Origin: Actinomycetota bacterium
GTDB taxonomy: Bacteria > Actinomycetota > Geothermincolia > Geothermincolales > RBG-13-55-18
Direction of reading: 5' to 3'
NCBI GenBank assembly: GCA_013178005.1
Contig: JABLXL010000039.1
Location: forward strand, 1 to 50,468
Length of the DNA: 50,468 bases
Both the position numbers and the translations under genes were made by a program. This document shows positions 1 to 50,468 of this stretch, in pieces (the stretch's first letter is position 1; each line of letters opens with the position of its first letter). Under the pieces are notes generated by a model. That model did not search any database and was not told the origin of the DNA. It saw only the letters and a list, made by a program, of their open reading frames with translations.

Positions 1-192
1 CATCCCTCCCCGTCCCCATCCCGTCCTCGCGAAGTCAGGATGCTCCATGTGGGTGAAGCCCTCATAAGAAGGGCGACAACTCTTCCTTCCATATCCCATC
101 CCTCCCCGTCCCCATTCCGACCTCGCGAAGTCAGGATGCTCCATGTGGGTGAAGCCCCCGCAAGAAGGGCGATAACTCTTCCTTCGAGCCTT
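1..192. repeat. 96-bp tandem repeat, two copies, continues off the left edge
   Basis: Two copies of a 96-bp unit begin at positions 1 and 97. Each carries the shared core 'gtcaggatgctccatgtggg' and a 'gaagggcga.aactcttcctt' tail. The copies differ at several positions, so they are diverged rather than one read placed twice. I see no convincing reading frame; the short plus-strand frame across them is simply kept open by the repeat. The array may extend beyond the window. Confidence 0.8.
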
Positions 193-356
193 CAAGCCGC
201 TCCCCTCCGGCACGGCCGCCGCGCCGCTCGCCATGCCGCCTTCGAGCCCCCTTGACGGAGAACGTTTGTTGGCGGATGAGAAGCGGGCCGGGTTTCCCCC
301 TAGGGGTTTGTTAACAAACTCGCGGGAAAGGCTTGGCGTTTGAAGGCGGATGAGAA
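193..356. other. Non-coding stretch with a partial copy of the rnfD terminator region
   Basis: No gene is recognisable. Positions 262-299 repeat 336-373 at an offset of 74 bp. The repeated part contains the 5' half of the rnfD terminator stem ('gcgggccggg') but not its second half, so the distal copy cannot form the hairpin. It looks like a broken duplicate of the operon end. Confidence 0.6.
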
Positions 357-380
357 GCGGGCCGGGTTTCCCCGGCCCGC
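357..380 (-). terminator. Hairpin terminator after rnfD
   Basis: This is a perfect 10-bp stem (gcgggccggg / cccggcccgc) with a 4-nt loop, 29 nt after the rnfD stop. No strong U tract follows on the minus strand, so termination efficiency is uncertain. It marks the probable end of the fdhA-fdhB-rnfC-rnfD transcript and implies that rnfG, E, A and B do not follow directly. Confidence 0.65.
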
Positions 381-408
381 CCCGTTATCTCTTTCGTCAG
401 GATCAGGC

Positions 409-1356
409 TTAGGCCGCAGCCACCTCTCCGAACCTCTTGGGCTTGAACACCTTGTCCAGCAGGGGGACGAAGGCGTTGCCGATGAGGATGGAATAGGCCA
501 CCGCTCCTGCCGGGGCCAGGAAGACGCGGATGATCACCACGCACACCCCGATGATCAGTCCGTAGACCACCTGCCCCCAGGTGTTCATGGGGCTGGTCAC
601 CCAGTCGGTGGCCATGAAGAAGGCCCCCAGCATGACCCCCCCGGCGAGGATGTTGTAGAGCCCGTCCGACCCCACGATGTAGGCGAGCACGAACACCGTG
701 GCCAGGATGGTCACCGGGATGACCCAGCCGATGACCTTGCGGTAGAGGAGATAGGCGCCGCCCAAAAGCACCCAGAAGGCCCCCACCTCGGAGATGGCCC
801 CGCCGAAGTTGGCGAAGAGCAGCGCGAGGTAGGAGGGACCCGAGCTCTCCAGGCCCTGCTTGATGTAGACCAGCGGGGTGGCGGACTGCACGCCGTCGTA
901 TCCCGCCTTCAGGAACCCCAGGCTTCCCGTCCAGGAGGCCAAAAGCCCCGAGCAGGTGAGCGCGAACACGAACCCGAACAGCGCCGGGTTGAAGATGTTG
1001 CGGCCCAGCCCCCCCATGAGCTCCTTCACGATCACGATGGCCACGAAGGAGGCGATGATGAGGTTGAGCCACTGTATGCGCGCGGGGAAGAGCAGGGCCA
1101 GTAGCAGCCCCGTGACCGCCGCGCTCCCGTCGGCCAGGTTGACCTTCTTTTTCCTCGCGGTGCGCACCAGCCACTCGAAGAACATGCACGAGCCCACGCC
1201 CAGGGCGATGTTGAACAGCGCGTTGTAGGTGAAGGCCACCAGCGCGGCTATGGTGATGGGCGCCAGCGCGATGAGCACGTCGCGCATGGCGACGGCGGTC
1301 TGCTCCTTGCTCCTCAAGTGCGGGGGCGCGGTGACAACCAGGTTATCCAATGCCAT
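409..1356 (-). CDS. rnfD: Rnf complex membrane subunit RnfD
   Basis: This is a 315-residue integral membrane protein of the RnfD/NqrB family. RnfD carries FMN linked to a threonine on the outer face and takes part in electron transfer coupled to Na+ or H+ transport. The first hydrophobic helix follows the N-terminal 'MALDNLVVTAPPHLRSKEQT', and about eight to nine more hydrophobic stretches are visible. The 'QSATPL' motif corresponds to the S/TGAT flavinylation site, with the acceptor Thr conserved. The start at 1356 follows GGAGG by a good distance, 14 bases after rnfC. A longer upstream frame exists but lies over rnfC and is not credible. It is the last gene of the fdhAB-rnfCD run. rnfG, E, A and B are absent from the window, which is unusual for a functional Rnf pump. 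Confidence 0.93.
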   Translation of the reverse strand: MALDNLVVTAPPHLRSKEQTAVAMRDVLIALAPITIAALVAFTYNALFNIALGVGSCMFFEWLVRTARKKKVNLADGSAAVTGLLLALLFPARIQWLNLIIASFVAIVIVKELMGGLGRNIFNPALFGFVFALTCSGLLASWTGSLGFLKAGYDGVQSATPLVYIKQGLESSGPSYLALLFANFGGAISEVGAFWVLLGGAYLLYRKVIGWVIPVTILATVFVLAYIVGSDGLYNILAGGVMLGAFFMATDWVTSPMNTWGQVVYGLIIGVCVVIIRVFLAPAGAVAYSILIGNAFVPLLDKVFKPKRFGEVAAA

Positions 1357-1370
1357 GCTCAATCGCCTCC

Positions 1371-2690
1371 TCACTTCTTCTTCAGGGCCGCGATCTCGGC
1401 CTTGGCCTTGCGCACATACGACACGTGGGGTATGTAGGCTGGGCAGGAGAAGGAGCAGCAGCCGCACTCGAAGCAGTCCAGCGCTCCCCACATCTCCGCC
1501 TTGTCCCACTGAGCGCGCCTTGTGGCCTGCACGATGTAGTTGGGGGAGAGGAACATGGGGCAGGCCTCGATGCACTTGCCGCAGCGCACGCACTCCGACT
1601 CCTCTCCCAAATCCACCACGTCGGCGGTGAGCACCACCACTCCCGAGGTGCCCTTGACCACCGAGGCGGAGGTGTCGGACTGCGCCCAGCCGGTCATGGG
1701 GCCGCCCATGATGAGCTTTGTGGGGTTGCCCACCAAGCCCCCGCAGGCCTCGATCAAGGCGGAGATGGGGGTGCCGATGGCGCAAAGCAGGTTTCCGGGC
1801 TCGCGCACTCCGGGGCCGGTGACGGTGAGCACCCGCTCATACAGGGGCTTGCCCCAGGCCGCGGCCTCGAAGAGGGCCACCGCGGTGCCCACGTTCTGCA
1901 CCAGGCATCCCACCTCGCTCGGGAGCTTGCCCGGGGGCACCTTGCGCCCGGTCAAGGCGAAGATGAGCATCTTCTCCGCACCTTCGGGGTACTTGACCTC
2001 GAGTATCTCCACCTCCACGTCGGGAAGCCCTGAGGCCTTGGCGCGCAGGGCGTCGGCCGCGTCCATCTTGTTGGCCTCCACCCCGAAGATGACCTTCTGC
2101 GCCCCCACCGCGGCCTTGAGCAGCTTGGCCCCCGCGATGAGGTCCTCGGTGCGCTCGAGCATGAGGCGGTGGTCGCAGGTGAGGAAGGGCTCGCACTCGC
2201 AGGCGTTGATGATCACCGTGTCCACCGGCTTGTCGGCGGGCGGGGTGAGCTTTACGTGGGTGGGGAAGGCCGCCCCTCCCATGCCCACAAGCCCCGCCTC
2301 TTTTGCGATGCCCCTGATCTCCTCGGCCGAGAGGGAATCCAGATCCTTGCCGGGCTTTTTCGCGAACTCCGGCTGGGAGGAATCAGGGGTGATGACCACG
2401 CTTTTGACCTTGGCCCCGGTGAAGTTGGGGAGGTCGGCTATCTCCTTCACCGTGCCCGCCACCGAGGAGTGCACGGGGGCGGAGACGAAGGCCTCCGAGG
2501 AGCCGATCACCTGGCCCAGCTCCACGCGGTCGCCCTCCTTTACCAGGGGCTCGTTGGGGGCCCCGATGTGCTGGGAGAGGGGGATTATGACCTCAGCCGG
2601 CACGGGGGCGCGTTTTATGGCCTTGCCCGAGGCCAGTTCCTTGTTGTAGGGGGGGTGTATTCCTCCCTTGAAGGTCTTGAGCTCCGCCAT
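1371..2690 (-). CDS. rnfC: Rnf complex peripheral subunit RnfC
   Basis: This 439-residue cytoplasmic subunit of Rnf belongs to the family that couples ferredoxin and NAD(H). The N-terminal segment ('GGIHPPYNKE') is the usual RnfC opening. A flavin/NAD-binding region of the NuoF type follows ('GMGGAAFPTHVKL', 'INACECEPFLTCDHRLM'). Two [4Fe-4S] motifs lie near the C-terminus ('CVRCGKCIEACP' and 'CFECGCCSFSCP'). I chose the ATG at 2690, one base past the fdhB stop, because the GTG at 2699 sits directly on the Shine-Dalgarno sequence. The tight junction with fdhB and rnfD indicates one operon. Length and motifs are normal for the family. What is odd is the partnership with an exported formate dehydrogenase rather than with rnfDGEAB. 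Confidence 0.95.
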   Translation of the reverse strand: MAELKTFKGGIHPPYNKELASGKAIKRAPVPAEVIIPLSQHIGAPNEPLVKEGDRVELGQVIGSSEAFVSAPVHSSVAGTVKEIADLPNFTGAKVKSVVITPDSSQPEFAKKPGKDLDSLSAEEIRGIAKEAGLVGMGGAAFPTHVKLTPPADKPVDTVIINACECEPFLTCDHRLMLERTEDLIAGAKLLKAAVGAQKVIFGVEANKMDAADALRAKASGLPDVEVEILEVKYPEGAEKMLIFALTGRKVPPGKLPSEVGCLVQNVGTAVALFEAAAWGKPLYERVLTVTGPGVREPGNLLCAIGTPISALIEACGGLVGNPTKLIMGGPMTGWAQSDTSASVVKGTSGVVVLTADVVDLGEESECVRCGKCIEACPMFLSPNYIVQATRRAQWDKAEMWGALDCFECGCCSFSCPAYIPHVSYVRKAKAEIAALKKK

Positions 2691-2691
2691 C

Positions 2692-3609
2692 TCACTCACC
2701 CCCTCCTGCCGCGCGCTCGAGCCCTTCGTTGCGCTTGTTGATCACGTAGCCCACGCCCGCCGCGGCCACCAGGCCCACCAGGGCCAGGCCGCCCCAGGGA
2801 GCCCCGGGCTTGACCAGGGCCTCCCATACCGCCACACCCGCGGGAACCGAGGGCTTCTCCGGCAGCCCGTAGAGGGCGGGGTCGTCCTCCAGCACGTAGA
2901 TATAGTGCAGCCCTCCCACCTGGTCCAGGCCGTAGACCTGGGCCTTCTGCTTGCCGCGCTCCTTTTTGAGGAAGGCCACCCTCTCCTCGGCCTTGGCCAC
3001 CATCTCCTCGCGGGTGCCGAAGTCCAGGGCCCCGGAGGTGCAGGTTTGCACGCAGGCGGGGCGGTTGCGCGTGGGCACCGGGTCGGGGGCCTTGGCGAGG
3101 TCCGGGGAGGCCTGCTCGGGGGTGGGGAAGGCCTCGGGATCCTGGGTGATGCGGTCGAAGCACATCACGCACCGGTTGATGGCCTTCTCGGCCTCGTCGT
3201 AGCGGCAGGCCTGGAAGGGGCAGGTGGCCACGCAGTAGTTGCAGCCGATGCACTGCTTGGGATCCGTCTTCACCAGCCAGGCCTCGGAGTCTCCGTCCGA
3301 TACCTTGTACTTCTTGGTGGCGCCGGAGGGGCAGACCTTCACGCAGGTGGCGTCGGTGCAGTGCATGCACTGGTACTTGGTGAAGTACCAGTAGAGCTCG
3401 TCGTCGGATGCTGGCCGCTTCTCGGGTTCGTTGAAGAGGATGCGCATCCATGCCTGCGCGGTGAGCTCCAGGGGGTTCTCGTAGGTGCCGTTGTTGTCCG
3501 TCCTGGTGTAGGTGCGCTGGTTCCAGTTCTTGCAGGCCACCTGGCAGGCGCGGCACCCCGTGCACTTGCTGGCGTCGAAGAGGATCGCCTTGTCCGTCGG
3601 GTTAGCCAT
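2692..3609 (-). CDS. fdhB: Formate dehydrogenase iron-sulfur subunit, membrane anchored
   Basis: This 305-residue FdnH-like ferredoxin subunit passes electrons from the formate dehydrogenase catalytic subunit to a membrane partner. The clusters lie in order: 'CTGCRACQVACKNWN' near residue 16, 'CMHCTDATCVKVCPSGA' near 84, 'CIGCNYCVATCPFQACRYD' near 120, and a set including 'CVMCFDRI' and 'CVQTCTSGALDFG' from about 145 to 195. This is the four-[4Fe-4S] pattern of the family. A single hydrophobic helix near 270-292 ('GLALVGLVAAAGVGYVI') matches the C-terminal anchor of FdnH. It starts one base after the fdhA stop. No Tat signal of its own is visible, so it probably crosses the membrane together with FdhA. 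No cytochrome b (FdnI-like) gene follows; rnfC and rnfD take that place. Confidence 0.94.
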   Translation of the reverse strand: MANPTDKAILFDASKCTGCRACQVACKNWNQRTYTRTDNNGTYENPLELTAQAWMRILFNEPEKRPASDDELYWYFTKYQCMHCTDATCVKVCPSGATKKYKVSDGDSEAWLVKTDPKQCIGCNYCVATCPFQACRYDEAEKAINRCVMCFDRITQDPEAFPTPEQASPDLAKAPDPVPTRNRPACVQTCTSGALDFGTREEMVAKAEERVAFLKKERGKQKAQVYGLDQVGGLHYIYVLEDDPALYGLPEKPSVPAGVAVWEALVKPGAPWGGLALVGLVAAAGVGYVINKRNEGLERAAGGGE

Positions 3610-3610
3610 C

Positions 3611-6600
3611 TCACTTCACCTTCCTCAGGTTGACCAGGAACGCTTTCGATTCGGGGATGGTGGTGTTCGCGTCCCCTACATGGGGCGTGAGCTGGTTGGC
3701 AGCGTAGTTCTTCTTGGACATCCCGTCGCGCTCCGGCCCGCCGGGGAAGAGGCCGATGAAGCCGTAGTGCCAGGTCAAGCCCACGATGTGTACCTTCCTG
3801 GTGCTGCCGTTGTCCCCGATCTCCAATGGCTTGAGGCGGGTGGTGACCACCGCCACTCCCTGCACCTTGCCGCGCAGGCTCTCCACCTCCACCAGGTCGC
3901 CCTTCTTGATCCCCAGCTCGTCGGCGAGCTCCACCGAGAGCTCCACGAAGTTCTCCGGCATGGCCTCGCCCAGCCAGGAGTTGTTGCGGGTCATCTGGCC
4001 CGCCTGCCAGTGCTCGGTGACCCGGTAGGTGGTGCACACGTAGGGGTACCTCGAGTCCCCCACCTCGGCGAAGCCCCACTTCTCCGGCTCGTTCTTGGCC
4101 GAGGGCCACTCCAGGACCGCAGCTGGGTTGTTCTGCACGCTGGAGAGCATGTTCTTGACCGGGCTCTCCCGGGGCTCGTAGTGCTCGGGGAAGGGGCCTT
4201 CGACCAGTGAGTTGGAGAAGAGCCGCGCCACCAGCGCTCCGGGTTCCCGGTTCATGAAGAAGGAGCTAGCCCCCGAACGCGTGCGCATGGTCGCCTTGCC
4301 CACCAGCTCCTTCGGGAAGGCGGGGTCCGAGCTGGGCTGGGTGTAGAAGTCGGGCACGTCGTTCTTCAGCCCCAAGGTCTCGTCGTCCTTGAAGGTGAAG
4401 AGGGCTCTGTCGGGGGCGAAGGGCTTGCCCGACCAGTCGCAGGAGTTGCGGTTGTAGATGATGCGGCGGTTGAGCGGCCAGGCCCAGGCCCACACCGGGT
4501 AGGTGCCCACGTTGATCTTCTTGGCGTCGGCGGGCGCGTTCTCGGTGTAGATGGTAACCCCGTCCTTGTCCAGCCAGTAGAGGGGCGTCTTCTGGAAGTG
4601 CCACTGCGCCTTGTTGAAGGGGATGCCGTTCCATTCGGTGGCCTGCTTGTCCCGGGGGATCTTCACCTTGCCGTCGTCCCCCTTGGGGAGCTGGCCGTCG
4701 ATGCCCAGGATCTTCGCCGCGGTCTCGATGTCGGCGTCGCTCGCCCACTGGCCGCAGTAGATCCAGGTGCCCGAGACGGTGGAGCCGTCGTCTTTGAGGT
4801 TGGCGAAGCCGAACACCGGCTTCTTGAAGGCCGCCTCCCAGCTGAACTCGCCCTCCGGCCAGGTGTAGCCGTTGATCTCCAGCTGGACCTGCTCCAGGTC
4901 CGGCTCGCCGTGCTCGTCCTCGTCGTAGGCCCAGAAGAGCTCGGTTATGCATTCCTTGCCCTTGCCTCCCTCGGCCTTGTAGAGCTCCTTCACCGCCTTC
5001 ATGATCTGGTGCATCATCCATGCGTCCGGCTCCGCGTCTCCCGGGGGCTCCACCGCCTTCCAGCGGTACTGGGCAAGGCGGCCGGAGTTGGAGATGGAGC
5101 CCGGTTTCTCCACCGAGGAGGCGGCGGGAAGCACCCACACCTCGGTCTGGATGTCCTTGGGCTCGGCCCCGGGACGGCGCCAGAAGTTCATGGACTCCGT
5201 CTCCCAGAGGTCGGAGGCCACGAACCACTCCAGCTTATCCATGGCCGCGGCCTCAAGGTTGGAGCAAGCTCCGCCCACCACCGGGTTCTGTCCCCAAGCG
5301 ATGAGGCCCTTGATGACGCCCGCGTACATGTCCTCGAAGAGGGCGATGTGGGTGTAGTTCTTGCCCTTCTTCACCTTGGGGTGAAGGTCATAGGCCTTGT
5401 CCAGACCGTTCTTCTTAGCGTAGGGGCCGTAGTAGGCCATGAGGTAGCTGTTTATGAACCTCGGCGTCCAGCTCCAGATGCCCACCTTGGGGGTGTTCTT
5501 TTCGATGTACTTGGCGCGGTCCGGGTGGTCGGTGGAGTTGGGAACGTTGATATACCCTGGGATTATGTGGGAGAGCAGGCCGAAGTCCGTGGACCCCTGC
5601 ACGTTGCTCTCCCCGCGCAGGGCGTTGATGCCGCCGCCCGGAAGGCCGGTGTTGCCGAGGAGCGCCTGCAGGATGGCAAAAGCGCGGATCTTCTCCGTCC
5701 CGAAGGTGAACTGTGTAAGCCCCATGGCGTACATGAGGTTTCCGACCTTGTCCCGCTTGTGGGTGATGCCCACGTAGGTCTCGGCGATCTCCTTGAACTT
5801 GGCGGGATCCATGCCGCAGACCTTGGCCACCACGCTGTTGGGGCCGTCGTAGGTGTAGCGGGAGAAGTGCTCTTTGAGCTTGGCCCATACCGTGCCCGCG
5901 ATGGCCTCGTCGGGGTTGGGGATGTAGTTCCCGTTGGAGTCCTTGGGGCCGTTGGGCACGCCGCGCCCCTTGAAGGTGGGGTCCTCGGCGATGGGGATGA
6001 GCTGCACCCTCAGGGCTTCCCCGGTGGCGGGATCGTTCTGGTAGGTCCAGGTCTTGGTGTCGTACTTGCGCTTCTCCTTGTCGTAGCCGCTGAAGTAGCC
6101 GTCGAGCTCCCCGGGACCCTTGAAATCCGGGTTCACCAGGATGGGGGCGTTGGTGTAGTTCTGCACGTACTCCCAGTTGATGTAGTTCTTGTCGATGGCG
6201 TACTTGATCAGCGCCCCGAAGAAGGCGATGTCGGTGCCCGGGCGGATGAAGGAGAAGAGGTCCGCGCGGGCCGCGGAGCGGGTGAAGCGGGGATCAACCA
6301 CGATGATCTTGGCCCCTCGCTCCTCCCTGGCTGCCTCCACAAACTTCCAGGAGACGGGATGGTTCTCGCTGGGGTTGGCGCCGCAGATCATGAAGACATC
6401 CGCGTTCTTCAGGTCGATGTAGTGGTTAGTCATGGCCCCCCGGCCATACGTGCCGCCGAGACCGGCGACTGTGGCCGAGTGTCATATACGGGCCTGGTGC
6501 TCGATGTACACCAGGCCGAGGCCGCGGGCGAACTTGGAGGCCAGGTAGCACTCCTCGTTGTCCAGGGCCGCCCCTCCCAGCTGGGCGATGCCCTCGCAAC

Positions 6601-7054
6601 GGTTCGCGGTCACCTTGACGCCCTCGATCTCCTCCGTCTCCACGAAGGTGGCGTCGCGGGTGTCCTTGATGAGGCGGGCGATCCTGGGGATGGCCTCCTC
6701 CCAGGTCTTCTCCTCCCAGTCCGTGCCCCCAGGGGCCCGGTAGAGCACCTTGGTGAGCCTGCGGTCGTTGTTGGCCACCTGGTAGATGGACTGCCCCTTG
6801 GAGCAGAGGCTCGCCCGGTTGATGGGGCTGTCGGGGAGGCCCTCCAGTCCTACGATCTTTCCGTCCTTGACGCTCACGATGGCGGAGCACCCCACGGAGC
6901 AGTAGGGACACACCGTGGTGGTCTCCGTGGCCTCGCTGATGCGAAGCTCCTCGGAAGCGGCGAGGGCGGTGGCGGAGAACCCGAGTTGGGCGAGGGCCGT
7001 GACGCCTATTCCGGCGCCCGACAGCTTGAGGAAACTTCTTCGCGAAAGTTCCAT
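3611..7054 (-). CDS. fdhA: Selenocysteine-containing formate dehydrogenase catalytic subunit, Tat-exported
   Basis: This Mo- or W-pterin enzyme oxidises formate to CO2. The frame runs from 7054 to 3611 through one TGA at 6484-6482, giving 1147 residues with Sec at residue 191. Seen directly: the Tat signal 'LSRRSFLKLSG' followed by a hydrophobic stretch, then 'CPYCSVGCSAIV' for a [4Fe-4S] cluster. Next is 'HQAR-I-Sec-HSATVAGLGG', which matches the Sec context of FdnG-type enzymes, and the frame continues into 'GRGAMTNHYIDLKNADV'. A SECIS hairpin lies just after the UGA. Without recoding, the 5' part would encode a useless 190-residue fragment. The ATG at 7054 is favoured because GGGGGA precedes it by four bases; a GTG at 7066 is in frame. 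The protein is about 130 residues longer than E. coli FdnG, by my recollection of that family. fdhE and tatAC lie upstream, which fits maturation and export. Confidence 0.96.
6452..6484 (-). promoter_or_regulatory. Bacterial SECIS element and UGA-Sec codon of fdhA
   Basis: The UGA occupies 6484-6482. A 7-bp stem (GUCGCCG / CGGCGGC, one G-U pair) spans 6469-6452 with GUCU in the loop. The GGUCU apical sequence begins 19 nt after the UGA, the same spacing I recall for E. coli fdhF, where GGUCU binds SelB. The element lies inside the coding sequence, as expected for bacteria. Confidence 0.88.
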
Positions 7055-7140
7055 ACTTCCCCCCACTTTCCTAGGTCGTATCCGGTACTTCCAAAATCGC
7101 GACTATACTGCTTCTCAACGCTTGCGCATTGCGTATATGT

Positions 7141-7162
7141 AAAACCCGCATGCACGCGCGGG
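7141..7162 (-). terminator. Hairpin plus U run upstream of fdhA
   Basis: On the minus strand CCCGC, an 8-nt loop, GCGGG and then UUUUA form a short intrinsic-terminator shape about 87 nt before the fdhA start. It either ends the fdhE transcript or acts as an attenuator within the fdhA leader. Confidence 0.5.
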
Positions 7163-7395
7163 ATTTGATTTCGCTGCATGCGCGCCGGAAACCTATCCGC
7201 AAGCTCGCTTTTCAAGGATCGCGTGGCGGCCAACGGTATCGAGCCGCCGAGAGGTTATATTAAACGGCCTACGCCACGAGTTCGAGTGCGAGGCCTTTCC
7301 TTGGACCTGAGCCTTTGAACCTCCCTCTTCGGTCGACCTCTACATTTCCGATTGGCATGGGCTCATCGAAAAGCAACAATCCACAAATCGTATGG

Positions 7396-7425
7396 ATTAT
7401 ACTATCGAATTTCACCGCAAGGCAA
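7396..7425 (-). promoter_or_regulatory. Predicted sigma-70-type promoter for fdhA
   Basis: A -35 TTGCCT (7425-7420) and a perfect -10 TATAAT (7401-7396) are separated by 18 nt. It points toward fdhA, about 335 nt away. Confidence 0.5.
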
Positions 7426-7592
7426 CATTTCCACTCAACCAACCAGGCGATGGCCATCGGGCATATGCCCGTCGAGTCCCGGCACGAGATCCGATGCCTC
7501 CCTCGTGGCAGGGACGAGGTTAGAGGTTATCCCTTTTTCCGGCAGACGCATTGGCACGGGACGCCACCACGAACCGTTTCGCCTTTGGGAGG

Positions 7593-8390
7593 TCACGAAA
7601 AGACGGTGCGGCAGCCACGCTCATACCCCTTCTCCTGTGCCGCCAGGTCGAGGTGGGCGGTGGCCAGGTCTTCCAGGGGAACGACGAACTCCTCGTCTTT
7701 TTCCCCGGGCGCAGACGACACTTTTATGTACCTGCCGCATTTCTCGCACAGGTAGGCACGCCTCCCCTCGTCGCCCTCCGCGAAGATGTACTTCAGCTTG
7801 CCCTGGTCGACGTTCATGCAAAAAGGGCACATGATGCGCGGCACCCCCCAGCGTGAACCGCACAGGGAGCATTCCAGCACACGCAAACCGTCCTCCGAAC
7901 GCAGGAACCCCATGATGGGCAGGTCTCCGCATACCGGGCACCTTCCCCTCGGGACCTGGTCGAGGTCGGCCTTGCGCACCGCAGCGCCAGCGGCTTTCCA
8001 GAAGAACGGCGCCAGGGACATGTGCAAGAGCATGTAAAGCAGCGCCGGATCTTGGGAATAGCCCTCCGCCCGGCGCAGGAACTCCTCGTCGTCCCGTTCC
8101 AGGAAAGCCCCGATCAGCTCGCTCAGCCCCTCTTCATCCAGCTCATTGGCGATGAAATCATGGAGGGAGTCGACGGGGCTCTCGCTCTTCTTCACCAGCA
8201 CCTCCGCAAGTTGTCCCATGAGCTCGCCCACAAGCGCCACGTCCACGTCCAGCTTCCCGGCATCGATGAGCGTGCCGCCCTCCTCAACCAACCGTAACGC
8301 CTGAGCTTCCGTGAGGTGAGGCAGCCGGTCGGGTATGCGCTGGGAAAACCTGCGCTGCACGGAAAACACCTCGCGGTAGAGGCCCATCAC
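7593..8390 (-). CDS. fdhE: Formate dehydrogenase accessory protein FdhE
   Basis: This FdhE-family maturation protein is needed for active formate dehydrogenase, probably by handling the FeS or redox state of the catalytic subunit before export. Four cysteine pairs lie in the C-terminal half ('CPVCGDLP', 'CSLCGSRW', 'CPFCMN', 'CEKCGRY'), the rubredoxin-like metal-binding pattern of FdhE. The called start gives 265 residues, somewhat short at the N-terminus for the family. The frame stays open upstream to about 8495 with sensible sequence ('KLKQRKINKSLVAREAREY') and an AGGAGG at the right place, but contains no ATG, GTG or TTG near that site. The true start may therefore be non-canonical or the base call wrong. 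It lies between tatC and fdhA on the same strand, as expected for a formate dehydrogenase module. Confidence 0.88.
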   Translation of the reverse strand: MMGLYREVFSVQRRFSQRIPDRLPHLTEAQALRLVEEGGTLIDAGKLDVDVALVGELMGQLAEVLVKKSESPVDSLHDFIANELDEEGLSELIGAFLERDDEEFLRRAEGYSQDPALLYMLLHMSLAPFFWKAAGAAVRKADLDQVPRGRCPVCGDLPIMGFLRSEDGLRVLECSLCGSRWGVPRIMCPFCMNVDQGKLKYIFAEGDEGRRAYLCEKCGRYIKVSSAPGEKDEEFVVPLEDLATAHLDLAAQEKGYERGCRTVFS

Positions 8391-8912
8391 CCCCTTTAAC
8401 TTGGGGTTTGACTTTACGTATTCCCTTGCCTCGCGGGCTACCAGGCTCTTGTTGATCTTACGTTGCTTGAGTTTGAAATCTCCGATCTCAACCCACCTCC
8501 TTCACGAACCTCCGCCATTAATCATTATTTCATCGCTTACCCGCTTTCCGTCTCTACCAGGCATCTGCCGTCCTTTCCCTTAACGAACGTGTTTGCTGGA
8601 CGTTTGTCGATTAAGGTTTCTCGACTCACCGAAATCGTTCTGCGCTCACCTGCGCCACCCGGTCCGATCCGCGCGATCAAACTCCATAGCGCCGCCGCCA
8701 ACGACAGCAAACCCAGGCTGGAGCGCATGCGGACCGCCCCTCTTACGCCTGCCCGCCTCTTCGAGCCCGGCCACCCATGTTCTCACCGGCAACGGCATGG
8801 GGTCAAGGCGGAATCTCTTCTCCTCTTTAATCGCTCTCCGGACGGCACCCCAAAGTTAGAACAACGATAACCCGCGGGCTCATGGCAACGGTAAATCAGG
8901 CGCCGCTTCCCC
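8391..8912. other. Gap between tatC and fdhE
   Basis: The part up to about 8495 probably encodes the true N-terminus of FdhE. The remainder (8500-8912) shows no gene, RNA or strong promoter that I can identify. Confidence 0.4.
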
Positions 8913-9662
8913 TCACTCGTCCTCAAGGGCCTTCTTTCTTTTCTCGGCTCCTCTCCTCCCCAGCATGGCGAAGAGGATGCTCCCCTCGTAGAGGAAGAAC
9001 ATGGGCACGGCCACCAGCATCATGGTGATGGGATTCCAATCGGGGGTGATGAGCGCGGCGAAGCAGAGGGTTATCACGACCGCGTAGCGCCAGTTTTTGT
9101 GCAGCCTCTGCGGGGTGATTATCCCCAGGCGCACCACCAGCCATACCACCAGGGGAGTCTCGAAGGAGAGGCCCACCGCCACCATGAGCAAGGCCACCAG
9201 GCTGATATACTGGCCGGCCATGAGCACCGGGCTTATCCTGCCCCCCGCCTGGCCGACCAGCCACCTCAAGCCCACGGGCAGTATATATAAATAGCAAAAC
9301 GCCACACCCCCCAGGAAGAAAACGATGATGAAAAGGAGCGCCATGTACATGAAGCGCTTCTCGCGCTTGCGCAACGCCGGCGCCACGTAGGCGATGATTT
9401 CGTAGAGGATGACGGGCAAAGCGAGAACGAGTGCTGCGTACATGGCGATCTTGAAGCGCACCATGAAGGGCTCGAGCACCGTCTGGTAGTAGAGGTTAAG
9501 CGGGATATCCGCCCTGGTCGCGGGCTCCTTGAGAAAATCGAGTATGTCCCAGGAAAAGACGTACCCGACACAAACCGCCACCCCGAGGGAGAGGAACATG
9601 ACGATGATACGCCTCCTGAGTTCCTCGAGGTGCTCGATAATGGTCATCTTGCGGTCGGCCAA
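8913..9662 (-). CDS. tatC: Twin-arginine translocase subunit TatC
   Basis: This 249-residue polytopic protein is the Tat receptor that recognises twin-arginine signal peptides such as the one on FdhA. The N-terminal 'IIEHLEELRRRI' is the conserved TatC cytoplasmic motif. Six hydrophobic segments follow, the first being 'IIVMFLSLGVAVCVGYVF', with the typical 'VAPALRKREKRF' loop after the second. The tail is short and highly charged. It lies 75 bp downstream of tatA on the same strand, so the two probably form an operon. Its position beside fdhE and fdhA suggests the locus carries its own export machinery for the exported formate dehydrogenase. No tatB is present, which is common outside Proteobacteria. 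Confidence 0.96.
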   Translation of the reverse strand: MADRKMTIIEHLEELRRRIIVMFLSLGVAVCVGYVFSWDILDFLKEPATRADIPLNLYYQTVLEPFMVRFKIAMYAALVLALPVILYEIIAYVAPALRKREKRFMYMALLFIIVFFLGGVAFCYLYILPVGLRWLVGQAGGRISPVLMAGQYISLVALLMVAVGLSFETPLVVWLVVRLGIITPQRLHKNWRYAVVITLCFAALITPDWNPITMMLVAVPMFFLYEGSILFAMLGRRGAEKRKKALEDE

Positions 9663-9737
9663 GATAGCCTCCGGAATAACGGGGGATGGAACCGGCCGTT
9701 GGGAGGACGGGCGTCTTGCCAGCGTGGTCGAGTGCGC

Positions 9738-9965
9738 CTATTCCTCGTCGTCAGCCTTTTTCTTGCTCTTCTTCTCCTCGTCGGCGCCCTCTATGCCTTC
9801 CTGTATGGCCTTGGATACCTCGGAGCTGGATTCCCTGAACTCCCGGATGGCCTTGCCGACCGAGCGCCCGATCTTGGGTAGCTGCGCCGGCCCGAAGATG
9901 ATGAGCGCTATGAGAAGGATGATGCCCAGCTCGGGGAGGCCGAAGCTCTGAAAAAGCGCGAGCAT
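9738..9965 (-). CDS. tatA: Twin-arginine translocase subunit TatA
   Basis: This 75-residue TatA/E-family protein forms the translocation pore component of the Tat pathway. A single N-terminal membrane helix ('GLPELGIILLIALIIFG') leads into the hinge 'FGPAQLPKIGRSVG', an amphipathic helix, and a strongly charged tail ending in 'EEKKSKKKADDEE'. The length is normal for the family. A purine-rich AAGGAGGGAAAGGAAA stretch precedes the start. A promoter at 10055-10083 can drive tatA-tatC. Confidence 0.95.
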   Translation of the reverse strand: MLALFQSFGLPELGIILLIALIIFGPAQLPKIGRSVGKAIREFRESSSEVSKAIQEGIEGADEEKKSKKKADDEE

Positions 9966-10325
9966 TTTCCTTTCCCTCCTTTCCTATCGTCTGAAAGGGG
10001 TTCGCGATCCCCACGGGATCGCGCCGCCTCGCCGCCTTCACGGCACGTTAAATCAGTTTAGACTCCGGCAGGTATATAGTCAACGAAACGTATTTCTTGT
10101 GGATTGTGATTGTTATTGACGCAACGGGCAAAAGGCTTCCCGAGGATACAATCCATCCATGCACGCCGCCACGGGCGCCGCTTGCGCTCGGCTCGTGCCA
10201 GGCGCCATTGAAGCGCAAGCATGGCATGGACCGGCGGCAAGCCCCCCGTTCAGATCCAGGCGTCCCACTGCGACGCATACCAAGCGGTATATAAGTGAGA
10301 GAGGTCGCCCTTGCTTCCGAGACGG
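9966..10325. other. Intergenic region upstream of tatA
   Basis: The region holds the predicted tat promoter (10055-10083). The rest, up to the FecR-like gene end at 10326, shows no gene or clear terminator. Confidence 0.4.
10055..10083 (-). promoter_or_regulatory. Predicted promoter of tatA-tatC
   Basis: A -35 TTGACT (10083-10078), a 17-nt spacer and a -10 TAAACT (10060-10055) lie about 90 nt upstream of the tatA start on the minus strand. Confidence 0.5.
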
Positions 10326-12038
10326 TCAGCGGCTCGCGTCCTGACCGCCGGCCTTCTGGATGACCGAGGTGTCGACGTAGATGGAAACGGCGTTCGACTG
10401 CAGGACTGCGACGCCGTCCCTGATGGCGTAGACGCGATAGTTGTACGTGTACCCCATGTAGAGCTCTCGGTCGATGAAGGAGTAGTCACGGGCGCCCGGC
10501 GAGAAGCCCCACGAAAGCATGCCCGAAACGGGAGGATAGCTCGGCAGCTGGTTCATCTCCGCGCGCACCAGGGCGTAGGAGTCCGCGCGCGGGTCTCCTT
10601 CCACGTGCCAGGTCAGTTCTATCACCGGCCTTCCACCGCCGCCGTCTATGACCCTGCCGCTGAGGGTCATCGCCGGTTTGACCTCGGGTATAGACAGCTT
10701 GACGACGTTGCTGTACACCATGCCTCCGTCGTGCCGAACGGCAAGGCGGTAGGAATAGGTCGTGCCCGGCTGCACCTGAGCGTCCAGGTAACTCCTCGCT
10801 CCGCCCGCCAGGCGGGCCAACACGTCGCCGGGATAGGCGGGCTCCCTCCCCGCGGAGCGCAGGAGGATGAACTCCTGCGCCGCTCCGTTCCTGATCTCCC
10901 ACGACAGGGAAACGCCGGCCTTCTGCACCGTTCCCTCCAGGGAGAGCTCCGGTTGTCCAACCTCCCCGTCCGGGTTTTCCCCACCGTTCCCTCCATCAGG
11001 CGGGGGCGTGGGCTGCGGTTGCGGGGATTCCCCGCTCTCCATGCGCGCGATCTCAAGCGCGGCCGTATCCGGTTCCCCCACCTCCGAAAGCACGCCCAGA
11101 TCCCATCCCCGCTCCCGGTCGAGGAGGCGGTTCCAGAGCAGCCACTCGTCCAGAAGGACGTCCGCCCTGATATCCTCGATCAGGCTCGCAATCCCACCCT
11201 CTCCCAGGAGGTCCGGCAGCGTGCACATCTTGCCCTCGGCCATCACCTCGCTTCCCGTTCCCCCCTGCAACACCTCGACCGCCACCTCGCCGTCGATCGC
11301 CAATAGCACGGGGTCTGGTCCCTTGAGGTTGAGGTCGAAGACGGTGCCCCGTGCCTCCGCCTGCAACCCTCCTCCGAACACCCGCAGAGGAACGCCGTGG
11401 GCGCGGAAATATCCCCTCCCCTGGCGCAGTTGCATGGAGATTCCGCTCTCCGCCACCGCCATGAGGTCGGCCTCGCTGCCCGAATCCAGGCGCGCCAGGT
11501 TTCGCCCGCCGAATGCCAGCTCCGCCCTCGAGCCCTCGGGGACGCGCACGGAGCTTCCGGCCGCCAGGAAAAACGGTGGCGACTGACGGGACCATTCGCC
11601 TCCCGGCGGCCTCACCTCCACGTCGCCGGTGGCGAAAACCCATGCCTCCGCCTCGGCCAGTTTCAGGGTGGGCGGAACGCTCACCACCCCGGGGCCGGTG
11701 AGAACCACCGAAGACACCACCAGCGCCACGGCAAGCATGGCCGCCGCCGCCATGGCGGCATATGAGGCTCGCCAGGGCTCCGCAACCCGTACGCGGCGAG
11801 CGGGATCCCCCTCCCTCTTTGCCCTCTCCTGGAGAAAGCGCCGCTGGCATTCCTCCACCCTCTCCCCGATGCGCCGCTGCGCTTCCTCCGAGGGCCCCGG
11901 CTCGCACCTGGACACGATCGAGAGCAGGGAGGCCAGCCTCTCCAAGTCCCTCAATTCGGGATCGAGTGAGACCGCCTCGCCCGGCTCACCCGTTTCGAGC
12001 GCGCGGGAGATCAGGTCCGCCTTGAGCCTTCCCCTCAA
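10326..12038 (-). CDS. FecR-domain membrane protein, likely partner of the adjacent ECF sigma factor
   Basis: This 570-residue protein has three parts. A cytoplasmic N-terminal segment of about 110 residues is followed by one membrane helix ('AAMAAAAMLAVALVVSSVVL'). Then comes a FecR-like beta domain of roughly 150-330 ('VRVPEGSRAELAFGGRNLARLDSGSEADL' region). After a Pro-rich linker ('SPQPQPTPPPDGGNGG') there are two fibronectin-III-like domains, each ending with a 'Y.YRL/Y.YRV' strand. The arrangement fits a membrane anti-sigma factor or sigma regulator with an exported sensor part. The start is a TTG only 6 nt past the sigma stop and in the same frame, using the sigma gene's terminal GAGGAAGG as ribosome-binding site, which implies coupled translation. 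Its first codons lie in a 149-bp tandem duplication. No zinc-binding anti-sigma motif is visible, so regulation of the sigma factor is inferred from position. Confidence 0.75.
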   Translation of the reverse strand: MRGRLKADLISRALETGEPGEAVSLDPELRDLERLASLLSIVSRCEPGPSEEAQRRIGERVEECQRRFLQERAKREGDPARRVRVAEPWRASYAAMAAAAMLAVALVVSSVVLTGPGVVSVPPTLKLAEAEAWVFATGDVEVRPPGGEWSRQSPPFFLAAGSSVRVPEGSRAELAFGGRNLARLDSGSEADLMAVAESGISMQLRQGRGYFRAHGVPLRVFGGGLQAEARGTVFDLNLKGPDPVLLAIDGEVAVEVLQGGTGSEVMAEGKMCTLPDLLGEGGIASLIEDIRADVLLDEWLLWNRLLDRERGWDLGVLSEVGEPDTAALEIARMESGESPQPQPTPPPDGGNGGENPDGEVGQPELSLEGTVQKAGVSLSWEIRNGAAQEFILLRSAGREPAYPGDVLARLAGGARSYLDAQVQPGTTYSYRLAVRHDGGMVYSNVVKLSIPEVKPAMTLSGRVIDGGGGRPVIELTWHVEGDPRADSYALVRAEMNQLPSYPPVSGMLSWGFSPGARDYSFIDRELYMGYTYNYRVYAIRDGVAVLQSNAVSIYVDTSVIQKAGGQDASR

Positions 12039-12260
12039 CCTCGCTCACATCCCTTCCTCGAGCAGTCCGGCCTCCGCGGCCGCTTTCCGCAAGGCGCGCA
12101 GGCTGCGGTATAGAGCGAGACCGCCTCGCCCGGCTCACCCGTTTCGAGCGCGCGGGAGATCAGGTCCGCTTTGAGCCTTCCCCTCAACCTCGCTCACATC
12201 CCTTCCTCGAGCAGTCCGGCCTCCGCGGCCGCTTTCCGCAAGGCGCGCAGGCTGCGGTAT
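11965..12260. repeat. 149-bp tandem duplication at the sigma/FecR gene junction
   Basis: Positions 11965-12111 and 12114-12260 are near-identical copies at an offset of 149 bp, with about two mismatches (for example c/t at 12027 versus 12176). Each copy holds the last codons of the sigma gene plus the first codons of the FecR-like gene. The complete sigma gene uses the distal copy and the complete FecR gene the proximal one, leaving a fused remnant of both between them. Confidence 0.9.
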
Positions 12261-12787
12261 ATCTTCATGCTCAGCGTCTTCTTGTTCACCCCCAGCACCT
12301 CGCACATCTCATCGTGATCCAGGCCCTGGTAGAACTTCAACGCCAGGATGTGCTGGTAGGAAAGGGGCAAGCGGCGCACTAGGTCCATGAGTAACGCCAC
12401 CCTCTCCATTTCCTCCTCCCCGGCGCCCATGGGAGACCTGAGCACCCCCTCCAGGTCCTGCAGCGAGGTCTCCCTGCGCCTTCCCTCGCGCCGGTAGTAA
12501 TCCACCAGGTTGTTGGTGGCGATACGATACAGCCATGCCGAGAAGGAAACCTCCTTCCACTGGAATGTCTCCAGGTGCCGCAAGGCTTTCTCGAAGGTGG
12601 TGGCGGTGAGGTCCTCCGCTGCCTCCGCGTTTCCCGTCCTCCTCAGGAGGTAGCGGTAGATTAGTGGCATGTAGTGTTCGTACAGCTCCGAGAAGGCTTG
12701 CGGGGAGGAACGCGCCCTCTCCACCAACTCCCGTTCCTTTTCCGGCTCCATGCGCTCGAGAGCCAGGGAAACAAGTAGCGCCAGCAT
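12194..12787 (-). CDS. ECF-type RNA polymerase sigma factor
   Basis: This 197-residue sigma-70 family protein consists of regions 2 and 4 only. Region 2 lies around residues 28-95 ('FSELYEHYMPLIYRYLLRR', then 'FSAWLYRIATNNLVDYYRR'). Region 4 is near 135-190 ('LPLSYQHILALKFYQGLDHDEMCEVLGV', then the helix 'NKKTLSMKIYRSLRALRKA'). It redirects RNA polymerase to a small regulon, probably in response to a signal read by the FecR-like protein encoded next. The start at 12787 has AGAAGGG very close; a start at the later Met of 'MEPEKEREL' (12751) would remove an oddly hydrophobic leader and is possible. The stop lies inside the 149-bp duplication. Confidence 0.9.
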   Translation of the reverse strand: MLALLVSLALERMEPEKERELVERARSSPQAFSELYEHYMPLIYRYLLRRTGNAEAAEDLTATTFEKALRHLETFQWKEVSFSAWLYRIATNNLVDYYRREGRRRETSLQDLEGVLRSPMGAGEEEMERVALLMDLVRRLPLSYQHILALKFYQGLDHDEMCEVLGVNKKTLSMKIYRSLRALRKAAAEAGLLEEGM

Positions 12788-12900
12788 ACCCTTCTCTCAT
12801 TCCAATGCGAAGCGCCAGGCACCCGATGCCGTGCCACCGCGCCATGCCATGCGAAACCCCACTTCGCGTGAACGGAACCGACAGGCGCGACATATATTCA

Positions 12901-12914
12901 GGATTATATAATCC
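12901..12914. promoter_or_regulatory. 14-bp palindrome containing a TATAAT box
   Basis: GGATTATATAATCC is a perfect palindrome in otherwise GC-rich DNA, about 115 nt upstream of the sigma start. It contains TATAAT on the minus strand, but no well-spaced -35 is visible. It could be an operator, a -10 element or both. Confidence 0.35.
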
Positions 12915-13242
12915 GTACACGCCCCACCGCATCAAGGGTGCCCGGCGTCCTCGCGCGACTCTCGATAACGGCGGGGTCGTCGGTGGACTCCCCATCATCT
13001 TTTCCCCCAGTCTTACACCCTTTGTTCCCGGGAGCGTCCATTCGTTCTCCAACCTCAACCTCGCCCGAGCCGCCGCCGTGAACGCCGCGGTTCCCCTCGT
13101 TTCCGGCGCGAGGAAGGGCGAGATCGCCGGCGAGGGCGACGTTATCCTTCCGGGACATGCTCTCGCGCAGGGCGCGCAAGACCGACGTGCGGCGGTAGCG
13201 CGGATTGATGATGACGCCTTTTCCTTTGTCGATGAGCTCCAT
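12904..13242 (-). CDS. Doubtful small hypothetical protein
   Basis: This 112-residue frame starts at an ATG preceded by GGAGGAAG ten bases upstream. The first 40 or so residues ('MELIDKGKGVIINPRYRR', 'SVLRALRESMSRKDNVALA') look protein-like. The rest is Gly-, Glu- and Arg-rich and of low quality. It may be a decayed or truncated gene, or chance. I recognise no family. Confidence 0.2.
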   Translation of the reverse strand: MELIDKGKGVIINPRYRRTSVLRALRESMSRKDNVALAGDLALPRAGNEGNRGVHGGGSGEVEVGERMDAPGNKGCKTGGKDDGESTDDPAVIESRARTPGTLDAVGRVRII

Positions 13243-13503
13243 ATTCGCTTCACTTCCTCCCCGTTTTCGCTTTCCGTTAGCTACAACGCCTGGGGGGGCT
13301 GGATCTCTACGCCCGCTATATTTCACCCGCACCACTCCAAGAGGGAACCCTGGCCACGATGTCCGGGTCACAACCAAATGGGCACCCAAGGGCGCCGATC
13401 ACGACGCATCATCCCGCGCGTCCGAGGCCACGGCGCCGTGAGCGGGAGGTTTTACATCGAGAACGGAGAAGAAGTTCTGGAGGAACAGTCCCGGAGGAGG
13501 GAA

Positions 13504-14364
13504 ATGAAAGGCGATTTGATCCGCGTTCTTCGCTCCTTCACCGGCCGGCCATCTCGAGCACGGCGCGGGAAGGAAACGAAGGGGGGCGTTTTGGTGCTCC
13601 TTTCCCTTGCCATGCTGTTGGCCCTTACCCTTCCCTCGCTTTCAGGATGTGGCGGGGAGGAGCAGGAGGCAAGCCAGTCCGAGGCCGCCTCCAAGGCGGC
13701 GATCGCCTTCCTGGACGCCCTGGGAAACCAGGACGTCGGGAATCTCCGCTCCATGTTCACCCGGGGATACCTGGAGGAAAACGATGTGCCGGATCCCATC
13801 GGCGTGGATCATCTGACGGCCGCACTGGGTTACGTCCTCTCCTACCGTTTCTCCCCCGACCAGGACCTGGTGTTAGAGGGGGACAGGTCGGTGGTACACA
13901 TGGAGCTGGAGGTCACGGGGAGGGGGACGCGCGAGGAGACCCTGGTGCTCTCCCGGGAAGACGGCGAGTGGAAGGTCAGCTCCTTCACCGCCCTGGACTG
14001 GTCGAAAAAGCCGGCCGGTAAGCCCGAGGCGCGCACGGAGGTGGAACAGGCGCTGCGCGATTTCCTCATCGCATGCGTGGACGGCCGCACGGACTACATC
14101 TTCGAACACCTTAGCGACGATTACAGGCAGAAGCACCGCCTGGAGAAACCATGGACGTCGACTGAGTTCTCGGGAGTGTTCGGAACTGCACGTTCCTACG
14201 ACTTCGATCCCGGCGAGATCAAGGTGGAAAACGATGCCGCCGAGGTGGACGTGACCATCGAGTTCGGGACCCGGGGCAACCTCGAGTCGGAGACCTCCCG
14301 TGTGCGCCTGGTAAAAAAAGGAAAGACCTGGCTGGTGGACGTCTTCCCTTTCTTTATCTATTGA
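13504..14364 (+). CDS. Putative lipoprotein with two similar NTF2/DUF4878-like halves
   Basis: This 286-residue protein starts at an ATG placed after GGAGGAGGGAA. After about 45 residues there is a hydrophobic signal ending in 'LPSLSGC', a typical lipobox, so it should be lipid-anchored on the outer face of the membrane. The mature part has two halves, near residues 55-160 and 175-286. Each starts with a helix ('AAIAFLDALGNQDVGNLRSMF' and 'ALRDFLIACVDGRTDYIFEHL') and ends with beta strands closing on a 'W.V..F' element. This helix-then-sheet shape resembles the NTF2-like DUF4878/lumazine-binding type, which is inference only. It stands alone on the plus strand, divergent from the sigma operon and convergent with the TadE/TadG pair. 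Confidence 0.75.
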   Translation: MKGDLIRVLRSFTGRPSRARRGKETKGGVLVLLSLAMLLALTLPSLSGCGGEEQEASQSEAASKAAIAFLDALGNQDVGNLRSMFTRGYLEENDVPDPIGVDHLTAALGYVLSYRFSPDQDLVLEGDRSVVHMELEVTGRGTREETLVLSREDGEWKVSSFTALDWSKKPAGKPEARTEVEQALRDFLIACVDGRTDYIFEHLSDDYRQKHRLEKPWTSTEFSGVFGTARSYDFDPGEIKVENDAAEVDVTIEFGTRGNLESETSRVRLVKKGKTWLVDVFPFFIY

Positions 14365-14422
14365 GGAGGGTCGGGACGCCCGGGATCTCGAGCAACGAAA
14401 TATGCTGGCCGCGTTTCACAGC

Positions 14423-14833
14423 CTAACGATGAGCCGAGCGCCCCTGGGAGGCGAGGTCGAAATAGCATCGAGCCGTGGCGCCCACCCTGGCCTTTCTTCC
14501 CCCCATAACCAGGAGCTCCACCTCCCGCTCTACTCTCACTGTTACCCATATATAGGCCGACCGGCCGCCGTAGCTCAGGGACGCGAGCTCTGCCCCGTTG
14601 CGCGCGGCGTACTCCCTAGCGGCGGAGGCGGGATCGTTCCCCACACCGAAAAGGGGAGTGAGCTCCAAGCCCGCCGCCTTCGCGGCGGCGTCAGCGGCGG
14701 TCTGGGCGATGCCGCGGGCTCCATAAAGGGCGGTGACGTCATGCAACACCACCCCCAACAGCAACATCACCACCATCATCACGGCGGCCAGGGGAGTGAT
14801 GCCTGCTGCGTCGGCAGCCACGAGCCTCCTCAC
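14423..14833 (-). CDS. TadG-like pilus-associated membrane protein
   Basis: This 136-residue protein has one N-terminal membrane helix ('GITPLAAVMMVVMLLLGVVLHDV') with the small-residue pattern of TadE/TadG pseudopilins, followed by an exported domain ('GIAQTAADAAAKAAGLEL'). This is the 'AADAAALAAA' style seen in TadG and Rv3654c-like proteins of actinobacteria. It starts at a GTG overlapping the TGA of the preceding tadE-like gene, so translation is coupled. It is probably a minor component of a Flp/Tad-type pilus or secretion apparatus. No tadA ATPase or flp pilin gene is nearby. Confidence 0.7.
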   Translation of the reverse strand: MRRLVAADAAGITPLAAVMMVVMLLLGVVLHDVTALYGARGIAQTAADAAAKAAGLELTPLFGVGNDPASAAREYAARNGAELASLSYGGRSAYIWVTVRVEREVELLVMGGRKARVGATARCYFDLASQGRSAHR

Positions 14834-15279
14834 TGGGCCTCCTCACGGTCGTTTTCGATGCGCATCTCCGCGCTCCCCCGCACGGTTACGGAGGGAAAGA
14901 GGTTCTCCACCGCCGGTATCGCCACGGGCACTTCGTACTCCACCTCTACCCTTATCCACTCGCCGCGTCGCCGGGGGCCGCTTTCCACCCTCACCCGCAA
15001 CCTCTCGCCGTCCAGCCCCGCCGCCGCCCTCGCGGCCGCGCCCTCTATCATGGCCACGCTGCCTGTCTCCACTCCCTTCCTGGCCCCCTCCCTGGCCGCT
15101 GCGGTCACCGCTATCTGCGCGCGCATGACCATCACCGCCTGGGCGAATAGGAGAAAGACCAGGAGCAAAACCGGCAGCACCAGTGCGAATTCCGCCGTCG
15201 CCTGGGCGCCCTCGTCGGCAGGTGACGGGAGATTCCGAGGCGGCCGCCCCGCCAGGATGCGACGCTTTCTCTTCAACAC
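14830..15279 (-). CDS. TadE-like pilus assembly protein
   Basis: This 149-residue protein has a basic N-terminus followed by the TadE signature 'GAQATAEFALVLPVLLLVFL', where the Glu at the helix start matches the conserved Glu of type IV pseudopilins. An exported domain with 'AAREGARKGVETG' follows, typical of TadE. It forms a two-gene unit with the overlapping downstream TadG-like gene. The role is probably as a pseudopilin in a Flp/Tad apparatus. The starting ATG has only a weak purine stretch upstream. Its promoter is not obvious. Confidence 0.82.
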   Translation of the reverse strand: MLKRKRRILAGRPPRNLPSPADEGAQATAEFALVLPVLLLVFLLFAQAVMVMRAQIAVTAAAREGARKGVETGSVAMIEGAAARAAAGLDGERLRVRVESGPRRRGEWIRVEVEYEVPVAIPAVENLFPSVTVRGSAEMRIENDREEAQ

Positions 15280-15692
15280 ACCATTTCCTTCCCTGCAAAT
15301 TATGCCTACGCACCACGAGGACTCGAGACCAGGCTCATGTGCGTCTAGCTCGCATGGCCGCCCATGATGGCGGCGGGCAACAAGGGCAAGTCCGCGCCTC
15401 CCGGCTTATATCCTTGAAAATAGCCGCCCTTGCATCCGAAAGCGTGACCCAAACGGCCAATCTGTCTCGCCGTTGATTGCTACGCCCCGATTCCCTTTCT
15501 GGTCGAGTGGCGGTCTGGGCCCGCGCGACGGCGTCACGCGGTCGCCACCTGGCGAGAAAGCGGCATCGCGCGGAGCCCAGGGGGCTCATCGAGCTGGTAT
15601 CGCGACTGCAAGCGGTATCGTTTTCGGAGTCGGGCGATCGTCTTCGCGCATCCTCACGTGGGGGCGCCCCGAATCGTCCCGGGGCAGCCGGG
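15280..15692. other. Gap between the Phd-like gene and tadE
   Basis: No gene, RNA or repeat can be supported in this 413-bp stretch. A minus-strand frame (15335-15589) contains 'AVWVTLSDARAAIFKDI' but has no credible ribosome-binding site and I do not call it. Confidence 0.4.
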
Positions 15693-15896
15693 CTATTCCA
15701 CCGTCTTGAAGGTCGCTTCCCGGCTGGCTTTCCGGTTGCCCAGCTTCTTCAGCAGGTCCGAAGGTATCTCTGGAGTTATGTAGCCGACGATGTCGTTGTA
15801 ATGCTGGATGAGAAAGCGATCGCCCCTGCGCAGCCCGAGGACCATGTCCGCTGCCTTCGACCTCAACTCCGTGGTGCTGATAATCCTTACTGCCAT
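15693..15896 (-). CDS. Phd/YefM-like antitoxin-type protein
   Basis: This 67-residue protein opens with 'MAVRIISTTELRSKAADMV', resembling the N-terminal DNA-binding arm of Phd/YefM antitoxins, where a strand is followed by a helix beginning at the Ser/Thr. 'GDRFLIQHYNDIVGYITP' is the usual second strand pair. The ATG at 15896 follows GGAGA by a few bases; a longer start at 15929 has no such site. In toxin-antitoxin systems this fold represses its own operon and neutralises a PIN, Fic or RelE-like toxin. No toxin gene flanks it, so it is either an orphan or a regulator in its own right. The AT-rich segment 15910-15945 upstream probably contains its promoter. Confidence 0.65.
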   Translation of the reverse strand: MAVRIISTTELRSKAADMVLGLRRGDRFLIQHYNDIVGYITPEIPSDLLKKLGNRKASREATFKTVE

Positions 15897-16146
15897 GTCC
15901 TCTCCTTCTATATCTTTAAAGTTATACATGTTATATTATATGAGGATGCCCAGGGGGTCAACCCCGATTTTAGTGGTGCGCAATGCTTCCCTTCCCGCAT
16001 ATTAGGCGGTGGGAATATGCGGCCGGGCGAGCACAGGCCGCGGAGAAGCGTGTTCCTTTCATGCAGGACGAGGGTTCTTCTTTCCAATACCTGGATAATT
16101 CCCGCGGGGCCCGACAACACGCCGCGGCGACATCGTCGGAGCGGGG

Positions 16147-19100
16147 CTACCTTGACACCGCCACCTCGAAGCTCGCCTCCCGCATGGGGGGAACGCTCTC
16201 TTCCCACAACCGTGAACAGCGTAGCCTTATGGACGTCTCTCCCTCTCCCACCGCCTCAAAGGTCCAGAGCTCCGTGGCTTGCCGGCCCAGGCTTTGCGCC
16301 CCTTCCCCTTCCCATCGCACTTCGCGGGACACGAACCTCACCATGGATTCGTCCAGGGGTTCCGCCGCCATCCAGGCATATCCGGCTGAGGGATCGGGGG
16401 TGAGCTCTATCACGAAGCGCTCGCCCACGGACACCTCCACGGTATTCCCCGTCCCCTCCAGGGCTTGGACGCGCGCCGACTCTTCCAGGCGAGCTTCCGG
16501 AACGCCTGTGCTGGCATGAGCGGCACGCCTCGACACGTTCCTCGAACCGTCGTTGGCGTTTATGTACACCGCCCGTTCCGCTATCACCGGCTGGTCCGAA
16601 CGCACCACTGCCGATACCTGGTCCGTCTCGGGCAAGATGTCCGCCACGTTGAGGGTCTGGCGGCAACCGGGGCCGAGCTCGAACCGCGGTCCCTCCACTT
16701 CGCCGGCCGGGGTGAGGTAGTCCACCTCCACCTTCGCCACCCGCTCGCCCGGGTTCATCACCAGCACCCAGGTCTCGAAGATGTCCACCCCTTTAGGCCA
16801 GTCGCCCGCCGAAAGCCGCAAGGGTTGGTTCGCTTGTGTCGAGCCCTCCGCCAGGTACCAGGTGAGATCTCCGGCTACGGCCCCGATGGAATCGTGAGCG
16901 GCCTGGCGGTAGACCCCCGGGGTATTCCAGTACATGGCCCGTTCCGCGACCACCGGGCGGTCGGACTCCACCCGCGTGGAGACGTGCCATTCCCCGGGCA
17001 GGGTGTCCGCCACGTTGAGGGTCTGGCGGCAACCGGGGCCGAGCTCGAACCGCGGTCCCTCCACTTCGCCGGCCTGGGTGAGGTAGTCCACCTCCACCTT
17101 CGCCACCCGCTCGCCCGGGTTCATCACCAGCACCCAGGTCTCGAAAGAGCCTTCTTCGCCGGCGCCGGTGGAGCCCTCCGCCAGGTACCATGACGTCGAG
17201 CCCTCGGCGGCCCCGATGGAACAGGTGGCCGCTTCCCGGAAGGAACCCGTCCCGCTCCAGTACATGGCCCGCTCCGCGACCACCGGGCGGTCGGACTCCA
17301 CCCGCGTGGAGACGTGCCATTCCCCGGGCAGGGTTTCCGCCACGTTGAGGGTCTGCCTGGTCTCGGGGGCGAGGGAGAGCCTTGGCCCCTCCACCTCTCC
17401 AGTAGGCGTTATATAGGTAACCGCGACTTCAGCCACCTTGTCTCCCGGGTTCATCACCAGCACGTAGGTCTCAAAGGACCCCCTGTCGTCAACGCCCGTG
17501 GAGCCCTCCGCCAGGTACCATGATGTCGAGCCCTCGGCGGCCCCGACGGAATCGTGGGCCGCTTTCCGGCCTCCCTCCGGGGCCAGCCAGTAGACCGCCC
17601 GCTCCGCCACCACCGGCAGGTCCGATTCCACCACCGTGGAGACATCCCAGGCACCGGGGAGGGTGGCGGCAACGTTCACCGTCTGCCTGGTTCCCGGGCC
17701 AAGCTCCAGGACCGGTCCAGCCACCTTTCCCTGGGGGGTTATGTAGGTCAGGCTCGCCGTGGCCCTCTCCTCTCCCGGGTTCTGCACCAGGATCCAGGTC
17801 TCGAAGGACCCGCGGGCCTCGCCGCCCGTGCATCCCTCGGCGAAATACCACCTGCTCGCAGCCTGCGAGGGGCCCACCGGACCTGGTCCGGGCTCCGGCT
17901 CAGGCTCCGGTTCGGGCTCTGGTTCCGGTTCGGGCTCTGGTTCCGGTTCGGGCTCCGGTTCCGGCTCGGGCTCGCCTTCATAGGAAACCGATACCTGGTT
18001 GGACAGGGGTGAGAGATTGCCCGCCTCGTCGCGAGCGCGCAGCCTGATGTGCACGGTGACGCCCCTGAGGCTCCCGTCGAAGGGGAACCCCTCGTAGGAA
18101 TATTCCTCCATGTTCCCGGGCGAGCCAGGCAAGGGCTTTCCCCTCTCCAGCGGAATGGCTTCCTCCCAGTTCTCCTCGGTTATAGGCCGGTCGAGGAAAC
18201 GCACCTCATAGCACATGGCCTGCCCCAGGCGACCGTCGTCCCCGGGAGCTGTCCAGGCGAGGGCGATCCCCCATGGCTTGCCATCTCTTTCCAGCTTCTC
18301 CAAGGTCAGGTCGCCGACCGCGCCTGGCCTGAGGGCGTCGGTCTCCAGGCAGCCCGTGCCCCAGGGGTCATGTCCGTACTCGGGCCAGTCCGCCGCATCG
18401 CCGTTCGAGGATGAGGTGCGCCAGGCGAGGAGCCATCCCTCGCGAGTCCCCGTCACCACCTCGCGCCGGCCGTCTCCGTCCCAATCCCCCACCGCGGGCG
18501 TGGCCACGTTCCAACCTCCGGTGAACTTCGGCCAGCCCGCGGGCTCGGAACCCGAGGCGTCAACGGCGTGGAAATCGTAGAAGGAGCTGGCGGCTAGGAT
18601 TTCCTGAGCTCCGTCCCCGTCGATATCCGCGACGCCAGGGGTATGGAAAAACATCATGTCGTTCATCGCGCGCGGGAAGGGAGCCAGGAAACGCCCGTCC
18701 GCGACGCTCCAGGCGGACAACTGGTCGTCGGAGCGGGTCTGGCTCGCGGGAAGGAAGAGGTCTATGGCCCGGCCGAACCCCATGGTGGGAGAGACGTAAC
18801 AAAGCCCGTATCCCTGGAGGTTCGCGAAACAACCGCCTCCCAGGGCGCACATCACGGGCAGGTCGTCAGACCCCGCCGAGGATCCCGCCTTGTCGCACTC
18901 CAGGCTCAACGGCAGGCCGTTGCCGTCGCTTCCCAGGAAAGAGGTCCCGTCCGCCTTGAGTATATAGCCCGGCCCGGCCGCGGAGGAGACGCCGACCTCC
19001 ATCCTGCCGTCGCCGTCCAGGTCGGCGAGGGCTGCGGGGCCGTTGACCCCCTCCAGCACGTTAGGCAGCATACCCGTCGCCACCATGGCCAGCCTGGCCG

Positions 19101-21975
19101 GCCATCCCGGCAGGTAGGCGTTGGCCGGGGGCCGGTCCGCGGACGGGCTCGCGCCGGGGTCGAGGCCATGGGCGGCGCCGTCGGCCCGCACCGCGTAGAC
19201 GCGGGTATTGCCGGGGTTGAAAAGGTTGCCGGCCGCTCCCCCCACGAGGGGCTTGATAACGGGCAGCAGCAAGGTTAGCGCGAAGGTCTGCGGTGAGACG
19301 TTTAGCGCCTCGTCGGCATACCCCTCGTTGGTGCCGCATATCACCTCGAGGGATCCGTCACCGTCGAGGTCGGCCACTGAGGGGTTGGTGACGATCTTGC
19401 TCCCCCTGGTAAGATTTTCCTGATTATTGAAGACGCAGGTATGGGTAACGGGGTCCATGGAAGCGACCTTGGCCGGATCCACCAGTTTCACCGGCCAGCC
19501 AGACACCGCGGACCCATCTGCATGCCAGGCGTAGAGGTGCTGGTCAAGGCAGGACGCTATGATCTCCAGGGACCCATCCGGGGACCCGTCCAGGTTGGAG
19601 AGAACGGGGCCGCGGAGGAACCCCTTGTCCAGGCAGTTCCACTTGTTCAGCCTGTGCACCATGTCCGGTACGAATCGCGAGGCGTGCCATCGCTCGGGGA
19701 GAGCCCCCGGCGTCCACCAGTCTGCGCGGTCGGGTATGGAATACAATGGGTTGGAACGCACCGGGAACCCGGGCAGGAGCCGCCCCGATCCGTCCCAGGC
19801 GTATATCCTCCCCTCCGTGTCCCCGGCCACCACCTCGAGTTTGCCGTCACGGTTCAGGTCTCCCACGGCGGGAGCCCCGATTATGGAGGCATAGGCGTTC
19901 CTGGAGACCTTCCCGGACTTGAAGGCCGCCGAGCTCTCGTGCAGCGGCAGGGGAGTGGCATGCACCGGCCAGCCGGGAAGCTCGCTCCTGTCCGGCTTGA
20001 GCGCGTGCACGAACCCGTCGCCGGTCGCGAGGACGAGCTCATCGACGCCGTCGTCGTCCAGGTCGGCGAAGCGCGGCGATGCGGAAACGTCCGCCCCCAT
20101 CCAGGCAGGCGTTCCCCCGAACGCGTCCGGGTCCCTGAAACAGAATGCCGCCTTGCGGTCCTCGCCCCATATGCCCCGGCTATCCCGCACTCTCACCCTT
20201 ATGGTGAAGGTGTTGCGGTTGGGGTCGCTCGCGCCTCCGCGTTCCTCGACGCTGTCCTGCACGGCGCGGTACACCTGGCCCAGATCCAGGGTGGCCAGGG
20301 TGCCGTTCACCGGCTCGTATAGCGGACCCTCGCTTCGCACCGTACGCCAGTCATCCTCCGCCGGATCCCAACCCGGTGCCCAATCCACCGTGTAACCGTA
20401 AGAATCGGAGCGCACTGCGGCCACCCTGCCCTCCACCGCCAGGGAAACCCGACCGGGATCGATGAGCTCGAACCAGCGCGGCGAGGATATCTCCGCCTCG
20501 GGAGGGATGCGGCCCTCGGCCACCGCCTTCACCGCCTCGTAGGCATTGACCCTCCCGTAGCCGAAGTAGGGGTCCCACCCCGGAGTGGAGCGGAAGCGTT
20601 CCGAGGGCCCGATGACCGCGTCCAGGAGGCCGCAGCTGACCCCGTAGGAATCGGGCGAGAAGTCGACGTCGTCGGCGGTCATGGCCAGCACCTGCTTGAC
20701 CTCGCAGGCGGAGAGGGGACGGTCCAATCCCGGGTAGCGCCAGAGCTCCCCTCGCTGCACGGCATCCTCGGCGGCCGAATAGACCAGCGCGGCGATGCCC
20801 GCCAGCCTCCCCGTGGCCCCCGAGGAATGGCCGTCTGAGGGCGTGGAGACGATGGTGTGGGCGCCGTAGTTGGTGATGCCGCCCAGGTAGAGGTAGGAGG
20901 GCGGGAACTGGTCGACCAGGAAGGAGCCCATCTGGTTGTATTTCTGCACCGCGTTTACCTGGATGGTGCGCTCGTATGTGCATGGAAAATTCTGGTGGGC
21001 GGACTCCTCGTCCGCCGCGGAGGAGATGACCGCCACCCCGCGCGAGTACGCGTAGTCGATGGCCGCCTGCCCCAGGGGCGAGTTGTTGATGGACCCCAGG
21101 GCTTCCTGGATCAACCAGGCCCCGGAGTCGACCGCGAAGATCACGCCCTGCGCGAAGCGGTTGATGTCCACGATGAAGGAATCCCCCACCCGCACCGGCA
21201 GGAGCATGGCGTTGGGACAGGCACCGGGGAATCCGGCCCCGTTGTCGGCCTCGCCCGCCGACCAGAGGCACTCCGAGGTGCCGTGCCCGTAGTCGAGCTC
21301 GTCCCAGGGATCGTTGTCGTCCTCGAGGAAATCCCAGCCGCAGATGTCGTCGGCATAGCCGTTTCCGTCCCCGTCGGCGCCGTCGGAGAAGCGCCAGATG
21401 AGGTCCTGGGGATCCAGCAACCCGTTGCCGTTGAGGTCGCCGACGCGGGGGTCCCCGGAATAGTCGTCCACGTTGAACACCCCGCTGCCGTCGGCATCCC
21501 ACGTCGCGGCCCCCTGCGGGGGCGGCAGCTCGCCGGGGTTGAGGCGGCACTTGCGCGCCAGGTCCGCCATGGCCTCCGCGTCGTGCCATTTCACTCCGGA
21601 GTCCAGCTCGGCGATGACCACGTCCGGCCTGCCGGTGGTGACCGACCACGCGCGGTCCACGCTTGCCCCCATCACCCCTCCCAGCTCCTTCTCGAAGAGC
21701 GCGGGGGCGAACAGCCTTATCAGGGTATGGTAGATGGAATCGCTTCCCTCGCTGGTGTATTTCCAGAAATCGGGATCGGCGGGAGAATAATCGTCGGGCA
21801 TCCCCTCGCTGCGGCAGTAATCCTCGTAGCGCTCGGGGTCCTGGCCGGGCGGACGCTGAGGCCAGGGAACGTCGGCAAGCACCGCGCTTCCCTGGAGAAC
21901 GAGGATCGCCGTGAAAAGGATCGCACCGATCGCCTTCGCAAGTGCGCCTTTTGCCGTCCTACGGCGCGCTGTCAT
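16147..21975 (-). CDS. Giant secreted subtilisin-like protein with FG-GAP, repeat and chagasin-like domains
   Basis: This 1942-residue exported protein starts with a signal peptide ('IGAILFTAILVLQGSAVLA'). The S8 domain has its triad at Asp125 ('AELDSGV'), His231 ('YGHGTSE') and Ser385 ('HSSGATGRLAG', a variant of GTSMATP). Calcium-loop inserts ('DADGSG', 'DLNGNGLLD', 'DGDGNGYADD') lie between Asp and His. From about 640 to 1270, FG-GAP/VCBS-like segments ('DLDDDGVDELVLATGDG', 'DLDGDGSLEVICGT', 'DWDGDGRREVVTGT') suggest a beta-propeller. A fibronectin-like segment and an EP-repeat linker follow. Four copies of a roughly 90-residue 'WYLAEGSTG...ETWVLVMNPG' domain come next. The last 110 residues ('PSAGYAWMA', 'ELWTFEAVGEG', 'CSRLWEE') match the chagasin/I42 cysteine-protease-inhibitor pattern. 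No anchor is seen. The substrate is unknown; surface or extracellular proteolysis is likely. Confidence 0.88.
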   Translation of the reverse strand: MTARRRTAKGALAKAIGAILFTAILVLQGSAVLADVPWPQRPPGQDPERYEDYCRSEGMPDDYSPADPDFWKYTSEGSDSIYHTLIRLFAPALFEKELGGVMGASVDRAWSVTTGRPDVVIAELDSGVKWHDAEAMADLARKCRLNPGELPPPQGAATWDADGSGVFNVDDYSGDPRVGDLNGNGLLDPQDLIWRFSDGADGDGNGYADDICGWDFLEDDNDPWDELDYGHGTSECLWSAGEADNGAGFPGACPNAMLLPVRVGDSFIVDINRFAQGVIFAVDSGAWLIQEALGSINNSPLGQAAIDYAYSRGVAVISSAADEESAHQNFPCTYERTIQVNAVQKYNQMGSFLVDQFPPSYLYLGGITNYGAHTIVSTPSDGHSSGATGRLAGIAALVYSAAEDAVQRGELWRYPGLDRPLSACEVKQVLAMTADDVDFSPDSYGVSCGLLDAVIGPSERFRSTPGWDPYFGYGRVNAYEAVKAVAEGRIPPEAEISSPRWFELIDPGRVSLAVEGRVAAVRSDSYGYTVDWAPGWDPAEDDWRTVRSEGPLYEPVNGTLATLDLGQVYRAVQDSVEERGGASDPNRNTFTIRVRVRDSRGIWGEDRKAAFCFRDPDAFGGTPAWMGADVSASPRFADLDDDGVDELVLATGDGFVHALKPDRSELPGWPVHATPLPLHESSAAFKSGKVSRNAYASIIGAPAVGDLNRDGKLEVVAGDTEGRIYAWDGSGRLLPGFPVRSNPLYSIPDRADWWTPGALPERWHASRFVPDMVHRLNKWNCLDKGFLRGPVLSNLDGSPDGSLEIIASCLDQHLYAWHADGSAVSGWPVKLVDPAKVASMDPVTHTCVFNNQENLTRGSKIVTNPSVADLDGDGSLEVICGTNEGYADEALNVSPQTFALTLLLPVIKPLVGGAAGNLFNPGNTRVYAVRADGAAHGLDPGASPSADRPPANAYLPGWPARLAMVATGMLPNVLEGVNGPAALADLDGDGRMEVGVSSAAGPGYILKADGTSFLGSDGNGLPLSLECDKAGSSAGSDDLPVMCALGGGCFANLQGYGLCYVSPTMGFGRAIDLFLPASQTRSDDQLSAWSVADGRFLAPFPRAMNDMMFFHTPGVADIDGDGAQEILAASSFYDFHAVDASGSEPAGWPKFTGGWNVATPAVGDWDGDGRREVVTGTREGWLLAWRTSSSNGDAADWPEYGHDPWGTGCLETDALRPGAVGDLTLEKLERDGKPWGIALAWTAPGDDGRLGQAMCYEVRFLDRPITEENWEEAIPLERGKPLPGSPGNMEEYSYEGFPFDGSLRGVTVHIRLRARDEAGNLSPLSNQVSVSYEGEPEPEPEPEPEPEPEPEPEPEPEPEPEPGPGPVGPSQAASRWYFAEGCTGGEARGSFETWILVQNPGEERATASLTYITPQGKVAGPVLELGPGTRQTVNVAATLPGAWDVSTVVESDLPVVAERAVYWLAPEGGRKAAHDSVGAAEGSTSWYLAEGSTGVDDRGSFETYVLVMNPGDKVAEVAVTYITPTGEVEGPRLSLAPETRQTLNVAETLPGEWHVSTRVESDRPVVAERAMYWSGTGSFREAATCSIGAAEGSTSWYLAEGSTGAGEEGSFETWVLVMNPGERVAKVEVDYLTQAGEVEGPRFELGPGCRQTLNVADTLPGEWHVSTRVESDRPVVAERAMYWNTPGVYRQAAHDSIGAVAGDLTWYLAEGSTQANQPLRLSAGDWPKGVDIFETWVLVMNPGERVAKVEVDYLTPAGEVEGPRFELGPGCRQTLNVADILPETDQVSAVVRSDQPVIAERAVYINANDGSRNVSRRAAHASTGVPEARLEESARVQALEGTGNTVEVSVGERFVIELTPDPSAGYAWMAAEPLDESMVRFVSREVRWEGEGAQSLGRQATELWTFEAVGEGETSIRLRCSRLWEESVPPMREASFEVAVSR

Positions 21976-22011
21976 TCATCCCCCTTTTGTTCCCCCATGA
22001 CTTGGGGTTTT

Positions 22012-22041
22012 ATTATATATAGAAGGGCCGTCCGCGTTCAA
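22012..22041 (-). promoter_or_regulatory. Predicted promoter of the subtilase gene
   Basis: A -35 TTGAAC (22041-22036), an 18-nt spacer and a perfect -10 TATAAT (22017-22012) give a leader of only about 30 nt. The leader carries a CCCC/GGGG mini-hairpin and an AAGGGGGATGA ribosome-binding site. Confidence 0.55.
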
Positions 22042-22121
22042 GGCAGAAAGGCAATCCGTCTAACTTCTGCCCGCTTGCGTGCGATCCCTCCCTTGGGCAC
22101 GCGAGGAAACGGGACGCCATC

Positions 22122-22243
22122 GGCGCATTGGATGTATTGCAGGCATGTGCTTTTCACGTGCTTTTTAGTGAACCAGCAACCTCTGCCTTGCAAGGGCAGC
22201 GTTCTCCTTGGCGCATTGGATGTATTGCAGGCATGCGCTTTTC
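22122..22243. repeat. 34-bp direct repeat, offset 88 bp, downstream of two tRNA-like sequences
   Basis: Copies at 22122-22155 and 22210-22243 share the core 'gcgcattggatgtattgcag' with one mismatch late in the unit. On the minus strand one copy follows the tRNA at 22269-22362 and the other follows the tRNA-Ala-like fragment at 22168-22207. It may be a shared tRNA 3' trailer. Confidence 0.75.
22168..22207 (-). pseudogene. Fragment resembling the middle of a tRNA-Ala (UGC)
   Basis: On the minus strand this reads as an anticodon arm (CTGCC, loop CTTGCAA, GGCAG; anticodon UGC) flanked by D-stem-like GGAGAACG and by the start of a T arm (GCTGGTTCA), then breaks off. There is no 5' acceptor half, D loop or closing T stem. 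It looks like a truncated tRNA caught between two direct repeats. Confidence 0.35.
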
Positions 22244-22268
22244 AACTCCCTGTTGATGCCGTTGTGGA

Positions 22269-22362
22269 TGGAGGGAGGCAGTGGGGATCGAACCCACCCC
22301 GGCTTTCTCAGGGCCGGCCAACGGGTTTGCAGCCCGCGGGGGACACCAGTCCCGTGCCTCCC
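22269..22362 (-). tRNA. tRNA-Sec-shaped tRNA with a GCA (Cys) anticodon
   Basis: This 94-nt tRNA has an encoded CCA end. Its acceptor stem is 8 bp (GGGAGGCA / TGCCTCCC) and its T arm 5 bp (GTGGG TTCGATC CCCAC), giving the 13-bp 8/5 stack of bacterial tRNA-Sec. The D arm has a 5-bp stem and a 4-nt TGGT loop. There is no U at position 8. The variable arm is about 22 nt with a CCGGC/GCCGG stem. All of these are tRNA-Sec traits. The anticodon loop is CTGCAAA, however, so the anticodon is GCA (positions 22330-22328) and reads UGC/UGU. The discriminator is U73, as in tRNA-Cys, not the usual G73 of tRNA-Sec. It is probably either charged by CysRS while mimicking tRNA-Sec, or a sense-codon tRNA-Sec. 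It cannot read UGA by standard pairing. Confidence 0.9.
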
Positions 22363-22877
22363 GATGCGTTCCCCTCACCTTTGGTCATCGCCTTTGGTGA
22401 GGCAGCGTAAAATAATCTATATTAATAACTATATTATTTGATTTAATAATTTGGGGCAATTCTTCTCTCTTCTTCCGCTCATTTCCTGCCACTCGCCCGG
22501 CGGGATTCCGCATCGAACATCTCGCTCCTCGTTTTGATAAGCTGTCACAGATTTCCTGGAAATCGACGCTCTTTGCCCAGCCTCTCGGACATGTTTATTG
22601 CCAGAGGTTAGGGCGATGAGGAAACATATCGTGCCTTAAGGCCTTCCCATAGTTGATTACTGAGGCACCACCACTGCGAAAAGCTATCGGCCCCCGGGTT
22701 CCCCGATCACCGAGCAAGCCCTGCTCCCTCTGATCGCGCGCAGGTCAGCCCGTATCGGTGACGACGCCGCGAGGCGGCGAAACGCGTGGCGCGCAAGCGA
22801 TTGCCTTCCGCGTCATGACCCCACCTCATCCCGGCAGAGCGCCCAAGGCCTGAGGGGATTCTTCCGGGTCTACCTGC
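22363..22877. other. AT-rich tRNA upstream region and featureless gap
   Basis: Positions 22405-22450 are strikingly AT-rich (TATAGT, TTAATATAGATTATT on the minus strand, with a loose inverted repeat AATAAT...ATTATT). They lie 45-90 nt upstream of the tRNA and are the likely promoter region. From 22450 to 22877 I find no gene or RNA. Confidence 0.4.
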
Positions 22878-24131
22878 TCAGCGCAGCCGCTCGTAGTTGC
22901 TGCGGCGCTCGAGGCCCTCGATACGGAAAAGGGGGTCATCGCCCATGAGCTCGCGGCATTCATCGAGGGAAAGCCACCCGTAATAGACCGGCCTGATGAA
23001 ATCCGGGTCCTCTCCCTCCAATTCGCCCCGCGGGGGCGGCGCGGATCGCAGGCTCATGCCCAGTTCGGTATATTTGAACACGCGTATCCTGAAGCTCACC
23101 CCCACCGTCTCCGGCCTCACCGCCCGGAAGAAATCGAAGACGTCTCGAAGCCTTTCGCGGTCCTCTTCCGGGAATCCGACCAGCAGGTCCACCGCCACCT
23201 TCAGCCCTTGCCTTCCGGCCAATTCCACGAAGCTCTGGATGTCCATGAGCCCGTAGGCGCCCCCATAAAGGGAACGGGAATCGACGGAGAGGGTCAGCGA
23301 TTCCGCGCCGGCGCGAGCCAGCATGCGGAAAAGGCTCTGATCATGGGGGAGGGGTTTCATGTACAGGGACCAGGACACCCCCGGGTTCCTCTCCGCCATG
23401 CCACGCAACAGTTCCTTGGTGGTTTCCATATCCTGGTTGAACTCGCAATCACAGAGATGGAGCTCGCGACAACCCTTCTCGACGAGGAGCCCGATCTCCC
23501 TGATCACCGCCTCCGGGGAGCGGGGCCTCCACGGCAACCCGGCCTCGAGGCAGAAGGAGCATTGGCCGCGGCACCCGCACTGGGAAGCGAATCCCGCCAC
23601 ACCCCTCTCCCGGAGGTAAGGAGAGTAGTCCACCCAGCGCCCCCTCTCGGGCACCTCGTCGCGGGAGAAGGAGTAGTCCCACCCGTTGACGATGCGGGGG
23701 GGCTCGGCGCCTCTCTCCAGGTACGAGAGGAGGGCCGGGAGCGCCCTTTCCCCGGGCCCGTAAACCGCGTAGTCACAGCCCACGAAATCGGCGACCTCCC
23801 GCGGCCCCGCCAGAAGCGCGCTCCCGCCCGCAACCACCCTAGCCTCGCAGGAGGCGCGGCAAGCGGCTACCAACTCAACCGCCTCCTCCAGGAAAAACAG
23901 GTTGTCATAGTAGAGGGAGCTATCCACGTTGCGGAGGGAGATCCCCACCACGTGGGGGTCGAAGGCATCCAGATCCTCCCGCAGTCTCCCCAGCGGGTCA
24001 GGGGAGAAGGCGAGGTCCACCACCTCGACCTCGTGGCCCTCGCGGTCAAGATAGTGCGCGACGTATTCAATGCCCAGGGGGATGACCGGTGGTTCGAGGT
24101 AGCGGTTGGGGTTCACCAACGCCACGCGCAT
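22878..24131 (-). CDS. B12-binding-domain radical SAM protein
   Basis: This 417-residue protein has an N-terminal cobalamin-binding-like domain (residues 1-150; 'MRVALVNPNRYLEPPVIPLG', 'DPHVVGISLRNVDSSLYYDN', 'VVAGGSAL') followed by a radical SAM barrel. The cluster motif is 'CGCRGQCSFC', containing the classic CxxxCxxC, near residue 195-205. 'LHLCDCEFNQD' and 'VAVDLLVGFPEED' are typical later strands. Such enzymes perform radical methylations, ring rearrangements or tailoring; the substrate cannot be inferred. The ATG at 24131 has AAGGAG eight bases upstream and is preferred over a much longer upstream frame that begins in low-quality sequence. It stands alone, with no peptide precursor or transport gene adjacent. 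Confidence 0.88.
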   Translation of the reverse strand: MRVALVNPNRYLEPPVIPLGIEYVAHYLDREGHEVEVVDLAFSPDPLGRLREDLDAFDPHVVGISLRNVDSSLYYDNLFFLEEAVELVAACRASCEARVVAGGSALLAGPREVADFVGCDYAVYGPGERALPALLSYLERGAEPPRIVNGWDYSFSRDEVPERGRWVDYSPYLRERGVAGFASQCGCRGQCSFCLEAGLPWRPRSPEAVIREIGLLVEKGCRELHLCDCEFNQDMETTKELLRGMAERNPGVSWSLYMKPLPHDQSLFRMLARAGAESLTLSVDSRSLYGGAYGLMDIQSFVELAGRQGLKVAVDLLVGFPEEDRERLRDVFDFFRAVRPETVGVSFRIRVFKYTELGMSLRSAPPPRGELEGEDPDFIRPVYYGWLSLDECRELMGDDPLFRIEGLERRSNYERLR

Positions 24132-24324
24132 GATCCAACTCCTTTCTGCCGCGCCGCCGTCGGGTTCCCCTGAAGCGCGACGTCGCCTGGATCCCGCCAG
24201 GCGATGCGCCGCCTCGGCTTCCTCGAGCGCCACGATCCAGGGTTCCCTGATTGTGATGATATCCCTTTTCCCAGCGTGCGGTAATCATCGGTGAAGACCA
24301 CGCGCGCCGCCCTGGTCCCTGGAA

Positions 24325-24431
24325 CGGATGACTGGAAGATCACCCTTTTGCCGGGCCGGCCTTAAGCGACATAAGGCCAAGCCCTTCTTTTCTCCTGGAC
24401 CGGACGACTGGAAGATCACCCTCTTGCCGGG
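24325..24431. repeat. 31-bp direct repeat, offset 76 bp, flanking a hairpin
   Basis: Positions 24325-24355 and 24401-24431 share 'gactggaagatcaccct' with two or three mismatches overall. Between them a 7-bp hairpin (GGCCTTA / TAAGGCC, 24358-24378) could terminate the PAS gene, whose stop lies 30 bp away. This is another duplication at a gene 3' end. Confidence 0.75.
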
Positions 24432-24460
24432 GTTGCGGGGGCGGCGGGGCGGTGGCCGCT

Positions 24461-25384
24461 TCAAGTACCGCGGTAGTAGTGGATGTTCTTGCGGATCATG
24501 GAGCGGAAGCTCTCCTCGGAGCGCCGGCGTGCCTCCTCCGCCTGCACCTGCTCCGTTATCTCGCTCATGAGCCCTATGAGGCCCGCCACTTTCCCGTTCT
24601 CCTCGTAGGGTCGGCTGGAGGTCTGTATATAACGCAGATTTCCGCCCTTGTCTATGACCCTGAACTCGTATGGCTCCAGGGCTCCACCCAGGGTGCGCCG
24701 GAAACTGCCCGCCACCCCGGGAAGGTCCTCGGGGTGCACGAAGCGCACGAAGGGCTGGCCGACCAGCTCCTCCACCTTGAACCCGCTGATGCGCTCTATG
24801 GCGGGGCTGATATAGACGAGCGTTCCCTCGGTGTCCACGGTGAAGATCACGTGGTTGAGGTTCTCCACCAACAGCCGGTACATCTGCTCCGACTTCTTCA
24901 GCTCCTCCTCCACGCGGCGGAAGGCGGTGATATCCCTTATGTTCACCACGATGCCCTCCACGTAGGGGTCATGGAGCAGGTTGGTGGCGACGGCCTCGGC
25001 CACGAACCAGGAACCGTCCCTGCGTCGCGAGCGGTAGGTCACGCGCTCGACCTTTCCCGGTTCGTCCAGCCCCGTGGTGAACTTCTCCCATAGGCTCTCA
25101 AGGTCATCCTGGTGGACGAAGTCGAAGGGATTCTCGTGCATGAGCTCCTCGGGCTCGTATCCGGTGATACGTTTCGCGGAGGGGCTCACGTAGCGGATGC
25201 TGCCGTCACGGTTCAGTACCAGTATCAGGTCGTGGGCGTTTTCCACCAGTTTGCGGAAGTAATAGCCGTCCTCCTGATGGGGATCCCCCGGCCTGCCGCC
25301 CCGCCCTTCCTCAAGTTCGGCTATGCGCCGGCGCAATTCTTCCAGTTCTTCCTCGATTTTGCCGTCGATCTTTTCAGCTTCCAT
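24461..25384 (-). CDS. Two-PAS sensor protein without an output domain
   Basis: This protein has about 307 residues. A coiled coil (residues 5-30, 'IEEELEELRRRIAELEEG') is followed by two PAS domains with PAC motifs, near 45-165 ('FRKLVENAHDLILVLNRDGSIRYVSPS') and 172-285 ('YRLLVENLNHVIFTVDTEGTLVYISPA'). The sequence then ends abruptly after 'EEARRRSEESFRSMI', which is how a third PAS domain or a kinase linker normally begins. No histidine kinase, GGDEF or other output follows. It may act by protein contact, or be a truncated histidine kinase. The start is uncertain: an upstream Met at 25423 is possible, and neither has a strong ribosome-binding site. It shares domain style with the large kinase at 27843-30737. 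Confidence 0.75.
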   Translation of the reverse strand: MEAEKIDGKIEEELEELRRRIAELEEGRGGRPGDPHQEDGYYFRKLVENAHDLILVLNRDGSIRYVSPSAKRITGYEPEELMHENPFDFVHQDDLESLWEKFTTGLDEPGKVERVTYRSRRRDGSWFVAEAVATNLLHDPYVEGIVVNIRDITAFRRVEEELKKSEQMYRLLVENLNHVIFTVDTEGTLVYISPAIERISGFKVEELVGQPFVRFVHPEDLPGVAGSFRRTLGGALEPYEFRVIDKGGNLRYIQTSSRPYEENGKVAGLIGLMSEITEQVQAEEARRRSEESFRSMIRKNIHYYRGT

Positions 25385-25465
25385 GCCTTTGCTTCCGTTA
25401 AAAGAAGGGCACCCCACCAACATAACTTATATCGGAAGAATCTCCTTTTTCTTAAATGGGGTCGT

Positions 25466-25716
25466 TAAATGGGGTCGTATCTTGACTTTTTCCTCGCTCT
25501 GCTGAGGGAGTCGCGTGGAGGCCGATGCACGCGTACCGCGGGGTGGGGAGGACTAACTTGAATGGGGTCGTATCTTGACTTTTTCCTCGCTCTGCTGAGA
25601 GGGAGGCGCGGAAGCTGACGTACCTCGTCCGTGGGTTGGGGGATGGAAGGCATGTGCGTGAATGGGGTCTGAATGGGGTCGTATCTTGACTTTTTCCTCG
25701 CTCTGCTGAGAGGGAG
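25466..25716. repeat. Three copies of a REP-like 'aatggggtcgtatcttgac' repeat
   Basis: Copies of about 39 bp begin near 25474, 25561 and 25677, each starting aatggggtcgtatcttgac and ending ctcgctctgctgag. Shorter partial starts (taaatggggtcg, aatggggtctg) sit in front of two of them. The last two copies are followed by a shared stretch of about 45 bp. In my recollection similar 'atggggtc..atcttgac' repeats occur beside REP-associated (Y1/RAYT) transposases in many bacteria. No transposase is present here. A minus-strand frame over the repeats is an artefact. Confidence 0.7.
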
Positions 25717-25980
25717 GCGCGGAAGCTGACGTACCTCGTCCGTGGGTTGGGAGAGGACAGACATGTGGGATTGCCCTGGTCCCCTGCCTGGACGAGCCCG
25801 GGGGTGGGTGCGACTTTTTAAATCGCTTCTCCCATGCTCTACGCCTGTCAACACCCCTCCCATCAACATATATGTTTCCTCAAGCAGGGGTGGCACGCCG
25901 CTCGTCACCGGCCATCCGTAAATACTCGCGGTAAACGCTCGCTTCGCACTGATACCGCCCCACATCGCCGCGAGGCTTCC

Positions 25981-27516
25981 TCAATAGAGGGTCACGAAGT
26001 GTGTGGCCGAGGAGCTGTTGCCGGCGTCGTCGGTCACCGTGAGGGTGACGGGTATCATAGCGGGGATGACACTGCTCTCGAAGACGTGGTGCAGGCTGAC
26101 CCCGCTTCGGCCGCAACTCCAGGAATAGGAGACGATATGTCCATCGGGATCGTAACTGGATGAGGCATCGAGGAACACCTGCAGGGGAGACCTTCCTTCC
26201 GCGGGCGAGATGGTGAAGGCGGCCACCGGCGCAGCCCCGGGGACGCTTGTTACGGGAGACGCCGACTCCGGCTTCTCCGATTCGCTGCCCTCGTCTCCCT
26301 TGTCCGTTACATTCACCGCTCCGGGACCCTCAACGACCACCGTCCCCGCGGCGCTTCCATCCTCTTCCCTTATCGCTGTCTCCTGGACATGGCCTGTGGG
26401 AGATGGCGATTCGTCGGGCAAAAGAGCCCTGTGTCTGTCCAGCAGGCCCGCGGACGATCCTTCTATCCAACCCGCCGAGGACCCGCCGGCTGCGCTCCCC
26501 GCGGGAGCCTTCCCCCCTCCTCCCTGCAGAACAAGGAACAGGCCTGATCCCCCCAGAAAGATCAGGCAAAGCACGGTCACGATGGCCAAGGCCACCATCC
26601 TCCTTTTCCTTACACCCTGGGACAAGAATCTCCGCCCTGAAAGTCCGCCGCGGCAGCGCGGTTCGCCACGCCCCTTCGCCCGCGCCGAGACGACCTCGAT
26701 TTCCACCACGTTATCTTGATTGCCATTAACTGCCATGATGGGGGTGCTTTCCCCCACCGATCCCTCCGCTACAGCTACCTCCCCGTCCTCGCCGCCGAAT
26801 TTCCTCAGCAACCCGCGGGCGGACACGCCAACCCGCCCGGCTCCCGTCTCCATGCATTCCCTTGCCAGCTCGGCCGCCTTGGATCCGCCAGGCGAGGAAC
26901 CCTTCTCGCCGGCCTCCTCCAGTAGCCGCCCCACCAGCATCCCCAGGGCGAAAAGATCGGCCTCCGGCCCCGGTTCGACTCCATCCATCACCGCGGGACT
27001 GAAATAATAGAAATCTGGCACGGCGACCTCCTCCAGGAAACGGGCGAAGAACTCTCCCCGCAGGGCGGGGTCCTTGAGGACCACGCGCCCCCTCGGCCGG
27101 TAGAAAACGTTGCGGGGATTGAGGAAGAGGTGCACCAGGCCCGCGGCATGCAACCCTTCCAACGCGCGCAGGATCTCCAGTGAGATCCACAGAATCTCCT
27201 CGCCGGAGAGGGGGCCGCACATGCGCAGGTAGTCCTCCAGCGACAGCTCCCCGAGCTCGGGGAAGGCCATATAGTATCCCGCTTCCTCCTCGAGGAGGCC
27301 CCCTTCCAATGGCATGAGCACGCCGGGGAGCTCGAGTTCCCTGGCCAGGTTGAAGGTCTTCAGGTATTCCAAGGCGATGTCTTCCAGGCCGTCGCTTACC
27401 TTTACCACGGCCCTCTCGCCCAGCAAGGTGTCCTCCACCAGGTGAGTCACGGCGACTCCGTTGCCGCCGCGCGTCCTGAGAAGAGCGAACTTTTCGGCGA
27501 TTATCTCGCCGCCCAT
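25981..27516 (-). CDS. Membrane pseudokinase with an exported PKD domain
   Basis: This protein has 511 residues. Residues 1 to about 260 follow the Ser/Thr protein kinase fold: 'ERAVVKVS' has the beta-3 Lys near 39, and 'LEDYLRMCGPLSGEEILWISLEIL' and 'ALEGLHAAGLVHLFLNPRNV' sit where alpha-E and the catalytic loop belong. HRD is replaced by HLF and DFG by DPA ('VVLKDPALR'), so the catalytic Asp and the Mg-binding motif are both missing and activity is unlikely. A membrane helix ('MVALAIVTVLCLIFLGGSGLFLVL') follows near 310-335, then a Ser/Gly/Pro-rich stretch and a C-terminal PKD domain (from about 425, 'PVAAFTISPAEGRSPLQVFLD', 'DPDGHIVSYSWSCG'). It probably scaffolds or senses across the membrane. 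The ATG at 27516 follows a G-rich ribosome-binding site; a GTG at 27525 is possible. Confidence 0.8.
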   Translation of the reverse strand: MGGEIIAEKFALLRTRGGNGVAVTHLVEDTLLGERAVVKVSDGLEDIALEYLKTFNLARELELPGVLMPLEGGLLEEEAGYYMAFPELGELSLEDYLRMCGPLSGEEILWISLEILRALEGLHAAGLVHLFLNPRNVFYRPRGRVVLKDPALRGEFFARFLEEVAVPDFYYFSPAVMDGVEPGPEADLFALGMLVGRLLEEAGEKGSSPGGSKAAELARECMETGAGRVGVSARGLLRKFGGEDGEVAVAEGSVGESTPIMAVNGNQDNVVEIEVVSARAKGRGEPRCRGGLSGRRFLSQGVRKRRMVALAIVTVLCLIFLGGSGLFLVLQGGGGKAPAGSAAGGSSAGWIEGSSAGLLDRHRALLPDESPSPTGHVQETAIREEDGSAAGTVVVEGPGAVNVTDKGDEGSESEKPESASPVTSVPGAAPVAAFTISPAEGRSPLQVFLDASSSYDPDGHIVSYSWSCGRSGVSLHHVFESSVIPAMIPVTLTVTDDAGNSSSATHFVTLY

Positions 27517-27572
27517 ATGCCCCACCCCCAGGGTTTACGGCATTTGCTCCGACAACGAGCGCAAGCGGCGAT

Positions 27573-27602
27573 ATTTTACACGGAAGGAGAATATAAAGTC
27601 AA
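27573..27602 (-). promoter_or_regulatory. Predicted promoter of the pseudokinase gene
   Basis: A -35 TTGACT (27602-27597), an 18-nt spacer and a -10 TAAAAT (27578-27573) lie about 57 nt from the start codon. Confidence 0.55.
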
Positions 27603-27619
27603 CTTGCTCATGTTGACTT
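27596..27619. promoter_or_regulatory. Inverted repeat overlapping the -35 box
   Basis: AAGTCAAC, 8 nt, GTTGACTT is a perfect 8-bp inverted repeat. It covers the -35 box of the pseudokinase promoter and would suit a dimeric repressor or activator site. No regulator gene is adjacent. Confidence 0.45.
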
Positions 27620-27842
27620 AATTGAATATGTTGGTAAATACCTGGGGACCTGCGAGCGCGGAGAACCCGGAGAGGTTCCGGGTCGATTGCTTTGCCTAAC
27701 CAATTATATCATCTATAGCATCCCCACCGCGGAGGAGTTACCCTAGGCCGCACGGCCAAGCCCGGTCGTCCAAAGACAACATTCCCGCTGCTGGGCGGCT
27801 ATGTTGTAGGGCGCGGACAGGAGATAAAACCTCTCTTGATCT

Positions 27843-30737
27843 TTAGGGCAAGGTGAAGCGGAAAGCTGTGCCGCCCCCGGCGCGGGGCTCGCACCAGATG
27901 CGCCCGCCGTGCGCCTCCACTATCTCCCGGGCGATGTAGAGCCCGAGGCCCATGCCCCCGGTGGTGTGGTGGAGGGCGTCCTCCACCTGGTAAAAACGCT
28001 CGAAGATGAGTTCGCGGTCCTTCTCGGGAACCCCCACCCCGCGGTCGAGCACGGACAACAACGCCAACTCACCCGCATCTCCGATCTCCTCCATGTGGAC
28101 CTCGATGGGGAAGGTGGCCGGGGAATGCGCCACCGCGTTGTCCAGCAGGATCACCAGCACGCGCAGTATCTTCTCGGCGTCCACGAAGCGGGGCGAGCTG
28201 GAGAGCGGGAAGTGCAGCTCGAAGCGGCGGCCCCGGCCCTTATCCTCCATCTCCTTTACCGCGCGCTCGATGATCGGCTCCAGGCGCTGTTCGCCGCGGC
28301 GCACCGAGAAGCGCCCGCGTTCGATGCGCGACACGTCCAGTAACTCCTTGATCAGCATGTCGAGGCGGTCGGCGCCCTCGTCGATGATGTCCAGGTATTC
28401 GCGCTTCTCCTCCTCCCCCAACCTGTCGCCGAACCTGGCCAGGGTGGCAGCGTACCCCTTCATGAGGGTGATGGGGTGCCGCAACTCGTGCGATGCCACG
28501 TCCACGAAGTCCTTCAGACCCAGCTCATGGGATAGCCTCTCCTCCTCCACCGATAGGGCGCGGGCGAGCATGCCCACCAACTCCGTCTCCTCGTGGGTGA
28601 ACGCGCGGGGACGGTGGTCGAACACGCAAAGGGCTCCGGTGGCGCCCGCTTTTCCCTCCACCGGGCAAGCCAGGAAAGAACGGTAACCATGTCTCGCCAC
28701 CAGGTGATCCTGCTCCAAGCCGGGATGGGAGGAGATGTCCTCGACCGCCCAGGGCCCGCGCAGGTCACGGCGCACCACCTCGCCGGCAATGCTCCCCCCC
28801 GCCTCCTCCACCACCGTGAACCCCTCCTCTCCCGGGGCGCTGGAGAGGATGGAGAGCCTCCCGCCGTCCAGGCGGCAGTAGGCCGCAAGGGGGGCCTCCA
28901 CGACATCCCGGCAGCAGGACACGATCTTCTCCATGTTGTCTAAGAGGTCTGCCCCCAGGTTGAGGAAGAGGTGGTTCACCCTCTCCAGCTTGCGGTGGGC
29001 CGCCGCACGGTCGGTGACGTCGCGTATGTTGATGATGATGCCGCGCACCGAGGGATGGGTGAGGCAGTTGCTGGCCGTGACCTCCACCTCCCTGCGGGAG
29101 CCGTCGCCGTGGCGCACCCCGAACTCGAGGTTCAGAACCGCGTCCGGGTCCTCGAGGATCCGTCGGATGGCCTCCATCCCCTTCGGCACATCCTCGTCCA
29201 CAACGTACTCGAATACGCTCTTTCCCAATTCCTCTTCCGGCCTGTAGCCCAGCACCCTCTCCACGGACGGGCTCACGAAGGTTATGGTCCCCACCTCGTC
29301 GATGACCACGATGATGTCGTGGGCCTTCTCTATGAGGGAACGGAAGCGCTCCTCGCTCTCCGCCAGCTCCTCCTCCAGGCGCACGTGGGCGGAAATGTCC
29401 GTGACCGACACCAGCACCGCCGGCCTGCCCTCGTAGACCACGGTCCTGGAGTGAAGCTCCGCCCATCTCGCCTCCCCCGAGGGCGTTATCACGCGGAAGA
29501 CGTAGCTTTCGACCTGGCCCTCCTCCCCGCGCTGCTTGCGGCGGGCCTGCTCGCGCACGAATTCGCGGTCATCGGGATGGATGATCTCCAGGAAGCCGGC
29601 CGGACCCCAGGCAAGCGCCTCCTGGACTGAATAACCGAAGATGTCGGAGGCGGCCTGGTTCACGTACTTGAGCTCGTCGTCCTGGAGGATCATGATCCCC
29701 AACATGGATTGCTCGGAGATGAGGCGGAACTTCTCCTCGCTCTCCCGCAGCGCCTTTTCCGCCATCACACGGTCGGTGACGTCGCGGCTGTGCACCACCG
29801 CGCCCCGCACCGCCGGGTCGTCCAGCAGGTTCCTGCCCACCGCCTCGCATATCCTCCAGGAACCGTCTTTTCCGAGCAAGCGGAAACGCACATGAGCAGT
29901 GTACTCGCGAGAAGCGAGGCCCTCGATTATGGTCGCGGTGATTGCCGGAAGATCATCGGGATGGACGAAATCGAAGACATTCCTCCCCACCAGCTCCTCC
30001 GGGTCGTACCCGAATATCTCGCGCACCGAGGGGCTGACGAACTGGAGGGTGCCGTCGGGCTCCATGACGTTTATCACTCCGTAGGAGTTCTCGATGAGGG
30101 CGCGGTAGTAGCGCTCCCTGCGCTGTAGCTCCTCCTCCGTCTGCCTCCTGCGCTCCACCTCCTCGCGCAACAACTGGTTGGCGCGCTCAAGCTCCCGCGT
30201 GCGCTCCGCCACCAGCTCCTCGAGGTGGAGGCGGTACATGCCGAGGTCCTCCTCGGCCTCCCTGCGCTCGGTGACGTCCCGGCAGACCACCAGCACCAGG
30301 CGTTCCCCGTCCTCGCCGGCGATTCCCTTCCCCGCGCCATCCAGCACCCGCCAGCGACCGTCATTCCTGCGGAAGCGCACCTCCAGCGAGATGGGCGTCT
30401 CGGGATCGACGACCAACCTTTCGAACGCCTCCCTGACCCGCTCCAGGTCCAGTGGGTGCACCAGCTCCAGTGCGCTTCTCCCCAGCATCTCCTCCGCGTC
30501 GTATCCGAGAATGCGCTGAACGGATGGGCTGTGGTACTGCACGATCCCTGAAGCGTCCATGATGCTCACGAGGTCGGTGGTGTTCTCGATGATGGAGCGG
30601 AAATAGCGTTCGCTTAAGCGCAGGGCTCGTTCCACCCTCTCCTTCCTGGACCGCGCTTCCTCCAGCTCGGCCACCCGCCGGGACAGGAGATTCACATCCG
30701 TCTCCGGTGCGCCTTCAAAGCTCATTTTTTCGTGCAA
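27843..30737 (-). CDS. Multi-PAS/GAF sensor histidine kinase
   Basis: This protein has about 964 residues and no membrane helices, so it is a cytoplasmic sensor. An N-terminal coiled coil is followed by four PAS/PAC modules (approximately 35-145, 205-320, 325-445 and 450-570), with a second coiled coil ('LHLEELVAERTRELERANQLL') between the first and second. A GAF domain lies at about 585-720. The dimerisation helix has 'DVASHELRHPITLMKGY', with the phospho-acceptor His. The ATPase domain has 'VLLDNAVAHSP' (N box), 'VLDRGVGVPEKD' (G1) and 'GGMGLGLYIAREIVEAHGG' (G2). All catalytic motifs look intact. The TTG at 30737 is favoured because AGGAGG lies six bases upstream; ATGs at 30761 and 30725 are alternatives. 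No response regulator is adjacent; an orphan receiver protein lies at 49697-50095. Confidence 0.93.
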   Translation of the reverse strand: MHEKMSFEGAPETDVNLLSRRVAELEEARSRKERVERALRLSERYFRSIIENTTDLVSIMDASGIVQYHSPSVQRILGYDAEEMLGRSALELVHPLDLERVREAFERLVVDPETPISLEVRFRRNDGRWRVLDGAGKGIAGEDGERLVLVVCRDVTERREAEEDLGMYRLHLEELVAERTRELERANQLLREEVERRRQTEEELQRRERYYRALIENSYGVINVMEPDGTLQFVSPSVREIFGYDPEELVGRNVFDFVHPDDLPAITATIIEGLASREYTAHVRFRLLGKDGSWRICEAVGRNLLDDPAVRGAVVHSRDVTDRVMAEKALRESEEKFRLISEQSMLGIMILQDDELKYVNQAASDIFGYSVQEALAWGPAGFLEIIHPDDREFVREQARRKQRGEEGQVESYVFRVITPSGEARWAELHSRTVVYEGRPAVLVSVTDISAHVRLEEELAESEERFRSLIEKAHDIIVVIDEVGTITFVSPSVERVLGYRPEEELGKSVFEYVVDEDVPKGMEAIRRILEDPDAVLNLEFGVRHGDGSRREVEVTASNCLTHPSVRGIIINIRDVTDRAAAHRKLERVNHLFLNLGADLLDNMEKIVSCCRDVVEAPLAAYCRLDGGRLSILSSAPGEEGFTVVEEAGGSIAGEVVRRDLRGPWAVEDISSHPGLEQDHLVARHGYRSFLACPVEGKAGATGALCVFDHRPRAFTHEETELVGMLARALSVEEERLSHELGLKDFVDVASHELRHPITLMKGYAATLARFGDRLGEEEKREYLDIIDEGADRLDMLIKELLDVSRIERGRFSVRRGEQRLEPIIERAVKEMEDKGRGRRFELHFPLSSSPRFVDAEKILRVLVILLDNAVAHSPATFPIEVHMEEIGDAGELALLSVLDRGVGVPEKDRELIFERFYQVEDALHHTTGGMGLGLYIAREIVEAHGGRIWCEPRAGGGTAFRFTLP

Positions 30738-31112
30738 TCCGGTCCTCCTCGTCCGCCTCATATCATAAATCGGTCAGGTGGGGCTTTTCCTTCATCCCGG
30801 ATTTCAGCAGCCACAACCCGCCACCTGGGGGATATCGCTTACCGCGCTTATGCTCCTCAGCACCGGGGAACGGTGCGGCAGCCAAAGAAGCTGGCAATGA
30901 TTTCACCGGTGCATTGAAATGGCGCCTTGTCATTGGCAGCGGGGAACGGTGTGGCAGCGCAGCCCCTCCCCACCGCCCCCCGCGCGGCGGCTCCCGCTCC
31001 CCCTGTCGGAAAACGCCCGGCATGGTTATGATGATTGCGTGGGCGTGGACGCAATGCGGTCACTGCCCCAACTAGGAATACCCGGAGCTGGTGGCGGATA
31101 TGATATGCGGGG
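30738..31112. other. Divergent intergenic region with a short direct repeat
   Basis: An 18-bp sequence (ggggaacggtg.ggcagc) occurs at 30865-30882 and 30941-30958, offset 76 bp with one mismatch. Between the copies lies a loose inverted repeat (ATTTCA...TGAAAT). No gene is seen. The region must hold promoters for both flanking genes, but no consensus box is clear. Confidence 0.5.
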
Positions 31113-32345
31113 GTGGTTAAGGCGGATTCCTGCGATCGCTGCGGAGGCGAGCTGGTGGAAGGGGCGGCTTTCTGCCATGCCTGCGGGGAGCCGTCTCCAG
31201 GAACCGCGGCGGAGGTTAGCGCCTCCGCGCCCCTTCCACCCCCTCCCACCTGCCCGTTTCCGCCGGCTGCTTCGTTCCCGATTCCCCCTCACGCGCAGCC
31301 GGCCGCGCCGCAGTCCAGCTCGAGGGTTAGCGGTTGGGCGGTGGCGTCGCTGGTGTTCGGCATACTCTCGTTCATGTGTCTGCCCTTGCTGGGCGGGATC
31401 CTCGCCGTCGCCTTCGCCCTGGTCGCCAGGTCGCGCAAGGAGAAAGTCAGGGGGGGCGGCCTGGCCACCGCGGGCCTGTCGCTGGGCATCGTGAACCTTG
31501 CCGTCATGCTGCTGCTTGCCGGCCTCGTCGTCCCCCTGTCCATCCATTTTCTGGGAAAAACCCGCACGGTCACCAGGACGGTGGCCCCACAGGGAGCGGA
31601 GCGCGCGGTGGTGGAACTGAGGGTGCGCTCGGGGAAGGCGACGGTGGAAGGCGGCGCGGAGGGGCTTTTCGAGGGGACCTTCACCTTCAACGTAAAGGAC
31701 TGGGAGCCGCGCTTGGACTACGCGGTGCGAGGCGGGGAAGGCAGGCTCTCGGCGGCCCAGGGCGGCGACTGGTGGGCGCCGGCCTTCTGGTTCGTCCGCA
31801 ACGACTGGCTGGTGCGCCTCTCAGACGAAGTGCCCGTAGACCTGTCCGCCGAGCTATCGAGCGCGAGCGCGGTGTTCCGCCTGGGAAGCCTTTCCCTGCG
31901 TTCGCTGGAGGTTGAATCCGGGAGCGGCGGCGTCGAGGTGGACCTCTCCGGGAAGATGTCCCAACTGGGACGCATCGACCTGAGCCAGGGGAGCGGAGAA
32001 CTGAGCCTGAGCCTGCGCGGCGAGTACTCGAACTACGTCCAGATGGACGTGGAGAACGCCAGCGGGCGCACCGAGATAGACCTGAGGGGACGTTGGGAAG
32101 GGGGCCTGGGCGGTTATATCAAATGCGGCTCCGGTGACGTGTCCCTTTTCCTTCCTGAGGAGGTAGGAGTGCGCGTGAGGGTGCGCTCTGGATCGGGACG
32201 GCTCCGCGCTGAAGGCATGACGCTCGATTCGAGCGACCAGGACGGCATGGTCTACGTGAACGCCGCCTTTCGCGAATCGCCGGTCACCCTGCAGGTGGAT
32301 CTGGAATGCCACAGCGGTGACATCACCCTTGCAGCCGGGGAATAG
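31113..32345 (+). CDS. Zinc-ribbon membrane protein with LiaF/'toast-rack'-like beta domain
   Basis: This protein has 410 residues. An N-terminal zinc ribbon has Cys7, Cys10, Cys21 and Cys24 ('CDRCGGELVEGAAFCHAC'). A Pro-rich linker leads to two membrane helices (about 73-105 and 118-145) in the DUF4190 style ('GWAVASLVFGILSFMCLPLLGG', 'AGLSLGIVNLAVMLLLAGL'). The remaining 250 residues form a regular beta-rich domain ('VPVDLSAELSSASAVFRLGSL', 'VDLSGKMSQLGRIDLSQGSGE', 'CGSGDVSLFLPEEVGVRVRV'), resembling the LiaF/toast-rack solenoid used in envelope stress sensing. It starts at a GTG with a poor ribosome-binding site, so a different start is possible. It is monocistronic on the plus strand. The function is unknown; a cell-envelope sensor is the best guess. 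Confidence 0.8.
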   Translation: MVKADSCDRCGGELVEGAAFCHACGEPSPGTAAEVSASAPLPPPPTCPFPPAASFPIPPHAQPAAPQSSSRVSGWAVASLVFGILSFMCLPLLGGILAVAFALVARSRKEKVRGGGLATAGLSLGIVNLAVMLLLAGLVVPLSIHFLGKTRTVTRTVAPQGAERAVVELRVRSGKATVEGGAEGLFEGTFTFNVKDWEPRLDYAVRGGEGRLSAAQGGDWWAPAFWFVRNDWLVRLSDEVPVDLSAELSSASAVFRLGSLSLRSLEVESGSGGVEVDLSGKMSQLGRIDLSQGSGELSLSLRGEYSNYVQMDVENASGRTEIDLRGRWEGGLGGYIKCGSGDVSLFLPEEVGVRVRVRSGSGRLRAEGMTLDSSDQDGMVYVNAAFRESPVTLQVDLECHSGDITLAAGE

Positions 32346-32654
32346 GTAAAACCACCAGCCTCTCCCGTTAACGGCTTGGGCTTGCGATCCTGCGCCGGTT
32401 TGCCCTGTAGATAAGAGGAAAGAGCTGTTGGTTGCATGTATTTCCCGTGTCGGGAGAAATCAGTGCCCTTCTGCCCCTTAAGTCCAGGGGATCGGAAAAA
32501 AGTGCTCACCGGCGTTCGGTCTCCGATACGGTCAGCGAGGAAAAGAACCCGGCGAATAGATGTAGTCGCCGTTCCGGCGCTCGTCCGGCAACAAGTTACC
32601 AGCACCGTCGTCAGGGAAAGAAACGGTTAAGCCTACACCGCCACCGCGGCTAGG
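32346..32654. other. Intergenic gap between convergent genes
   Basis: No gene is seen between the toast-rack protein (plus) and the FTR-rubredoxin gene (minus). A T-rich stretch near 32495 and short GC palindromes are present, but no clear intrinsic terminator. Confidence 0.35.
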
Positions 32655-33296
32655 CTACAGCGGGAACTCCTCGAAGCGTTCGCGCCCCGCCTTGCACACG
32701 GGGCATACCTCGGGCGGTTTTTCCCGCGCGGCCAGATAGCCGCAGACCTTGCACCGCCAGACCGGCACCGGGGGAGCCGGTCCCCCCAAGGGGAACTCCT
32801 CGAAGCGTTCGCGCCCCGCCTTGCACACGGGGCATACCTCGGGCGGTTTTTCCCGCGCGGCCAGATAGCCGCAGACCTTGCACCGCCAGACCGTTGTGCC
32901 CGCGGAGGCTCGCCGCGTCGTCGCCGCCTTCTGCTCCCGCGCACGCTCGAGCTCCTCCGGCTCAGGCCTGCGCTCCGGGATCTGTCCCTCTAATACCTTC
33001 TTGCCTTCCAGGACCTCCTGGGAAACATAAAGCGCTCAGTAACACTGGCCGTATTCATCCAGGTCCGCGTCGCGGTAGTCGCAGGGGCAGATGATATCGA
33101 GATCCTTTTCCATCTCCCCTTCGCCCAGGCGGCACGGGCAGAGGAGGTATCCATAGCGCTCTTTGTTGGCAAGCAGGCCCTCGGCGAGCATAAGGGTCAT
33201 CTCGCGGTCCGGGTTGAGGTGATAACCCCCCTCTTCCGCCTCCCTCTCCAGGCGGTCGCGGAAATCAAGTACCTCGGGCTTGAAATCGAGACTCAA
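32655..33296 (-). CDS. Selenoprotein: ferredoxin-thioredoxin reductase catalytic chain fused to two rubredoxin-like domains
   Basis: This gene encodes 213 residues when the TGA at 33038-33036 is read as Sec87. Residues 1-87 form the FTR catalytic fold: 'CPC' at 53-55, 'CPC' at 70-72 and 'C-Y-Sec' at 85-87. In plant-type FTR these positions are CPC, CPC and CHC. The first Cys of the first motif, both of the second and the first of the third bind the [4Fe-4S] cluster; the other two form the redox disulfide. Sec therefore replaces one active-site Cys. The same frame continues ('[18 protein letters not shown]', '[10 protein letters not shown]') into two rubredoxin-like domains with CKVCGY and CPVC at 139-158 and 182-201, ending with TAG at 32657-32655. 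A SECIS-like hairpin follows the UGA. The TTG start overlaps the glutaredoxin stop (TTGA), so translation is coupled. It probably passes ferredoxin or rubredoxin electrons to the adjacent glutaredoxin. Confidence 0.9.
32662..32893. repeat. Identical 103-bp in-frame tandem repeat encoding the two rubredoxin domains
   Basis: Positions 32662-32764 and 32791-32893 are identical over about 103 bp at an offset of 129 bp (43 codons). Identity at the DNA level, including wobble positions, points to a very recent duplication. Because 129 is divisible by three, both copies stay in frame and the duplicated domain is part of the protein. Confidence 0.92.
33006..33038 (-). promoter_or_regulatory. SECIS-like element and UGA-Sec codon of the FTR-rubredoxin gene
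   Basis: After the UGA (33038-33036), an imperfect stem UUCC(C)AGG / CCUGGAA spans 33024-33006 with one bulged C and an AGGU loop. The GGUC motif starts 21 nt after the UGA, against 19 nt for fdhA in this window. Bulge and loop match the bacterial SECIS plan bound by SelB. Confidence 0.75.
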
Positions 33297-33583
33297 AGAA
33301 GGGCCTCCCTGTATTTATCCTCATTGAAACCCGCGATGACCTCCTCCCCGTCCACCACCAGGGTCGGAAAGGTCTTGCGAGGGTTGCGCCTCTTAACTTC
33401 CTCGAATACCTCTTTCTGGGCGTCACCTTCCAAAAGGTCCACGTAGACGTAGCGGTATGGGAGCTTGTTCTCGTCCAGGAAGTTCCGGGCCTTGCGGCAC
33501 CATCCACAGGTGGAAAGCGCGAAAAGGACAAGCTCGTGCTCCCCGCCTTCTCCTTCCACCAGCTCGAGGTATTCTTCGTACAT
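33293..33583 (-). CDS. Glutaredoxin-like protein (CGWC active site)
   Basis: This 96-residue thioredoxin-fold protein has a glutaredoxin active site '[18 protein letters not shown]' near residues 20-35 and the cis-Pro strand '[22 protein letters not shown]' near 70-90. A CxxC flanked by 'ST.GWC' and the NrdH-like small size fit members that take electrons from a thioredoxin reductase or FTR rather than from glutathione. The ATG at 33583 has AAGGAG six bases upstream; a Met at 33586 is also possible. Its TGA overlaps the TTG start of the FTR selenoprotein, making the two a translationally coupled electron-transfer pair. It is likely the direct protein substrate of that reductase. Confidence 0.88.
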
Positions 33584-34007
33584 CATCGACTCCTTCTCTT
33601 CCGTTCGGTCCCTTAGGCCCCGCCACAATGACCATTATTCCCGGCGCCCACGGCGGTAAACCCGCCCGCGCTGGAAACCAAAACGGAAACATCCCGACGC
33701 CCTCGCCACACGATAGCCATGATCGACTGTGGGAGATGAAAGCTTTGCCTCGCCGCAGGCCGAAGGGGTGGGTCTAAAGCCCGGCACGATCATGCGCCCG
33801 GTATCCATAAAAATACCTCGCCGGCCGTGCGAGAACCGATCCTATAAATAATCAGTAATGATGACTATATGGTCATTCATAATACCATTTATAAAAATGC
33901 CTGATCGTTGAGGCTTCATATCGCATGCCCTGTTGATGTATAATATAAGTTGCTTCTCGTTATCTTCGTCGACTAGGGGGTCATAATCAGTCGCTAAGGA
34001 GGTAATC
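33584..34007. other. Divergent intergenic region
   Basis: No gene is seen. The right part is AT-rich and contains a promoter for the 34008 gene. It also holds a small inverted repeat near 33857-33878 (TGAC-tatatg-GTCA) that could bind a regulator. No clear promoter for the glutaredoxin operon is visible. Confidence 0.4.
33915..33944 (+). promoter_or_regulatory. Predicted promoter of the four-repeat protein gene
   Basis: A -35 TTCATA (33915-33920), an 18-nt spacer and a perfect -10 TATAAT (33939-33944) lie about 63 nt from the start codon. Confidence 0.5.
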
Positions 34008-34394
34008 ATGGGCGACCTCAACCGTAAGCTGGGCGCTTTGGCCGCGAAGATGGCCAACAACAAGGACCTGGTCTCGGGCATGATCTCCGGCATCGACCCC
34101 AAGGTGGTGGCGGCGGCCATCAACGAGAACAAGGACCTCATCAGCCGCGTCATGGCACATCTCGACCCGGAGATACTGGCCGGGGTGATCAACAGCAACC
34201 CCGACTTCATGGCCAAGGTCATGAAGAGTATGGATGCCGCGGTCATCGCCAACGCCATGAACAAGAACCAGCGCTTCATCACCAAGCTGATCGAAAACAC
34301 CGATCCCAACGTCTTCACGCGCTCGGTGAACGTGGTGTTCAACAAGATCCGCAAGGCGACCTACCGCCCTGGCCTTTCCGTTTCCGAGGATTGA
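34008..34394 (+). CDS. Small all-helical protein of four 22-residue repeats, function unknown
   Basis: This 128-residue protein has a strong ribosome-binding site (taaggaggtaatc) and its own promoter and terminator. The core is four tandem units with the pattern N-K/P-D-hydrophobic, two hydrophobic turns, D-P or D-A, then A..hN: 'NKDLVSGMISGIDPKVVAAAIN', 'NKDLISRVMAHLDPEILAGVIN', 'NPDFMAKVMKSMDAAVIANAMN' and 'NQRFITKLIENTDPNVFTRSVN'. Each unit suggests two short helices, so the whole may form a small alpha solenoid that binds a partner. No cysteines, membrane helix or signal are present. I do not recognise the family. The strong expression signals suggest an abundant protein. Confidence 0.85.
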   Translation: MGDLNRKLGALAAKMANNKDLVSGMISGIDPKVVAAAINENKDLISRVMAHLDPEILAGVINSNPDFMAKVMKSMDAAVIANAMNKNQRFITKLIENTDPNVFTRSVNVVFNKIRKATYRPGLSVSED

Positions 34395-34396
34395 GG

Positions 34397-34416
34397 AACC
34401 GGCCAGGCCGGTTTTT
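34397..34416 (+). terminator. Intrinsic terminator of the four-repeat protein gene
   Basis: AACCGGC-CAG-GCCGGTT followed by TTT forms a tight 7-bp hairpin starting 3 nt after the stop. A second perfect 12-bp hairpin (GACCGCGGCCGG / CCGGCCGCGGTC, 34419-34445) follows at once. Confidence 0.85.
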
Positions 34417-34418
34417 CC

Positions 34419-35020
34419 GACCGCGGCCGGTTTCCGGCCGCGGTCTTGCCGTAACGGGTTCGGGACACCGGCCAGCCCTCTTCCCAGGCATCCTTTCCCC
34501 TACCTCATATCTTGAAAACCGCGCCGGACTAACCGACCAGGCTGGTTTCCCCGAGAGCGGCCGTTAACCGGCAGGCCGCGGTCTTGCCGTAACGGGTTCG
34601 GGACACTGGCCAGCCCTCTTCCCAGGCATCCTTTCCCCTACCTCATATCTTGAAAACCGCGCCGGACTAACCGACCAGGCTGGTTTCCCCGAGAGCGGCC
34701 GTTAACCGGCAGGCCGCGGTCTTGCCGTAACGGGTTCGGGACACTGGCCAGCCCTCTTCCCAGGCATCCTTTCCCCTACCTCATATCTTGAAAACCGCGC
34801 CGGACTAACCGACCAGGCTGGTTTCCCCGAGAGCGGCCGTTAACCGGCAGGCCGCGGTCTTGCCGTAACGGGTTCGGGACACTGGCCCATGCGCTTTCCC
34901 GGCATCCTTCCCCATAGCAAACATCCCGGAAACCGCGCCGGGCCAACCGACCAGACTTACTTTCCCGACCGCGACCGTTAACGGCAGGCCGCGGTCTTGC
35001 CGTAACGGGCTCGGTACGTA
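34419..35020. repeat. 138-bp tandem repeat array downstream of the terminator
   Basis: The string cggtcttgccgtaacggg recurs at 34441, 34579, 34717, 34855 and 34992, giving periods of 138, 138, 138 and 137 bp. The middle units are identical or nearly so; the last is clearly diverged. Each unit carries a GC-rich inverted repeat (gagcggccgttaaccggcaggc region) derived from the second terminator hairpin, so the array looks like a multiplied terminator. No reading frame or spacer-like variability exists, so it is not a CRISPR. Confidence 0.93.
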
Positions 35021-35199
35021 GCCGCCACCGCTTAAGCCCTTGATCGATCCAGAACTGCCCAGCGACCCAAAGCGTGCTACGATGTTTTCAGCCCGTCGGC
35101 CTTTTAGGCGTCTTTCGGGCAGCCGGCGGCTTCATGCCATGAAACGAAGGCCCTTCGCTGCTCCGGCAGGGAAGATCGATGGCGAGGAAGGGGGATCAG

Positions 35200-36600
35200 A
35201 TGTCCGGCGAGGTTCTGGATCGTTTCCGCCCCCTGTTCCAGCCCCGCAGCGTAGCGGTGGTGGGGGCGACCGAAAACGTCTTCAAGCTCGGCTTTCACGC
35301 CCTCGCCGCCGTGACCGCGGCGGGGTTCGAGGGCGAGGTCTATCCCGTCAACCCCAACGCTGGCGAAAGCATCCAGGGGCTCAAGGCCTACCGCTCCATC
35401 CGCGACCTTCCCCGCGGGGTGGACCTCTTCGTCTACGCCATCCCCGAAAGGCTGGTGGTCCCCGCGGTGAGGGAATCGGTGGAGATGGGGGGAAGGGCGG
35501 GGGTTATTTTCGCGGGCGGTTTCCGCGAGACGGGGCCGGAGGGCCGGCGCCTCCAGGAGGAGCTGGTGAGCATCGCCGAGGCCGGGGGCATGAAATTAAT
35601 CGGCCCCAACTGCATCGGCGTCGTCAACAAGCACGCGCGCCTGAACGCCACCTTCGCCAGCCCCCTGGCCTGGTTCCCGGAGGGAAACGTGTCCGTGGTC
35701 AGCCAGAGCGGCGGCATGGGCAACAGCATCCTCAACGAGCTCATGGACGAGCAGGTGGGGATCTCCAAGTTCATAAGCATCGGAAACCGCGCCAACGTCG
35801 AATTCGCGGACATGGTGGAATACCTGGCAGAAGACCCCCATACGGACGTTATCTGCCTGTTTATCGAAGGCCTGGACGACGGCGCCGCCTTCCTCGAGAA
35901 AGCCCGTGCCGCCTCGCGCAAAAAGCCGGTGCTGGTGTACAGCCGCGGTTACACGGCGAGCTCCTCGCGGACGGCGCTCTCCCATACCGGCTCCGTGGCC
36001 AGCTCCGAGGAGGTCTACCGCGGAGCCTTCCGGCAGGCGGGACTTTTGCAGGTGCATTCCAGCTCGGAGATGGCGGCAACCTGCAAGGCCGTCTCCATGG
36101 GAGGCATGCCATCAGGGGACGGGGTCTTCATCTCCACCCACTCGGCGGGCCCGGTGGTGGCCATATGTGACATCTGCGAGCGGGGAGGCCTGAGCTTCCC
36201 TCCCCTCGCGCCGGAAACGGCGAGGGCCATGGAATCCTTTCTCCCCGAGCATGCCGTGGCCGCGAACCCCCTGGACATGTTCGCCTTCGCCTGGACCGAC
36301 ACCTCGCTTTACCTCAAGGCGGCCGACCTCGCCCTGGGGCAGGAGGACATCCACTGCGCCGTCGCCGTCTTCGTTACCGGCGGCGGCGCGGGGCCCACTT
36401 TCCCCTCCCGCGAATACGCGGAGATCGGACGCAGGCACGGCAAGCCCGTCTTTCTATGCCTCATCACCCCCTGCGCCCTCGCGCACGAGATCGCGGAAGC
36501 GCAATCCCACGGGGTCATCGCCCTGAGTTCCCCGGAGAAAGCCGCGCAGGTGCTGGTCAACCTGCGGCGCCTGTCCACGCTAAGGAGCGGGGGAGGGTAA
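35200..36600 (+). CDS. ADP-forming acyl-CoA synthetase alpha-subunit-like protein
   Basis: This 466-residue protein has a CoA-binding Rossmann domain at residues 1-130 ('FQPRSVAVVGATENVFKLG', 'YPVNPNAGESIQGLKAY'). Two succinyl-CoA-ligase-like domains follow ('LIGPNCIGVVNKHARLNATF', 'SVVSQSGGMGNSILNELM', 'SIGNRANVEFADMVEYL'). The 'ALSHTGSVASSEEVY' segment carries the conserved SHTG region of the family. The family converts acyl-CoA, ADP and phosphate to acid, ATP and CoA, but the ATP-grasp beta part is missing here. It needs a partner subunit encoded elsewhere or has another role. The ATG at 35200 has GGAAGGGGG five bases upstream; an in-frame ATG at 35179 is the alternative. The genes at 36651 and 36940 follow on the same strand. 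Confidence 0.87.
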   Translation: MSGEVLDRFRPLFQPRSVAVVGATENVFKLGFHALAAVTAAGFEGEVYPVNPNAGESIQGLKAYRSIRDLPRGVDLFVYAIPERLVVPAVRESVEMGGRAGVIFAGGFRETGPEGRRLQEELVSIAEAGGMKLIGPNCIGVVNKHARLNATFASPLAWFPEGNVSVVSQSGGMGNSILNELMDEQVGISKFISIGNRANVEFADMVEYLAEDPHTDVICLFIEGLDDGAAFLEKARAASRKKPVLVYSRGYTASSSRTALSHTGSVASSEEVYRGAFRQAGLLQVHSSSEMAATCKAVSMGGMPSGDGVFISTHSAGPVVAICDICERGGLSFPPLAPETARAMESFLPEHAVAANPLDMFAFAWTDTSLYLKAADLALGQEDIHCAVAVFVTGGGAGPTFPSREYAEIGRRHGKPVFLCLITPCALAHEIAEAQSHGVIALSSPEKAAQVLVNLRRLSTLRSGGG

Positions 36601-36650
36601 ATCCCTGGAAAAGACCAGGGAAAAAAGCTAGAATCTATCACGGTGATCTT

Positions 36651-36923
36651 ATGCCGAGATTCGGGCTGGGAAGGAAGGACATCGCGAAACTGGAGAGGGA
36701 GCGCGATGTCGAGGGCATCGTCGAGTTCCTCAAGGACGACGACGACAAGGTCGTCTTCCAGGCCATAGAGGCCCTCACCCGCATCGGCGGCAGCCGGGGC
36801 ATCGAGGCCTTGATGGCGCTGGTGGCGGACGCCTCCACGCGGGACATCGTCCGCGCCAAGGCCTGGCTGGCCCTGGACGTGGGCCTCGAGCGCGAGGCGA
36901 AAAAACGCACTGACTGGACCTGA
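36651..36923 (+). CDS. Small HEAT-repeat protein
   Basis: This 90-residue protein contains about two HEAT-like helical repeats ('IVEFLKDDDDKVVFQAIEAL', 'IGGSRGIEALMALVADAS', 'IVRAKAWLALDVG'), the pattern of PBS-lyase HEAT-like repeat proteins that bind other proteins. It begins 50 bp after the acyl-CoA synthetase-like gene and ends 16 bp before the Memo-like gene, so all three are probably cotranscribed. The ribosome-binding site is weak (ggtgatctt). No catalytic residues are visible. It may be an adaptor for one of its neighbours. Confidence 0.75.
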   Translation: MPRFGLGRKDIAKLERERDVEGIVEFLKDDDDKVVFQAIEALTRIGGSRGIEALMALVADASTRDIVRAKAWLALDVGLEREAKKRTDWT

Positions 36924-36939
36924 GCCGGGATCACATACC

Positions 36940-38172
36940 ATGGCCATTCCGGAATACCCAAAACTGCGGCGCCTGGAAGCATTTCCCGCCAGGCAACAGG
37001 GGAGAGAGGTGATCGCCCTCCGCGATCCCGAGGGCTACATGCGCAACGTGGTGGTCCTGCAGCCGCCCCTGTATTTCATCGCCTCCCTGTGCGACGGCAC
37101 CCGCTCGCTGCGCGACCTCCAGGCCGCGTACGTGCGCCGTTTCGGCGACATCATCACCAGCGACCAGGTGGCCGCCGTGGTGAACGAGCTGAACCAGAAA
37201 ATGCTCCTGGATAGCGACGAGTTCCGCGCCTACAAGCGCCACCTGGACGAGGAATATCTCTCCCTGCCCAATCGCCCCATGGCCAGCGCCGGAAGCGCCT
37301 ACGCCGCCGATCCCAGGCAGTTGCTGCAGCAGATTCGCTCCATGCTCATGGAGGCCGGCGAACAGGAGGCGCTGCCCGACGGGCTTCCCGTGGGGGTGAT
37401 AGCGCCCCACATAGACCTGGAGCGGGGCAGGGAGTGCTACGGCAAGCTCTACTCCCTGCTCGCGGCGTCGATGGGGGAGCAGCAACCGCCCCTGGTGGTG
37501 ATCCTGGGGACCTGCCACGGGGAGATGGAGGGGGCCTTCGCCCTCACGCGCAAGAACTACCTCACGCCCTTCGGCCTGGTGGAAACGGACATCGGCCTGG
37601 CCGAGGGGATCGCCCGGGCGGCGGGAATGGACAGGCTGGGGGACGAGCTTTCCCACCGCTCCGAGCATTCCATCGAGGTGCAGCTGCCCCTGCTGTGCGT
37701 GCTCTTCGGGGGAGCGGACCGCTTCCGCCTGCTCCCCATCACCTGCAACTCCTTCCACTCCTTCATCGCCGAGGGGCGCTCCCCCTCGGAAGACGGGGAG
37801 GTGACCGCCTTCGTGGGCGCCCTCAAGGGCCTGCTCAGCGCCATGGAGGGAAAGGTGCTCTTCGTCGCCAGCGCGGACCTCGCCCACCTGGGCAGGCGTT
37901 TCGGAAGTCTCCTCCCCCTGGACGGAGTCCTGCTCTCCTCCGCCATCGCCAAGGACAAGGAGATGCTGCGCAAGGTGGAAGAGGGTGACGCCGAGGGCTT
38001 CTATTCCTATATCGCCTCCGAGAACGACTCGCGCCATATCTGCGGCCTCCCGCCCATCTACGCCCTCGCCAAGACGCTGGACGGGAGGAGGGGCCGCCTC
38101 GTCGACCACTGCCACTGGTTCGATCCCCAGGAGGGCTCCGCCGTGACTTTCGCCGGCCTTGTCTTTCCCTGA
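36940..38172 (+). CDS. amrB: Memo-family protein (AmmeMemoRadiSam protein B) with PqqD-like N-terminal domain
   Basis: This protein has 410 residues. Residues 1 to about 110 ('VVVLQPPLYFIASLCDGTRS', 'VAAVVNELNQKMLLD') resemble a PqqD-type winged helix, the fold used by peptide-recognition partners of radical SAM enzymes. From about 115 the Memo domain is complete: 'PVGVIAPHIDLERGRECYGK', 'VVILGTCHGEMEG', 'SHRSEHSIEVQLPLL', 'VASADLAHLGRRFG'. Its His and Cys residues match the Memo metal-type site (His in 'APHID' and 'AHLG', Cys in 'CHW'). In many genomes Memo is found with an AMMECR1 protein and a radical SAM protein; neither is adjacent here. The reaction is not established. Its stop codon lies inside a diverged 119-bp repeat. 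Confidence 0.85.
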   Translation: MAIPEYPKLRRLEAFPARQQGREVIALRDPEGYMRNVVVLQPPLYFIASLCDGTRSLRDLQAAYVRRFGDIITSDQVAAVVNELNQKMLLDSDEFRAYKRHLDEEYLSLPNRPMASAGSAYAADPRQLLQQIRSMLMEAGEQEALPDGLPVGVIAPHIDLERGRECYGKLYSLLAASMGEQQPPLVVILGTCHGEMEGAFALTRKNYLTPFGLVETDIGLAEGIARAAGMDRLGDELSHRSEHSIEVQLPLLCVLFGGADRFRLLPITCNSFHSFIAEGRSPSEDGEVTAFVGALKGLLSAMEGKVLFVASADLAHLGRRFGSLLPLDGVLLSSAIAKDKEMLRKVEEGDAEGFYSYIASENDSRHICGLPPIYALAKTLDGRRGRLVDHCHWFDPQEGSAVTFAGLVFP

Positions 38173-38403
38173 ATGACAAAGCCTGATATGTTGAGCCGTT
38201 TCCTTCGTTTTTTCCGGGCTGCGTAGATGGCAAGCGCTGGAAACCCTGGCAAGGTTTATTATCTTGAGCCAGTCGCCTCGCCGTTCCCTGAATGACAAAG
38301 CCTGGTATGTTGAGCCGTTTCCTTCGTTTTTCCGAACCACTTCGAGGGGAAGCACTGGAGTCCTCGGCAGGGTTTATTGTCTTGAACCGGTCGCCCCGCT
38401 ATC
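38165..38403. repeat. Diverged 119-bp tandem duplication starting at the Memo stop codon
   Basis: The sequence ttccctgaatgacaaagcct occurs at 38165 and again at 38284. Both copies continue through tgttgagccgtttccttcg and, with more changes, through gtttatt.tcttga.cc. The first copy includes the last codons and stop of the Memo gene; the second copy is downstream and non-functional. The first half is nearly identical and the second half about 75% alike. Confidence 0.85.
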
Positions 38404-38940
38404 TGCCGATACGCGCTGAGGGCAATTCCGGCATTTTCTGGCAATGCCAGCCATGGAATCTCTTCCCTCGTCATTCCCCGGGCCTCGCGGTGGGCAGGCA
38501 AGGGAGACCTCGGCGAGATCCGGCACCTTGAAAAGGCTTCCTCGCCATCCCCCGAGCCACATGGCGGACATGGAACGCGTGCCTCGACGTCGTGTCCACC
38601 TCTCCCGGAAGCCCACGAGCGCAACCCTCCGCAGGGTCGCATCCCCCAGCGTATTCCATCGCTTTCGACATGGGGAGTCTGGGTGGGCTTGTTTATCTGT
38701 TGAGCACGAGCTTTCCCATCCTGCCCGCTTCCGCTGAAGAGAGGGAACGGGGGAGGTCGAATCATAGCGCCTTGACCAGGCGATGGGATGACCACGAGGG
38801 GGGATGCGGCTAATATGGGTTGAGGGCGTCCGTGGTCGGATGGGGCATGAGACCGGGGACCTTGTAAAGTCGCGGTCAAGGAAGTCTGGCGGCCGATGCC
38901 GCCGGGCCTTGACGACAACTCGATCGTGCGGAAAGCGAAG
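38404..38940. other. Featureless gap upstream of the MFS gene
   Basis: No gene, tRNA, strong promoter or repeat can be supported here. Several open frames exist on both strands but have no ribosome-binding site or recognisable translation. Confidence 0.4.
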
Positions 38941-40227
38941 ATGAAAGACGGATCCGAAACAACGCGTTCCTCCACCGGCAGGAGGCCCCTGGCGTCCAAC
39001 CGCCGGCTGGTGCTGCTTTTCTTCTCCCAGTCCCTGGGGATGATGGCGCGCGCCGCCTATTTCGTGGCCTTGCCCCTTTTCGTGCTGGAGCGCACGGGCT
39101 CCGCTTTCTCCATGGGTATATCCCTCTTCCTGGGGTATGCGCCCTTCACCCTCGCCGGCCCCTTCGCGGGGTCGGTGGTGGACCGTTTTTCCCGCCGCGA
39201 TCTCATCGTGGCCACCAATCTCCTGTACGGGGCGGCGCTCCTCGTCCTCCCCTTCATGCACGCCCAGTACCTCATCTACATAACCGCATTCACCGCCTCC
39301 GTTTTCGGCGTGGTCCTCGCCAACGCCATCGCCGCCCTGATCCCCGAGCTGGTGGACGTCGTCCACCTCGCCAAGGCCAATTCCGTCTACGCCTTCCTGC
39401 GCTCCGCCAACTACCTGGTGAGCATGTTCGCCACCTATTTCCTCATCGGCGCCATGGGAAAGGCGAACATCTTCTACCTCTGTTCCATATTGCTGCTGCC
39501 CTCGGGGTTGATATGCCTGGCCCTGAAAAGGGACCCGTCCAGGGCCGCGAGGACCCCGGACAATGAGGAGGGCTCAAAGGATGGCGGGGGAGGCCTGCGG
39601 GAGGCGGTCAGGATCATCCGCTCCGATCGCCACGTACGCGCCCTCACCCTCATGCACCTCATGTTCATGCCCATCTTCGGCGCCTTCGAGGTTATGCTGC
39701 CCGTTTTCTGCGCCCACCGCCTGGGAAACGCCGACTATTATCCCCTGGTGAGCGCGGGAGTGGGGGCGGGGCTGGCCCTGGGAAGCCTGCTTACCTACCG
39801 CCTGCTGGGGCGCTTCCGGCCGCTGGACCTGGTCTTCGTGAGCTTCCTCGGCTATTCGGCCGGCGTCTTCGTCCTTTCCAGGAACGGACTGCTCGCCTCC
39901 GCCGTGGCGGTCAGCTTCGCCATGGGCATGGTGGACGCCTTCGGCTTCACCACCTACGAGTACCTGAAACAACGGCTGGTCCCGGCGGCTTACCGCGGGC
40001 GCGTTTTCGCCATCATGGACGCCGTGGTGCTGCTGCCCCTCCCCCTGGGCTACGTTTTGATGGGGTATTTCGCCGAAAGGGCGAGCATCGCGACCCTGGG
40101 CGTCTGGCTGGGCGCCATCGCCCTCGCGCTGGCTATACTATCGTTCCCCCTTACCCGCGGCCTGCCTTTCCTGGGGGACGCGCAAAACGGGGGCCGGAAT
40201 CGAGGTAAGCCGGAGGAAAGGGCGTAA
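38941..40227 (+). CDS. Major facilitator superfamily transporter
   Basis: This 428-residue protein has about 12 hydrophobic segments, split by a charged central loop ('[18 protein letters not shown]') into two six-helix halves. The first half has '[29 protein letters not shown]', the MFS motif A-like loop ([10 protein letters not shown]). The pattern resembles the MFS-3/enterobactin-exporter-like group, so a drug or siderophore efflux role is possible but unproven. The ATG at 38941 follows GGAAAGCGAAG; an upstream GTG/ATG frame to 38896 is less likely. It stands alone and converges on the opp operon, from which it is separated by a duplicated oppF tail. Confidence 0.9.
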
Positions 40228-40235
40228 GGTTATTC

Positions 40236-40383
40236 GGGGCGCCTTCAGGGTGTTCTCGGGGAAGTGGCAGGCGACGCGATGCCCGGGAGCCCTTTCCTCC
40301 AAGGGAGGCTCTTCCACCGTGCATATTTCCTGCCTCTTCCAGCAACGGGTATGGAACCTGCAGCCGCTGGGGGGATCGATGGG
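40236..40383 (-). pseudogene. Detached second copy of the oppF 3' end
   Basis: These 148 bp repeat the last 45 or so codons of oppF plus some downstream sequence, about 204 bp beyond the original and in the same orientation. The frame is kept ('[19 protein letters not shown]', '[18 protein letters not shown]'), but a 2-nt deletion removes the stop. There is no start codon or ribosome-binding site. A handful of mismatches, some silent, show that the copy has aged. Confidence 0.85.
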
Positions 40384-40448
40384 CCGGAGATGCAAACCCT
40401 CGAAGGTTGAAAGAAGGGGTTGAGGGCGCAGGGCCGCCTGGGGCGCCT

Positions 40449-41432
40449 TCAGGGGGTGTTTTCGGGGAAGTGGCAGGCCACGCGATGCCCGGGAGCTCTT
40501 TCCTCCAAGGGGGGCTCTTCCACCGTGCATATTTCCTGCCTCTTCCAGCAACGGGTATGGAACCTGCAGCCGCTGGGGGGATCGATGGGGCTGGGGACGT
40601 CGCCCTCGAGGATGATGCGTTTCCTCTCCCTCTCCTTGACCGGGTCGGGAAGCGGCACCGCGGACATCAGCGCCACGGTGTAGGGATGTCTCGGGTTCCC
40701 GTAGAGGTCGTCGTGCGTCGCCCTCTCCACGATCTTCCCCAGGTACATCACCGCCACCTCGTCGCTTATGTAGCGCACCACGGAGAGGTCATGGGCGATA
40801 AAGATGTAGGTGAGGCTGAAGCGCTCCTGCAGCTCCTTGAGGAGGTTGAGCACCTGCGCCTGTATGGAGACGTCCAGGGCGGAGACGGGCTCGTCGCAGA
40901 TGATCAGGCGCGGGTTGAGGGCCAGGGCCCTCGCCACCCCGATGCGCTGCCGTTGTCCCCCCGAGAACTCGTGCGGATAGCGCGTGAAATGTTCGGGCTG
41001 CAAGCCCACCAGGGTGAGCAACTCCACGGCGCGCCTCCTCCGCTCCTGCTTGCTCCCCTCATTGTGGATGGCCATGGGCTCCATGATGATGGACCCCACG
41101 CTCATGCGCGGGTTGAGGGAGGCGTAGGGGTCCTGGAAAATGATCTGCATGGAGCGACGCACCGACTGCATCTCCTGGCGCTTGAGCTTGAGGATGTCCC
41201 GGCCCTCGAAGATCACCTCGCCCCGGTCCGCCCTGATGAGGCGCAGCATCAGCCTGGCTAGGGTGGACTTGCCGCAACCCGACTCGCCCACCAGGCCTAG
41301 GGTCTTTCCCTCCTCCACGTCCAGGCTCACCCCGTCCACGGCCTTGACCGTTCCGCCCAGGCGGGAGAGGATGATCCCCTTTCCCACCGGGAAATGCTTC
41401 ACTATTCCCCGGACCTCCACCAGCGCCGCCAT
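40449..41432 (-). CDS. oppF: Oligopeptide ABC transporter ATP-binding protein OppF
   Basis: This 327-residue ABC ATPase of the Opp/Dpp family energises peptide import together with OppD. Walker A is '[16 protein letters not shown]' near residue 45, the Q loop '[15 protein letters not shown]', the signature '[16 protein letters not shown]' and Walker B '[15 protein letters not shown]', with the switch His in 'FIAHDLSVV'. The C-terminal extension with four cysteines ('[21 protein letters not shown]', 'VACHF') is the oligopeptide transporter domain that can bind an FeS cluster. The ATG overlaps the oppD stop by one base (TGATG). A much longer upstream frame runs over oppD and is rejected. Its 3' end is duplicated downstream. 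Confidence 0.95.
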
Positions 41433-42442
41433 CAGGCCTTCACCCCCTGCCCGTGCTGCTCGAAATCCGCTGCGAAGTGGCAGGCGGAGAGGTGACCCGG
41501 CTCCGCCTCCCTGAGCGGCGGCTCCTCCCGGCGGCACACCTCCTCCGCGAAGGGGCAGCGCGGCGAGAAGCTGCACCCCGGGGGCAGGTTGATGAGCGAC
41601 GGCGGCGAGCCCCCGATGGTGAGCAGGCGGTCCTTCTTCTCGTCCAGCCGCGGCACCGAGCGCATGAGGCTCCAGGCATAGGGGTGGCGGGAGTTGTAAT
41701 ACACGCGGTCGATGTCCGCGTACTCCACCACCTTGCCCGCGTACATCACCAGCACCGTCTCCGCGACCCCCGCCACCACCCCCAGGTCGTGGGTTATGAG
41801 CATCACCGCCAGCCCGATCTCCTCGCGCAGCCTCCCGATGAGCTCCATGATCTGGGCCTGGATGGTTACGTCCAGGGCGGTGGAGGGTTCGTCGGCGATG
41901 AGCAGCTTGGGCTCGCACGACAGGGCCATGGCGATCATCGCCCTCTGGCGCATGCCGCCCGAGAACTCGTGGGGGTACATCTTGTAGCGCCTTTCCGCCT
42001 GTGGGATCTCGACCATTCGCAGCAGCTCTATCGCCCGCTGCCTGGCATCGCCGCGGGAAAGGCCGAGGTGCACCCGAACGGCCTCCGAGATCTGGCTCCC
42101 GATGGTGAAGACGGGGTTGAGCGAGGTCATGGGGTCCTGGAAGATCATGCCAATATGGTTGCCCCTCACCTGGCGGATCTCCCTGTCGTTCATCTCCAGG
42201 AGGTTGCGCCCCTCGAAGATTATCTCGCCCTCCTCGATGCGGCCGGGGGGATCGGGGATCAGGTTCATCACCGAAAGGGCGGTGACCGTCTTGCCGCAAC
42301 CCGACTCGCCCACCACCGCCAGCGCCTCGCCCCTGGCGATGGAGAACGAGACCCCGTCCACCGCCTTGACCACGCCCTCCTGGGTGTGGAAATAGGTCTT
42401 CAAACCCTTGACCTCCAGGAGCGTTTCGCCCTTGTTCGCCAT
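41432..42442 (-). CDS. oppD: Oligopeptide ABC transporter ATP-binding protein OppD
   Basis: This 336-residue ATPase is the partner of OppF in the Opp importer. Walker A is '[17 protein letters not shown]', the Q loop '[16 protein letters not shown]', the signature '[17 protein letters not shown]', Walker B '[15 protein letters not shown]' and the switch '[12 protein letters not shown]'. The C-terminal Opp domain has '[22 protein letters not shown]' and 'LSACHF', again with four cysteines. It starts one base after the oppC stop and overlaps oppF by one base, so the permease and both ATPases are translated as a coupled block. Confidence 0.96.
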
Positions 42443-42443
42443 C

Positions 42444-43433
42444 TTACACGCTCCCTTTCAACCTTGGGTCCAGGGCGTCCCTGAGGCCGTCTCCCAGGAG
42501 TATGAACGCCAGCACGCTCACCACGATGGCGACGCCGGGGATGAACATCATCCAGGGGTCCGTGGTGTAGAAGGGCAGGTACTGGGTGAGCATGTTGCCC
42601 CAGCTCGGGGTGGGGAGCTGCTGTCCCAGGCCCAGGAAGGCCAGCCACGCCTCGGCCAGGATGGCCCCTCCCACTCCCATAGTCGCGTAAACGATTATGG
42701 GCTGGATGGCGTTGGGCATGATGTGCTTCCAGATGATGCGCGTGTTGGAGGCCCCCATGGCCCGCGCCGCCTCCACGTACTCGTTCTCCTTCACCGAGAG
42801 GATGGAACTGCGGAAGATCCTGGCGATGGTGGCCCAGCCCAGGACCCCGATGGCGATGAAGACGTTGATGAGCCCCGGTCCCAGCACGGTCATGATGGCG
42901 ATGGCCCCAAGCACGGTGGGGAAGGCGAAGAAGATGTCGGCGGAGCGCATGATCACCGAGTCGCCCCATCCCCCGAAATAGCCCGCCAGCGCTCCGAAAA
43001 ACAGGCCGATGACCAGGCTGATGAGCACGGCCACGATACCCACCTCCACCGAAACCCGGCTGCCGTAGATCAGGCGCGAGAGGATGTCGCGGCCCAGGTC
43101 GTCGGTCCCCAGCCAGTGCTTCCAGGAAGGCGGCTGTTTGACCGATTCCGCCTTCTCCTGGGGAGTGGCGTTCTGATCGTACAGGGGGCTGTAAAGGGGA
43201 TCCTGGGGAGCCAGCAGGGGCGCGAAGATAGCCACCAGCACCAGGAGTATGATGATGACCATGCCGACCATAGCCATCTTGTTATGCCGCAGGCGGTACC
43301 ACACGTCCGCCCAAAGGGCGGTGCGGCCGTGCACGCGCTGTTTCTCCAGGGCCAGCTCGAACTCCTCGACCTCCATGCCCAGGTCCGGCTCCTTGCCGGG
43401 CAGGAAATCCTCCGGCTCCCGGTGGTCGCTCAC
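42444..43433 (-). CDS. oppC: Oligopeptide ABC transporter permease OppC
   Basis: This 329-residue permease has a long cytoplasmic N-terminus, a first helix at about 55-75 ('MAMVGMVIIILLVLVAIFAPL'), the OppC-typical external loop 'HWLGTDDLGRDILSRLIYGSR', and five further helices. The EAA loop for ATPase contact is 'EAARAMGASNTRIIWKHIMPN', and the C-terminus 'DGLRDALDPRLKGS' is characteristic of OppC/DppC. It starts at a GTG directly after the oppB TGA. Together with OppB it forms the membrane channel for peptides delivered by OppA. Confidence 0.96.
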   Translation of the reverse strand: MSDHREPEDFLPGKEPDLGMEVEEFELALEKQRVHGRTALWADVWYRLRHNKMAMVGMVIIILLVLVAIFAPLLAPQDPLYSPLYDQNATPQEKAESVKQPPSWKHWLGTDDLGRDILSRLIYGSRVSVEVGIVAVLISLVIGLFFGALAGYFGGWGDSVIMRSADIFFAFPTVLGAIAIMTVLGPGLINVFIAIGVLGWATIARIFRSSILSVKENEYVEAARAMGASNTRIIWKHIMPNAIQPIIVYATMGVGGAILAEAWLAFLGLGQQLPTPSWGNMLTQYLPFYTTDPWMMFIPGVAIVVSVLAFILLGDGLRDALDPRLKGSV

Positions 43434-44396
43434 TCAGGTCACCTCCGGGGATTCGCCCAGCCTTATGCGCGGGTCGAGGAAAGCGTACGAGATGTCAACG
43501 AGCAGGTTTATAAACACCACTATTATCACCAGCACGAACACCAGGCCCAGGACCATGGTGTGGTCGCGCTGGATGACCGCGAAATACAGCTTATGGCCAA
43601 CTCCGGGCCAGTTGAAGATCATCTCCGTGAGCACCGCCGCTCCGATGAGCACCCCGAAGTCTATGCCCAGGTAGGTGACCACCGGGATGAGGCCGTTGCG
43701 CAGGGCGTGCTTGTAGGTCACCCTGCGGTTGGAGAGTCCCTTGGCGCGGGCGGTCTGGATGTAATCCTGGCGCATCACCTCCAGCATGGAAGAGCGCGCC
43801 AGCCGCGCCACGTAGGCGGTGGAAACCGCGGCCAGGGCCGTGGCCGGCATTATGTAGTAACTGAGCCCGCCCCAGAAGCCCGTCCCCGGGGGTGGAGCCC
43901 CGGAATTGGGAAACCATCCCAGCCACTGCGCGAAGAACAGTTGCATCAACCTGCCGATCCAGTAGATGGGCATGGCCACGAGCACCGAGGTGCTGATGGT
44001 GACCAGCACGTCCCAGAACGAGTAGCGCGAGACGGCGGAGATCACGCCGGCCAGGATGCCGAAGATGATGATGATCACCTCCGCCACCAGGGCCAGCTTC
44101 ACCGACCAGGGAAGGCTTTCCTTGATGATGGACCACACCGACCGCTTGTAGGTGAAGGATTCCCCCAGGTCCAGCTTGAGGATGTTCCTGAGGTATATGC
44201 CGAGCCGGGTGAAGAACGGTTTGTCCAGGTAGAATTTTTTGCGTATGTTCTCGAGGACCTCCTCCGACGACCCCTTGGGTGCGCGCATGCGGGCGACGTC
44301 GCCTGGGATTATGGCAAGGAGGAAGGAAATGAGGACGACTACCCCCAGGACCACGATCAGGGTCTGGTAGAGCCTGCGCAGAACGAAAACGAGCAT
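43434..44396 (-). CDS. oppB: Oligopeptide ABC transporter permease OppB
   Basis: This 320-residue permease has an N-terminal helix 'LVFVLRRLYQTLIVVLGVVVLISFLLAII', the OppB segment 'LYLDKPFFTRLGIYLRNILKLDLGESFTY'-like region (approximately 50-85), and the EAA loop 'QTARAKGLSNRRVTYKHALRN'. It ends 'DISYAFLDPRIRLG', typical of the OppB/DppB family. It is the first gene of the oppBCDF block and begins 115 bp after oppA. A strong hairpin in that gap may limit its expression relative to oppA. Confidence 0.95.
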   Translation of the reverse strand: MLVFVLRRLYQTLIVVLGVVVLISFLLAIIPGDVARMRAPKGSSEEVLENIRKKFYLDKPFFTRLGIYLRNILKLDLGESFTYKRSVWSIIKESLPWSVKLALVAEVIIIIFGILAGVISAVSRYSFWDVLVTISTSVLVAMPIYWIGRLMQLFFAQWLGWFPNSGAPPPGTGFWGGLSYYIMPATALAAVSTAYVARLARSSMLEVMRQDYIQTARAKGLSNRRVTYKHALRNGLIPVVTYLGIDFGVLIGAAVLTEMIFNWPGVGHKLYFAVIQRDHTMVLGLVFVLVIIVVFINLLVDISYAFLDPRIRLGESPEVT

Positions 44397-44454
44397 CTAA
44401 TCCTTCGACCTCTCCTCCGTTTTTCGAGGGCTCCGATTAAGTTAGCACAAGGGA

Positions 44455-44487
44455 GGGGGGCTCGCAAGGATGCCCCGCAAGCCCCCC
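44455..44487 (-). promoter_or_regulatory. Stable hairpin between oppA and oppB
   Basis: An 11-bp stem (GGGGGGCTTGC / GCGAGCCCCCC, one G-U pair) lies 25 nt after the oppA stop with no U tract. Such hairpins commonly protect the binding-protein message from 3' decay or cause partial termination, raising OppA over the membrane parts. Confidence 0.65.
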
Positions 44488-44511
44488 TCAACAGCGTCTC
44501 GTTGCCGTAAG

Positions 44512-46128
44512 CTACTCCTTGAAGTAGACCAGCTCCAGGGGAGTCAGGTCGTCGGGGGTGCGCATGTACCCGCCGACCTTGTCGCTGTACACCCGCGACG
44601 TCTTGTAGAACATCAGGGGCATGATGGGCGCGTCGTCGAGGATGATCTTCTCCGCCTTGCGGTAGAGCTCGATCCTCTCGTCCTCGTCGATGGTGCTGCG
44701 CGCCTCGAGCAGGAGCTTGTCCACTTCCTCGTTCTTGTACTGGCTCATGTTGTCGATGCCCGCGTTCTCGGAGTAGAAGAGCGGGTAGAGGAAGTTGTCC
44801 ATGATGGGGTAGTCGGCGAGCCAGCCCAAACGGAAGAAGGTTACCTGCTCTCCCTGGATGAGGTCGAGGTAGGTGCCCCACTCGTAGCCCTCGATGTTGA
44901 AGTTGACCCCCACGTCCTTGAGGTTGCCCTGGATGAACTGGGCGATGGTGTCATGGCCTACGCCGGTGTTGTAGCCCAGGGTCAGCTGCGGCAGCCCCTG
45001 GCCCCCGGGGAAACCGGCCTTCTCCAGCAGCTCCTTCGCCTTGTCGGGGTCGTACTTGTACTCCATGGCGTTGGGCTGGTAACCGGGTATTCCTGGCGGC
45101 ACGATGCCCGTGGCGGGGATGCGCTGACCTTCCATGACCACGTCGCACAGGGTCTGGCGGTCCACCGCATAGTTGAAGGCCTGGCGCAGATCCTTGCTGT
45201 CCTTCCAGGGCGCCGTGTTCATGTTAAAGCCGTAGTAGTAGATCCCCAGCATGGCCTTGAAGATGGCACGCTCGCCGTACTCCTCCTCCGCCGCCTTGAA
45301 CTGGCCCTGGGGAACCTGGGCGTCGTCGAGGGCTCCCGCCTTGAAGTCCTGGTAGGCGGTCTCCTCGTCCTGGTAGACCTTGAAGACCACGCCGTCGAGG
45401 TAGGGCTCCTCGCCGTAGTAGTCGGGGTTCTTGTCCACCGTTATCTGCTGCTCGTGCACCCACTCCTTGAACACGAAGGGGCCGGTGCCCACGGGGTGCT
45501 CGCTGAAGTTCTCGCTCCCGTACTCCTCCACTACCTCCTTGGGGATGGGGGAGAAGACGGGGTGCGCGGTGTGGTAAACGAAGTCGGCGTAGGGGTAGGA
45601 TAGGGTGACCTCGAGGGTATAGTCGTCGATGGCCTTGACTCCCTCCAGGGTCTCGGCGGTCCCCCCCGTCACTTCGTCGTACCCCTTGATGGCGGACATG
45701 TGGTAGGAGACTTCGCTGGCGGTGTCCGGATCGCAGACCCGGTTCCAGGAATACACGAAGTCCTCTGCGGTGCACTCGCGCCCGTTGTGGAACTTCACGC
45801 CCTTCTTGAGCTTGAAGGTGAAGACGGTGGCGTCGTCGTTGACCTCGTAGGATTCCGCCATGGCCGGTACCAGCTCCATGGTCTCGGGGTCGTTGTCCAT
45901 GAGGCCGTCGAAGATCTGCTTGCCGACCTCAATGCCCTGCGACTCCTGTAGCTGCGCCGGATCGAGCGAAACCGGGTCGGAGACCAGGCAGTAGTTGAAG
46001 GTCCCGCCCTTCTTCTTCTCCTCCTTCGGTTCCTCCTTTTTCTCGCCGCACCCGGCGAAAATCATGGCCAAACCCACGGTCAAGGCCACGAAAACCGCCA
46101 GGATGAGCGCCGCTTTTCCCTTTCTCAT
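44512..46128 (-). CDS. oppA: Peptide ABC transporter substrate-binding lipoprotein OppA
   Basis: This 538-residue family-5 solute-binding protein has the signal peptide 'ALILAVFVALTVGLAMIFAGC', ending in a lipobox, so the mature protein is lipid-anchored outside the membrane. A Lys/Glu-rich tether ('EKKEEPKEEKKKGG') precedes the fold. Family motifs are visible: 'SDPVSLDPAQLQESQGIEVG', 'FKLKKGVKFHNGRECTAEDF', 'PVGTGPFVFKEW' and 'DLRQAFNYAVDRQTLCDVV'. It captures peptides and hands them to OppBC. The ATG at 46128 follows AAGGAGGTCATGC; an upstream frame to 46158 is unnecessary. Confidence 0.96.
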   Translation of the reverse strand: MRKGKAALILAVFVALTVGLAMIFAGCGEKKEEPKEEKKKGGTFNYCLVSDPVSLDPAQLQESQGIEVGKQIFDGLMDNDPETMELVPAMAESYEVNDDATVFTFKLKKGVKFHNGRECTAEDFVYSWNRVCDPDTASEVSYHMSAIKGYDEVTGGTAETLEGVKAIDDYTLEVTLSYPYADFVYHTAHPVFSPIPKEVVEEYGSENFSEHPVGTGPFVFKEWVHEQQITVDKNPDYYGEEPYLDGVVFKVYQDEETAYQDFKAGALDDAQVPQGQFKAAEEEYGERAIFKAMLGIYYYGFNMNTAPWKDSKDLRQAFNYAVDRQTLCDVVMEGQRIPATGIVPPGIPGYQPNAMEYKYDPDKAKELLEKAGFPGGQGLPQLTLGYNTGVGHDTIAQFIQGNLKDVGVNFNIEGYEWGTYLDLIQGEQVTFFRLGWLADYPIMDNFLYPLFYSENAGIDNMSQYKNEEVDKLLLEARSTIDEDERIELYRKAEKIILDDAPIMPLMFYKTSRVYSDKVGGYMRTPDDLTPLELVYFKE

Positions 46129-46695
46129 GCATGACCTCCTTACTAGGAACTCTCCCACCCTCTATGTGAGAATCTTCTTCCGCAGATCAAGCGCGCTCCG
46201 TACAATCCTCGCTCTCACCCCCTTCGCCCGGACTTCCGTTCCGGAGATACCAGCGCCGCATGCGGCGGCGGGCGGACAGTGAGTGGAGAAATGCGGCGGG
46301 CCTTCACCCCCTTTGCTCTTTACCGGCTCGATCCTCTCCCGTTCGGCTCTGATTAAGATTATATGTTCTCTGCACCGATAGCGCAAAAACCGCTCCGTAG
46401 CTTATTAACCCGCGACACGCACTCTTAAATAATATTTGATGCCGGGGGAGCGGAATCCTCCCGGGCCATGCGGGGCGCCATCGCGCTTTCCGCCCCCTTC
46501 ACCATGCCCGCCCCCGCTTTCCGGGCGGAATCCTTGCATCCTTATAAAGATGGCTCTTTTCACCAAGGCGTGGGCAGGGATGCTTGGTCGGTCTTGTCGC
46601 TGACCTGAAAAATACCCCGTAGTCATGGCGCCAATACATATTGAGCGCCAGATAACGTGCTTGTTGCCACGCTGTTCGGAGAAGGGACGGCGGGA
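46129..46695. other. opp promoter region and long leader
   Basis: This region holds the oppA promoter (46358-46386) and a leader of about 220 nt in which I see no known riboswitch. The remaining part (46390-46695), toward the dUTPase gene end, shows no gene. Confidence 0.4.
46358..46386 (-). promoter_or_regulatory. Predicted promoter of the opp operon
   Basis: A perfect -10 TATAAT (46363-46358) is separated by exactly 17 nt from a weak -35 TTGCGC (46386-46381). The weak -35 suggests an activator or modest strength. Confidence 0.5.
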
Positions 46696-47535
46696 TCAGA
46701 CGCCCGTGGAGCCGAAGCCCCCCTCGCCCCGCGTCGTGTCTTCCAGCTCCTCCACCACTTCCACCTGCACCGCCTCCACCCCCTGGATTACCATCTGGGC
46801 GATGCGGTCCCCCCGCCGCACCCTGAAGGGCTCGTTCCCGTGGTTGATGAGTATGACCTTCACCTCGCCCCGGTAATGGCAGTCGATGAGACCGGGGGTG
46901 TTGACGATGCTGATGCCATCCCGGGCCGCCAGACCGCTGCGCGGCTGCACGAAGGCGGCGTAACCCTCGGGCAAGGCCATGGCGAACCCCGTCGACACCA
47001 TGGCCCGCTCACCGGGCAAAATGACCACGTCCTCCGCGCTGCGTATGTCCAGTCCTGCGTCCCCCGGATGCGCGTAGGAGGGCGGCTCCACCTCCGGGTC
47101 CAGCCTCTTGATGCGCAGGGAGACGCCTCCTCCGCCACGTCCCTCCAGGCGACGAATCTCCACCAGGGGCACGACGCCGTAATACCCCAGGCGTTCCCGC
47201 AGCGCTGTTATCTCCTCCGCCAGCCCGCCGTCGGGCAACCGCTTCTCCAACATGGTCCCCTCGAGCTCCAGTTCGAACCGCCGCCCCGGCAGGAACTCGT
47301 ACACCAGCCGGTAGGCGCCCGAGCCGACCTCGCGGTAACCCCTTTCGTCCAGGTCGTAGGGCTCCACCTCGTAGTGCAGCACCCTTTCCCCCTTTACCAG
47401 GACCTGCACGCAATCCCCGCGCAGGAAGATGCGCGGCGGCGCCGAGCGGTAAAAACAGGGGAGGAATATGGCCGCGGGATTGGCGGCCAGTATGTTTTCT
47501 ACATTTTCCAATATCTCCCTTAGCTGCGCGTCCAT
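46696..47535 (-). CDS. dut: dUTPase with an extra N-terminal domain
   Basis: This protein has 279 residues. Residues 140-279 form a complete trimeric dUTPase, which cleaves dUTP to dUMP and pyrophosphate: 'YAHPGDAGLDIRS' (motif I), 'PEGYAAFVQPRSGLAARDG' (motifs II-III), 'PGLIDCHYRGEVKVILIN' (substrate hairpin), 'RRGDRIAQMVIQ' (motif IV) and 'RGEGGFGSTGV' (the flexible C-terminal P-loop-like motif). The first 135 residues ('PAAIFLPCFYRSAPPRIFLR', 'GYREVGSGAYRLVYEFLPGR') are not part of ordinary dUTPases of about 150 residues, and I do not recognise them. The ATG at 47535 has GGAGCG eight bases upstream. It is monocistronic. Confidence 0.9.
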   Translation of the reverse strand: MDAQLREILENVENILAANPAAIFLPCFYRSAPPRIFLRGDCVQVLVKGERVLHYEVEPYDLDERGYREVGSGAYRLVYEFLPGRRFELELEGTMLEKRLPDGGLAEEITALRERLGYYGVVPLVEIRRLEGRGGGGVSLRIKRLDPEVEPPSYAHPGDAGLDIRSAEDVVILPGERAMVSTGFAMALPEGYAAFVQPRSGLAARDGISIVNTPGLIDCHYRGEVKVILINHGNEPFRVRRGDRIAQMVIQGVEAVQVEVVEELEDTTRGEGGFGSTGV

Positions 47536-47743
47536 GCTCTCGCTCCTCATCCACGATCCCGTTCCGACTTCCCCGCCGACCCGACCTGTATCCGGGACCT
47601 CCCGGCCTTGGCTCCTTCGTCTATCGGGTGAGCGGCTTCCAGGGGGTTAAGTCATCGCTACTTTCCGCGCTGGTCTCTCGCGGTTGCCCATGCGGCGGTC
47701 ATGCGTGAGCGAGGCCTCAGGCGGGTTCTCTCCCCCTCCCCTC

Positions 47744-48526
47744 TCAGTCCTCGACCAGCGCCACCGCCCTGATCCATCCGGCACTGGCCTTCTTTATCTT
47801 TATGGGGAAGCAGAAGAAGGTGAAGCCGTATGGGGGCAACTGGTCGAGGTTGGTCAATTTCTCAATGTGGCAGTAACCCTTCTCGATGGACGCAAAGTGC
47901 CCTTCCCAGATGAGGGAAGAATCCCCCGTCTCCTCGAAATCCTTGGCGATGAGCGGGAGGGGCCGGTCCCACGACCAGGCGTCGGTGCCTGTGACCTTGA
48001 CCCCCCTGTCCAGGAGCCATAAGGTCGCCTCCCTTCCCATTCCGCAGCCCTTGAGGAGATATTCAGGCTTGCCCCAGTATTTGTCCGCTCCGGTCATCAC
48101 CAGCACGATGTCGCCCTCTTTGAGCTCGTATCCCATCTTCTCGAAGGCCTCCTCCATGTCGGAGGCCATGACCCGGTAGCCGTCGGGGAAATGGCGAAAA
48201 TCCAGGACCACGCCTGGGCCCATGCACCATTCCAGCGGGACCTCCTCGATGGTGTAGGCTGGTTTCCCCCTGTCCATGGTGGGGTGGTAGTGCCAGGGTG
48301 CGTCGAGGTGGGTGCCGGAGTGGGTGGCGAGGGTGAGGATCTCCACCGCCCATCCCAGCCCTCCCGGCAGGTCCTTGGCGGGGTCTATCTTCGGGAAAAA
48401 CTCCGCCATGGACGCAGCTCCCGCCTCGTGTTCGAGGTACATTATCTTCGGGATCATGGCCGGGGGGTCGGACGGCAGGCCATCCTCGATGGTTATGCTC
48501 AAGTCCACGAATCTTTTTCCCATCCC
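47744..48526 (-). CDS. Cyclase-family hydrolase (kynurenine formamidase-like)
   Basis: This 260-residue protein belongs to the Cyclase/KynB metal-dependent hydrolase family. The metal-binding motif HxGTHxDxPxH is present as 'HSGTHLDAPWHY', together with 'GDIVLVMTGADKYWG' and the later 'VTGTDAWSWDRPL' strand typical of the family. The N-terminus 'RFVDLSITIEDGLPSDPP' is also characteristic. Known members cleave N-formylkynurenine, isatin or similar amides; the substrate here is unknown and no tryptophan-degradation genes are adjacent. The ATG at 48526 follows GGAGGTGAAAAGGGG; an upstream GTG frame is less likely. It is transcribed alone. Confidence 0.9.
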   Translation of the reverse strand, partial: GMGKRFVDLSITIEDGLPSDPPAMIPKIMYLEHEAGAASMAEFFPKIDPAKDLPGGLGWAVEILTLATHSGTHLDAPWHYHPTMDRGKPAYTIEEVPLEWCMGPGVVLDFRHFPDGYRVMASDMEEAFEKMGYELKEGDIVLVMTGADKYWGKPEYLLKGCGMGREATLWLLDRGVKVTGTDAWSWDRPLPLIAKDFEETGDSSLIWEGHFASIEKGYCHIEKLTNLDQLPPYGFTFFCFPIKIKKASAGWIRAVALVED

Positions 48527-48630
48527 CTTTTCACCTCCCCTTCGGCCTCGCGGCACGAGGCTTCCGTAACGTCGTATTAGTTACTATACCTCTAGCGAGG
48601 GAGAAACTTAACAGATAATTAACTCAAGCC

Positions 48631-48668
48631 TTAAACGCGTTTAACAGACATCGACTTGGCTATATATA
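48631..48668 (+). promoter_or_regulatory. Palindrome and promoter of the coiled-coil protein gene
   Basis: TTAAACGCGTTTAA (48631-48644) is a perfect 14-bp palindrome. It overlaps a -35-like TTTAAC (48640-48645), which is 17 nt from a -10 TATATA (48663-48668). An operator for a repressor covering the -35 box is likely. Confidence 0.5.
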
Positions 48669-48704
48669 TGGAACACGATCCAAGACGAGAGGAGGCTGAG
48701 GAAT

Positions 48705-49556
48705 ATGAGTTCCGAGGTACGGGGGGGATGGCAGACAAAAAAGACCTTGGCGGTTATCGTTTCCTTATGCATGGTGGCGGCAGCGGTGGCGATCACGTTG
48801 GTCCTGGTGCTTGGCGGCGGGGACGGCGACCAGGTGAATAATGGAAGGGAGACGTCCGGCGAAGAGGAACTGTTGGAAACCTACGAGGAAATAAAGCAGG
48901 GGGCCGAGGAGGCGGTATCCGAAATGGAGGACTTGGAATCGGATGAGGCGGCCTCCGACCCCGATGTCTACGCCCAGGAACTCGAGGAGGCGGAGGCGGC
49001 GTGGGAACAGCTATACGCCGACCTCGAGGAGGCCACCTCGTATGCCGTCGAGGTTACCGAAGAATACGCCGAGCTGTATGAGTATATATACGACTATTAT
49101 GATTACCTGTACGACCTCACCGACCAGGCGGTACAGGAGATAGACTACCTCCTATCCCTCGTGCCCACCATGGAGGAAATCGAACAGATGCAGCAACAGG
49201 CGGAGCGCTTGAGAAATCTTCCTTCCGGGGGCAAGTACGAGGAGGCCCTGGAACAGCTCCAAAGCAACGCCCAGAAGGCCCTCTCCAGCCTCGAGGGGAC
49301 GCAACCTCCCTCAGGCATGGGTTCGTACGGGGAGGAGTTGAGCTCACTGGCGCAGGAGCTGGAATCCATCTCGCAACAGATGTCCCAGTCCCTGGCCTCG
49401 GGAGACAGGGCGGCATACGACGCCCAGCTCGACCAGATGACCGCCGCCATAACCCAGGCGCAGCAGCAGCTCGCGGCGAGCGTCGATTCCCTGGTGGCCG
49501 GCTATACCTCCATGCTTTCCCAGCTGGAGGCGGCCATCCAGTCGGCACTTCCCTGA
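48705..49556 (+). CDS. Membrane-anchored exported coiled-coil protein, function unknown
   Basis: This 283-residue protein has an N-terminal membrane helix ('TLAVIVSLCMVAAAVAITLVLVL') after a short basic cytoplasmic tail, then an exported acidic domain. From about 55 to 145 it is Glu- and Tyr-rich ('EEVTEEYAELYEYIYDYYDY'-like composition). From about 160 to 280 it is Gln- and Ser-rich helix ('MEEIEQMQQQAERLRNLPSG', 'ITQAQQQLAASVDSLVAGY'), consistent with coiled coils. No cysteines appear outside the membrane segment and no enzymatic motif is seen. The ATG is preceded by GAGGAGG nine bases upstream. It has its own promoter and terminator. It may be a cell-envelope spacer or adhesin stalk; this is only a guess. 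Confidence 0.8.
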   Translation: MSSEVRGGWQTKKTLAVIVSLCMVAAAVAITLVLVLGGGDGDQVNNGRETSGEEELLETYEEIKQGAEEAVSEMEDLESDEAASDPDVYAQELEEAEAAWEQLYADLEEATSYAVEVTEEYAELYEYIYDYYDYLYDLTDQAVQEIDYLLSLVPTMEEIEQMQQQAERLRNLPSGGKYEEALEQLQSNAQKALSSLEGTQPPSGMGSYGEELSSLAQELESISQQMSQSLASGDRAAYDAQLDQMTAAITQAQQQLAASVDSLVAGYTSMLSQLEAAIQSALP

Positions 49557-49572
49557 ATGCCTCGCACATAAT

Positions 49573-49606
49573 GCCCCCACCCCCCTGCCCACGCGGTGGG
49601 GGCTTT
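49573..49606 (+). terminator. Intrinsic terminator after the coiled-coil protein gene
   Basis: GCCCCCAC / GTGGGGGC forms an 8-bp stem with a 15-nt loop, followed by TTT, starting 17 nt after the stop. Confidence 0.7.
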
Positions 49607-49696
49607 CGCGCGCATATGGAAAGCTCGAGAGCATCTGCGCGGCCCTTCTGCCCGGTGCCCTCGAGCCTCCACGCCGGAAAGAGGGGTTTGAGTGGG

Positions 49697-50095
49697 TTAA
49701 GCGTTTACCACCGATCGCTTCTCTCCGGCCCCGATAAGGTCCCTCACATATTCCAACAAAGCCCCGTTATCAAAAGGCTTGGCGATGCAGTGCACCACGC
49801 CCGCCCGTAAAGCCCTCTCTTCGATGTCCTCCTTGGGCAGAGCGCTCAGGATGATGATGGGGATGTTGAAGGTCTTGGTGGACATCTTCAGCCTCTCCAC
49901 CACGCTGAACCCGTCCCCGGCCGGCATCCTGACATCCAGGATGATGAGATCCGGCTTTACCCTGTGGGCGCTCATCACCGCGGACGTGCCGTCGAAGGCG
50001 GCGAAAACCTCGTAGCCCTCCAGGGAAAGGTTCACGCTCAATATCCTGACCAGGGACTCATCATCGTCTACTATGAGGATCTTTTTCCTGTCCAT
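49697..50095 (-). CDS. Single-domain response regulator
   Basis: This 132-residue CheY-like receiver has the acidic pocket 'ILIVDDDES' (Asp10-Asp12), the phospho-acceptor Asp54 in 'LIILDVRMPAGDG', Ser84 in 'IIILSALPK' and Lys106 in 'CIAKPFD'. All key residues are present. No output domain follows, so it signals by protein contact, as in phosphorelays or chemotaxis-like pathways. The ATG at 50095 has AGAGGGG upstream; longer upstream frames are not protein-like. No kinase is adjacent. The histidine kinase at 27843-30737 has no receiver of its own and is one possible partner, by inference only. Confidence 0.92.
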   Translation of the reverse strand: MDRKKILIVDDDESLVRILSVNLSLEGYEVFAAFDGTSAVMSAHRVKPDLIILDVRMPAGDGFSVVERLKMSTKTFNIPIIILSALPKEDIEERALRAGVVHCIAKPFDNGALLEYVRDLIGAGEKRSVVNA

Positions 50096-50468
50096 CTCGC
50101 AACCCCTCTCTCGCGTCCTTGCCTTCCGGCATTGTTCTATATCGATTCGAGGCGTGTCGCCGGCCATCCCGCGCGGGGGCGATTCCGGCACGCCATACGG
50201 GTTAGATGCACGTTGAACACACGCCTTCGCCGCATCCGTGGTGAGAGCGAGGTTATCGCCGTCTTCCATAAGGGTTAAACGTTTGCCGGGCCGAAGTTCG
50301 CCTTGGGGGAAAGGAGGAGCGCGGGCGGCGCAAGCATCCAAACTCATCTTCTACAGTTGCAGTTTCAGAATACCAGGTAGATAGGCGTTTTTAGGCATGA
50401 AAAACAGGGCTTGGCACTACACCTGCGCCATCCTTGCAGTCGGCGGCACAGCCACCCCGCAGGCTTTG
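50096..50468. other. Right-edge region upstream of the response regulator
   Basis: No gene, RNA or repeat can be supported. The promoter of the response regulator should lie here, but no consensus boxes stand out. Confidence 0.35.

Follow-up and report, generated by a model that had tools for sequence, protein, structure and literature searches.

The gene at positions 22269–22362 (minus strand) of the window, by which we mean the whole 50,468-nt stretch of DNA analysed, raises the question of what a tRNA does when its body belongs to one family and its identity elements to another. ARAGORN reports a single tRNA in the window, 94 nt long and at exactly this place, and calls it tRNA-Cys with anticodon GCA at nucleotides 33–35, while Rfam assigns the same interval to tRNA-Sec (RF01852; 65 bits, gathering score 47; E = 4.4e–11). 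Our covariance model R1, described below, gives it 112.4 bits. The two labels are a warning for annotation, as such tRNAs are named plain tRNA-Cys by one program and tRNA-Sec by the other.

Read on the minus strand, the 5′ half of the gene is GGGAGGCA C GGGAC TGGT GTCCC CC GCGGG CTGCAAA CCCGT TGG and the 3′ half is CCGGC CCTGAGAAA GCCGG G GTGGG TTCGATC CCCAC TGCCTCCC T CCA. The acceptor stem (GGGAGGCA/TGCCTCCC) has 8 bp and the T arm (GTGGG-TTCGATC-CCCAC) a 5-bp stem with no bulge, which makes an 8/5, 13-bp acceptor/T branch. The D arm (GGGAC-TGGT-GTCCC, with the flanking C-C unpaired) has a 5-bp stem and a 4-nt loop, the anticodon arm is GCGGG CTGCAAA CCCGT, and the long variable arm has a CCGGC/GCCGG stem that encloses CCTGAGAAA. 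The single-sequence minimum-energy fold reproduces every arm but moves the border between acceptor and T stem by one pair. The sequence-only reading had named the 8-bp acceptor, the 5-bp T stem, the 4-nt D loop, the absence of U8 and the long variable arm, and direct reading bears all of them out. Its phrase 'complete tRNA-Sec architecture' holds overall, but the D stem, with 5 bp, is one pair short of the canonical 6, and a single nucleotide (C) links it to the acceptor stem. The GCA anticodon in the loop CTGCAAA (22328–22330, minus strand; sequence and ARAGORN) and the discriminator U73 (22272, minus strand), also named there, are both present, and U73 as well as the 3′ CCA (22271–22269) is encoded in the DNA. 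U73 and GCA are the main determinants for CysRS (PMC7609411), and a 13-bp branch is preferred by SelB and disfavoured by EF-Tu. The idea of a hybrid, a tRNA-Sec body with Cys identity, was right. On the strand of the tRNA, no sigma-70 site turned up in a promoter scan. Just 3′ of the gene lies a 26-nt exact direct repeat (22122–22147 and 22210–22235) that is missing from the other loci compared.

The host genome (3.6 Mb in 98 contigs, 97% complete) has three tRNAs of concern here: a normal tRNA-Sec, a normal tRNA-Cys and the hybrid. Both companions that the sequence-only reading had proposed to look for, a second selC with UCA and an ordinary tRNA-Cys, are therefore there. Canonical selC (UCA, G73, 6-bp D stem, 78.8 bits) lies on contig 49 in the order selD-yedF-selA-selB-selC, and the window tRNA is 65% identical to it. 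The ordinary tRNA-Cys is of the 7/5 type and the single cysS is full-length and normal, so the hybrid is not needed for Cys codons; no cysS* was found in this genome. One SelB scores above the cut-off. Contig 19 holds another selB-family match (203 bits, under the cut-off), which resembles EF-Tu and adjoins EF-G, and we rejected it as a SelB*.

Several known classes of tRNA resemble the gene in part. It shares with canonical selC the 8/5 branch, the 4-nt D loop, the long variable arm and the lack of U8, and differs from it by GCA in place of UCA, by U73 in place of G73, by a D stem of 5 rather than 6 bp and by A:U rather than C:G at the eighth pair; the discriminator and the D stem exclude it from tRNA-Sec proper. 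An ordinary tRNA-Cys (7/5, short variable region, U8) does not match an 8/5 tRNA with a long variable arm. Closer is tRNAReC of Desulfotomaculum nigrificans (Vargas-Rodriguez et al. 2018, RNA Biol). As summarised in PMC11415595, the D. nigrificans homologue decodes Sec UGA with Cys, is delivered by SelB and does not interact with EF-Tu. The two have the tRNA-Sec-like body, GCA, Cys identity and a Sec system alongside in common; the hosts belong to different phyla, and the likeness is one of description. Allo-tRNA (Mukai 2017, via the review PMC7609411) also has a tRNA-Sec-like outline, but it is described there with a 12-bp branch (8/4 or 9/3) and Ser/Ala identity, and the 13-bp branch and U73 of the window tRNA set it outside that group.

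The selC* tRNA-Cys (Mukai 2017, NAR, again via PMC7609411) has the 8-bp acceptor, long variable arm, U73 and GCA of our tRNA, and tRNA-selB* pairs, which occur in the relatives of the window tRNA. Its 8/4 branch carries an A51a bulge as a striking feature, whereas the window copy has an unbulged 8/5 branch, in a genome with a single selB and lacking cysS*. The review reports that the bulge is dispensable for charging; since, in addition, the copies that we found in Bacillota and Nitrospirota are mostly 8/5, we do not regard the 8/4 bulge as a requirement of the wider class. By its sequence features, the window tRNA is a member of the published tRNAReC/selC* tRNA-Cys class: it has the tRNA-Sec-like cloverleaf, U73 with GCA (the class also admits UCA), and a canonical tRNA-Sec and SelB in the same genome, and of the features tested only the 8/4 branch with A51a is absent. 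The review names Firmicutes, Thermodesulfobacteria, Nitrospirae and Proteobacteria as selC* hosts, and gives selB* pairs for Syntrophobacterales and Desulfobacterales only (PMC7609411). An Actinomycetota host, a clean 8/5 form and tRNA-SelB* pairs in that phylum and in Nitrospirota would extend these accounts, though the 2018 survey may include some of them.

An Rfam tRNA-Sec search over 59 relatives returned second, weaker matches in several genomes. Reading them revealed nine further GCA/U73 tRNAs from the class or phylum of the host, and the best matches, among those read, were UCA/G73 selC. Over 14 homologues 97.2% of cells are paired and 19 of the 28 pairs show compensatory changes, values far above those of all 500 shuffles and of every slid register. 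Model R1 was built from the GCA/U73 copies and could under-sample intermediates; despite this basis, it still recovers much lower-scoring UCA/G73 copies. In the host class 12 of 31 genomes are carriers by this model, each with a second match of tRNA-Sec type as well, and the scores are bimodal (86–113 bits for the hybrid, at most 67 for tRNA-Sec). Carriers number 28 of 396 genomes in the host-phylum draw, 25 of 398 in Bacillota and 30 of 198 in Nitrospirota, 83 genomes in three phyla altogether, and the tRNA is no isolated case. Across 100 aligned matches GCA goes with U73 (83/83) and UCA with G73 (17/17), with no exceptions. Together with the nine relatives, this linkage excludes a sequencing error (TTTGAAG read as TTTGCAG), one of the refuting cases considered in advance. 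The other, an ordinary class II tRNA, is rejected by the covariation, the partition of identity elements and the relatives' copies.

In a tree with the anticodon and the 3′ end left out, one common origin for all GCA copies is not rejected (p-AU = 0.445), a result obtained from few columns and with many open forks. The window copy is 75–77% identical to two GCA/U73 tRNAs from Bacillota (L068 and, in Carboxydothermus, L123). Several family members retain the flanking radical-SAM and S8 protease genes in the same order beside the tRNA. The tRNA is missing from several close relatives (for example G001 and G007), and many SelB-positive relatives do without it, so it is dispensable. A degenerate DNA pattern run over genome contigs proved too loose, with 119 stretches and a long GCA tRNA by ARAGORN in 6 of them. 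Unusual forms were also seen. Five GCA/U73 tRNAs of the Nitrospirota draw (L342, L344, L345 and L346 at 1501–1627; L334 at 1501–1619) are 119–127 nt long and have an outsized variable arm, apparently with room for one more hairpin, and in the four of 127 nt (L342, L344, L345, L346) the D loop is enlarged too. A Bacillota MAG, G398 (L280), has two UCA tRNA-Sec genes plus an outlying GCA/U73 tRNA (54.7 bits) and is possibly a mixed bin.

The tRNA is associated with SelB, which is present in 81 of the 83 carrier genomes. In the host-phylum draw SelB was found in 27 of 28 carriers versus 191 of 368 non-carriers (Fisher exact test, P = 1.2e–6, a value that ignores kinship), and in the Bacillota and Nitrospirota draws in 54 of 55 carriers. 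The two carriers with no SelB over the cut-off are G969 and G117 (L261), the latter a 97% complete MAG in which either a contig is missing or the tRNA is a relic. Ten tRNA-SelB neighbour pairs occur in nine genomes, with SelB directly downstream and mostly 30–170 nt away. Six of these genomes belong to the host phylum (G032, G255, G275, G311, G335, G351), and each of them combines an 8/4 tRNA, bulged in the T stem, with a second SelB. The 8/4 bulged form is found in 8 of the 28 host-phylum carriers, and the window tRNA and its close relatives are 8/5 without a bulge; the 8/5 form is common beside the 8/4 arm that the sequence-only reading had named. As to the two remaining 8/4 carriers, G097 has an apparent decayed second SelB and G235 has none on its short contig. 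With at most one SelB in each of the other 20 genomes, the window's included, pairing with a dedicated SelB stands at 6 of 8 against 0 of 20 in the host phylum (Fisher exact test, P = 7e–5, again ignoring kinship). The rule fails for the pairs of the Nitrospirota draw (G399 twice, G963, G977), whose tRNAs are 8/5. Two genomes deserve mention on their own. In G097 (L254, 1803–2955) SelB-like pieces lie downstream of the 8/4 tRNA and are probably a decaying SelB*. G399, a Nitrospira-labelled MAG, has two GCA/U73 tRNAs on contigs C62 and C142 (L275, L281), each with its own SelB within about 50 nt.

A possible substrate for such a system lies in the window itself. Two table-11 ORFs on the minus strand (3611–6433 and 6482–7054) flank an in-frame TGA, and joined through it (TGA = U) they give a frame open from 7054 to 3611 that encodes a formate dehydrogenase alpha subunit, a selenoprotein. 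The UGA, a Sec codon, is at 6482–6484 (residue 191, in the motif ...HQARIUHSATVAGLGGTYGRGAMTNHY...). Directly 3′ of it a SECIS-like hairpin is predicted (6441–6477, minus strand; –22.8 kcal/mol, z = –2.34 versus shuffles), whose apical loop region is GGUCU, as in E. coli fdhF; as modelled, the hairpin is what is expected of a bacterial SECIS after a TGA. The tRNA had been placed beside UGA-Sec genes. One such gene is indeed in the window, but about 15 kb away from the tRNA. We regard its UGA as one that tRNA-Sec and the hybrid may both decode. Elsewhere in the window there are a tandem repeat at 34436–35014 (138-bp unit, 4.2 copies, 93% alike) and a 149-bp tandem duplication at 11957–12261 (97% alike) that spans the boundary of two predicted genes.

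We consider it quite probable, from sequence and by analogy with D. nigrificans, that this tRNA-Sec body with Cys identity is charged by CysRS, delivered by SelB and used to insert Cys at SECIS-marked UGA. Charging with Cys would follow from U73 and GCA. The 13-bp branch and the long variable arm, along with the SelB linkage in relatives, suggest that the product is cargo of SelB and not of EF-Tu. SelB bound to a SECIS would then bring Cys-tRNA to the recoded UGA, as reported for the D. nigrificans homologue, where GCA would mispair at the third base and Cys would be inserted instead of Sec. Its probable value is as a reserve: with selenium or Sec-tRNA scarce, selenoproteins like the window's formate dehydrogenase could still be made at full length. 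Delivery of Cys via SelB was one of the options raised at the outset, and it is the best supported, matching the experimentally described tRNAReC class as summarised in PMC11415595. Several points speak against it: the eighth acceptor pair discussed below, the two carriers with no SelB over the cut-off, the many SelB-positive relatives that do without the tRNA, and the anticodon, for GCA pairs properly with UGC/UGU and not with UGA.

That same pairing invites other explanations, the least improbable of which, though unlikely, is a minor tRNA-Cys that EF-Tu delivers to ordinary UGC/UGU codons, its tRNA-Sec-like body being an evolutionary leftover. A C:G eighth pair of the acceptor branch is part of the EF-Tu antideterminant (PMC11231383); this pair is C:G in the host's selC and A:U in the window tRNA and in 68 of 81 GCA homologues, and C:G in none of the 81. 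Some use of EF-Tu is therefore possible, and the hybrid may bind it better than tRNA-Sec does; long acceptor stems, too, are weakly bound by EF-Tu (PMC11231383). However, the genome already has its 7/5 tRNA-Cys, the 13-bp branch is maintained with covariation, the association with SelB is strong and includes tRNA-SelB* pairs, and the D. nigrificans homologue is reported not to interact with EF-Tu (PMC11415595). Proper pairing could also be reconciled with a SelB-type body if SelB brought Cys to SECIS-marked UGC/UGU, site-specifically at former Sec sites, rather than to UGA. We hold this to be slightly less likely still, in view of the UGA activity reported for the homologue (PMC11415595), and no SECIS-marked UGC gene was seen in the loci examined.

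A tRNA-Sec for sense codons is known from Aeromonas salmonicida, where, according to PMC11415595 (citing Mukai 2016), a tRNA-Sec body with GCA, as in the window, delivers Sec to Cys codons. For our tRNA, loading with Sec by SerRS and SelA and delivery to UGC is very improbable, and the corresponding proposal of the sequence-only reading is disfavoured. SerRS needs G73 and the sixth D-stem pair favours SelA (PMC7609411), so that U73, present in 83 of 83 GCA copies, removes the one determinant and the 5-bp D stem weakens the other; moreover, a UCA/G73 selC is in the same genome. A non-translational decoy or regulator, titrating SelB or CysRS at low selenium, would make use of the SelB-type body, and sequestration of Sec-tRNA by surplus SelB has been proposed (PMC8124441). 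Nothing points to such a role, which we find improbable: the encoded CCA, the intact loops, the conserved anticodon and A37 suggest use on the ribosome, and a decoy does not require a fixed GCA or U73. Absence from close relatives such as those mentioned above would suit a decayed pseudogene or an assembly artefact, but compensatory changes, kept identity elements and occurrence in three phyla leave this with a negligible chance.

On the preferred reading, delivery of Cys to UGA by SelB, the survey points beyond the single locus. We put at about even chances the broader proposal that bacteria of at least three phyla, one of them (that of the host) absent from the review's list, can read SECIS-marked UGA as either Sec or Cys, an extra layer of the code that would be widespread and drawn on under certain conditions, and that the host phylum holds two designs of it, an 8/5 (13-bp) tRNA that shares the ordinary SelB and an 8/4 (12-bp) tRNA with a dedicated SelB*. 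The contrast between 8/5 with one SelB and 8/4 with a second SelB is a comparison ready-made in nature for studying how SelB gauges its cargo. A class of tRNA described from a few anaerobes turns out to be common in three phylum draws, which makes the carriers good places to test whether Cys is deliberately placed at Sec codons under selenium scarcity.
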